From an uncultured Eubacteriales bacterium (GTDB taxonomy: Bacteria > Bacillota > Clostridia > Christensenellales > Aristaeellaceae), in the NCBI GenBank assembly GCA_902790525.1, contig CADASI010000085.1, positions 1-35,350 on the forward strand: a stretch of 35,350 nt of DNA. The letters run 5' to 3'. The translations under genes were made by a program, and so were the position numbers. The notes under the pieces are model-generated. The model made no database searches, was not told where the DNA came from, and saw nothing but the letters and a program-made list of their open reading frames with translations. Positions 1-35,350 of the stretch are shown here, one piece after another (position 1 is the first letter of the stretch; every line of letters begins with the position of its first letter).

Positions 1-172
1 GCCGGACGCGGAGCGTCCGGCGGGGGTGCGGGGGCGGAGCCCCCGCGATCGGGGTTTCCAAAGGGGCACTGCCCCTTGGCGGGGGTGCGGGGGCAGAGCC
101 CCCGCGACTGGGGATTCCAAAGGGGATCATCCCCTTTGGCAGGGGGGTCCGGGGGGACGGAGTCCCCCCGGG
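1..172. repeat. Array of six GC-rich hairpins after glcK (array H1)
   Basis: Six near-perfect hairpins lie in tandem: 1-21 (stem GCCGGACGC), 28-46 (GCGGGGGC), 58-79 (CCAAAGGGGC, one base missing on the right side), 87-105 (GCGGGGGC), 117-139 (CCAAAGGGGAT) and 149-171 (CCGGGGGGAC). Loops are 1-3 nt. Spacers carry runs of four or five G (C on the other strand). Read on the minus strand, the array begins two bases after the glcK stop codon. It closely matches, inverted, the array at 15777-15957. It may continue past the left edge of the window. It could act as a terminator or 3' mRNA stabiliser for glcK, but there is no U-tract. Confidence 0.8.
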
Positions 173-173
173 A

Positions 174-1118
174 TTACCGCCCCAGCATCGCCGCGCCGAT
201 GATCCCGGCGTCGTTGGTGAGGGTGGCCAGCTCCACGCGGGCGTAGGGCATGGTCTTGAAGAACACGTACTGGGGCAGCTTGGCGCGCACGGCGTTGAGC
301 AGGAACTCGCCCGCGTGGGACACGCCGCCGCCGAGCACGAACACCTCGGGGTCGTAGACGTTGATGAGGTTGGCGAGGCCCACGGCCAGGTGGTGCACGT
401 AGCTGTCGAACAGCTCGGCGCAGTCGGGGTCGCCGTCCCGGGCCAGGTCGATGACATCCTTGGCGGTGATCTTCGTGATATCGTTTTCCACGGCCTTCAT
501 CAGGGCGCATTCGGGCTTTTCAGCGCACAGCTTGCGGCCCTCGCGGATGAGCGCGGTGGCGCTGGCGTAGCGCTCCCAGCAGCCGCGCTTGCCGCAGGAG
601 CAAAGCTCGCCGCCGTCCACGGTGACCATGTGGCCGATCTCTGTGGCCACGCCGTGGGAGCCGGAGAACACCCTGCCGTTGATCACCACGCCGCCGCCCA
701 CGCCGGTGCCCAGCGTGATGAACACGCTGGACCGGGTGCCCGCGGACACGCCCTTGATGGACTCCGCCAGCCCGGCGACGGTGGCGTCATTGTCCACGTA
801 CACGGGCACGTCGGTGTACTTCTTCATCTCCTCGATGATCGGCACATCGTGCCAGGCCAGGTTGGTGCAGAAGGGCACGATGCCCGTGCGCTGGTCCATG
901 ATGCCCGGGATGCCGATGCCGATGGCCTTCACCTCGTCCATGGTGTGGCCGCTCTTCTCGACCGCCGAGATGCCCAGCTCCGCGATGTCGCGGATCACCG
1001 CGCCGTAGCCGCGCTCCACCCCCGTGGGGCAGCTGTGCTTGAAGAGGATTTCGCCCTGATTGTCCACGACGCCCGCCTTGATGGACATGCCGCCGACGTC
1101 AATGCCGATGTAGATCAT
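174..1118 (-). CDS. glcK: ROK family glucokinase
   Basis: A 314-residue sugar kinase of the ROK family, most likely ATP-dependent glucokinase feeding glucose 6-phosphate into glycolysis. The N-terminus carries the phosphate-binding pattern GIDVGGMSIKAGVVD. The middle has the second ATP motif, TLGTGVGGGVV. The ROK zinc site is seen as GHMVTVDGG followed by CSCGKRGCWE (CxCGxxGCxE). Length is normal for clostridial GlcK. No N-terminal helix-turn-helix is present, so this is a kinase and not a NagC/XylR repressor. It starts 21 bp downstream of the HAD-HprK gene on the same strand, so the two are probably co-transcribed, linking glucose phosphorylation to carbon-catabolite control. A hairpin array follows its stop codon directly. 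Substrate specificity within ROK (glucose versus N-acetylmannosamine and others) cannot be proved from sequence. Confidence 0.9.
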   Translation of the reverse strand: MIYIGIDVGGMSIKAGVVDNQGEILFKHSCPTGVERGYGAVIRDIAELGISAVEKSGHTMDEVKAIGIGIPGIMDQRTGIVPFCTNLAWHDVPIIEEMKKYTDVPVYVDNDATVAGLAESIKGVSAGTRSSVFITLGTGVGGGVVINGRVFSGSHGVATEIGHMVTVDGGELCSCGKRGCWERYASATALIREGRKLCAEKPECALMKAVENDITKITAKDVIDLARDGDPDCAELFDSYVHHLAVGLANLINVYDPEVFVLGGGVSHAGEFLLNAVRAKLPQYVFFKTMPYARVELATLTNDAGIIGAAMLGR

Positions 1119-1139
1119 AGCTGTATATCTCCTTTCATA

Positions 1140-2870
1140 TCAAATCTCCTCCGCCTCGCGCTGGAACTTCTCCATATGGCGGCGGGTGAGCTCGTTGGCG
1201 GCGTTATAGCCCATGGCCTTGAGCCGCTGGTTGCGGGCGGCCACCTCCAGCACCACGGCCAGGTTGCGGCCGGGATGGATGGGCAAGAGCAGGTAGGGCA
1301 GCTTGACGCCCAATATGTCGATGTAGTTGTCGGTCATGCCCAGCCGGTCGTACTCCTTGCCGGCCTGCCAAAGCTCCAGGTGCACCACCATGTTGATGGT
1401 CTTGGAGCGCATGATCGCGCCCACGCCGTACATGGTGGAGATGTCGATGATGCCCACGCCGCGGATCTCCATGAAGTGCCGCACCAGCTCGGGGCTCTCG
1501 CCGATGAGCCGGTCCTCGTCCACGCGGCGGATGTCCACCACGTCGTCCGCCACGAGCTGGTGGCCGCGCTTGATGAGCTCCAGCGCCGCCTCGCTCTTGC
1601 CCACGCCGCTGTTGCCGGTGATCATCAGCCCCGTGCCGAACACGTTCACCAGCACGCCGTGGCGGGTCTCCCGGGGGGCCAGGGCGTTGCGCAGATAGGC
1701 GATCAGGTCCAGCTCCAGCTGCACGGTCTCCTTGTCGGAGGAGTAGATGGGGATGTGGTGCGCCGCCGCCATGACCAGCATGTCGTCGAAGCAGGGATAG
1801 CCCCGGCAGATGATCACGCAGGGCAGCGGATAGCTGAAGTACTTCGCCAGCCGCTCCCGGCGGGTGTCCTCGTGCAGCGAGGACAGGTAGGTCATCTCCA
1901 CCTTGCCCAGAAGCTGCGGGCGCTCGTAGGGAAAGAAATCCCAGTAGCCCGAGAACTGTATGCCCGGGCGGGTGGTGTTGCTGACCTCGATGGGCAGCGT
2001 CTTGCCGTCCGGGGCCAGCACCCGGGTCAGCCCCAGGGTTTTGACAAAATCCCCTCCTATCTTCCCTTCGCTCAGATATCGCTCGATCACCGCCGCCACG
2101 CCGTCCTCGAGGTTCGACGGCGCGATGATGTCCGCCGCGGCCCTGGCCTCGGGGCAGCCGTTTTCCATGGCCACGCCGACGCCCGCCGCGGCGATCATGG
2201 GCACGTCGTTCTGCCCGTCGCCGAAGGCCATCACCTCGTCCCGGGCAAGCCCCAGGTGCGTCGAGAGCCGCATGAGCGACTTGCCCTTGTCCACGCCCTC
2301 CGGGGCGATCTCGACAAAGTACGCCTTGGACTTTAAAAAGCTCGCGCCGCGGGGAAACGCCTCCCGGAGCGCCGCCTGGGCGCGGGTGGCACCCTCGGGG
2401 GTGTCGATCAAGAGCAGCTTCTGCATGTCCGACGGGTGGGCCTCCATCCACTCGGACAACGGCATGCCCACGGCGACGGGCTCCACATGGACGGCGGCGG
2501 CGTAGCGGCGGGTGTATTCGGTGACCTTTTTGCAGTAGTAGTTCCGCCCCGGGTAGGCCTGGATGTAGTACCCCATGCCCTCGCACAGCCGGGCGATCGC
2601 CAGCGCCGTCTCAAAGGGGATGCGGTCGGCGAATATCGTCTCCCCGGTGCGGTGATCGTAGGCCATCGCGCCGTTGAACAGGAGCATCGGCGCGTTCACC
2701 CCGATGCGCTCCGCCAGCGGCACCATGGCCTCCAGCATGCGCCCGCTGGACAGCGATACCCCGCAGCCCGCCGCCATTGCGGCGCGCACCGCGTCCATCA
2801 CCCGCGGGTTGATGTCGCTTTTAGCGTTCAGCAGCGTGTCGTCCAGATCCGTGGCGATCAGGCGTATCAT
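1140..2870 (-). CDS. hprK: HAD (Cof-type) phosphatase fused to HPr kinase/phosphorylase
   Basis: A 576-residue two-domain protein. Residues about 1-265 are a Cof-type HAD hydrolase: DLDDT nucleophile motif at the N-terminus, SSGRM (motif II), KGKS lysine region and FGDGQNDVPMI (motif IV). Residues about 270-576 are a full-length HprK, the bifunctional enzyme that phosphorylates and dephosphorylates Ser46 of HPr: N-terminal domain with NTTRPGIQFSGY, Walker A GNSGVGKS near residue 419, LVADDVVDI and the signature MEIRGVGIIDIS. I chose the second ATG (2870) because AAGGA lies 9 nt upstream and MIRLIATDLD is the usual Cof start; the ATG at 2879 leaves no room for a ribosome site. HprK is normally a separate protein of about 310 residues. 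A Shine-Dalgarno-like TAGGAGGGG (2051-2059) sits at the domain junction. A sequence error that removed a stop codon is possible, but one frame runs cleanly through both domains. Confidence 0.88.
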   Translation of the reverse strand: MIRLIATDLDDTLLNAKSDINPRVMDAVRAAMAAGCGVSLSSGRMLEAMVPLAERIGVNAPMLLFNGAMAYDHRTGETIFADRIPFETALAIARLCEGMGYYIQAYPGRNYYCKKVTEYTRRYAAAVHVEPVAVGMPLSEWMEAHPSDMQKLLLIDTPEGATRAQAALREAFPRGASFLKSKAYFVEIAPEGVDKGKSLMRLSTHLGLARDEVMAFGDGQNDVPMIAAAGVGVAMENGCPEARAAADIIAPSNLEDGVAAVIERYLSEGKIGGDFVKTLGLTRVLAPDGKTLPIEVSNTTRPGIQFSGYWDFFPYERPQLLGKVEMTYLSSLHEDTRRERLAKYFSYPLPCVIICRGYPCFDDMLVMAAAHHIPIYSSDKETVQLELDLIAYLRNALAPRETRHGVLVNVFGTGLMITGNSGVGKSEAALELIKRGHQLVADDVVDIRRVDEDRLIGESPELVRHFMEIRGVGIIDISTMYGVGAIMRSKTINMVVHLELWQAGKEYDRLGMTDNYIDILGVKLPYLLLPIHPGRNLAVVLEVAARNQRLKAMGYNAANELTRRHMEKFQREAEEI

Positions 2871-2904
2871 GGCGTTCATTCCTTCGTGTAGACAATCTCC
2901 CCTT

Positions 2905-2933
2905 ATTTTAACCTATTTTTCCCAAGTATGCAA
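2905..2933 (-). promoter_or_regulatory. SigmaA-type promoter for hprK fusion-glcK
   Basis: On the minus strand TTGCAT (2928-2933) and TAAAAT (2905-2910) are separated by exactly 17 bp, about 35 bp upstream of the chosen start codon. No catabolite-responsive element was recognised nearby. Confidence 0.7.
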
Positions 2934-2994
2934 CCGGATGAGGGAGAGTTGGAAAAATAATGTGTGAAAACGGGGAACGATGGGATAATAAGGA

Positions 2995-3110
2995 GGGAAC
3001 AGGGAACAGGGAAAAGGGAAAAGGAATAGTGGCTGCCGCCGGATGAACAAACCTTTTATCTGAACGCGGCAGCAGCATTTCCTGTTCCCTGTTTCCTCTT
3101 CCCTGTTCCC
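2995..3110. repeat. Heptamer-arm inverted-repeat element A
   Basis: The left arm is four tandem heptamers (GGGAACA twice, GGGAAAA twice; 2995-3022). The right arm is four complementary heptamers (TGTTCCC, TGTTTCC, TCTTCCC, TGTTCCC; 3083-3110). Between them is a core with TGGCTGCCGCC (3030-3040) and GCGGCAGCAGC (about 3067-3077), which is itself an inverted repeat. The same core occurs at 24825-24860 with the same heptamer and at 10431-10489 (reverse orientation) with a different heptamer. No coding capacity is apparent. The right arm ends about 20 bp before codons that belong to the MFS transporter. Confidence 0.85.
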
Positions 3111-3175
3111 TTTTTTCAAAGAAAGGACTGATCCCCCTGCCGCTCTTCCTGATAGCCTACTACGTAACCAACTGC

Positions 3176-4294
3176 ATGGTCCAGAGCTACATGAGCCTGT
3201 TTTACACGGGCCTGCGGTTCACCTCGGGGCAGATCGGCGCGATCAACGCGGCGGTGGCGCTGGCGAGCATGGCCTTCCAGCCGGTCTGGGGCACGCTGGG
3301 CGACCGCGTAAAGGACCGCAGGCTCCTGCTGGGGGCGCTGGCGGCGGCCTCGGCGGCGTCGGTGTTCGCGTACCGGTGGTTTGTGGGCTTCGTGCCGCTT
3401 CTGCTGCTGGCGTGCGCGTTTGCCTGCTTCTACACGTCGCTCCAGCCCATGGGGGATTCCATCATATTAAAGGAACTCGACCGGCGCGGGCGGCCCTTCG
3501 GCCCCCTCCGGCTGGCGGGCGGCATGGCCTTCGCGCTGGCGGGGGTGGCGTTCGGGCGGCTGCTGGACGCCCCGAGCCGTGCGCTGACGGTGCCGGTCTA
3601 CGCCGCCGCGCTGTGCCTGCTGACGGCGCTGTCCACGCTGGCGCTGCCACGGGTCGCCGGGGGCCAGTCCGCGGAGCGGCGGATGCGGTTTTCCGAGCTG
3701 TTCAGGCAGCGGGAGCTCATGGCCCTGCTGGCCTTCATGGCCCCGGTGCAGATCACCATGGGCTACTTCTACACGTTCTTCTCGCCCCACTTCGTGTCCC
3801 TCGAGGGCGGCACCGCGGCGCGGCTGGGGCTTTGCTACTTCATATCGGCGTGCAGCGAGGCGCCCTTTCTGCTGATGTCGGATAAGTTGTTCGACCGCTG
3901 GGGCGCGTGGCGGCTGATGTATCTCTCCGCGGCGACCCTGGCGCTGCGCTGGCTGCTGCTGGGCTTGAGCGGCAGCGTGTATGTGGTCATGGCGAGCCAG
4001 GTGCTGCACGGCTGGGGGTTCATCGTCATGAGCGTGTGCATGGCCAAGTACGTCAGCCGCTCGGTGCCCGAGGCATTGCAGGCCTCCGGGCAGATGCTGC
4101 TGGCCGTCGTCAGCTTTGGCGTCGCCCGGGCCTTCGGCAACCTGGCGGGCGGGCTGCTGGCCGGGGGACTGGGGCGGCAGAACGTGTTCCTCGCCTGCGC
4201 CGGATTGTGCGTTATCGCGCTTTGCTTGGCGTTTATAATGACAAAATCATTAACAAAAGGAGGAAAGGCGAAAACCGATCGGACAAAATCATAA
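3176..4294 (+). CDS. MFS transporter, true 5' end lies upstream and has no clear start
   Basis: A hydrophobic 12-helix-type major facilitator protein (372 residues from the first ATG). It resembles the MFS_1-like/nucleoside-proton symporter type (N-terminal QSYMSLFYTGLRFTSGQ, then a GTLGDRVKDRR loop between helices 2 and 3). The substrate is unknown. The frame stays open upstream to 3047, and residues GLIPLPLFLIAYYVTNC encoded at 3125-3175 are clearly the first half of transmembrane helix 1, so ATG 3176 is too short. No ATG, GTG or TTG with a ribosome site exists there. AAAGGA (3122-3127) would suit CTG at 3137 or ATC at 3131. Heptamer-arm element A ends at 3110, right where the start should be, so its insertion may have removed the native start. 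It may be translated from a rare start codon or be inactive. Confidence 0.75.
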   Translation: MVQSYMSLFYTGLRFTSGQIGAINAAVALASMAFQPVWGTLGDRVKDRRLLLGALAAASAASVFAYRWFVGFVPLLLLACAFACFYTSLQPMGDSIILKELDRRGRPFGPLRLAGGMAFALAGVAFGRLLDAPSRALTVPVYAAALCLLTALSTLALPRVAGGQSAERRMRFSELFRQRELMALLAFMAPVQITMGYFYTFFSPHFVSLEGGTAARLGLCYFISACSEAPFLLMSDKLFDRWGAWRLMYLSAATLALRWLLLGLSGSVYVVMASQVLHGWGFIVMSVCMAKYVSRSVPEALQASGQMLLAVVSFGVARAFGNLAGGLLAGGLGRQNVFLACAGLCVIALCLAFIMTKSLTKGGKAKTDRTKS

Positions 4295-4311
4295 AATGAG
4301 AATTGAAAGGA

Positions 4312-4340
4312 TTGACAAATTGTTTGAAATATTGTAAAAT
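4312..4340 (+). promoter_or_regulatory. Strong SigmaA-type promoter for the sugar ABC operon
   Basis: TTGACA (4312-4317), a 17-bp spacer and TAAAAT (4335-4340), followed by a leader of about 70 nt to the ATPase gene. No operator or cre palindrome was recognised in the leader. Confidence 0.8.
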
Positions 4341-4417
4341 CCAAATGTGAATGATGTATATGGCGCGGACTGTAACTGCGGACGCAGGGCGAATACATGT
4401 GATTTGGAGGGGATTCG

Positions 4418-5917
4418 GTGCAGACGGATATCAAGCTGGAATTGAGGAACATTTCCAAATCATTTCCGGGCGTCAAGGCGCTCGATCACGTTTCCTTCAA
4501 GGTCCGCAAGGGCACGACGCACGTGCTCTGCGGCGAGAACGGCGCCGGTAAATCCACGCTGATGAAGATCATCAACGGCATCTACACGCCGGACGAGGGC
4601 GAGATATTGCTCGACGGCAAGCCGGTGAAGATCGACAACCCCATCCACGCCCGCAGCCTGGGCATCTCAATGATCTTCCAGGAATTGAGCTTCGTGCCCG
4701 AGATGACCGTGGCGGAGAACATCTTCCTGGGCCGCTGGCCGCTGGACAAGTACCATCGCGTGGATCACCCGGAGATGTACCGGCGCACGCAGGCGCTGAT
4801 GGAGCGGGAGGGGCTGCACTACTCCCCCTACGAGCAGCTCAAGAACCTGTCGGTGTCGGACATACAGATGCTGGAGATCATCAAGGCCGTCTCCAACAAT
4901 CCGCAGATCGTCATCATGGACGAGCCCACCTCCGCCATCACGGACAAGGAGATCGAAAAGCTGTTTGAGATGATCCGCACCCTCAAGGAGCGGGGCGCGA
5001 GCATCATCTACATCTCCCACAAGATGGACGAGATCTTCCGCATCGCCGACGACATCACGGTGCTGCGCGACGGCACCATGGTGGACAGCCGCCCGGCCTC
5101 GGAGCTGGACGTGGACGAGACCATCGCCCTGATGGTGGGCCGCCGGATGGAGAATAAGTATCCCTGGGAGGACGTGCCCAAGGGCGACGTGCTGCTGGAC
5201 GTGAAGCACCTGACCGCGCAGGGGGTGTTCAACGACGTCAGCTTCAACATCCGCGCGGGCGAGATCGTGGGCTTCGCCGGGCTGATGGGCGCGGGGCGCA
5301 CCGAGGTGGTGCGGGCGCTGTTCGGGCTGGACCCCTACGATACCGGCGAGATCACCATCAAGGGCAAGCGCCGGGAGCACCTGAGCGTCAAGCAGAACAT
5401 CGCCGACGGGCTGGTGATGCTCTCGGAGGACCGGCGGCGCTACGGCCTGATCCCGATACGGTCCGTCATGGAGAACGTCTCCCTGGCGAACCTCAAAAAG
5501 TTCATCTACAAGGGCCGGCTGCACCGCAAGGAGGAGCGCGACGCGGTCACCGAGCAGTGCCGCAGCATGAACGTCAAGACGCCCACGCTGGAGACCACCG
5601 TGGAGGCGCTCTCCGGCGGCAACCAGCAGAAGGTGGTGCTGGCCAAGTGGATGGAGGTCGACCCGGACATACTGCTGATGGACGAGCCCACCCGCGGCAT
5701 CGACGTCGGCGCGAAGTTTGAGATCTACAAGCTGATGATCGATCTGGCCCGCAAGGGCAAGGCGCTGTTGATGGTGTCCTCGGAGCTTCCGGAGCTGCTG
5801 GGCATGTGCGACAGGATCTACGTTTTGAGCCAGGGCAGGATCACCGGCGAGCTCCGGCGGCAGGACTTCTCCGCGGAGCAGATCATGCACTATGCCATCG
5901 GCACGGACCGGGGCTGA
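4418..5917 (+). CDS. Monosaccharide ABC importer, double ATPase subunit (RbsA/MglA type)
   Basis: A 499-residue cytoplasmic ATPase with two ABC domains, as in RbsA, MglA and XylG. It would power uptake of a pentose, galactose or similar monosaccharide. Domain 1 has Walker A GENGAGKST, signature NLSVSDIQM (degenerate for LSGGQ) and Walker B IVIMDEPTSAI. Domain 2 (from about residue 245) has a degenerate Walker A, GLMGAGRTE, a proper signature LSGGNQQK and Walker B ILLMDEPTRGID. Such asymmetry is normal for the family. The start is GTG 4418, preceded by GGAGGGG at 4406-4412. The permease and binding-protein genes follow, 34 and 50 bp apart, so this is one operon. The transported sugar cannot be told from sequence. 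Confidence 0.92.
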   Translation: MQTDIKLELRNISKSFPGVKALDHVSFKVRKGTTHVLCGENGAGKSTLMKIINGIYTPDEGEILLDGKPVKIDNPIHARSLGISMIFQELSFVPEMTVAENIFLGRWPLDKYHRVDHPEMYRRTQALMEREGLHYSPYEQLKNLSVSDIQMLEIIKAVSNNPQIVIMDEPTSAITDKEIEKLFEMIRTLKERGASIIYISHKMDEIFRIADDITVLRDGTMVDSRPASELDVDETIALMVGRRMENKYPWEDVPKGDVLLDVKHLTAQGVFNDVSFNIRAGEIVGFAGLMGAGRTEVVRALFGLDPYDTGEITIKGKRREHLSVKQNIADGLVMLSEDRRRYGLIPIRSVMENVSLANLKKFIYKGRLHRKEERDAVTEQCRSMNVKTPTLETTVEALSGGNQQKVVLAKWMEVDPDILLMDEPTRGIDVGAKFEIYKLMIDLARKGKALLMVSSELPELLGMCDRIYVLSQGRITGELRRQDFSAEQIMHYAIGTDRG

Positions 5918-5951
5918 TTACCGATTGAATAATTAAGGAGAGGGTTGGCGT

Positions 5952-6962
5952 ATGCAGGCAAAGCAGAGCAAGGCGAATCTCTGGGAAACGATCAAGAGCA
6001 AATACGCGATTTTTCTGGTGCTGGTGGTGCTGTTCGTCATCTGTTCGTTGCTCAACAGCAACTTCCTGACCTGGGGCAACCTGACCAACATCTCCAGGCA
6101 GATCTCGGTGACGACCATACTGGCCTTCGGTGAGACGATACTGATCATCTCCGGCCTGCTGGATCTGTCCAGCGGCTCGGTGATGGCCTTTGCGGGCACG
6201 CTGTCGGTCATGTGCTACAAGGCCATGGGCGAGGGCACGGGGGCGATGCTGGTGTCCATACTGGTGGCCATCGCCATCGCCATGTTCTGCAATGCGCTCA
6301 ACGCTCTGATGGTGACCACCTTCAAGGCCCCGGCGTTCATCGTCACCCTGGCGATGCAGACCATGGCCCGCGGCGCGGCGCTGCTGCTCACCGCCGGACA
6401 GAACGTCTACCAGATCGGCAACTACACGGTGCTGGGCCAGGGCTCGGTGTGGATCATCCCCATCCCGATACTGTTCATGATCTTCTTCTTCCTGGTCACC
6501 CGGTACATACTCAGCGACACCCGCTTCGGCCGCTCGCTGTACGCCATCGGCGGCAACGAGGCCGCGGCCAACGCCTCGGGCATCGCGGTCAACAAGGTCA
6601 AGACCGCGGCCTACCTGGTCAACGGCGTGATGGTCGGCATGGCGGCGGTGCTGTTCATGTCCCGCGTCAACGCGGGCCTGCCCAACGGCTGCATCGGCTA
6701 TGAGACCGAGGCGCTGACCACCGCCATCATCGGCGGCACGTCCTTCACCGGCGGCATCGGCACCGCGGGCGGTACCATCATCGGCGCATTCATCGTGGGC
6801 TTTTTGAACAACATCATGAACCTCACCAGCGTCAACTCCTATCTGCAGCAGATCATCAAGGGCGCGATCATCGCCCTGGCGGTCATCTACGACATCTACG
6901 CCAAGTCCCGCCGCACCCGCAAGAAGATGGGCAACATCGAGGACAAGGCGGCGAAGAAGTGA
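5952..6962 (+). CDS. Monosaccharide ABC importer, permease subunit (RbsC/MglC type)
   Basis: A 336-residue integral membrane permease of the BPD_transp_2 (RbsC) family. It begins with a short basic stretch and then many hydrophobic segments. The central conserved region of the family is visible: GRSLYAIGGNEAAANASGI (coupling loop towards the ATPase) and later GGTSFTGGIGTAGGTIIGA. ATG 5952 follows AAGGAG at 5935-5940. It forms the channel of the importer with the ATPase upstream and the secreted binding protein downstream. The C-terminus is rich in Lys and Arg, as expected for a cytoplasmic tail. Length is typical. Confidence 0.92.
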   Translation: MQAKQSKANLWETIKSKYAIFLVLVVLFVICSLLNSNFLTWGNLTNISRQISVTTILAFGETILIISGLLDLSSGSVMAFAGTLSVMCYKAMGEGTGAMLVSILVAIAIAMFCNALNALMVTTFKAPAFIVTLAMQTMARGAALLLTAGQNVYQIGNYTVLGQGSVWIIPIPILFMIFFFLVTRYILSDTRFGRSLYAIGGNEAAANASGIAVNKVKTAAYLVNGVMVGMAAVLFMSRVNAGLPNGCIGYETEALTTAIIGGTSFTGGIGTAGGTIIGAFIVGFLNNIMNLTSVNSYLQQIIKGAIIALAVIYDIYAKSRRTRKKMGNIEDKAAKK

Positions 6963-7012
6963 GAAATTCGGCGGAAGGCAATCCGCTGAAATATAGTAAG
7001 GAGGTTGTTTCT

Positions 7013-7963
7013 ATGAAGAAGTTCCTGTCCCTGGCGCTCATTCTGGTGCTGACCCTGAGCCTGTTCTCGGTGGCGTTTGCCGAGGAGTACCGCGTGGCCT
7101 ACATCGCCCGCGCGCAGGCGGACTCCTTCGCCGCGTGGCTCGCCAACGCCGTGAAGGAAGAGGCCGAGAAGTATCCCGACATCACCGTGGACATCTTCGA
7201 CGGCCAGGCCAACGACGAGACCGAGAACTCGCTGATTGAGAACGCCATCACCAACAAGTACGACTGCATCATCATCCAGCCCAACAACGGCGAGGCCCAG
7301 AGGCCCTACGCCGAGAAGGTCGTCGCGGCGGGCATCATCTGCATCACCACCAATGCCCGCATCGACGGCATCGAGGGCGCTTCCTCCGTTGACGCCGATC
7401 CCTACGAGCAGGCTGCCGTCAACGCCCGCTACGCGCTGGACAAGGTGCCCGAGGGCGCCACGGCCGTCATCCTGCGCGGCCCCGCCGGCAACTTCCACGC
7501 CGACGAGCGTCTGAAGGCCTGGAAGGCTGAGTTCTTCGACAAGAGGCCCGACGTCACCATCGTGGGCGACGACTATGCCAACTGGAACAAGGACGAGGCC
7601 ATGGCCCTGATGGAGGACTGGGTGACCGCCAATGAGAAGCCCATCGGCCTGATCGCCTCCATGAACGACAACATGTGCGCCGGCGCCCTTGAGGTCATCA
7701 AGGACAACCCCGACTACAAGGACGTGCTCTCCTTCGGCGTGGACGGCACCGCCGAGGCCTGCCTGCTGATCGAGGAAGGCCGCATGACCGCCACCTGCCT
7801 GCAGAACGCCTATGAGCTGGCCGAGCTGCTGCTGGATACCTCCCACAAGCTGCTCACCGGCGAGGAGACCCAGATCGACACCGACGTCGGCAACCCCCTC
7901 TACACCATCGACAACGTGGCCGAGCTCCGCGAGATCCACGTGAAGGCCGGCGCGCTGCAGTAA
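7013..7963 (+). CDS. Secreted sugar-binding protein of the ABC importer (periplasmic-binding-protein type 1)
   Basis: A 316-residue RbsB-like binding protein (Peripla_BP_4), the receptor of the importer. ATG 7013 is chosen because AAGGAGG lies just upstream and a signal peptide follows: MKK, a hydrophobic core, then SVAFA before EEYR. The frame extends to GTG 6959, but that overlaps the permease stop and lacks the signal. Family features include DNETENSLIENAI-like repeats of the first lobe, IIIQPNNGEAQ, and NDNMCAGALEVIKD with VDGTAE in the second lobe. There is no lipobox cysteine at the cleavage site, which is unusual for a Gram-positive binding protein, since most are lipoproteins tethered near the permease. 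It may be released or retained by other contacts. The ligand is unknown. Confidence 0.92.
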   Translation: MKKFLSLALILVLTLSLFSVAFAEEYRVAYIARAQADSFAAWLANAVKEEAEKYPDITVDIFDGQANDETENSLIENAITNKYDCIIIQPNNGEAQRPYAEKVVAAGIICITTNARIDGIEGASSVDADPYEQAAVNARYALDKVPEGATAVILRGPAGNFHADERLKAWKAEFFDKRPDVTIVGDDYANWNKDEAMALMEDWVTANEKPIGLIASMNDNMCAGALEVIKDNPDYKDVLSFGVDGTAEACLLIEEGRMTATCLQNAYELAELLLDTSHKLLTGEETQIDTDVGNPLYTIDNVAELREIHVKAGALQ

Positions 7964-7990
7964 TCAGATCGCCTGATTGAGTGAACCCAT

Positions 7991-8028
7991 GGGCCGTTCG
8001 GCGCAAGCCGGGCGGCCCTTTACTTGAC
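7991..8028 (+). terminator. Intrinsic terminator of the sugar ABC operon
   Basis: A hairpin with outer stem GGGCCG/CGGCCC and inner CGGC/GCCG around a GCAA tetraloop, followed by a T-rich stretch (TTTACTTGACTTT). It lies 28 bp after the binding-protein stop and ends where the next promoter starts. Confidence 0.8.
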
Positions 8029-8052
8029 TTTGACGGGCCGCTATGCTATATT
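8024..8052 (+). promoter_or_regulatory. SigmaA-type promoter with extended -10 for ilvBN
   Basis: TTGACT (8024-8029), a 17-bp spacer and TATATT (8047-8052) preceded by TGC, an extended -10. The leader to ilvB is about 38 nt, too short for a T-box or leader-peptide attenuator, so branched-chain control by attenuation is unlikely here. Confidence 0.8.
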
Positions 8053-8096
8053 GTCAAATTAGATAATGTATGGAGCAGACGCAAGGAGGAAGTACC

Positions 8097-9800
8097 ATGC
8101 GAAAGACGGGCGCGGCGATCCTGATGGAATGCCTGATGGAGCAGGGGGTGGACACGGTCTTCGGCTACCCGGGCGGCACGATCATCAACGTGTACGACGC
8201 GCTGCTGGACTACCCCGGCATCCGCCACATACTGACCGCCCACGAGCAGGGGGCCTGCCACGCGGCGGACGGCTACGCCCGCACCACGGGCCAGGTGGGG
8301 GTATGCTTCGCCACCTCCGGGCCGGGGGCCACGAACCTGGTCACCGGCATCGCCACGGCCTACATGGATTCGTCGCCCATCGTGTGCATCACCTGCAACG
8401 TGCGCCTGCCGCTGCTGGGCAAGGATTCCTTCCAGGAGGTGGACATCACCGGCGTCACCATGCCCATCACCAAGTGCAACTACCTGGTGCGCTCGGTGGA
8501 GGAGCTGGCGAACACCGTGCGGGAGGCCTTCGCCATCGCGCGCTCGGGCCGCCCGGGGCCGGTGCTGATCGACATCCCGCGGGACGTCACACAGGCCGTG
8601 GGCGAGTACGAGCCGCTGATGCGCGCCGAGCACGGCAAGAAGGGCCACCTGGCCCAGCTGATGAAGCGCTCCAGCCAGAACTTCCGCGCCCCGGAGCCGG
8701 ACTACCAGGACATCGACCGGCTCTCGGAGATGATCCGCCAATCCGAAAAGCCGCTTCTGATCTGCGGCGGCGGCGTGGTGCGCAGCCGGGCCAACTGGGA
8801 GTTTGAGGAGCTCGCCAACCGCATGGACGCCCCCGTGGGCATCACGGTGATGGGCGCGGGCGGCTTTCGCGGGCTGCACCGGCTGGCCACCGGGCTGGTG
8901 GGCATGCACGGCAGCCAGGCCAGCAACATGGCCGTGGACGCCTGCGACCTGCTGATCGCCGTGGGCTGCCGGTTCTCGGACCGCGTGGCGCTCAAGCCCT
9001 CCAGCTTCGCCCGGGGCGCGAAGATCGTGCAGATCGACATCGACCGAAGCGAGATCAACAAGAACGTGGATACCGACCACCACATCATCGGCGACGCCCG
9101 GCGGGTGCTCCAGCTGCTCAACGAGCGCCTGGAGCAGCAGGACCACGCGGCCTGGAAGGACTACGTGTTCTCCTTCAAGACCCAGACCGAGTACGAGCCC
9201 GCGGCGGACCGCATGACGCCGGTGCAGGTGCTGGACGCCATCGCCCGCAACGCGCCCCGCGACGCCATCTACGCCACCGACGTGGGCCAGCACCAGATGT
9301 GGGCCATACAGCATCTGCACTTCGAGTATTCCGGCCAGCTCGTGACCTCCGGCGGCTTCGGCACCATGGGCTTCGGCCTGGGCGCGGCCATCGGGGCCCA
9401 GACGGGCAATCCCGACAAGGTGGTCATACTCATCACCGGCGACGGCAGCTTCCGCATGAACTGCAACGAGCTGGCCACGGCGGAGCACTACAAGCTGCCC
9501 ATCGTGACGGTGATCTTCAACAACGGCGCGCTGGGCATGGTGCGCCAGTGGCAGACGCTGACCTGCGGGGGCCGCCACTCCCAGACCACGCTGGACCGGG
9601 GGCCGGACTTCGTGAAGCTGGCGGAGGCCTACGGGCTGACGGGCCGGCGGGTGACCAACGCGGCGGACTTCGAATCGGCGCTGAAGGACGCGCTGACCAG
9701 CGGCCAGGCCACGGTGATCGACTGCGCCATCAACATCGACGAGATGGTGCGGCCCATGGTGGGCGGCGGCAGCGACATCACCGACTTCATGGTGGACTGA
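8097..9800 (+). CDS. ilvB: Acetolactate synthase, large catalytic subunit
   Basis: A 567-residue thiamine-diphosphate enzyme that condenses two pyruvates to acetolactate (or pyruvate with 2-oxobutyrate) in valine, leucine and isoleucine synthesis. ATG 8097 follows AAGGAGG (8083-8089) and gives MRKTGAAILMECL, the usual IlvB start; the upstream in-frame ATG at 8070 has no ribosome site. Seen: FGYPGGTI, the catalytic glutamate in TAHEQGACHAADGYAR (Glu50), the central FAD/nucleotide domain, and the diphosphate motif GDGSFRMNCNEL ending in NNGALGM. The neighbouring ilvN-type regulatory subunit supports the anabolic, FAD-containing form and argues against catabolic AlsS. Length is normal. Confidence 0.95.
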   Translation: MRKTGAAILMECLMEQGVDTVFGYPGGTIINVYDALLDYPGIRHILTAHEQGACHAADGYARTTGQVGVCFATSGPGATNLVTGIATAYMDSSPIVCITCNVRLPLLGKDSFQEVDITGVTMPITKCNYLVRSVEELANTVREAFAIARSGRPGPVLIDIPRDVTQAVGEYEPLMRAEHGKKGHLAQLMKRSSQNFRAPEPDYQDIDRLSEMIRQSEKPLLICGGGVVRSRANWEFEELANRMDAPVGITVMGAGGFRGLHRLATGLVGMHGSQASNMAVDACDLLIAVGCRFSDRVALKPSSFARGAKIVQIDIDRSEINKNVDTDHHIIGDARRVLQLLNERLEQQDHAAWKDYVFSFKTQTEYEPAADRMTPVQVLDAIARNAPRDAIYATDVGQHQMWAIQHLHFEYSGQLVTSGGFGTMGFGLGAAIGAQTGNPDKVVILITGDGSFRMNCNELATAEHYKLPIVTVIFNNGALGMVRQWQTLTCGGRHSQTTLDRGPDFVKLAEAYGLTGRRVTNAADFESALKDALTSGQATVIDCAINIDEMVRPMVGGGSDITDFMVD

Positions 9801-9814
9801 GGGGAGGGACGGTT

Positions 9815-10369
9815 ATGAACACTTCTATCACGCGGCACACCCTGGCGGTGCTGGTGGACAACGAAGCGGGCGTGCTGTCCCGGGTGGCGCGGCTGTTCTC
9901 CGGCAAGGGCTACAACATCGAGTCCCTTGCCGTGGGCACCACCCACGACCCCGCCGTGTCCCGCATCACCATCGAGGTCATCACCGACGAGCGGCAGGCC
10001 CGGCTGATCTGCAACCAGCTGCGCAAGCTGATCTGCGTGCACTCCGTCAAGCGCCTGTCCGCCGAGCGGGCCATCCGGCGCGAGCTGGTGCTCATCAAGG
10101 TCTCCGCACCCACCCATGAGGTGCGCAACGAGGTCATACAGATCGCCAATATCTTCCGGTCCTCCATCATCGACGTCTCCACCGGCACCATCACGCTGGC
10201 CGTCATCGGCGACGACAGCAAGGCCGAGGCCATACAGAACCTCCTGAGCGAGTTCGGCATACTGGAGCTCGTCCGCACCGGCACCGTCGCCCTCGAGCGC
10301 GGCCAGTATACCATCGACGAGCAGACCAAGGAGAAGGGCGAGTTCGATTATGGGAAGAATGTGCTGTGA
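9815..10369 (+). CDS. ilvN: Acetolactate synthase, small regulatory subunit
   Basis: A 184-residue regulatory partner of IlvB (IlvN/IlvH family). Residues about 8-80 form an ACT domain with HTLAVLVDNEAGVLSRVARL and GYNIESLAVG, which binds valine for feedback inhibition. The C-terminal ALS_ss_C-type half follows with ELVLIKVSAP and SSIIDVSTGTITLAVIGD. ATG 9815 is preceded by GGGGAGGGAC, 14 bp after the ilvB stop, so the two are translated from one mRNA. About 15 residues at the C-terminus (QYTIDEQTKEKGEFDYG) extend beyond the usual end and are charged and probably disordered. Confidence 0.93.
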   Translation: MNTSITRHTLAVLVDNEAGVLSRVARLFSGKGYNIESLAVGTTHDPAVSRITIEVITDERQARLICNQLRKLICVHSVKRLSAERAIRRELVLIKVSAPTHEVRNEVIQIANIFRSSIIDVSTGTITLAVIGDDSKAEAIQNLLSEFGILELVRTGTVALERGQYTIDEQTKEKGEFDYGKNVL

Positions 10370-10409
10370 GGGGACGAATTGGAATTTAAGAAGCAAATTT
10401 CAATTTGGA

Positions 10410-10517
10410 GGGATTAGGGATTAGGAAATGCCGCTGCCGCCGTTTTTACTGAAATCATTGGATTAATAAAGCGCGGTAGCCACTATTTCTAATCCCTAAT
10501 CCCTAATCCCTAATCCC
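10410..10517. repeat. Heptamer-arm inverted-repeat element B
   Basis: Two GGGATTA heptamers on the left (10410-10423) face four TAATCCC heptamers on the right (10490-10517). The core (CCGCTGCCGCCG, 10431-10442; GCGCGGTAGCCACTATTTC, 10471-10489) is, in reverse complement, the same as the core of elements A (3030-3077) and C (24825-24860), although those have GGGAACA arms. It lies 40 bp after ilvN and has no ORF. Confidence 0.85.
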
Positions 10518-10550
10518 TCTCCATTACCCCGTCAAATCCCCAACAACAAA

Positions 10551-10586
10551 CCGGAGCCCGGCCCCCGAAAGGGGGCCGGGCTCCGG
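10551..10586 (-). terminator. Perfect 16-bp hairpin ending the reductase transcript
   Basis: CCGGAGCCCGGCCCCC, a GAAA tetraloop and the exact complement. On the minus strand it is followed by TTTGTTGTTG, so it most likely terminates the minus-strand reductase gene whose stop lies 17 bp away. It could also stop read-through from ilvBN. Confidence 0.85.
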
Positions 10587-10602
10587 CGTTCAGTCACCGG
10601 GA

Positions 10603-13089
10603 TTATTCGTTATCCGCGGTCACAGCCTTTGCGGCGGTACGGCCGGAGACGAAGATCTCCACGATGGCGTTGCCGCCCAGGCGGTTGCCGCCGTGGATGC
10701 CGCCGGTGACCTCGCCGGCCGCGTACAGGCCGGGGATGATCTCGCCGTCGGCGTTGAGCACATGGCGCTGGGTATCCACCACGACGCCGCCCATGGTGTG
10801 ATGGGTGGAGGGGGCCATCAGGCGGATGGTCAGCAGCGCGTTGACCAGATCGTAGGACTCCACGTTGTAGCTGCCGTCCTCGTTCATCTCCACATTACCC
10901 ACGGTGCGGGAGGCGATGGCCTTGCCAACGTCGGGATACTCGCCCTGGCCCATCACGGCCATGTCGTAGGCGCGGATGGTCTCGACGACGGTGGCGGGAT
11001 CGGCGGTCACGCCCAGCTGTTCAAACAGCTCGGGCAGCTCGGTGACGGTGCGGCGATAGTAGCGGCCCTCATAGTCGCCCTCAGCCAGCTGCATGGGCGC
11101 GGGCATCATCTGTTCCTTGTTGTAGAACTCCAGGAACACGCCCTTGGTGCCGTTGACCTCCATGCCGTTCTTGAACTCGGCCAGGGACAGCACGTCGCGC
11201 TCGGAGCCCTCGTCCACGAAGCGGTGGCCGGTGGTGGGGTTGATCCAGCAGGCGTAGTTGCCGCCGCCGAAGGCGAGGTTGCCATTGTCGACCCAGGAGA
11301 TGGGCATGAGCTGCGTGAAGCCCAGGCCGGTGGTGGCGGCGCCGACGGCCTCGGCCATCTTGATGCCGTCGCCGACCTGGCTGGAGCGGTTGGTGGTCTT
11401 GGTGGCGGTGGACAGGTACTCGGTGGACCAGTACACGTTGTTCTCCAGCACCATGTCGATGTTCGCGGCATAGCCGCCGGTGGCCAGTATGACGCCCTTG
11501 GCGGCGTGCACGGTGACCTCGGTGCCGTCGAACTTGGTGGCCTTGACGCCGGTCACGCGGCCGTCCTCGACGATCAGGTCGGTGACGGTGGTGCGGGGCA
11601 TGACGCCGTTCTTCTCATTGGCGTTCAGCAGGGTGGTCAGCGGAGCGGCGAAGTAAGCGCCCCAGCGGCCCATCTCGGGCTCGCCGTCGCCGTCGAGGTC
11701 GATGGTGGAGCCGATGAACTCATTCTCACGATACCACAGCGCGCCGATCAGGGTCTGCTGGCTGTCCTCGTGGAAGGTCGCGCCCTGGTCCTCGAGCCAC
11801 TCCTTGAGGCCCTGGCCGTCCTGGATGAACTGGGTGACCAGGTCCACGTCGCCGTACACCCACTGGGACTTGTCCGCGCTCTGGCGCAGGCCGCCGTAGT
11901 AGGTCTGGAAGATGTGCAGGTTCAGGGTGGAGAACAGGGTCAGCTGGTTCTCGGGGGTCCCGGCGTCCAGCTGGGGCTGCGCCCAATCCAGGTAGGCCTG
12001 GATCTCTTCCTTGAGGGCCTTCAGCACGGGCAGGTACTCCTGATGCACGCCGTGCTTGCTGAGCTCCACGGCGTCGCCGGCCACGAACTCATTGTCCTTG
12101 TAGTAATCCTCGTCGAAGGGCTCCTCGGACCAGTTGAGGATCATCTTCAGCTCGTCGATGCAGCCCTGCACGGACTTGACCTTGTCGTAGGTCTGGCCGT
12201 CGTGCGCGTAGACGCCGGTGGTGGCGTCGGGATCGGCGGGATCCCACACCAGGTAGGGCATCACGGACTGATACTGACCGCCGGAAACCAGCGTGTTGCC
12301 GCCGATCTCGGCGTTCTTCTCGATGACCAGCACGGTGTTGCCGTCCTGGGCGGCCTGGGCCGCCGCGGCCATGCCAGCGCCGCCCGCGCCGACCACGACC
12401 ACGTCGTAATCCGCCTCAATGGGAGCGCCCGCGGTGTGCTCGACCTTCGCGGCCTTGAAGGCGTCCAGATCGGTGCAGCCGGCCTGCTCGGCGGTGTCGT
12501 TGACCGCGCTGCGCAGGGCGCGGGAGGTGAAGGTCGCGCCGGCGACGGCGTCAACGCCGGAGCCGTTGGCTTCGATCATCTCGGGGATCATGATCTGATA
12601 GGCCAGGGTGCCCACATGGCCGGTCTCGACGGTCTCCTCGACGTCGATGGCGGAGATGGCATCCTCGGTATAGGTGACCTTCACGGTCATGGGGCCGTTG
12701 TAGCCGTCCGCGGTGGCGGTGTACTCGCCGGCGGTGAAGGTCATGGGGCTTTCCGCGGCGGGCGCGGCCTCGCCGCTGGCCTCGGCCAGCGCGGCGGTCG
12801 CGGCTTCCTTAACGGCGGTGGAGGTGAAGGTCGCGCCGGAGACGCCCTCGATCTCGGCGGAATCCGCCTCGACGAGCTGCTCCTCCAGGGGATCGAGCGC
12901 GGCGCCGCCCACCTCGGGGGTCTCGCCGTCGCCAACGATTTCGGCGGCGGTGATGTCGCCGTCCTCGACGGTCAGCGTCACGGTCACCGCGCCGCCAAAG
13001 CCCTGGGCTTCGCCGGTGAAGGTTTCGGCGAGGGCCGCGAAGGGCAGCGCCAGCATCATAACCAGCGCCAGTGCAAGGATTTTCTTCAT
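10603..13089 (-). CDS. Secreted flavoprotein reductase: two FMN-binding domains plus fumarate-reductase-type FAD domain
   Basis: An 828-residue protein with a signal peptide (MKK..., cleavage near ALA before ETFTG), two FMN_bind domains (about 30-95 and 115-200) with the flavinylation-type motifs SGATFTS and AGATFTS, and a FAD_binding_2 domain from about 228 (VVVGAGGAGMAAAA). Active-site features of the fumarate reductase/urocanate reductase group are visible: HHTMGGVVVD and GNRLGGNA near the C-terminus, and TGHRFVDEG. Such enzymes take electrons through covalently bound FMN and reduce an enoate such as fumarate, urocanate or methacrylate outside the cell. The substrate cannot be assigned. 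There is no lipobox or membrane anchor, and no ApbE gene lies in the window. ATG 13089 has AGGAGG upstream and sits downstream of the promoter; the longer frame to 13176 runs through the -35 box. It is monocistronic. Confidence 0.88.
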   Translation of the reverse strand: MKKILALALVMMLALPFAALAETFTGEAQGFGGAVTVTLTVEDGDITAAEIVGDGETPEVGGAALDPLEEQLVEADSAEIEGVSGATFTSTAVKEAATAALAEASGEAAPAAESPMTFTAGEYTATADGYNGPMTVKVTYTEDAISAIDVEETVETGHVGTLAYQIMIPEMIEANGSGVDAVAGATFTSRALRSAVNDTAEQAGCTDLDAFKAAKVEHTAGAPIEADYDVVVVGAGGAGMAAAAQAAQDGNTVLVIEKNAEIGGNTLVSGGQYQSVMPYLVWDPADPDATTGVYAHDGQTYDKVKSVQGCIDELKMILNWSEEPFDEDYYKDNEFVAGDAVELSKHGVHQEYLPVLKALKEEIQAYLDWAQPQLDAGTPENQLTLFSTLNLHIFQTYYGGLRQSADKSQWVYGDVDLVTQFIQDGQGLKEWLEDQGATFHEDSQQTLIGALWYRENEFIGSTIDLDGDGEPEMGRWGAYFAAPLTTLLNANEKNGVMPRTTVTDLIVEDGRVTGVKATKFDGTEVTVHAAKGVILATGGYAANIDMVLENNVYWSTEYLSTATKTTNRSSQVGDGIKMAEAVGAATTGLGFTQLMPISWVDNGNLAFGGGNYACWINPTTGHRFVDEGSERDVLSLAEFKNGMEVNGTKGVFLEFYNKEQMMPAPMQLAEGDYEGRYYRRTVTELPELFEQLGVTADPATVVETIRAYDMAVMGQGEYPDVGKAIASRTVGNVEMNEDGSYNVESYDLVNALLTIRLMAPSTHHTMGGVVVDTQRHVLNADGEIIPGLYAAGEVTGGIHGGNRLGGNAIVEIFVSGRTAAKAVTADNE

Positions 13090-13147
13090 GGTACTCCTCC
13101 TTTGGGTCGTCGTGTCTGGGCATACCTGTCCCATAATGTACACTATA

Positions 13148-13176
13148 ATATTATCAAAACTTGCTGTGTAAGTCAA
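13148..13176 (-). promoter_or_regulatory. SigmaA-type promoter for the secreted reductase
   Basis: On the minus strand TTGACT (13171-13176), a 17-bp spacer and TAATAT (13148-13153). The start codon is about 59 nt further on, with AGGAGG between. Confidence 0.78.
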
Positions 13177-13231
13177 TTATTTAACAGAACAAAATCCATG
13201 CGTCGCAAGGGATAATCAATACGGGACAATA

Positions 13232-13273
13232 CCTGCGGGCAAGGATTCGATCTGAGTGCCCGCGGGGCTTTTT
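13232..13273 (+). terminator. Orphan intrinsic terminator
   Basis: The stem CCTGCGGGCA/TGCCCGCGGG (10 bp with one G-U pair, loop of 15 nt) is followed by CTTTTTA. It points along the plus strand, but no plus-strand gene ends here: the reductase upstream runs the other way. It may serve a short untranslated plus-strand transcript, or be a relic. Confidence 0.55.
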
Positions 13274-13276
13274 ACT

Positions 13277-13412
13277 CACGGCTCACGCATGAATGACAGA
13301 ACACTGTTCCCGATACCACGAACCCAACGTAGGGACGCCCCATGGGGCGTCCGCGGACGCGCCGTGGCGCGTCCCTTTTTGAAATGATCTCTTCATTCAT
13401 ACGTGAGCCGTG
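13277..13412. repeat. Nested palindrome: GTAGGG element inside a 20-bp inverted repeat
   Basis: The outer arms CACGGCTCACGCATGAATGA (13277-13296) and its complement (13393-13412) match at 19 of 20 positions. Inside lies a GTAGGG-type palindromic element at 13328-13375 (CGTAGGGACGCCCC...GGCGCGTCCC). The right outer arm is followed by CTTTTT, so transcribed on the plus strand it could also terminate. Together with the orphan terminator this fills the 400-bp gap between the reductase and the acyltransferase gene. Confidence 0.75.
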
Positions 13413-13430
13413 CTTTTTGCTGCGGGCGGC

Positions 13431-13459
13431 TTGCCTTTTTGTGCATAAGATGGTAAAAT
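13431..13459 (+). promoter_or_regulatory. Probable SigmaA-type promoter for the acyltransferase-glycosyltransferase pair
   Basis: TTGCCT (13431-13436), a 17-bp spacer and TAAAAT (13454-13459), about 33 nt before the start codon. Confidence 0.6.
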
Positions 13460-13491
13460 AAGTTGAGAAATAATCACGGACGGTACGGGCG

Positions 13492-14001
13492 ATGATGGGA
13501 GTTTGGAGGTGTCTGGCGTACATAGCCGCGTGGGGGCTGTTATGCTTCCCGCTGGGGCGGCTGTTCAAGCGGCTGGACCTTCGGTGGGACAGGCCGCCGT
13601 TTCGCACCATGGCGTGGGAGCGGGACGGCGCGGCGTACCGGCGCGCGGGCATCCAAAAGTGGAAGGACATCGCCCCGGACGTGAGCCGGATGTTCCCCGG
13701 CTCCGTGCCGCGCAAGAATCTCTCGACGCGCCCGACCCCGGCGGTGATGGAGGACATGCTGCTGGAGACGTGCGTGGCGGAGTTGACCCACGATATGCTG
13801 ATACTGTCCGGCGCGGCGCTTCTGTGGCTGTGGCCGGGCGTCGGGGGGATCGCGGCGTACGCCGCGTACGTCTTGCTGGGGAACGTCCCCTTTATCATGA
13901 TCCAGAGATATAACAGGCCGCGGTTCGCACGGCTGCTTGAGGCGGCGAAGGCGCGGGAAAGGCGGAGGATGGATGCGGGTTCTGATACTGTCGAGCAATA
14001 A
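13492..14001 (+). CDS. CrtO-like acyltransferase (glycosyl-diaponeurosporenoate acyltransferase family)
   Basis: A 169-residue membrane protein resembling the family named after staphylococcal CrtO. It has an N-terminal hydrophobic helix, then WERDGAAYRRAGIQKWKD, a LLETCVAELTHD segment, a hydrophobic hairpin and NVPFIMIQRYNRPR. In staphyloxanthin synthesis CrtO acylates a glycosylated carotenoid, but no other carotenoid gene is present here. The next gene, overlapping by 29 bp, is a GT28 diacylglycerol-glycosyltransferase-like protein, so the pair may build and acylate a membrane glycolipid. That role is inference. The ribosome site is weak; ATG 13492 or 13495 could serve as start. Low-complexity charged residues end the protein. 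Confidence 0.7.
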   Translation: MMGVWRCLAYIAAWGLLCFPLGRLFKRLDLRWDRPPFRTMAWERDGAAYRRAGIQKWKDIAPDVSRMFPGSVPRKNLSTRPTPAVMEDMLLETCVAELTHDMLILSGAALLWLWPGVGGIAAYAAYVLLGNVPFIMIQRYNRPRFARLLEAAKARERRRMDAGSDTVEQ

Positions 14002-15082
14002 CGGCGGCGGGCACAACGCCGTGGCGCAGGCGCTCAAGCAGGTCTTTGAGGCCCACGGCGACCTGTGTCGGGTGGAGGACTGTCTGTCGTTCATATCGGA
14101 GGACGTATCGGAGGCCGTGGCGAAGTCCCACAGCTTTATGTATCGCCATGTGCCGAAGCTGTTCGACTCCGGCTACCGGCACTCGCTGAAACATCCCAAG
14201 ACCTTCATGCGGCACCACAACGGTCGGCGCATGCTGAACCTGGGGCGCAAGAACCTGGGGCGCACCATCCGCAACGGCGGCTACGATGCGGTGATCTGCA
14301 CCCACGTGTTCGCCTCGATCATGCTCACCGACGCCCGGGCCAAGTACGACCTGCCGGTGGTGACCGGCGTGGTGGAGACCGACTACACCGCCACCCCGGG
14401 CACCCAGGCGGGCAGCCCGGACTGGCACTTCATCCCCGCGGAGCGCCTCAGGGAGGGGCTGGTGGCGCTGGGCGTGCCCCGGGAGCGGATCATCGCCAGC
14501 GGCATACCGGTGACGGACGCCTTCTACCGGCCCTTCGACAGGGCGCAGGCCCGGCGCGCGCTGGGGCTGGACGCGAACGGCCGCCACCTGCTGGTGATGG
14601 GCGGCAGCATGGGCGCGGGACCGATGCCGGAGCTGGCGTCGGAGCTGGCGGGGCTGCTGGGGCCCGGGGAGGTCGCCACGTTTGTCTGCGGCACCAACCG
14701 GGCGCTGGAGGAGGCGCTGCGGACCGCCTGGCGCGGGGACGCGCGGTTCAGGATACTGGGCTTTGAGACGGACGTGTCCCTGCGGATGGAGGCGTCGGAC
14801 GTGCTCGTCACCAAGCCCGGCGGCATCACGGTCACGGAGGCGGCCATGAAGGGCCTGCCGATGGTGCTGGTGGACGCCGTGGCGGGCTGCGAGGCGTACA
14901 ACATGGATTTCTTCACGGACCTGGGCGGCGCGGTCAGCGCTCCGGGGCCACGGGCGCTGGCGCGGCTGGCCGTGGACATACTGCGAAACGACGCCCGGAG
15001 GGGCGATATGGCCCGGGCGTTTCAGCCCATCGTCCGCGCCAATGACCGGGAGATCATATGGAGGACCATGCACGGCATTTGA
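13973..15082 (+). CDS. GT28-family glycolipid glycosyltransferase (processive diacylglycerol glucosyltransferase/MGDG synthase type)
   Basis: A 369-residue cytoplasmic, membrane-associated glycosyltransferase. The N-terminus VLILSSNNGGGHNAVAQAL is the MGDG_synth signature; a second domain carries LVMGGSMGAG and the UDP-sugar site region VLVTKPGGITVTEAAMKGLPMVL. It would transfer a hexose from a UDP-sugar to diacylglycerol or a similar lipid. ATG 13973 is chosen because GGAGG (13964-13968) precedes it and it aligns with the family start; the frame extends back to TTG 13937. It overlaps the preceding acyltransferase gene by 29 bp, which indicates coupled translation. The exact acceptor and the number of sugars added are unknown. 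Confidence 0.85.
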   Translation: MRVLILSSNNGGGHNAVAQALKQVFEAHGDLCRVEDCLSFISEDVSEAVAKSHSFMYRHVPKLFDSGYRHSLKHPKTFMRHHNGRRMLNLGRKNLGRTIRNGGYDAVICTHVFASIMLTDARAKYDLPVVTGVVETDYTATPGTQAGSPDWHFIPAERLREGLVALGVPRERIIASGIPVTDAFYRPFDRAQARRALGLDANGRHLLVMGGSMGAGPMPELASELAGLLGPGEVATFVCGTNRALEEALRTAWRGDARFRILGFETDVSLRMEASDVLVTKPGGITVTEAAMKGLPMVLVDAVAGCEAYNMDFFTDLGGAVSAPGPRALARLAVDILRNDARRGDMARAFQPIVRANDREIIWRTMHGI

Positions 15083-15123
15083 GGTCGTTCAGACGAATAT
15101 ACTCAGTAAGGGGATGTTGAGAA

Positions 15124-15774
15124 ATGGACAGCAGGCAGCTTGCGAAGTACATCGACCACACGATTCTGAAGCCCGACGCCACCGCGGCGCAGGTTTTGAA
15201 GCTCTGCGACGAGGCGAAGCAGTACGGCTTTGCGTCGGTATGCGTCAATCCCAGCCGCATCGCGCTGGTGGCAAAGGCCCTTGAGGGCACGGACGTGACC
15301 CCCTGCTGCGTGGTGGGGTTCCCCCTGGGCGCGATTCCCTCGGAGAGCAAGGCCGCCGAGACTGCCGTGGCGGTGAAGAACGGCGCGCGGGAGATCGACA
15401 TGGTGATCGACATCGGCAGGGCCAAGGACGGCGACTGGGGCTATGTGGAGGCCGACATCGCGGCGGTCAAGGCCGCCTGCGGTCCCGCGAAGCTGAAGGT
15501 CATCATTGAGACCTGCCTGCTGACCGACGACGAGAAGGTACAGGCCTGCCTGGCCGCCAAGCGCGCGAACGCCGATTTCGTCAAAACCTCCACCGGCTTC
15601 TCCAAGGCCGGGGCCAACGTCGCCGACGTGGCGCTCATGCGCAAGACCGTCGGTCCCGACATGGGCGTCAAGGCCTCCGGCGGCATCCACAACCGCGCCG
15701 AGGCTGAGGCCATGATCGCCGCGGGCGCGTCCCGCATCGGCGCCAGCAGCGGCATTGCGATTGTGACGGGGTGA
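15124..15774 (+). CDS. deoC: Deoxyribose-phosphate aldolase
   Basis: A 216-residue class I aldolase that splits 2-deoxyribose 5-phosphate into acetaldehyde and glyceraldehyde 3-phosphate in deoxynucleoside catabolism. The Schiff-base lysine is Lys154 in DFVKTSTGF; the relay lysine is Lys183 in GVKASGGI; Asp92 sits in EIDMVIDIG. The N-terminus [12 protein letters not shown] is characteristic. Length is normal. A weak ribosome site (AAGGGG) precedes ATG 15124. No other deo gene is adjacent. A hairpin array begins two bases after its stop codon. Confidence 0.95.
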
Positions 15775-15776
15775 CT

Positions 15777-15957
15777 CCGGGGGGGACGCTGTCCCCCCCG
15801 GACCCTCCTGCCCGGGGGCGCTGCCCCCGGGACCCCCGCCAAAGGGGATGATCCCCTTTGGAATCCCCAGTCGCGGGGGCGCTGCCCCCGCACCCCTGCC
15901 AAAGGGGCAGCGCCCCTTTGGAAACCCCAATCGCGGGGGCTCCGCCCCCGCACCCCC
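15777..15957. repeat. Array of six hairpins after deoC (array H2)
   Basis: It starts two bases after the deoC TGA. The hairpins in order have stems CCGGGGGGGAC (GCT loop), CCCGGGGGC (GCT loop), CCAAAGGGGAT, CGGGGGC (GCT loop), CCAAAGGGGC (AGC) and CGGGGGC (TCC). Spacers alternate between ACCCNCCTGC/ACCCCTGC types and AATCCCCAGTCG/AAACCCCAATCG types. Modules 3-6 match array H1 (read on the minus strand) almost base for base, differing mainly in the loops. The array ends just before the ribosome site of the next gene. Confidence 0.82.
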
Positions 15958-15972
15958 GTGAGGAGGATATGA

Positions 15973-16590
15973 ATGAAGGTATTGTTGATCAACGGCAGTC
16001 CGAGGGCGGAGGGCAACACGGCCCTGGCGCTTCATGAGATGGAAAAGGTCTTTTCGGAGCAGGACATTGAGGTGGAATACGTGCACATCGGCAACAAAGC
16101 CATCCGCGGCTGCATTGCCTGCGGCAAGTGTGCCAAGCTGGGCAAGTGCGTGTTTGACGACGCGGTGAACGAGATCGCCCCGCTGTTTGAGGAAGCGGCG
16201 GGCATCGTGGCGGCGGGCCCGGTGTACTACGCCTCGGCCAACGGCACGCTGGTATCGTTCATGGACCGGCTGTTCCACTCGACCCCCTTTGACAAGACCA
16301 TGAAGGTGGGCGCGACGTTGGCGGTCTGCCGCCGGGGCGGGGCTTCGGCGACCTTTGACCAGATCAACAAGTATTTCACCATCTCCAACATGCCCGTGGC
16401 CTCCAGCCAGTACTGGAACTCGGTGCACGGCCGCGCGCCCGGCGAGGCGGCGCAGGACGCCGAGGGTCTCCAGACCGTGCGGGTGCTGGCCAGGAACATG
16501 AGCTTCCTGATGAAGTCCATCGCCCTGGGCCGGGAGAAGTACGGCCTGCCGGAGACGGAAGCACACGAATGGACGCACTTTATCCGATAG
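15973..16590 (+). CDS. Iron-sulfur flavoprotein (NADPH-dependent FMN reductase family)
   Basis: A 205-residue flavodoxin-fold protein. The FMN phosphate loop is LLINGSPRAEGNT at the N-terminus, and the substrate/flavin loop is GPVYYASANG. A compact cysteine cluster, Cys47-x2-Cys50-x2-Cys53-x5-Cys59 (RGCIACGKCAKLGKC), suggests a 4Fe-4S cluster as in methanogen and clostridial Isf proteins. It probably moves electrons between ferredoxin-like donors and a small acceptor; the partner is unknown. ATG 15973 follows GAGGAGG, immediately downstream of hairpin array H2. The Gre factor gene begins 12 bp after its stop. Confidence 0.85.
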   Translation: MKVLLINGSPRAEGNTALALHEMEKVFSEQDIEVEYVHIGNKAIRGCIACGKCAKLGKCVFDDAVNEIAPLFEEAAGIVAAGPVYYASANGTLVSFMDRLFHSTPFDKTMKVGATLAVCRRGGASATFDQINKYFTISNMPVASSQYWNSVHGRAPGEAAQDAEGLQTVRVLARNMSFLMKSIALGREKYGLPETEAHEWTHFIR

Positions 16591-16602
16591 GCGGGGCGGC
16601 AG

Positions 16603-17106
16603 ATGTACAACGAACTGAGCGAAGTGGACATCCGGAAGATGCAGGAGGAGATCGACTACCGCATGCGCGTGGTCCGGCCCAAATGCGTGGAGGACGTGGC
16701 CACGGCGGCGGCCTTCGGCGACCGCAGCGAGAACTACGAATACAAGGCGGCCAAGCAGGAGCTGCGGCGCTGCGACAGCCGCCTGCGCTACCTGCGGCGG
16801 ATGATCGCCACCGCGAAGGTGGTGAAGTCCGACGCCCGGGAGGGCGTGGCCGGGCTGTTCGACCGGGTGGAGCTCTACTACGAGGACGAGGGCGACACCG
16901 AGACCATCACCCTGATGACCACCCTGCGGGAGGACGCCATGAACGGCATCATCTCCAAGGAATCCCCGCTGGGCCGGGCCGTCATGGGCAAACGGGTCGG
17001 CGACCGGGTTCTGGTGAAGGTGTCGGACGACGTGCAGTACTACGTGCAGATCCGCGCCATCCACAAGGGCTCGGACGACGACAGCCTGCCGATCCATTCA
17101 TTCTGA
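16603..17106 (+). CDS. GreA/GreB-family transcription elongation factor
   Basis: A 167-residue protein that would enter the RNA polymerase secondary channel and stimulate cleavage of backtracked transcripts. The N-terminal coiled coil carries the acidic tip pattern AFGDRSENYEYKAAKQE, comparable to GD-x-x-EN-x-EY of GreA, so the catalytic acidic residues are kept. The C-terminal FKBP-like domain has SPLGRAVMGKRVGDRVLVKV. It is slightly longer than GreA (about 158), with a short polar C-terminal tail. Whether it is the main GreA or a paralogue cannot be decided from this window. It is probably co-transcribed with the flavoprotein gene 12 bp upstream. Confidence 0.88.
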   Translation: MYNELSEVDIRKMQEEIDYRMRVVRPKCVEDVATAAAFGDRSENYEYKAAKQELRRCDSRLRYLRRMIATAKVVKSDAREGVAGLFDRVELYYEDEGDTETITLMTTLREDAMNGIISKESPLGRAVMGKRVGDRVLVKVSDDVQYYVQIRAIHKGSDDDSLPIHSF

Positions 17107-17140
17107 ATCAAAAAACCATGCGATACAGGAGGAAAACGCT

Positions 17141-18433
17141 ATGAAATTTGAACTGCTGCACCCCGCGGACCAACTGGTGATGATCATCTCCCGCATTTAC
17201 TACTACGGCATGACCACCATGTCCGGCGGCAACCTGTCCATCCGGGACGACAACGGCGACATTTGGATCACCCCCTCGGGCATCGACAAGGGCAACCTGT
17301 CCCGCGCCGACATGTGCCAGGTGAAGCCGGACGGCACCGTCATCGGCCCGCACCGGCCCTCTGTGGAGCTGCCGTTCCACCAGGAGATCTACCGCCGCCG
17401 CCCGGACCTGAAGGCCATACTGCACGCCCATCCGCCGACGCTGGTGGCCTTCTCGCTGGCCCGCGTGATCCCCAACATCGCGCTGATCCCCAACGCCACC
17501 GAGGTCTGCGGCAAGGTGACCTACGCCAAGTACGAGGTGCCGGGCTCCAAGAAGCTGGGCGAGTACATCGCCGAGGAGTTCAGCAAGGGCTTCAACACCG
17601 TGATGATGGAGAACCACGGCGTGGTCATCGGCAACAAGGACCTGTTCAGCTGCTTCATGGCCTTTGAGACGCTGGACTTCTGCGGCCGCCTGGAGATCGA
17701 CGCCAAGAAGCTGGGCACGCCCAAGGCCCTCACCGAGGACCAGATCGACATCGACCGCTCCATCACCAGCCCCAGCCTGGACGAGTACATCCCCGGCTCC
17801 CACTCCTCCGAGGAGTGCGCCGGCCGCCGCGACCTGTGCGAGCTGATCCACCGCTCCTACGACCAGCGGCTGTTCACCTCCACCCAGGGCACCTACTCCA
17901 TGCGGCTTAGTGACGGCAGCTTCCTGACCACCCCCTACAACAAGGACCGGAAGTACATCGAGCCCGAGGACATCGTGCACATCAAGAACGGCATGCGCGA
18001 GATGGGCAAGAAGCCCAGCCGCGCCACCCGGCTGCTGGAGGAGATCTACAAGACCCATCCGGGGATCAACGCCATCATCATCGCCCATCCGCCGGCCATC
18101 ATGTCCTTCGCAGTGACGGACGCCGAGTTCGACTCCCGCCTGATCCCCGAAAGCTACATCAGCCTCAGGGACGTGGTGCGCATCCCCTACGCCGCCAGCC
18201 GCCTGGACGTGGAGGGCACGGCGAAGATCTTCGACGCCAAGCATCCCGTGGTGATCGTCAACAACCAGTGCGTGATCGTCACCGGCACGAGCCTGCTCAA
18301 CGCCTATGACCGCCTGGAGGTGCTGGAGTATTCCGCCGCCGCCATGATCGCCGCCAAGGACATCGGCGAGGTGGTGTACATCACCGACGACGAGGTCAAG
18401 GCCATCGAGAAGGCGTTCCATCTGGAAGGTTGA
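17141..18433 (+). CDS. Tandem class II aldolase/adducin-domain protein, second domain degenerate
   Basis: A 430-residue protein with two class II aldolase domains (about 1-210 and 220-430). The first keeps the zinc ligands in LHAHPP and MENHGVV and the acidic residue in SVELPFHQEI, as in fuculose- or ribulose-phosphate aldolases and epimerases. In the second the equivalents are lost: IIAHPP has one His of the pair, the third ligand position reads VNNQCVIV, and the acidic residue region reads SRATRLLEE. The first half is therefore the probable catalytic unit, and the second may be structural or regulatory. Substrate unknown; a sugar phosphate is likely. AGGAGG precedes ATG 17141. It lies 34 bp after the Gre factor gene. 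Confidence 0.85.
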   Translation: MKFELLHPADQLVMIISRIYYYGMTTMSGGNLSIRDDNGDIWITPSGIDKGNLSRADMCQVKPDGTVIGPHRPSVELPFHQEIYRRRPDLKAILHAHPPTLVAFSLARVIPNIALIPNATEVCGKVTYAKYEVPGSKKLGEYIAEEFSKGFNTVMMENHGVVIGNKDLFSCFMAFETLDFCGRLEIDAKKLGTPKALTEDQIDIDRSITSPSLDEYIPGSHSSEECAGRRDLCELIHRSYDQRLFTSTQGTYSMRLSDGSFLTTPYNKDRKYIEPEDIVHIKNGMREMGKKPSRATRLLEEIYKTHPGINAIIIAHPPAIMSFAVTDAEFDSRLIPESYISLRDVVRIPYAASRLDVEGTAKIFDAKHPVVIVNNQCVIVTGTSLLNAYDRLEVLEYSAAAMIAAKDIGEVVYITDDEVKAIEKAFHLEG

Positions 18434-18445
18434 TTTTGATTTGTG

Positions 18446-18507
18446 ACGGTTCAGTCCGGATGCGCGTTGTAGGGGCGATGCCCCCATCGCCCGCCGGACT
18501 GAACCGT
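18446..18507. repeat. Nested palindrome: GTAGGGGCG element inside a 14-bp perfect inverted repeat
   Basis: The outer arms ACGGTTCAGTCCGG (18446-18459) and its exact complement (18494-18507) enclose GTAGGGGCGATG and CATCGCCC (18469-18492), a GTAGGGG-type hairpin. It lies between the aldolase stop and the ribosome site (GAAGGGGAG) of the PHP gene and could act as a terminator-like structure. Confidence 0.8.
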
Positions 18508-18541
18508 CGCGGCAATACAGATCGAAGGGGAGAAATACCGC

Positions 18542-19724
18542 ATGCCCAGGACGCGCGAGGAACTGCTGAGGCTGCTGAACGCCGAAAACGGACTGGATAA
18601 CCTTAAAATGCTGCTGGAGACCGAGCCCCTGCCGCCGGTGGGTCGGGACGTGAACAACCACATCCACACCACCTACTCCTTCTCGCCCTATTCGCCCACC
18701 GCGGCGGTGTGGTTCGCGCGGGCGGCGGGGCTGTGCACCTGCGGGCTGATGGATCACGACTCCATCGCCGGCGCGGGGGAGTTCCTCGCCGCCGCGCAGG
18801 CGGCGCGCATGGGCGCGACCATCGGCCTGGAGTGCCGGGTGAGCTTCAAGGACACCCCCTTCGGGGACCGGAAGCTGAACAACCCCGACCAAAAGGGCAT
18901 CGTGTACATGGCGCTGCACGGCGTGCCCCACGACAAGGCCGCGGGGCTCAACGACTTCTTCGCGCCCTACCGCGAGAAGCGCAACGACCGCAACGATCCC
19001 GCTATCCAACTACAACAGGGGCGGGTCCGTCACCGAGCGGCACCTGTCCAGCGCCCTGGCCCTGCGCATGATCGACGTGATCGGCAGGGGGCAGGGGTTG
19101 GTGGATTTCATCAAGAACGAGTTGAAGCTGCCCATCTCCGGCAGGATTGAGGGCTACCTGCTGGACGAGCAGAACCCCCACATGATGTACGACCTGCTGG
19201 GGTGGATCAAGAGCCAGTTGATCAGCCGGTTCTATATTGACGCCGACGCGGAGTGCCCGGACGTGCGGGACATACTGCGGCTGGCGGACGACATCGGCGC
19301 GATCCCCGCCTACGCCTACCTGGGCGACGTGGGGGACAGCGTGACCGGCGACAAGCGCGCCCAGAAGTTCGAGGACGACTTCCTGGACGAGCTGGTGGCG
19401 TACATCGCCAGGCTGGGCTACCGGGCCGTGACCTACATGCCCAGCCGCAACACCAAGGCCCAGCTGCGCCGCCTGCGCGCGCTGTGCGAGCAGCACAAAC
19501 TGTTCCAGATCTCCGGCGAGGACATCAACCAGCCCCGGCAGTCCTTCGTCTGCGAGGCCCAGCGGGACCCCGAGTTCGCCAACCTCTACGAGGCCACCTG
19601 GGCCCTCATCGCCCACGAGTGGCGCGCCACCGCCGACCCCGAGGACGGCCTGTTCACTGCGAAGTCCGCGGCGTGCTGGCCCGATCTCAACGACAGGGTC
19701 AGGGCATTCGCCGCGCTGGCTTAG
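18542..19724 (+). pseudogene. PHP-domain metal-dependent phosphoesterase, broken by an internal deletion/frameshift
   Basis: Two frames together encode one protein. The first part (18542 to about 19000) has a PHP domain with NHIHTTYSFSPYSP, LMDHDSIAGAGEF and GLECRVSF. The second part (about 19000-19724, another frame) continues with LSNYNRGGSVTERHLSSAL, RFYIDADAECPDVRDILR, AYAYLGDVGDS and GEDINQPRQSFVCEA. The join falls at 18985-19005, next to the direct repeat CGCAACGAC/CGCAACGAT. Homologues, as I recall them, have roughly 20 more residues here, which suggests loss of about 60 bp plus a frame change rather than a single-base slip. Without the shift the first frame ends at 19150 in unrelated sequence. 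ATG 18542 follows GAAGGGGAG. An assembly error would explain it equally well. Confidence 0.75.
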
Positions 19725-19945
19725 GGGGGACGCTGTCCCCCCTAAGAATCCCCCTGCTTAGGGGATTGAATCCCCTAAGAACCCCCAGTTGCGCCGCTGA
19801 CGCGGCGCGGGGGAACGAATATTCTGTTTTGCCTTGCGCCGTGAAGCGGCGCAAAATAAGGGATTTTTAAGGGACGATGTCCCTTAAACAGGAGGTCCAG
19901 GAGGACAGCGTCCTCCTGGCGGGGGTCCGGGGGCGGCGCCCCCGG
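19721..19945. repeat. Array of seven hairpins after the PHP gene (array H3)
   Basis: The first hairpin, TTAGGGGGGAC-GCT-GTCCCCCCTAA (19721-19745), contains the PHP stop codon TAG in its left stem. Others follow with stems TTAGGGGAT, TGCGCCGC (imperfect), TTGCGCCG, AAGGGAC, CCAGGAGGAC and GGGGGC, each with a 1-4 nt loop. Spacers such as AATCCCCCTGC and AACCCCCAGT repeat the alternation seen in array H2. The array runs to nine bases before the next start codon. Confidence 0.8.
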
Positions 19946-19953
19946 GCGTTGCT

Positions 19954-20802
19954 ATGAAGGCCAAGATACAGATCATCATTGCCATGGCGCTGTACGGCAC
20001 GCTGAGCGTGTTCGTGCGCAACATACCGCTGCCCTCGTCGCTGGTGGCGCTGTGCCGGGCGGCCATTGCGCTGGCGGGCCTGCTTATATTGCAGGCGGCG
20101 CGGGGCAAATTGCCGCGGCTTCGGGACATGGGCGGCGACGTGGCGCTGCTGTTCTTGTCGGGCGCGGCGATGGGCTTCAACTGGATATTCCTGTTTGAGG
20201 CGTACAAGCACACCACGGTGTCGGTGGCGACGCTGAGCTACTACTTCGCGCCGGTGCTGGTGATGGCGCTGTGCCCGATACTGTTTAAGGAGCGCATGAC
20301 GAAGAAGCAGGTGCTGTGCTTCGTCGGCTCCACGGCGGGGCTGATCCTCGTGGTCAACGTCGGCGGCTTCGGGGGCGGCGCGCACGTGAAGGGCGTGGCC
20401 TTCGGGCTGGCGGCGGCGGTGCTGTACGCGACGGTCATACTGATGAACAAGCGGATCACCCGCGTCTCCGGCATCGACCGGACGATCATGCAGTTCGCCG
20501 CGGCGGCGCTGGTGCTCTTGCCCTACGTGCTCATGACCACCGGCGCGCGCTTCGACGGCATGACGCCCCTGGGCTGGGCGTGCCTTATGTGCGTGGGGCT
20601 TTTGCACTCCGGGGTGGCCTACGTGCTGTACTTCTCGGCGCTTCGGACCCTGCCGGGACAGGAGGCCGCCATACTCAGCTATATCGACCCGCTGGTGGCC
20701 GTGCTGATCTCACTGACGGTGCTCGGCGAGCCCGTCACCGCGCTGCAGATGCTCGGCGGGGCGATGATACTGGCATTCACGCTTGCCAATGAAATCCGAT
20801 GA
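19954..20802 (+). CDS. EamA-family (DMT superfamily) transporter
   Basis: A 282-residue integral membrane protein with ten hydrophobic segments in two EamA repeats (about 1-135 and 145-282). Family features are LVALCRAAIAL in the first half and SGVAYVLYFSALRTLPGQEAAILSYIDPLVAVLIS in the second (17 residues of that stretch are the typical helix 8-9 signature). It probably exports or exchanges small metabolites; the substrate is unknown. ATG 19954 fits the family start, but there is no Shine-Dalgarno between the last hairpin of array H3 and the ATG; AGGAGG motifs occur only inside the array. Its stop overlaps the Nudix gene by four bases (ATGA). Confidence 0.88.
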   Translation: MKAKIQIIIAMALYGTLSVFVRNIPLPSSLVALCRAAIALAGLLILQAARGKLPRLRDMGGDVALLFLSGAAMGFNWIFLFEAYKHTTVSVATLSYYFAPVLVMALCPILFKERMTKKQVLCFVGSTAGLILVVNVGGFGGGAHVKGVAFGLAAAVLYATVILMNKRITRVSGIDRTIMQFAAAALVLLPYVLMTTGARFDGMTPLGWACLMCVGLLHSGVAYVLYFSALRTLPGQEAAILSYIDPLVAVLISLTVLGEPVTALQMLGGAMILAFTLANEIR

Positions 20803-21203
20803 ACGATATGTCTGATAAAAGGGAGAGGCTGCTGGTCGTCGCCGGGGTCGTCGTCCGCGGCGACAGGATCATGCTGTGCCAGCGCCGGCCCGAGGTCCAC
20901 AACGGTTTGAAGTGGGAGTTCCCCGGCGGCAAGCTGGAGCCGGGCGAGAGCCCCGAGGCGGCGCTTCGGCGGGAGCTTCGGGAGGAGCTCTCCATCGACG
21001 TGCGCGTGGGCCGCATCGTCGACGCCGTGTACCACCGCTACCCCGACCGGGACGTGTTGCTGCTGTTCTACCGGTGCGAGATCACCGGGGGCGCGCCGAT
21101 CCCCGTCGACTGTAACGCCGTCGAGTGGCCCAGGATCGAGGATGTCCCCCGCTACGATTTCGCCGACGCCGACAGGGTGTTCGTGGAGCGGAATTTGGCA
21201 TAA
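20799..21203 (+). CDS. Nudix hydrolase, MutT-like
   Basis: A 134-residue Nudix protein of the MutT type, probably hydrolysing oxidised nucleoside triphosphates such as 8-oxo-dGTP. The Nudix box spans GGKLEPGESPEAALRRE then LREELSID; the metal-binding REL-x-EE is intact, while the final Gly of the consensus is Ser, a substitution I consider tolerated in the family. The strand VVAGVVVRGDRIMLCQRRP at the start and WEFPGG before the box are typical of MutT. ATG 20799 overlaps the EamA stop (ATGA), suggesting coupled translation; ATG 20808 is an alternative. Substrate assignment is by family only. Confidence 0.88.
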   Translation: MNDMSDKRERLLVVAGVVVRGDRIMLCQRRPEVHNGLKWEFPGGKLEPGESPEAALRRELREELSIDVRVGRIVDAVYHRYPDRDVLLLFYRCEITGGAPIPVDCNAVEWPRIEDVPRYDFADADRVFVERNLA

Positions 21204-21248
21204 AGCAGGGAGCTGCCTCAAAACGACAACAATGCAATGCAATCGCCC

Positions 21249-21312
21249 GTAGGGACGCCATTCATGGCGTCCGCGAATACCCGGGCGGGCGCCGCATCGG
21301 CGCCCCTACGCA
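21249..21312. repeat. GTAGGG-type palindromic element
   Basis: CGTAGGGACGCC at the left and GGCGCCCCTACG at the right enclose two internal palindromes (GACGCCATTCATGGCGTC; CGGGCGCC/GGCGCCC). The right part, 21282-21315, is the exact reverse complement of 26139-26172. Position: between the Nudix gene and the rny terminators. No ORF. Confidence 0.75.
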
Positions 21313-21360
21313 TGTTCCACGCATCGAAGGGCAAGTCGCAGAGTGGAATAAAGATCGGGC

Positions 21361-21407
21361 AAAAAACACGCCCATCCATCCCTTGAATCTGTGGGGATGG
21401 ATGGGCG
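21361..21407 (-). terminator. Intrinsic terminator downstream of rny
   Basis: A 14-bp perfect stem CGCCCATCCATCCC/GGGATGGATGGGCG with an 11-nt loop. Read on the minus strand it is followed by GTGTTTTTT. It is the second of two tandem hairpins after rny. Confidence 0.8.
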
Positions 21408-21440
21408 GTTTCGTTGTGGCGTTGCGGCAGAAATGAAACA

Positions 21441-21481
21441 CCGGAGTTTTGCCCCTCGGATCTATGGGGGCAAAACTCCGG
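21441..21481 (-). terminator. First of two tandem hairpins downstream of rny
   Basis: A 15-bp perfect stem CCGGAGTTTTGCCCC/GGGGCAAAACTCCGG with a 10-nt loop, 39 bp after the rny stop. The following TGTTTCATTT on the minus strand is a weak U-tract. The loop plus adjoining bases (CCC-TYGRATCTRT-GGGG) match those of the second hairpin, while the stems are unrelated. Confidence 0.65.
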
Positions 21482-21519
21482 CATTTTGTCGCGGTAGCGA
21501 TTGGTCGACGGCCCTGCCG

Positions 21520-23061
21520 TTACTTGGCGAACTCGACCGCGCGGGTCTCGCGGACCACGTTGACTTTGATCTGTCCGGGGTACTCCATCTCGGCCTCGAT
21601 GCGCTTGACGATCTCGCGGGCGAGGATCAGCGTGCCGGCATCGTTGACGTCCTCGGGCTTGACGATCACGCGGATCTCGCGGCCCGACTGTATGGCGTAG
21701 CAGGACTCCACGCCGTCGAAGGAATTGGCGATGCCTTCGAGCTTCTCCAGGCGCTTGATGTAGTTCTCCAGCGACTCGCGCCGGGCGCCGGGGCGCGCGG
21801 CGGAGATGGCGTCGGCGGCCTGCACCAGCACGGCTTCGACGGACTTGGGCTCCACGTCGCCGTGGTGGGCCATGATGGCGTTGACCACCAGGTCGTTCTC
21901 GCGGAACTTCTTGGCGAGGTCCGCGCCGATGGTGACGTGCGTGCCCTCGACCTCGTGGTCGATGGCCTTGCCGATGTCGTGCAAAAGGCCCGCGCGCTTG
22001 GCCAGCGTGACGTCCGCGCCCAGCTCGGCGGCCATGACGCCCGCCAGGTGGCTGACCTCGATGGAGTGCCTGAGCACGTTCTGGCCGTAGGAGGTGCGGT
22101 AGCGCATCCGGCCCAGCAGCTTCACAAGCTCCGGATGGATGCCGTGCAGGTTGGTCTCGAAGATGGCCTGCTCGCCGGCCTCGCGGATCTGGTTGTCCAC
22201 CTCGCGGCGGGCTTTCTCCACCATTTCCTCGATGCGGGCGGGATGGATGCGGCCGTCCATGATGAGCTTCTCCAGGGCGATGCGGGCGACCTCGCGGCGC
22301 ACCGGATCGAAGGCGGAGATGATGACAGCCTCCGGGGTGTCGTCGATGATCAGATCGACGCCGGTGGCAGTTTCGAGGGTGCGGATGTTGCGGCCCTCGC
22401 GGCCGATGATGCGGCCCTTCATGTCGTCGTTGGGCAACGCCACCACGGAGACGGTGGTCTCCGCCACGTGGTCGGCGGCGCACTTCTGTATGGCCAGGGA
22501 GACGATGTTGCGTGCCTTCTTGTCGGCCTCCTCCCGGGCCTGGGCCTCCACCTCGCGCACCATCACGGCGGCGTCGTGGTAGGCGTCCTTCTGGATGCGG
22601 TCCACCAGGATCTGCTTGGCCTCGTCGGCGGTCATGCCGGCGATGCGTTCCAGCTCGGCCTTCTGGCGGTCGTGCATCTCCTGGGCCTCGGCCTCGAGGC
22701 GCTCGGCTTCGCGATACTTGTCGTTCAGCGCCTCCTCCCGGGCCTCCAGATTGTCAAGCTTCTTGTCAAATTGCTCTTCGCGCTGGTTCACCCTGCGCTC
22801 CAGCCGCGACACCTCGTTGCGGCGGTCACGAACTTCTTTATCAAGCTCCGACTTCAAGCGGATGATCTCTTCTTTGGCCTCCAGGACGGCTTCCTTTTTC
22901 TTTTCCTCCGCCTTGTGGGTGGCTTCCTCCAGCATGTTGGTGACGAATTCCTCGGTTTGCCCGATCTTCTTTTCCATGCCGTTCTTGCGGTAGAAATACC
23001 CGGCCACCAGGCCAATAACCAACGCAATCAGCGCAATCAATGCGACGATTGCAGGACTCAT
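21520..23061 (-). CDS. rny: Ribonuclease Y
   Basis: A 513-residue membrane-anchored endoribonuclease that starts decay of many mRNAs in Gram-positive bacteria. Features in order: an N-terminal transmembrane helix (about 5-23), a long charged coiled coil (about 25-195), a KH RNA-binding domain ([17 protein letters not shown]), and an HD phosphohydrolase domain ([36 protein letters not shown]). Length is normal for RNase Y. AAAGGAGG lies about nine bases before ATG 23061. It is monocistronic, followed by two tandem hairpins. The AT-rich 180-bp region upstream holds its promoter, but no convincing -35/-10 pair stands out there. Confidence 0.96.
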
Positions 23062-23240
23062 AAGCGCACATTCCTCCTTTATCTCAATTTATGATCAACG
23101 AAATTCTTTAGCCTTGCAAACATACCTATTCACATTCTACACGACTAACATATTTATTTTACTCTTCCGTTAATATGATGTCAAGCGAAGATATCATTAC
23201 CGAAACTTTATGATTGTGGCAATTCGACAATATTATGACC

Positions 23241-23735
23241 TTATTTTTGACGCCTGTTTGCGTATTCCGCGCGCTTCCGGACGGCCTCGAACACGAAATA
23301 GCCGTCGATATCGCGGATCTTCACCCCGCCGAACACCGCGATCAGCCTGTTTTTGTACCACTCGCGGCGCTTGGTGACCATCATCAGCCGCCCGCCGAGC
23401 TTCAGGCGGTTGAAGCCCTTTTCGATGAACGCCTTCGCCACGGAAAAGTCCGATTGATAGGGCGGGTTGGACAGTATGAGGTCGAAGCCCGCGGCGTCGA
23501 GCTGCTTAAAGCCGTCGGACAGCGCGAGGGTCACGCCGGGCACGCCGTTATCCAGGGCGTTCTGACGGGCGGTCTCCACGGCCAGGGGGTCAACGTCGAC
23601 GAGCCACACGTTCTCCTGCCCGCACTTCTTCGCCGCCACGATGCCCACCACGCCGCAGCCGCAGCCCAGGTCCAGCACCTTCATGCCGGGCTCAAAGCCC
23701 GCCGCGGACAGCATCGCCAGCGTGCCGCGGTCCAC
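23241..23735 (-). CDS. Class I SAM-dependent methyltransferase (RsmC/small-domain type), 5' end frameshifted
   Basis: The open frame gives about 164 residues with the SAM motif VLDLGCGCGVVGIVAAK, acidic residue VDVDP, and the catalytic NPPY motif (LILSNPPYQSDF) typical of MTS-type N-methyltransferases acting on rRNA guanine or adenine. The frame begins at GTG 23735 with no ribosome site. Upstream, another frame starts at GTG 23787 after AGGGGGG and reads VTVIRAEVLAG. Removing one base from the G4 run (plus strand C4, 23754-23757) joins the two into VTVIRAEVLAGLFSPGHVD, as expected for this family. So the gene is either disrupted by a +1 insertion or carries a sequencing error. If real, the protein would lack about 17 N-terminal residues. 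Confidence 0.75.
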   Translation of the reverse strand: MDRGTLAMLSAAGFEPGMKVLDLGCGCGVVGIVAAKKCGQENVWLVDVDPLAVETARQNALDNGVPGVTLALSDGFKQLDAAGFDLILSNPPYQSDFSVAKAFIEKGFNRLKLGGRLMMVTKRREWYKNRLIAVFGGVKIRDIDGYFVFEAVRKRAEYANRRQK

Positions 23736-23827
23736 GTGGCCCGGCGAAAACAGCCCCGGCCAGTACCTCGGCGCGGATGACGGTCACGGCGACGCCCCCC
23801 TGTTCAGTGCCTGATTTTTCCTCCCTG

Positions 23828-23836
23828 ATTATAACA
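23828..23836 (-). promoter_or_regulatory. Extended -10 promoter for the methyltransferase gene
   Basis: On the minus strand TGT followed by TATAAT, about 40 bp before the GTG at 23787. No good -35 lies 17 bp upstream, so recognition would rely on the extended -10. Confidence 0.5.
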
Positions 23837-23899
23837 TACGTTCGATGCCGGAAAATAGAATTAATCGGGACAATCAGGAAAAAACTAAGGCGAAGCGAG

Positions 23900-24403
23900 G
23901 TGATTATACTGATCGTCAACATCGTCGCGGCGCTTGAGGCGCTGTTTTACCTGTGCGCGATACCGGTGCACCTGGCGGTGCGGGTGGACGGCCTGCGGGT
24001 GGGCGCGGGGCTTGCGGCGTTCGAGCGGCGCTATGCGCGGCGGCGGGCGGAAGTGGAGCTGGCCGCGCCGCCGGGGCAGGGCGGGTCCGCCCCGGATGTG
24101 AGGCGCGTTTTGCGGCTGCTTAAACGGCTTCGGATCGAGCGCGTGGAGCTCACCGGCCGGGTGGCGCTGGGGGACGCCGCCGCCACGGCCATACTCTGCG
24201 GCATGATCGGCGGCCTCTCGCGGGCGTTTCGGGGCCGGGTGCGGCGCATGCGCGTGGACGTGCGGCCGGATTTCGCGTCGGAGCGCGTCGCGGTCGAAAT
24301 GACCGGTATGATCCGGGCGCGCTCGGGGCAGATTATCCTTGCGGCAATCATGATCCTGACAGAGGAGGCATTTCCATGGATAAGCACCCGATTGAAAACC
24401 TGA
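23900..24403 (+). CDS. ytfI: YtfI-like DUF2953 protein
   Basis: About 167 residues: an N-terminal hydrophobic helix (IILIVNIVAALEALFYLCAI), a basic middle, LKRLRIERVELTGRVALGDAAATAI and the C-terminal IRARSGQIILAAIMIL. In Bacillus and Clostridia a DUF2953 gene (ytfI) lies directly before ytfJ/gerW, as here (28-bp overlap), which is the main support. The function is unknown; association with spore formation or germination is inferred from the neighbour. The start is uncertain. GTG 23900 lies inside a sequence that looks like a Shine-Dalgarno (GAGGTGAT, 23898-23905), so initiation may instead be at a rare codon just downstream (ATC 23912 or CTG 23909). The frame also extends to ATG 23777, but that would run through the upstream promoter region. 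Confidence 0.7.
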   Translation: MIILIVNIVAALEALFYLCAIPVHLAVRVDGLRVGAGLAAFERRYARRRAEVELAAPPGQGGSAPDVRRVLRLLKRLRIERVELTGRVALGDAAATAILCGMIGGLSRAFRGRVRRMRVDVRPDFASERVAVEMTGMIRARSGQIILAAIMILTEEAFPWISTRLKT

Positions 24404-24762
24404 TGACCACCACCGAGGCCATTGGCACGCCCGACGGCGCGACGCTGATCCCCATCTCCCGAGTGAGCTTCGGCTTCGTGGCGGGTGGCGGCGAGTACGG
24501 CGAGAGCCAGCTTCGGCAGAAGCACGCGGACACCGCCGACGCCGACATCCCCTTCGCCGGCGGCGCGGGCGCGGGCGTCACCGTACAGCCCATGGGCTTT
24601 CTGGTGTCCTCCGGCGAGCAGGTGCGGCTGGTGCCCGCCCAGTACTGCCAGAGCGTCGACCGGCTCATTGAGCTCATCCCCCAGGCCATGGCCGAGCTGC
24701 GCCGCGCCACGAAAAAGGACGATAAGCCCGCCGGGATCTCCATACCGGTGACGGGGGATTGA
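24376..24762 (+). CDS. ytfJ: GerW/YtfJ-family sporulation protein
   Basis: A 128-residue protein of the GerW (YtfJ) family. The conserved pattern is clear: HPIENLMTTTEAIGTP, LIPISRVSFGFVAGGGEYG, a glycine-rich FAGGAGAGVTVQPMGFLV, and LVPAQ. In Bacillus subtilis YtfJ is made in the forespore and is needed for normal L-alanine-type germination. Its presence suggests that the organism belongs to a spore-forming lineage, though related proteins occur in non-spore-formers. ATG 24376 follows AGAGGAGG and overlaps ytfI. A heptamer-arm element starts 28 bp after its stop. Confidence 0.92.
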   Translation: MDKHPIENLMTTTEAIGTPDGATLIPISRVSFGFVAGGGEYGESQLRQKHADTADADIPFAGGAGAGVTVQPMGFLVSSGEQVRLVPAQYCQSVDRLIELIPQAMAELRRATKKDDKPAGISIPVTGD

Positions 24763-24789
24763 CAGGCTTCCGCGAGGGATGATATGATA

Positions 24790-24893
24790 GGGAACAGGGA
24801 AGAGGGAACAGGGAACAGAAATTGTGGCTGCCGCCATCTCTATTGAACGCGGCAGCAGCATTTTCTGTTCCCTGTTCCCTGGGCCCTGTTCCC
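24790..24893. repeat. Heptamer-arm inverted-repeat element C
   Basis: Four heptamers on the left (GGGAACA, GGGAAGA, GGGAACA, GGGAACA; 24790-24817) and four on the right (TGTTCCC twice, TGGGCCC, TGTTCCC; 24866-24893). The core TGGCTGCCGCC (24825-24835) and GCGGCAGCAGC (about 24849-24859) matches element A closely, with a shorter unrelated centre. It ends about 25 bp before the next start codon. Confidence 0.85.
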
Positions 24894-24917
24894 TCAATTA
24901 CCCATACGGAGGCAACC

Positions 24918-26075
24918 ATGACCCTCAAAGCCCTGCTCAAGAAAACGCGCTTCACCTACATACTGGCCAGCGCCATCCGGTCCGCGCCGTATCCGATCTA
25001 CGCGGGCTGGATGCGCCTGTGCCACGCGGTGCGCGGCGTGGAGAAGAACACGGTGTACTTTTCGAGCTTCAACGACAACCCCCGCGCCATCGCCGAGGCG
25101 CTGCACGCCATCCGACCGTCGGCGAAGCTGGTGTTCCGGGTCAACCGGGAGGGGCTTCGCCAGGAGGTCCCGGACTACATCACCCGGGTGTACGCCTTTT
25201 CCCCGAGGGGCGTGGCGGCCATGGCCACGGCGCGGGTGATCGTCAAGAACGCCTATGCGCTGCCCTGGATGCGCATATTCCCCGATCAGAAGTACGTGCA
25301 GACCTGGCACGGCGACCGGGGCTTCAAGCGCATCGCGCTGGACCTGTGGCCGGACCGCAAGGACCTGATGCGCGAGCGCGAGTGGCTGAGCCTGTGCGTG
25401 TCCGGCTCCGACTTCGGCAGCCGCGTGTACCGCAGCGCCTTCAGATACGACGGCGAGATCATGCAGCAGGGCTACCCCCGCAACGACATACTGGTTAACC
25501 CGCCCGAGGGTCTGGCGGAGTCCGTGAAGCAACAGCTGGACATCCCCCCGGACGTCCGGGTGCTGCTGTACGCGCCCACCTTCCGGGCGGCGTCCTCCGG
25601 CGCAGCGCTGAGCGCGGCGCTGAGCCTGGAGAAGGTCAGGGCAACCTTGGAAAAGGCCACCGGGGAAAGCTGGCTTTGCCTGACCCGCAGCCACGAGCTC
25701 AACCTGGGCATACGCTCCGACGCCGCCCGGGACGTCACCGGCTGGCACGACGTCAGCGCGCTGCTGACCGCCTGCGACATGGTGATCACCGACTACTCCT
25801 CCATCGGCGGCGACTTCATGCTGCTGGGGCGGCCCACGGTGTACTACCAGCCCGACGCCGGGGACTACCACCGGGAGCGCGCATTCTACTTCGATATGGA
25901 CAAATCGCCCCTCATCGTCGCGCACAATGAGGGGGAGCTGATGGACATACTCTCCCGCCCCATCGACGGGGCGGAGAACTGCCGCGAATGCCTGGCGTTT
26001 TTCGGCGCCACCGAGACCGGCCACGCCGCGCGGTCCGTGGCGGAGTGGATCGTTAAGCAGTTGGATGGGGATTAG
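24918..26075 (+). CDS. CDP-glycerol glycerophosphotransferase-like protein (TagB/TagF family)
   Basis: A 385-residue protein of the Glyphos_transf family, which transfers glycerol phosphate from CDP-glycerol during teichoic acid or related polymer synthesis. Family features: VQTWHGDRGFKR (catalytic His region), VSGSDFGSRVYRSAF, QQGYPRNDILVN, LYAPTFR, and the CDP-binding C-terminal pattern DMVITDYSSIGGDFMLLGRP followed by VYYQPDAGDY. ATG 24918 follows ACGGAGG. It is cytoplasmic with possible peripheral membrane contact through the basic N-terminus. No tagD or tagA neighbour is present, so the polymer it works on is unknown. It stands alone between elements C and D. Confidence 0.88.
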   Translation: MTLKALLKKTRFTYILASAIRSAPYPIYAGWMRLCHAVRGVEKNTVYFSSFNDNPRAIAEALHAIRPSAKLVFRVNREGLRQEVPDYITRVYAFSPRGVAAMATARVIVKNAYALPWMRIFPDQKYVQTWHGDRGFKRIALDLWPDRKDLMREREWLSLCVSGSDFGSRVYRSAFRYDGEIMQQGYPRNDILVNPPEGLAESVKQQLDIPPDVRVLLYAPTFRAASSGAALSAALSLEKVRATLEKATGESWLCLTRSHELNLGIRSDAARDVTGWHDVSALLTACDMVITDYSSIGGDFMLLGRPTVYYQPDAGDYHRERAFYFDMDKSPLIVAHNEGELMDILSRPIDGAENCRECLAFFGATETGHAARSVAEWIVKQLDGD

Positions 26076-26090
26076 AGGGGATATTCGGGT

Positions 26091-26274
26091 GAATTAGGAA
26101 TTAGGAATGAGGAATTAGGAATTTTAGAATACCGGCAGACATGCGTAGGGGCGCCGATGCGGCGCCCGCCCGATCAGTATCCATGGTTCCGTTCGGGCGG
26201 GCGGCGCATCGCCGCCCCTACGATGGTCTGTGCGGTAACCTAATTCCTAATTCCTATCTCCTAATTCCTCATTT
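26091..26274. repeat. Heptamer-arm element D with a GTAGGGG palindrome nested inside
   Basis: Arms are four GAATTAG-type heptamers (26091-26118, third unit GAATGAG) and four CTAATTC-type heptamers (26240-26267, third unit CTATCTC). Inside is a weak inner stem (CCGGCAGAC, 26132-26140; GTCTGTGCGG, about 26226-26235), and inside that two inverted GTAGGGGCG units: 26143-26172 and 26194-26222. The 26139-26172 stretch is identical, inverted, to 21282-21315. The right arm touches the stop codon of the YgjP-like gene. Confidence 0.82.
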
Positions 26275-26275
26275 T

Positions 26276-26945
26276 CTACAAGTACATATCTTCCGCATGC
26301 TCCTTCAACCACTTCTTCCACACCCTGTACTCGGGCATCTGCTGTTCGACGAGGGACCAGAATCTGGGGGAATGGTTGAACTCCCACAGGTGGCACAGCT
26401 CGTGGATGACCACGTAGTCCAGCACCGGCGGCGGGGCCATGATGAGCTTCCAGTTGAAGTTGAGGCCAGTTGAAGTTGAGGTTGCCCTTGCCGGAGCAGC
26501 TGCCCCAGCGGGTCTTCTGCTCGCGGATGGCGACGCGCCCCGGGGTCTTGCCGACCCTCGGGGCGTAGTGGTCGAGGCGCTCGCGTATGCGCTCGAGCGC
26601 CCGCGCGGACAGCGTGGCGCGTATGGCAGCGCGCACGGATGAATCGTCCTCCGGCCGGGGGAGGCTCAGGCACAGCGCGCCGTTGCGGACCTCGCCCCGA
26701 ACGCGCCCCGCCCGGGACAGACGGATGACGTGGGGGACGCCCTCGATCATGATCGTCGAACCGTCGCTGACCGGGTGGTTGCGCCGCTCCCTGACCATTT
26801 GGTCGATGTCCCGAAGCCGCATGCCCCTGGGGGCGTAGACCCGTATCGCGCCCTCCGGCAGCGCCTGAAACAGCACGCTGGCGCGCACGGTCTGTATCAA
26901 TGTGTATTCCAGCCGCCGGTTCCCGGCGATGACGATGCGGTTCAT
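26276..26945 (-). pseudogene. YgjP-like zinc metallopeptidase (M48-type, DUF45), frameshifted by a 16-bp tandem duplication
   Basis: The first frame reads NRIVIAGNRRLEYTL through REQKTRWGSCSGKGNLNFNW, the hallmark of YgjP/SprT-like proteins. It is then thrown out of frame by an exact tandem duplication of CCAGTTGAAGTTGAGG (26450-26465 and 26466-26481, plus strand). With one copy removed the protein continues as LNFNWKLIMAPPPVLDYV, VVIHELCHLWEFNHSPRFW (zinc motif HELCH) and ends EHAEDMYL at 26276, a normal C-terminus. As it stands the frame runs to 26247 with unrelated residues and no zinc site, so it should be inactive. ATG 26945 has GAGG six bases upstream; GTG 26951 is the alternative. It starts 17 bp after the MreB-like gene, on the same strand. 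Confidence 0.85.
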
Positions 26946-26961
26946 GAGCACCTCGCAGTTG

Positions 26962-27990
26962 TTATCTCCATACGGACCGGGTCTGCCTTCCCTGCATCAT
27001 GGCGGCCCAGGGCTTCGGGTCCTCGATGATCTTCGCCATGCCCCGCACGCCGCAGGTGGCGGGGGCGTCGGCGACGCGGCAGGGGATGCCCAGCGCCTGG
27101 CCGAGGCGGCGGTCCATCTCGGTCATGCCGGCCCCGGCGCCGGTGAGCACCGCGCCCACGTCGTTCAAATCGGCGGACAGGCCCTCGGGGGCGGCGTCCA
27201 CCACCGCCAGGCACATCCGGGCGATCTCGGACACCACGTCCTCGCAGGCGTCCAGCACGGGCTGGGTCTCCACGTCGAAGGTCATGGGCAGCCGGTCCGT
27301 CATGCTGATGCCGATCATGTGCATGATGATGTCCTTGGGGGCCTTGTCGGGCATGGCGCTGCCCAGGGTGTGCTTGATCTCCGCCGCGGCGGCCCAGCCG
27401 ATGCGGTAGCCGGAGTGCATGCGGGTGATGCGCTGTATGCGCTCGTCGATGCGGTTCAGGCCGTAGGGCAGATAGCCGTAGGCCGCCACGCGCCCGTATG
27501 TAAACAGCGTGGCGGAGATCTTGCCCGCGCCGATGTCGATCAGCAGCCGGGCCTCGGGCGAGCGTATGTCCAGCCCCGCGCCCAGCGCCGAGGCCACATC
27601 CGAGCGTACCAGCATGGCCTCCGCCGCGCCGGCCTCGATGGCCGCGTTCAAGAGGGCGTCCCGCTGCACCGGCCGCGCGAAGGGCTGGCAGGAGATGATG
27701 GTGCCGTAGTGGCGGCGCTTTTTGAGTATGTCGGAGCGCTGAAACAGCCAGTGGAACAGCCGCTCGGCATAGAAGTTGTTCTCCAGCACGCCGTCGGAGA
27801 GCGGATAGTGCACCGATACGCCCTCGCAGGTGCGCCCGATCAGCCGCTGGGCGATCTCACCCGCGCAGATGGGCGACATCTTGCCCTCCCGAAACGCCAT
27901 CGCCGCCGGACAGTCCAGCACCGGCCCGCGCTTCAGCTCCGCCACGCGCACGTTCTGCGTGCCCAGATCTATGCCAATGTCCCATCGCAT
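26962..27990 (-). CDS. MreB-like actin homologue with altered nucleotide-site residues
   Basis: A 342-residue MreB/Mbl-family protein (rod-shape actin). The fold order is kept: phosphate-1 loop DIGIDLGTQNVRVAEL, connecting strand SVHYPLSDGVLEN, CQPFARPVQRDALLNAAIEAGA, phosphate-2 region IDIGAGKISATLF and adenosine motif VLTGAGAGMTEMDRRLG. Several positions differ from MreB: the catalytic-Glu stretch usually written EEPxAAAIGAG reads RSDVASALGAG (129-139), and GGGTT in phosphate-2 reads GAGKI. It may be a paralogue with weak or no ATPase activity. ATG 27990 gives the family start; ATG 28014 is the alternative. It is divergent from tcdA. No mreC, mreD or rodA lies beside it. Confidence 0.85.
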   Translation of the reverse strand: MRWDIGIDLGTQNVRVAELKRGPVLDCPAAMAFREGKMSPICAGEIAQRLIGRTCEGVSVHYPLSDGVLENNFYAERLFHWLFQRSDILKKRRHYGTIISCQPFARPVQRDALLNAAIEAGAAEAMLVRSDVASALGAGLDIRSPEARLLIDIGAGKISATLFTYGRVAAYGYLPYGLNRIDERIQRITRMHSGYRIGWAAAAEIKHTLGSAMPDKAPKDIIMHMIGISMTDRLPMTFDVETQPVLDACEDVVSEIARMCLAVVDAAPEGLSADLNDVGAVLTGAGAGMTEMDRRLGQALGIPCRVADAPATCGVRGMAKIIEDPKPWAAMMQGRQTRSVWR

Positions 27991-28021
27991 GGTCAAATAC
28001 CCCCGCGCAATCATTCAATCT

Positions 28022-28030
28022 ATTATAGCA
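28022..28030 (-). promoter_or_regulatory. Extended -10 promoter for the mreB-like gene
   Basis: TGC followed by TATAAT on the minus strand, about 32 bp before the start codon. The -35 position 17 bp upstream reads GATTTA, a poor match. Confidence 0.6.
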
Positions 28031-28069
28031 TACATTCCCCCGAATAAATCGAAGATAATTTGACAATAT

Positions 28070-28106
28070 GCTACACAACTATTATATGCTATAATAGTTG
28101 TGTAGC
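28070..28106 (+). promoter_or_regulatory. 17-bp perfect inverted repeat overlapping the tcdA -10 box (putative operator)
   Basis: The left arm GCTACACAACTATTATA (28070-28086), centre TGC and exact complement (28090-28106). The centre and right arm create TGC-TATAAT (28087-28095), an extended -10 for tcdA. TTGACA at 28060-28065 is 24 bp from that -10, too far for normal pairing. A dimeric repressor bound here would block the promoter. Alternatively the transcript could fold from just downstream of the start site only in part, so a DNA operator is more likely than an RNA hairpin. The regulator is unknown. Confidence 0.65.
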
Positions 28107-28130
28107 GAGTACATAGAGGGGGGATCGGAT

Positions 28131-28859
28131 ATGAACGAAGCGTTCGCGAGGACCGCCATGCTGCTGGGCGAGACGGGCATGGCGCGCCTGGAGCGCGCCC
28201 GGGTGGCGGTGTTCGGCATCGGCGGCGTGGGCGGCCATGCGGCGGAGGCGCTGGCCCGCAGCGGCGTGGGGGCGCTGGAGCTGGTGGACGCCGACGTGGT
28301 CAGCCTGTCCAACCTGAACCGGCAGATCGTCGCCCTGCGCAGCACCGTGGGCATGCCCAAGGTGGACGTCGCCGCCGCGCGCATCCATGACATCAATCCG
28401 GACTGCGAGGTCACCCCCCGCAGGGTGTTCTTCGGCCCGGATACCGCTGATTTATTCGACTTTGCGCGCTATGACTACGTGGTGGACGCCATCGACACCG
28501 TGACCGGCAAGGTGCAATTGATCCTCCGGGCGAAGGCGGCGGGCGTGCCCGTCATCTGCGCCATGGGCGCGGGCAACAAGCTGGACCCCACCCGCTTCGA
28601 GGTGGCGGACATCCACCAGACCGAGGTCTGCCCGCTGGCCCGGGTGATGCGCCGCGAGTGCCGCAGGCGCGGCATACGGGGCGTCAAGGTGGTCTACTCC
28701 AGGGAGGAGCCCGTGCAGACCGCCGCGCCCGCGGAAGGGAAGCCCGTCCCCGGCTCCACCGCCTTCGTTCCCGCCGTGGCGGGGATGGTGCTGGCGGGGG
28801 AGGTTGTGAAAGACATCGCTTTCAGAAGAATGGGAAATGGGGAATGGGAAATTGAGTGA
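28131..28859 (+). CDS. tcdA: tRNA threonylcarbamoyladenosine dehydratase (TcdA/CsdL, ThiF family)
   Basis: A 242-residue E1-like protein that cyclises t6A37 in tRNA to ct6A using ATP. It shows VAVFGIGGVGGHAAEALARSG (nucleotide loop), DADVVSLSNLNRQ (adenylation-site pattern) and YVVDAIDTVTGK, with VPVICAMGAGNKLDPTR typical of TcdA rather than MoeB or ThiF. ATG 28131 has GAGGGGGG upstream. The last nine residues, MGNGEWEIE, are encoded by GGGAAAT-type heptamers, the left arm of element E, so the native C-terminus was probably replaced or extended when that repeat arrived. The catalytic domain appears complete. Confidence 0.9.
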   Translation: MNEAFARTAMLLGETGMARLERARVAVFGIGGVGGHAAEALARSGVGALELVDADVVSLSNLNRQIVALRSTVGMPKVDVAAARIHDINPDCEVTPRRVFFGPDTADLFDFARYDYVVDAIDTVTGKVQLILRAKAAGVPVICAMGAGNKLDPTRFEVADIHQTEVCPLARVMRRECRRRGIRGVKVVYSREEPVQTAAPAEGKPVPGSTAFVPAVAGMVLAGEVVKDIAFRRMGNGEWEIE

Positions 28860-29123
28860 GCCCGGTGGCGGGGAGCTTGAACTACATTACACAGAGAGAA
28901 CAGGACGAACTCTCCGCCTCACTACGCTGGGAGGCAAGAGGGTTACGGCATATGCGCGGCAGCCTCGGCTCCCCTTCCAGGGGAGCTGTCGCCGACGAAG
29001 TCGGTGACTGAGAGGTCGTTATCCCCCGGGAAAACGTGAAGAGTTTCCTGCGATGCCCGGGGCATTTCATAATTCCTAACTCCTAACTCCTAATTCCCAA
29101 TTCCCAATTTCCCATTTCCCATT
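28832..29123. repeat. Heptamer-arm element E, overlapping the end of tcdA
   Basis: The left arm (28832-28852) is three heptamers (GGGAAAT, GGGGAAT, GGGAAAT) and lies in the tcdA coding sequence. The right arm (29071-29120) has seven units grading from AATTCCT and AACTCCT to AATTCCC and ATTTCCC. About 220 bp between them contain another repeat (28967-29016) and a short palindrome, ATGCCCGGGGCAT (about 29053-29065). No ORF is convincing in this interval of more than 300 bp. Confidence 0.75.
28967..29016. repeat. CTCCCC/GACTGAGAGG double-hairpin repeat nested in element E
   Basis: Two adjacent hairpins: GGCTCCCCTTCCAGGGGAGC and CCGACGAAGTCGG, followed by TGACTGAGAGGT. From memory, very similar sequences are scattered through genomes of many gut Firmicutes; no database check was possible. 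Confidence 0.6.
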
Positions 29124-29150
29124 AAAAAAAGACCCATTGCCCTTAGCAAT
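29124..29150 (-). terminator. Intrinsic terminator of the DUF6465 gene
   Basis: On the minus strand CATTGC, a short loop and GCAATG are followed by GGTC and seven T. It is about 20 bp after the stop codon and touches the end of element E. Confidence 0.8.
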
Positions 29151-29171
29151 GAGCCAATCGGGAAGGTCGGA

Positions 29172-29381
29172 TCAGAACAGATCGACCTTGCCCTCGATCT
29201 CCTTATTGACGACGTAGTACGCCTTGCCCTCCTGAGGCTTCACATAGATATCCAGAGTTTCGATATCGGTCAGCTTCTTGCCGGCGTCCTTCCACTCCTT
29301 CTTCACATTGGCCTCAACGGTGCTGAGCTCGACTTCCTGCTCGTTGAACTGCAGGAACATCTGCTGCTTCATCTTCGCCAT
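29172..29381 (-). CDS. DUF6465-family small protein
   Basis: A 69-residue acidic/basic mixed protein. The C-terminal half, ETLDIYVKPQEGKAYYVVN then EIEGKVDLF, matches the DUF6465 family as I recall it from Clostridia. Members are short, often have a Lys/Ala-rich N-terminal extension that is absent here, and have no known function. ATG 29381 has AGGAGG upstream (AGGAGGATATAATC). It has its own promoter and terminator, so it is a monocistronic and possibly well-expressed gene. Nothing in the sequence shows binding sites or membrane segments. Confidence 0.8.
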   Translation of the reverse strand: MAKMKQQMFLQFNEQEVELSTVEANVKKEWKDAGKKLTDIETLDIYVKPQEGKAYYVVNKEIEGKVDLF

Positions 29382-29431
29382 GATTATATCCTCCTTTTCT
29401 GAGTTATTCCGCACACCTGCGGTACGCTTAC

Positions 29432-29460
29432 AATATAACAAACGAAGGTGAATTTTTCAA
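29432..29460 (-). promoter_or_regulatory. SigmaA-type promoter for the DUF6465 gene
   Basis: On the minus strand TTGAAA (29455-29460), a 17-bp spacer and TATATT (29432-29437). A small hairpin (CCGCA/TGCGG) lies in the leader just upstream of the ribosome site. Confidence 0.75.
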
Positions 29461-29589
29461 CCATTTTTTTGTGAAAACGTCTAACGCGCTTTGAGCAAAG
29501 TTTACAATCTGCGCGAGAATGGTTTATCCAATTGTTGATGGTTTTAAGAAAAGAGGAAGCGGGGATGGCGAAATATTGCAAAAAGCGGC

Positions 29590-29618
29590 TTGCGCCGGGC
29601 GATGTAACGCCGTATAAT
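29590..29618 (+). promoter_or_regulatory. SigmaA-type promoter for the tetR-cobB pair
   Basis: TTGCGC (29590-29595), a 17-bp spacer and TATAAT (29613-29618). The start codon is only 22 bp downstream, so the leader is very short. Confidence 0.65.
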
Positions 29619-29640
29619 GGATGGGACAGGAGGCACGCAA

Positions 29641-30207
29641 ATGGCATCGCTGACACGCAGGACGATCATGGACGCCTTCATCCGCCTGCTGGATGAGCGG
29701 CCCGTGAACAAGATCTCGGTCAAGGACATCGTGGAGGACTGCGGCATCAACCGCAATACGTTTTACTATCACTTTTCGGACATCCCGGAGCTGGTGGAGG
29801 AGATCGTGAAATCCGAGGCCGACGCCATCGTGGGCGCGGGGGCGGGCATCTCCTCGCTGGAGGAGTGCGTGGAGGCCGCCATGCGCCACTGCAAGGAACA
29901 CCGCCGGGCCATATGGCACATCTACAATTCCGCCAACCGGGACATCTACGAGCGCTACCTGATGGACATCTGCGACCACGTGGTCGTCAACTTCATCGAC
30001 AACGCCCTGGCCGGGCGCAGGATCCCCGAATCGGACAGGGCCGCCATCGTGCAGGGCTACAAGTGCGAGGTGTTCGGCTTCGTGACCGACTGGCTCAACC
30101 GGGGCATGACCGACGACATCGAGGCGGTGTTTTTGCGGCTGTGCGTGCTGCGCAAGGGCTTCACCGAGGAGATGTTCAGCCGGTCCATGGCTGACGGGGG
30201 TTTTTGA
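29641..30207 (+). CDS. TetR-family transcriptional regulator
   Basis: A 188-residue regulator. Residues 1-50 form the TetR helix-turn-helix: RTIMDAFIRLLDERPVNKIS, VKDIVEDCGINRNTFYYHF. The C-terminal ligand/dimer domain is short and resembles the TetR_C type of DhaS-like proteins (KEHRRAIWHIYNS, YLMDICDHVVVNF, FVTDWLNRGM). ATG 29641 has AGGAGG seven bases upstream; an in-frame GTG or ATG at 29617 lies within the promoter. One base separates its stop from the sirtuin start, so it is translationally linked to a protein deacylase. Targets and ligand are unknown; autoregulation is likely but no operator palindrome was recognised. Confidence 0.85.
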   Translation: MASLTRRTIMDAFIRLLDERPVNKISVKDIVEDCGINRNTFYYHFSDIPELVEEIVKSEADAIVGAGAGISSLEECVEAAMRHCKEHRRAIWHIYNSANRDIYERYLMDICDHVVVNFIDNALAGRRIPESDRAAIVQGYKCEVFGFVTDWLNRGMTDDIEAVFLRLCVLRKGFTEEMFSRSMADGGF

Positions 30208-30208
30208 T

Positions 30209-30922
30209 ATGCTTCAATCCATCATCGAGCGCTCCCGCCGCATCGTGTTCTTCGGCGGCGCGGGGGTGTCCACCGCCAGCGGCATACCGGATTTCCGCTC
30301 CGACGACGGGCTGTACCGGCGGCGCTTCGGCGAGCTGACGCCGGAAATGATACTGAGCCAGTCCTTCTTCTACCTGCACCCGGAGGCGTTTTTCGACTTC
30401 TACCGAAGCTACATGCTCCACCCGGAGGCCAGGCCCAACGCCGCCCATCGCGCGCTGTACGAACTGGAAAGGCGGGACAAGCTCAGGGGGATCGTCACCC
30501 AGAACATCGACGGCCTGCACAAGGCCGCGGGCAACCGGCGGGTGTACGAGATCCACGGCAGCGTCCATGAAAACTACTGCATGGACTGCAACGCCTTCTA
30601 CCCCATGGAGAAGATACTGCACGCGCAGGACATCCCCCGGTGCGAGCGCTGCGGCGGCGTGATCAAGCCCTGGGTGGTGCTCTACGGCGAGGCCCCGGAC
30701 AAGTACACCTGCATGGGCGCGTGCCGGGAGATCTCGGGCTGCGACACGCTGATCGTCGCCGGCACCTCCCTGTCCGTGGAGCCCGCCGCCTCCTTCCTGG
30801 GCTACTTCCACGGCAAGAACCTGGTGGTCATCAACCGGGAGCCCACCCCCGCCGACGATAAGGCCACGCTGGTGATACGCGGCGAAGTGGAGGAGGTCAT
30901 GGCGCGGTTATACGCCGAATAG
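30209..30922 (+). CDS. cobB: NAD-dependent protein deacylase (sirtuin)
   Basis: A 237-residue Sir2-family enzyme that removes acetyl or other acyl groups from protein lysines using NAD. Visible features: GGAGVSTASGIPDFRS (17-31, NAD site), TQNIDGLH (about 97-104), catalytic His116 in YEIHGSV, a zinc site with Cys124, Cys127, Cys145 and Cys148, and GTSLSVEPA and NREPTP at the nucleotide end. All key residues are present and length is normal for bacterial CobB/SrtN. GGGGG five to ten bases before ATG 30209 may serve as ribosome site. It is the second gene of a TetR-sirtuin unit. Confidence 0.93.
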   Translation: MLQSIIERSRRIVFFGGAGVSTASGIPDFRSDDGLYRRRFGELTPEMILSQSFFYLHPEAFFDFYRSYMLHPEARPNAAHRALYELERRDKLRGIVTQNIDGLHKAAGNRRVYEIHGSVHENYCMDCNAFYPMEKILHAQDIPRCERCGGVIKPWVVLYGEAPDKYTCMGACREISGCDTLIVAGTSLSVEPAASFLGYFHGKNLVVINREPTPADDKATLVIRGEVEEVMARLYAE

Positions 30923-31025
30923 ATATAATACTAATCTCAACCTAAATTATAACATTTTCACGGCGTCTTCTCCGCCATGCCTGCGTTGAAGTCCCTTGAC
31001 TTAGGGTCCACTAAGCCTGCGGGCC

Positions 31026-31063
31026 TTAAAAAGGGACAGCCCCGGTCAATCCGGAGCCGTCCC
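31026..31063 (-). terminator. Intrinsic terminator of the zinc-ribbon TPR gene
   Basis: On the minus strand GGGACGGCTCCGG pairs with CCGGGGCTGTCCC (two mismatches) around ATTGA, followed by TTTTTAA. Confidence 0.85.
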
Positions 31064-31069
31064 TGATCT

Positions 31070-31672
31070 TCAGTGATAGTAGATTCCGAGTTCTTCCAGG
31101 CGCTTGCGCATTTCATCTGCATTGACGTAGCCCAGCTTCGCGGCCTCCTTCAGGCAGCGCGCCGCGTTATCGGGATAGCCCGCCTGCGCCAGCGCCAGCG
31201 CGTAATTGCCCAGAGCGCTGGGGTAACTGGCATTGTTGCCCTTCTTCAGCATCGGCAGGGCCTTCTCAAACCAGCCCAGCGATTCCACGGGGTTTCCGCC
31301 GCACACCAGAGCGATTGCGGTGTTCGAGAGAAAGACGCCGTTGTCCGGGTCCAGCTCGGACGCCCGCTTGTAGCACTCGATGGCTTTATGGTGGTCGCCG
31401 AGATTGCGATGGGCGATGCCCATGAGATTGTATACGCCGGACACATCGGGATACAGTGTGGCCACATGCTGGAGGATCATGAGTTGCTGGGCGTAATCTC
31501 CGGAATCGCCATACCGAACGGCGAGATTCAACAGCTCTTCCAGGGACTGGGAATTGTCTGGCGCGGCGCTTTCCTTCTTCTGGTCCTCGTCCGGAGCGGG
31601 GACCGGGGTGCCGCATTTCGCGCAGAACTTTGCGTTCGGTCTGATCTCATTTCCGCATTTTATACAGAACAT
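31070..31672 (-). CDS. Zinc-ribbon and TPR-repeat protein
   Basis: A 200-residue protein with an N-terminal zinc ribbon (FCIKCGNEIRPNAKFCAKCG: two CxxC pairs), a polar linker of about 20 residues, then tetratricopeptide repeats (about 45-195), for example GVYNLMGIAHRNLGDHHKAI followed by ECYKRASELDPDN. It is probably cytoplasmic and mediates protein-protein contacts; no catalytic motif is seen. ATG 31672 has GAAAGGAG upstream. It has its own promoter, which overlaps the end of the DUF1015 gene, and a terminator, so it can be expressed apart from the serine operon. Function unknown. Confidence 0.85.
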   Translation of the reverse strand: MFCIKCGNEIRPNAKFCAKCGTPVPAPDEDQKKESAAPDNSQSLEELLNLAVRYGDSGDYAQQLMILQHVATLYPDVSGVYNLMGIAHRNLGDHHKAIECYKRASELDPDNGVFLSNTAIALVCGGNPVESLGWFEKALPMLKKGNNASYPSALGNYALALAQAGYPDNAARCLKEAAKLGYVNADEMRKRLEELGIYYH

Positions 31673-31710
31673 GGCGCTGTCTCCTTTCAGAATTGCTTCT
31701 TTTACTGGAG

Positions 31711-31740
31711 ATTATACCACACGGATCGTGGGTTGCGCAA
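31711..31740 (-). promoter_or_regulatory. Promoter of the zinc-ribbon TPR gene, -10 overlapping the DUF1015 stop codon
   Basis: On the minus strand TTGCGC (31735-31740), an 18-bp spacer and TATAAT (31711-31716) with an upstream TGG (extended -10). The TAA stop of the DUF1015 gene lies inside the TATAAT box. Confidence 0.65.
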
Positions 31741-32983
31741 CAGGAAAAGCGGCATTCGGCGCAACATCTATCCTGCGCGCCTCCAGATAGTAGCGCTTCT
31801 CGCTCGCCCCGCCCATGGAGAAGGTCTTGCGGGGCAGCACGCCCCACCGGCGGATGTAGCCGAACAGCTCCGACTTGCCGAGGGCCCGGGGGATGAAGCC
31901 CATGGCGTCCGGGCGGTTCACCAGCTTTCGGAGGGCGGATTCGCCGTGGATGTAGTCGATCCGCGCGCCAGGATGATCGTCGAGGTAAACGTCCAGGAAG
32001 CCCTGCAGCAGCCGGAGGGGGTGCGGCGTGGACCGGATATGCCACTCGCGGGTCATGTCGAAGGCGACCAGGTCGTCGCCCGGGCCCTCGTCCGCGCCGT
32101 TGGCTTTGAGGAACGCCCGGTAGTCCGCGATCAGGGCCGCCGGGTCCACCCCGGTCAGCAGCCGGTGGATGGGCTCGAATATAAGCGCCGGGCAGTTGAG
32201 GTTGATAAGCTCCACCAGGGCGTAGCGGGCGGGATGGTTTTCACGTTTGCCGGGGGAGAGCGTCTTTTGAAGGTCCAGCCAGCACTGCTTCGCGGCGGCC
32301 AGCGAGTGGTTGCCGTCGCCCACGGCGTACAGCAGGCCGTCCGCCTTCGCGTTCAGCGCGTCGACGGCGGCGTTGACCCGGCCGACGTCCGCGCCCTCCA
32401 CGGCCCAGCCGCGCAAATGCCCGCCGCCCTGCATCAGCTCGAAGTCGTACAGCGCCCGCAGGGTTTCCGCGCGTGCGCGCAGCGGCTCGATCACGGTCAT
32501 GCCGGGGTCGTCGATTAGCATCATCACGTGGGGCAGCTCGACCGGCGCGCCGGCGCGGATGCGCGCCCGGGGCGGCACGCGGCTGATCACCGTGCCCTCG
32601 GTGGGGCGGATCAGGGTCCTGGCGCCGGGGTTGAAGTCGTACTGATCCAGGTCCAGGCACACCATCAGGCCGGGCCGGACGCCGGAGGACGTGGTCCGCT
32701 CGGTGAGTATGAAGCCGTCGCGCACCGCCGTCTGCCAGACGCCGGTTCGCAGGTAGGCGTCCATGGTCGCGCGGATGGTCGGGATGCGCGCCGCGGATTC
32801 GTCAAGCCACGCCTCCGGCAGCGTCACCCGCAGGGACGACGGCGCGTCGCCCACGACGGCCTCCACCGCCCGCCAGTATTCCGGCTGAGCCGTGAACTGG
32901 TCGCAGGCGATGACGGACCACTTCGCCAGGTCGATGCCCGGGCGGGGGAGGAGGAAGGCGGCGGTTTTGAGTGCGTTGGTCAT
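31712..32983 (-). CDS. DUF1015-family protein of the serine operon
   Basis: A 423-residue cytoplasmic protein of the DUF1015 family. Recognisable stretches are KWSVIACDQFTAQPEYW near the N-terminus, IRPTEGTVISRVPPR, LLYAVGDGNHSLAAAKQCW and NHPARYALVELINL. A phosphatase or kinase role is proposed for relatives in the archaeal and clostridial serine pathway, but I cannot confirm it here. One base separates it from serA, so it is the third gene of serC-serA-DUF1015, an arrangement I recall from many Clostridia; a link with serine or phosphoserine metabolism is a fair inference. No serB is in the window. Confidence 0.85.
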   Translation of the reverse strand: MTNALKTAAFLLPRPGIDLAKWSVIACDQFTAQPEYWRAVEAVVGDAPSSLRVTLPEAWLDESAARIPTIRATMDAYLRTGVWQTAVRDGFILTERTTSSGVRPGLMVCLDLDQYDFNPGARTLIRPTEGTVISRVPPRARIRAGAPVELPHVMMLIDDPGMTVIEPLRARAETLRALYDFELMQGGGHLRGWAVEGADVGRVNAAVDALNAKADGLLYAVGDGNHSLAAAKQCWLDLQKTLSPGKRENHPARYALVELINLNCPALIFEPIHRLLTGVDPAALIADYRAFLKANGADEGPGDDLVAFDMTREWHIRSTPHPLRLLQGFLDVYLDDHPGARIDYIHGESALRKLVNRPDAMGFIPRALGKSELFGYIRRWGVLPRKTFSMGGASEKRYYLEARRIDVAPNAAFPVAQPTIRVV

Positions 32984-32984
32984 T

Positions 32985-34157
32985 TTACGGCATCAACAGC
33001 CTCACCCGGTACACCGGCGAAAGCGCCCTGAGCTTTTCCATGAGGGCGTCGCTGGGCTGGGTGGCCACGTCCAGCACGGTGTAGGCGTAGACGCCGCGGG
33101 ACTGGTTGACCATGTTTTCGATGTTCAGCCCCTCCTCGGACAGCACCTGGGTGATGCCGCCGATGACGTTGGGGATGTTCTTGTGCAGCACCGCCACGCG
33201 GGGCATGGTGGGCTTGCCCAGGGGGCAGTTGGGGTAGTTGCAGGCGTTGACGATGGACCCGTTTTTGATGTAGTCGTTGACCTGCCGGGCCACCATGCGC
33301 ACGCAGTTGTCCTCGCTCTCGGGGGTGGACGCGCCCAGGTGGGGGGTCAGTATGGCGTTGCGCTGGCCGATGAGCGCGCTCTCCGGGAAGTCGGTGACGT
33401 ACACCCTGAGCGAACCGGCGTCCAGCGCGGCCTTGACGTCGGCGATGTTCACCAGTCCGCCGCGGGAGAAGTTCAGAAGCGCGGCGGAGCTCTTCATGCG
33501 GGAGAGCGCCGCGGCGTCGATCATGTCGCGGTTGGAGTCCATCAGCGGCACGTGCAGCGTGATGTAGTCGCTCTTTTCGATCACATCCTCCAGCGACAGC
33601 GCGTGGCTGACCGCCCGGGACAGGTGCCAGGCGTGCTCCACGGAGATGTAGGGGTCGTAGCCCAGCACGTTCATGCCCAGCGCCACGCCCGCGTTGGCCA
33701 CCAGCACGCCGATGGCCCCCAGGCCCACCACGCCCAGGGTCTTGCCCTCGAGCTCCGGGCCGATGAAGCGGTTCTTGCCCGCCTCTACCTGCTTTTCCAC
33801 GGTGGTCTCGCCGTCGGTGAGGGTCTTGCACCACTCGATGCCGTCGGAAATCTTCCGGGAGGCCAGCAAAAGGCCCGCCAGCACCAGCTCCTTGACGGCG
33901 TTGGCGTTCGCGCCGGGGGAGTTGAACACCACCACGCCGTGCTCGGCCATCTTGTCCAGCGGGATGTTGTTCACGCCCGCGCCGGCCCGGGCCACGCACA
34001 GCAGGTTGTCGTTGATGGGCATGTCGTGCAGGTTCGCCGAGCGCACCAGTATGGCGTCCGGATTCTCCACATCGGCGTTGACGTTGTATTCCCCGTTGGG
34101 CAGTATGCCGTGATAGACGGGGGAGATGGCGTTGATCTTCTTGACGTTATACATCAT
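32985..34157 (-). CDS. serA: D-3-phosphoglycerate dehydrogenase
   Basis: A 390-residue NAD-dependent enzyme for the first step of serine synthesis (3-phosphoglycerate to 3-phosphohydroxypyruvate). Present are VVGLGAIGVLVANAG (Rossmann loop), NFSRGGLVN (catalytic Arg), VTDFPE (Glu) and LTPHLGAST (catalytic His). A C-terminal ACT domain (about 318-390, VAVLHKNIPNVIGGITQVL) could bind serine. This is the short form without the extra ASB domain. The ATG start at 34157 or 34154 overlaps the serC stop (ATGATG), so translation is coupled. The gene lies between serC and DUF1015 in the operon. Confidence 0.95.
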   Translation of the reverse strand: MMYNVKKINAISPVYHGILPNGEYNVNADVENPDAILVRSANLHDMPINDNLLCVARAGAGVNNIPLDKMAEHGVVVFNSPGANANAVKELVLAGLLLASRKISDGIEWCKTLTDGETTVEKQVEAGKNRFIGPELEGKTLGVVGLGAIGVLVANAGVALGMNVLGYDPYISVEHAWHLSRAVSHALSLEDVIEKSDYITLHVPLMDSNRDMIDAAALSRMKSSAALLNFSRGGLVNIADVKAALDAGSLRVYVTDFPESALIGQRNAILTPHLGASTPESEDNCVRMVARQVNDYIKNGSIVNACNYPNCPLGKPTMPRVAVLHKNIPNVIGGITQVLSEEGLNIENMVNQSRGVYAYTVLDVATQPSDALMEKLRALSPVYRVRLLMP

Positions 34158-35236
34158 CTGTTCTCCACTTCAAACTTTTTCATGAACTCGGCGAGCTTCT
34201 TCACGCCCTCGATGGGCATGGCGTTGTAGATGCTGGCGCGGATGCCGCCCACCAGCCGGTGGCCCTTCAGGCTCACCATGCCCTCGGCGGCGGCGGCCTT
34301 GACGAAGGCGGCGTCCATATCGGGGCTGGGGGTGGTGAAGGTGACGTTCATGCGGCTTCTGTACTTCGGGAGCACCGCGGCGCGATAGAACCTGGAATCG
34401 TCCAGCACGTCGTAGAGCAGCTTCGCCTTTTCGATGTTGACCTTCTCGATGGCCTCCACGCCGCCCTGGTCCTTGAGCCACTTCATGCATAGGCCCGCCA
34501 TGTAGATGGCGAAGGTCGGCGGGGTGTTGAGCATGGAGCCCTTGTCGGTCATGACGGTCCAGTCGAACACCTTCGGGCAGATGGGCTTCGCATGGCCCAG
34601 CAGGTCCTTGCGGACGATCACGATGATCAGCCCGGCGGGGCCGATGTTCTTCTGCGCCCCGGCGTAGGCCACGCCGAAGCGGTTGATGTCGAAGACCTCG
34701 CTCAAAATATTGGAGGACATGTCCGCCACCAGCGGCACGTCGCCGGTCTGCGGCAGCTCCGGATAGCGGGTGCCGAAGATGGTGTTGTTGGTGGTGATGT
34801 AGAAGTAGTCCGCCTTCGGGTTGAACGTTGCGGGGTCCAGCTCCGGGATGCGGATGTAGTTTTCCTCGCGGGAGGAGGCCACGCAGCGGACGTCGCCGTA
34901 CTTCTTCGCCTCGACGAGCGCGCCGTGGGCGAAGTTGCCGGAATCCACGTAGTCGGCGCTGCCGCCCTCTGAAAGCAGGTTCATCGGAATCGCCGCGAAC
35001 TGGCCCGTCGCGCCGCCCTGCAAGAACAGCACGGAATAGCTGTCCGGGATGTGCATCAGCGCGCGAAGCGTGGCTTCGGTCTCGTCAAAGATGTCCTGAT
35101 AGGCCTTCGAGCGGTGGCTCATCTCCATTACGGACATGCCGGTGCCGCCGTAGCTGAGCAGCTCCGCCGCCGCCTGACTGAGCGCCGCCTCCGGCAGCAT
35201 CGAGGGACCCGGCGCAAAGTTGTACACGCGATTCAT
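34154..35236 (-). CDS. serC: Phosphoserine aminotransferase
   Basis: A 360-residue PLP enzyme converting 3-phosphohydroxypyruvate and glutamate to phosphoserine. MNRVYNFAPGPSMLPEAAL is the standard SerC start, so ATG 35236 is used although the frame runs to 35323; GAAGGGAAGGG lies just upstream. The PLP lysine is Lys196 in YAGAQKNIGPAG; SHRSKAY and GGATGQFAAIP are also typical. Length equals that of characterised SerC proteins. It is the first gene of serC-serA-DUF1015, with its own promoter. Confidence 0.96.
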   Translation of the reverse strand: MNRVYNFAPGPSMLPEAALSQAAAELLSYGGTGMSVMEMSHRSKAYQDIFDETEATLRALMHIPDSYSVLFLQGGATGQFAAIPMNLLSEGGSADYVDSGNFAHGALVEAKKYGDVRCVASSREENYIRIPELDPATFNPKADYFYITTNNTIFGTRYPELPQTGDVPLVADMSSNILSEVFDINRFGVAYAGAQKNIGPAGLIIVIVRKDLLGHAKPICPKVFDWTVMTDKGSMLNTPPTFAIYMAGLCMKWLKDQGGVEAIEKVNIEKAKLLYDVLDDSRFYRAAVLPKYRSRMNVTFTTPSPDMDAAFVKAAAAEGMVSLKGHRLVGGIRASIYNAMPIEGVKKLAEFMKKFEVENR

Positions 35237-35264
35237 ACTGACCCTTCCCTTCGGATTGGTGTCG

Positions 35265-35283
35265 GCCCGGGTTTTGCCCGGGC
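35265..35283 (-). other. Small hairpin in the serC leader
   Basis: GCCCGGG, a 5-nt loop and CCCGGGC in the 5' leader between promoter and ribosome site. No T-tract follows on the minus strand, so it is not an intrinsic terminator; it may stabilise the mRNA. Confidence 0.5.
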
Positions 35284-35294
35284 GATTGTACTTT

Positions 35295-35323
35295 ATTATA
35301 GTGCCCTGACAGAGAATAAACAA
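35295..35323 (-). promoter_or_regulatory. SigmaA-type promoter of the serC-serA-DUF1015 operon
   Basis: On the minus strand TTGTTT (35318-35323), a 17-bp spacer and TATAAT (35295-35300), about 58 bp before the serC start. Confidence 0.78.
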
Positions 35324-35350
35324 GGATGGGCGCGTTAAAAGTAACCGCCG

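Follow-up and report, generated by a model that had tools for sequence, protein, structure and literature searches.

Palindromic intergenic elements with many families of tandem heptamer arms on few cores in an uncultured Clostridia bacterium and its relatives

Five heptamer-armed elements in one contig

The window is the whole stretch of DNA analysed here, 35,350 nucleotides of contig CADASI010000085.1 of an uncultured Eubacteriales bacterium (assembly GCA_902790525.1), and it carries five elements, A to E, in which tandem arrays of seven-base units face each other across a core (Table 1). Elements A, B and C, which an earlier note on this DNA had picked out, are confirmed at 2994–3111, 10408–10519 and 24789–24894, with GGGAACA-type arms in A and C, GGGATTA arms in B, and B in reversed orientation. 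Convergent heptamer arrays enclose a common core in all three, AATAGTGGCTGCCGC…GCGGCAGCnGCATTTC with small departures; the AATAG said to flank it is not general, as the left junction of C reads AAATTG. The arms are also less pure than had been described, with two GGGAACA and two GGGAAAA units in the left arm of A and an odd GGGCCCA in the right arm of C. That both arms of an element carry the same heptamer holds by type for A, B and C and fails for E, where a left arm of GGGAAAT faces a mixture of GGAATTA, GGAGTTA, GGGAATT and GGGAAAT. The cores of D and E each differ from that of A, B and C, and the D core encloses a GTAG-tagged hairpin pair.

Table 1. Coordinates of the arms, cores and outer modules of elements A to E in the window
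Feature	Position	Strand	Remark
A left arm: GGGAACA GGGAACA GGGAAAA GGGAAAA	2994..3024	+	
A core: AATAGTGGCTGCCGCC...GCGGCAGCAGCATTT	3025..3080	+	Lies inverted in G002, a sister species
A right arm, G strand from outer to inner: GGGAACA GGGAAGA GGAAACA GGGAACA	3081..3111	-	1 mismatch to the same-flank arm in G002 despite the flipped core
B outer module (AATTGAAATTTGC... side)	10377..10408	-	Present in other GGGATTA-family copies (11-copy alignment); boundary approximate
B short arm, 2.4 x GGGATTA	10409..10425	+	
B core, minus strand reads AAATAGTGGCTACCGC...	10426..10488	-	
B long arm, minus strand 4.3 x GGGATTA	10489..10518	-	
B outer module (CGGGGTAAYGGAG)	10519..10539	-	Present in other GGGATTA-family copies (alignment); boundary approximate
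C left arm: GGGAACA GGGAAGA GGGAACA GGGAACA	24789..24818	+	
C core	24819..24864	+	
C right arm	24865..24894	-	Third heptamer from core is the odd GGGCCCA
D M-type arm: GGAATTA	26091..26123	+	Third heptamer from core GGAATGA
GTAG-tagged palindrome pair (REP-like) within D core	26136..26230	.	GTAG ends read off the sequence
D N-type arm: GGAATTA	26239..26273	-	Third heptamer from core GGAGATA
E left arm, GGGAAAT type	28829..28852	+	
E right arm, mixed heptamers GGAATTA/GGAGTTA/GGGAATT/GGGAAAT	29066..29123	-	

The predicted RNA folding energies of A, B and C are -73, -48.9 and -81.7 kcal/mol (z of -10.5, -7.2 and -12.6 against shuffled sequence), and an Rfam search of the window returned no match at the gathering score, so that a known RNA family is not supported. 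By Pfam, A lies beside a HAD-hydrolase/HPr-kinase frame and an MFS transporter, B beside an acetolactate-synthase small-subunit-type (ACT) protein and an FMN/FAD flavoprotein, and C beside YtfJ and CDP-glycerol glycerophosphotransferase, while a YgjP-like protein adjoins D and a ThiF protein adjoins E; none of these named neighbours appears to point to a dedicated system. We also note that the frame at 1140–2879 (minus strand) joins a HAD hydrolase (residues 8–265) to the N and C domains of an HPr kinase (278–567), which is either a gene fusion or a missed boundary, and that a hairpin-rich unit of 59–60 bp stands in tandem at 19–155 and at 15813–15958.

Abundance, families and distribution

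The source genome is a 3.75-Mb draft of 199 contigs (94.66% complete), of which 829,798 bases, a non-random 22%, were surveyed for arrays; the study as a whole draws on draft assemblies, this survey and two sister species, and on sequence alone. There are 146 purine-rich arrays of period seven in the surveyed bases, 56 convergent pairs (a plus-strand array and a following minus-strand array no more than 600 bp away) and 34 arrays without a detected partner. Neighbouring arrays no more than 450 bp apart are plus-minus in 55 cases, plus-plus in four, minus-minus in two and divergent (minus-plus) in none. Period-7 arrays of any kind number 148 in 830 kb, compared with 2, 0 and 0 in three first-order Markov controls, and they are not due to chance; the counts for other periods are 0 (period 5), 40 (6), 1 (8), 42 (9), 1 (10) and 4 (11). 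The hundreds of copies per genome that had been predicted fit both the 178 + 147 overlapping matches to three units of GGRANNW genome-wide and the 146 arrays in 22% of the genome, although this density is not an unbiased estimate, because for its second half the sample drew on contigs already matching the GGRANNW search. The reversed-pattern control for GGRANNW (91 and 61 matches) is invalid, since heptamer arrays fit both readings, and a 17-base core pattern with up to three mismatches gave 27 + 28 matches against 28 + 27 in its control, only the close matches being informative.

The main heptamers are GGAATTA, GGGATTA, GGGAACA, AATTGAG, GGGAGTA, GGGAATT, GCAGAGT and GAGAGTG, with GGGAAAT and GGCAATA rarer, and GGG runs are absent from several families (GGAATTA, GAGAGTG, AATTGAG). 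Two classes of core recur, class I (AATRGYNGCTGCCGC) and class II (AAATCC...GGATTT), with several arm families, and the elements range in size from about 75 to several hundred bp. Fifty-three of the 146 arrays lie wholly within an open frame of at least 150 aa, compared with 91% of random 28-mers by the same crude frames. Alignment of 11 copies of the GGGATTA family shows a core and loop common to all of them, the left outer module in nine and the right one directly in six. Because these copies share the loop and, mostly, the outer modules, the whole element looks like the spreading unit; and because the outer modules lie beyond the arms, the arms of this family are not strictly terminal. A separate palindromic element, with ends AGAGTGTGTTTCTAAATGCC, is inserted in heptamer arms at L159:14495–14780, L014, L071 and L072.

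The GTDB collection has 90 stretches with the exact core motif AGRAATAGTGGCTGCCGCS; among the 80 listed, 72 are titled as uncultured Clostridiales or Clostridia, largely RUG and RGIG assemblies (rumen or ruminant gut where the title names a source), and in the other eight, titled as other groups, no heptamer array adjoins the motif. The idea that one core recurs with swapped heptamer arms is borne out in the genus, where at least six heptamers flank the 19-base core motif (GGGAACA, GGGATTA, GGGAGTA, GGAACYA, GGGATCA, GGCAATA and others). Across the family, 10 of 200 genomes and 3 of 50 genera have a paired GGGANNA pattern, and one genome of another genus (G118, loci L265–L272) has convergent GGGATTA/GGGAATA arms around a different core, with 194 overlapping pattern hits per strand.

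Intergenic tandem heptamers are on record from several phyla, but no function for them has been agreed. The STRR of cyanobacteria are abundant intergenic tandem heptamers. The Beggiatoaceae likewise have abundant intergenic tandem heptamers, TAACTGA, in the available text of one report (PMC4679880), and in this respect both resemble the arrays described here. Paired heptamer arms, which had been taken to be undescribed, are in print for Xanthomonas (PMC4692102), and paired tandem repeats for Geobacter metallireducens (PMC2700814), as the accessible parts of both reports make clear. Rehm et al. (2015) counted 70 and 75 convergent inverted GGGAATC pairs in two Xanthomonas genomes and few in Nostoc, and the Xanthomonas repeats mostly keep their gene context between two species (PMC4692102, available portion). 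These GGGAATC/GGGNATC repeats share with ours the tandem G-rich heptamers, a preference for four units, a mostly intergenic position and convergent pairing; the same portion of the report gives one heptamer type per genome and mentions no fixed core (PMC4692102), whereas here about nine families occupy few cores and slots change family. In G. metallireducens, tandem-repeat sites mostly come in pairs on opposite strands (classes 1–3), and the likeness is in repeats of about 7–8 bases that are mostly so paired in these classes or stand as four heptamers in H4; that report interprets them as RNA elements or binding sites for protein, and the accessible text describes no common core with exchangeable arms (PMC2700814). 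In the literature searched, which included few subscription journals, no listed title or abstract opening describes such elements in rumen Clostridia, and about nine heptamer families on few cores, same-slot replacement of whole elements and an odd third unit were not met there. With many heptamer families, few cores and sites that can be traced between species, this genus allows one to ask directly whether a protein recognises the heptamer, whether pairing maintains it, or whether it is simply a passenger.

Agreement between arms and change at orthologous sites

The heptamers of the two arms correlate within elements, as had been anticipated: the arm consensuses are identical in 34 of the 56 pairs (shuffling gives 9.2, at most 18), within one base in 48 (shuffling gives 21.6, at most 33) and two or more bases apart in eight. 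The earlier note had attributed such agreement to a copying process that regenerates the second arm from the first. By this account, a quasi-palindrome correction, one arm would be resynthesised from the other and a new heptamer thereby carried to both; the process is known (PMC8604942, available portion), it would yield the 48 closely agreeing pairs, and the flipped core of element A (below) fits the same enzymology. One GGAATTA pair (L104:10858) also has GGAATGA in both arms. Of the other 19 pairs of this family, however, 14 have GGAATGA solely in one arm and GGAG[ATC][TG]A solely in the other, and five lack one or both marks.

Copies with such side-specific arms lie at many loci, and they can be compared by side. 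For the six GGAATTA pairs with four clean heptamers on each side, identity is 0.975 among M arms and 0.975 among N arms, and between M and N arms it is 0.877 within elements and 0.877 between them; in the GGGATTA family (seven copies of the 11, those whose two arms are both intact) same-side identities are 0.963 and 0.952, and opposite arms score 0.908 both within and between elements. In the two families tested, then, an arm matches same-side arms elsewhere at 95–98%, better than its own partner, which resembles it no more than any opposite arm does (88/88% and 91/91%). Smaller groups agree, with identities within and between elements of 0.781 and 0.789 for eight GGAACYA elements of RUG12424 (p = 0.67), 0.866 and 0.856 for six GCAGAGT elements (p = 0.34) and 0.917 and 0.915 for four GGGAACA elements (p = 0.52). 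The pooled GGAATTA classes I and II (18 and 14 elements) give p of 0.000 and 0.001 for within-element agreement, which we read as agreement at the level of families because these groups mix GGAATTA, GGGATTA and GGAATTG subfamilies. Palindrome-arm agreement thus need not imply that one arm repairs the other, and with side-specific variants persisting in both families we consider copying between arms very improbable.

Orthologous sites bear on the same question. Two sister species, G001 and G002 (87–98% identity over the longest matches), were compared; at a site that they share, they do not count as two separate observations. Twenty-six sites with usable flanks (in the window, L098, L104, L107, L157 and L159), to which family labels were assigned by hand, gave 36 comparisons, of which eight are without any array in the sister species, nine are not two-armed in both species and 19 are two-armed. 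Both arms are kept in seven of these 19, one arm is changed in five and both are changed in seven. The earlier note had stated that the arms must change together; the five changes of a single arm speak against this and against arm-to-arm copying, arms that vary independently being the outcome that the note itself had named as contradicting its account. In all five the core still aligns (scores 36–76), in one case equally well when inverted.

The seven double changes, at six sites, put a new matching pair in place of the old in six cases and a non-matching pair in one, and differing families thus occupy orthologous slots. The core score is 15 or less in six of the seven (shuffled 95th percentile 14.5, maximum 21.5), indicating that the core has gone too; in the seventh, at L107:7819, new arms accompany a class II core that aligns better when inverted (39 vs 22). 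At C, L107:5934, L107:7819 and L157:9289 the alignments, read by eye, place the replacement at nearly the same spot between the stop codon and the next ribosome-binding site, and the site at L159:14495 has different families in three species. Two of the seven comparisons with kept arms show a poorly aligning core (L157:9289 in G002, 14.5, and E in G002, 17.5), and arms may therefore stay while the core goes.

Taken together, these comparisons suggest that the agreement of arms mostly reflects descent and whole-element replacement. We think it probable that the elements form related families of gene-free palindromic intergenic units that spread whole, and that are further shaped by slot replacement, core flips and drift of individual arms. 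Each family would carry its own heptamer in both arms, with arms and core (and, in GGGATTA, the outer modules) spreading together, so that the arms would agree by descent. Where an intergenic slot is already filled, often in the gap that separates a stop codon from the following gene, its element would on occasion be replaced by one of another family. The arms would drift singly, heptamer by heptamer, and this may be why mixed and chimeric elements occur. One difference is ill explained by simple drift, it would seem: between the left arm of D (26091–26123) and L112 in G001 the heptamers share an A-to-G change at the same position, with the GGAATG variant kept in both.

Selection could instead hold the arms complementary, through compensatory changes at fixed gene-end slots, if what matters is a paired hairpin of RNA or DNA. 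The folds are very stable, several slots stay armed although the family changes, and the 38 class I elements of the genus have an arm identity of 0.844 compared with 0.756 in shuffles (maximum 0.799), although these shuffles leave relatedness uncontrolled. Pairing alone, though, needs no likeness among the heptamers of one arm; the third heptamers mismatch between the arms of the six clean GGAATTA pairs (GGAATGA facing GGAGATA or GGAGTTA), and 34 of the 146 arrays have no detected partner to pair with. We regard this explanation of arm agreement as rather unlikely; under the preferred reading, too, the elements may act at gene ends as strong hairpins in the RNA.

Core inversion, unit order and mobility

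Cores are found inverted between species. Element A aligns with its counterpart in G002 at 77.5 inverted and 41.5 direct, and its core alone at 56 and 17, while the flanks are colinear over approximately 800 bp; these genomes are all drafts, and assembly may have made some of the flips or chimeras. The right arm of A is one base off the G002 arm at the same flank and keeps the odd heptamer GGGAAGA, whereas the left arm differs between the species and is uninformative as to whether it moved. Among the 20 GGAATTA pairs, a scripted count finds the junction [AG]TGCCGG beside the M arm in eight, beside the N arm in two and absent in 10. In yeast, template switching between inverted repeats homogenises arms and inverts spacers (PMC8604942, in its accessible part); a polymerase switching templates between the inverted arms would most likely account for the core flips here, and judged from the alignments it is mainly inversion, of these two outcomes, that the heptamer elements display.

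The order of units within arms has a regularity of its own. Where a single unit of four is odd in class I left (P) arms, it occupies the third place from the core in 25 of 44 arms, the fourth in 13, the first in three and the second in three (86 of 125 arms passed the filter, 34 of these 86 being mixed and eight uniform, and related copies are not independent); in the set of 38 elements whose two arms could both be read, the third place accounts for 16 of 20 single-odd left arms. Right arms are less regular, with the odd unit third in seven of 19 single-odd arms of the 38-element set and five of 11 in the other count, and the rule is strong only in left arms. In G118, with its other core, three of 11 GGGATTA right arms read, by eye, GGGATTA GGGATTA GGGAATA GGGATTA from the core outwards. 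The odd-third order is not the one that slippage predicts, since slippage would be expected to place odd units at the edge of an array.

The elements could be MITE-type units moved in trans by a putative transposase for which some four heptamers at each end would serve as the recognition code, a code that changes with the enzyme. The recurrent four-heptamer arms, the odd third unit of left arms and its recurrence in another genus on another core are in keeping with this, as are GGGAACA arms nested within GGCAATA/GGGAATA arms (L104, L160, L163). Set against MITEs, which are dispersed and non-coding with terminal inverted repeats, the elements have arms in 56 convergent pairs and dispersed copies of one family, but in GGGATTA the outer modules lie beyond the arms. 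They also resemble the BrickBuilt MITE in being short, gene-free and intergenic with inverted ends and internal tandem repeats, but BrickBuilt has an internal minisatellite (PMC4596501, available portion), whereas here the tandem repeats are themselves the inverted arms, and neither a target duplication nor a parent transposon was found. No transposase with such ends was found in the 830 kb surveyed or in 299 kb of relatives, nor was an autonomous copy: none of the 21 longer arm pairs (450–6000 bp) in the same sequences has both arms otherwise unpaired. The array-free sites of the sister species provided no clean empty and filled pair with a target duplication, those sites not being clean, and the Y1 transposases inspected in the genus are flanked by other palindromes. 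We hold movement in trans as a tentative possibility, doubtful on this evidence. A broader proposal, that the arms are a recognition code for a putative protein that would read some four heptamers in each arm, the third of them always odd, that the letters are family-specific and slots are swapped like cassettes, and that one kind of reader serves a cross-phylum class in Clostridia, Xanthomonas and Geobacter, seems to us distinctly unlikely. The preferred reading, spread of whole elements, is the one that the shared loops and outer modules suggest, although the lack of a clean empty and filled pair and of an autonomous copy in these sequences counts against it as well.

REP and BIME sequences with Y1 (RAYT) genes are likewise high-copy intergenic palindromes (PMC3733652 and PMC2817692, each in its available part), and the earlier note had proposed a search for a REP-type helper. 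No Y1 (TnpA_REP-type) transposase was found in the draft genome, with no match to PF01797, while 16 of 28 genomes of the genus have matches. Of the 45 matches listed, 20 loci were inspected, and none has an above-threshold heptamer array within 300 bp of the Y1 gene; by eye, 15 have GGGACGGTYC-type palindromes or halves nearby, two GGGGACAGGTTCC, two GTAGGGACGCC and one none of these. TnpA_REP was rejected as the helper on these grounds, not being found in the source genome and lying beside other palindromes at the inspected loci. The available text on REP describes 20–40 bp units with a GTAG- or CGTC-type tag (PMC3733652), whereas the heptamer-armed elements are larger, their arms bear no such tag, and no Y1 gene is tied to them.

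Several other palindromes were seen in the course of this analysis. Y1 frames of approximately 250–340 aa (L273–L286, L291) lie near GGGACGGTYC...GRACCGTCCC palindromes or halves, with the variant GGGGACAGGTTCC at L287 and L288. Two shorter frames of 165–179 aa, L289 (G001:C8) and L292 (G016:C3), are flanked on both sides by GTAGGGACGCCATnnATGGCGTCCG palindromes, which is the GTAG-tagged REP layout, and similar GTAG palindromes lie inside heptamer element cores of the source genome. Finally, opposite L107:9248, the sister-species locus L137 (G001:C16) contains an inserted palindrome that ends in GGGCCTGTGCATAAATTATT, seems to have duplicated TTA, is absent from the source genome and resembles a clean MITE-type insertion.
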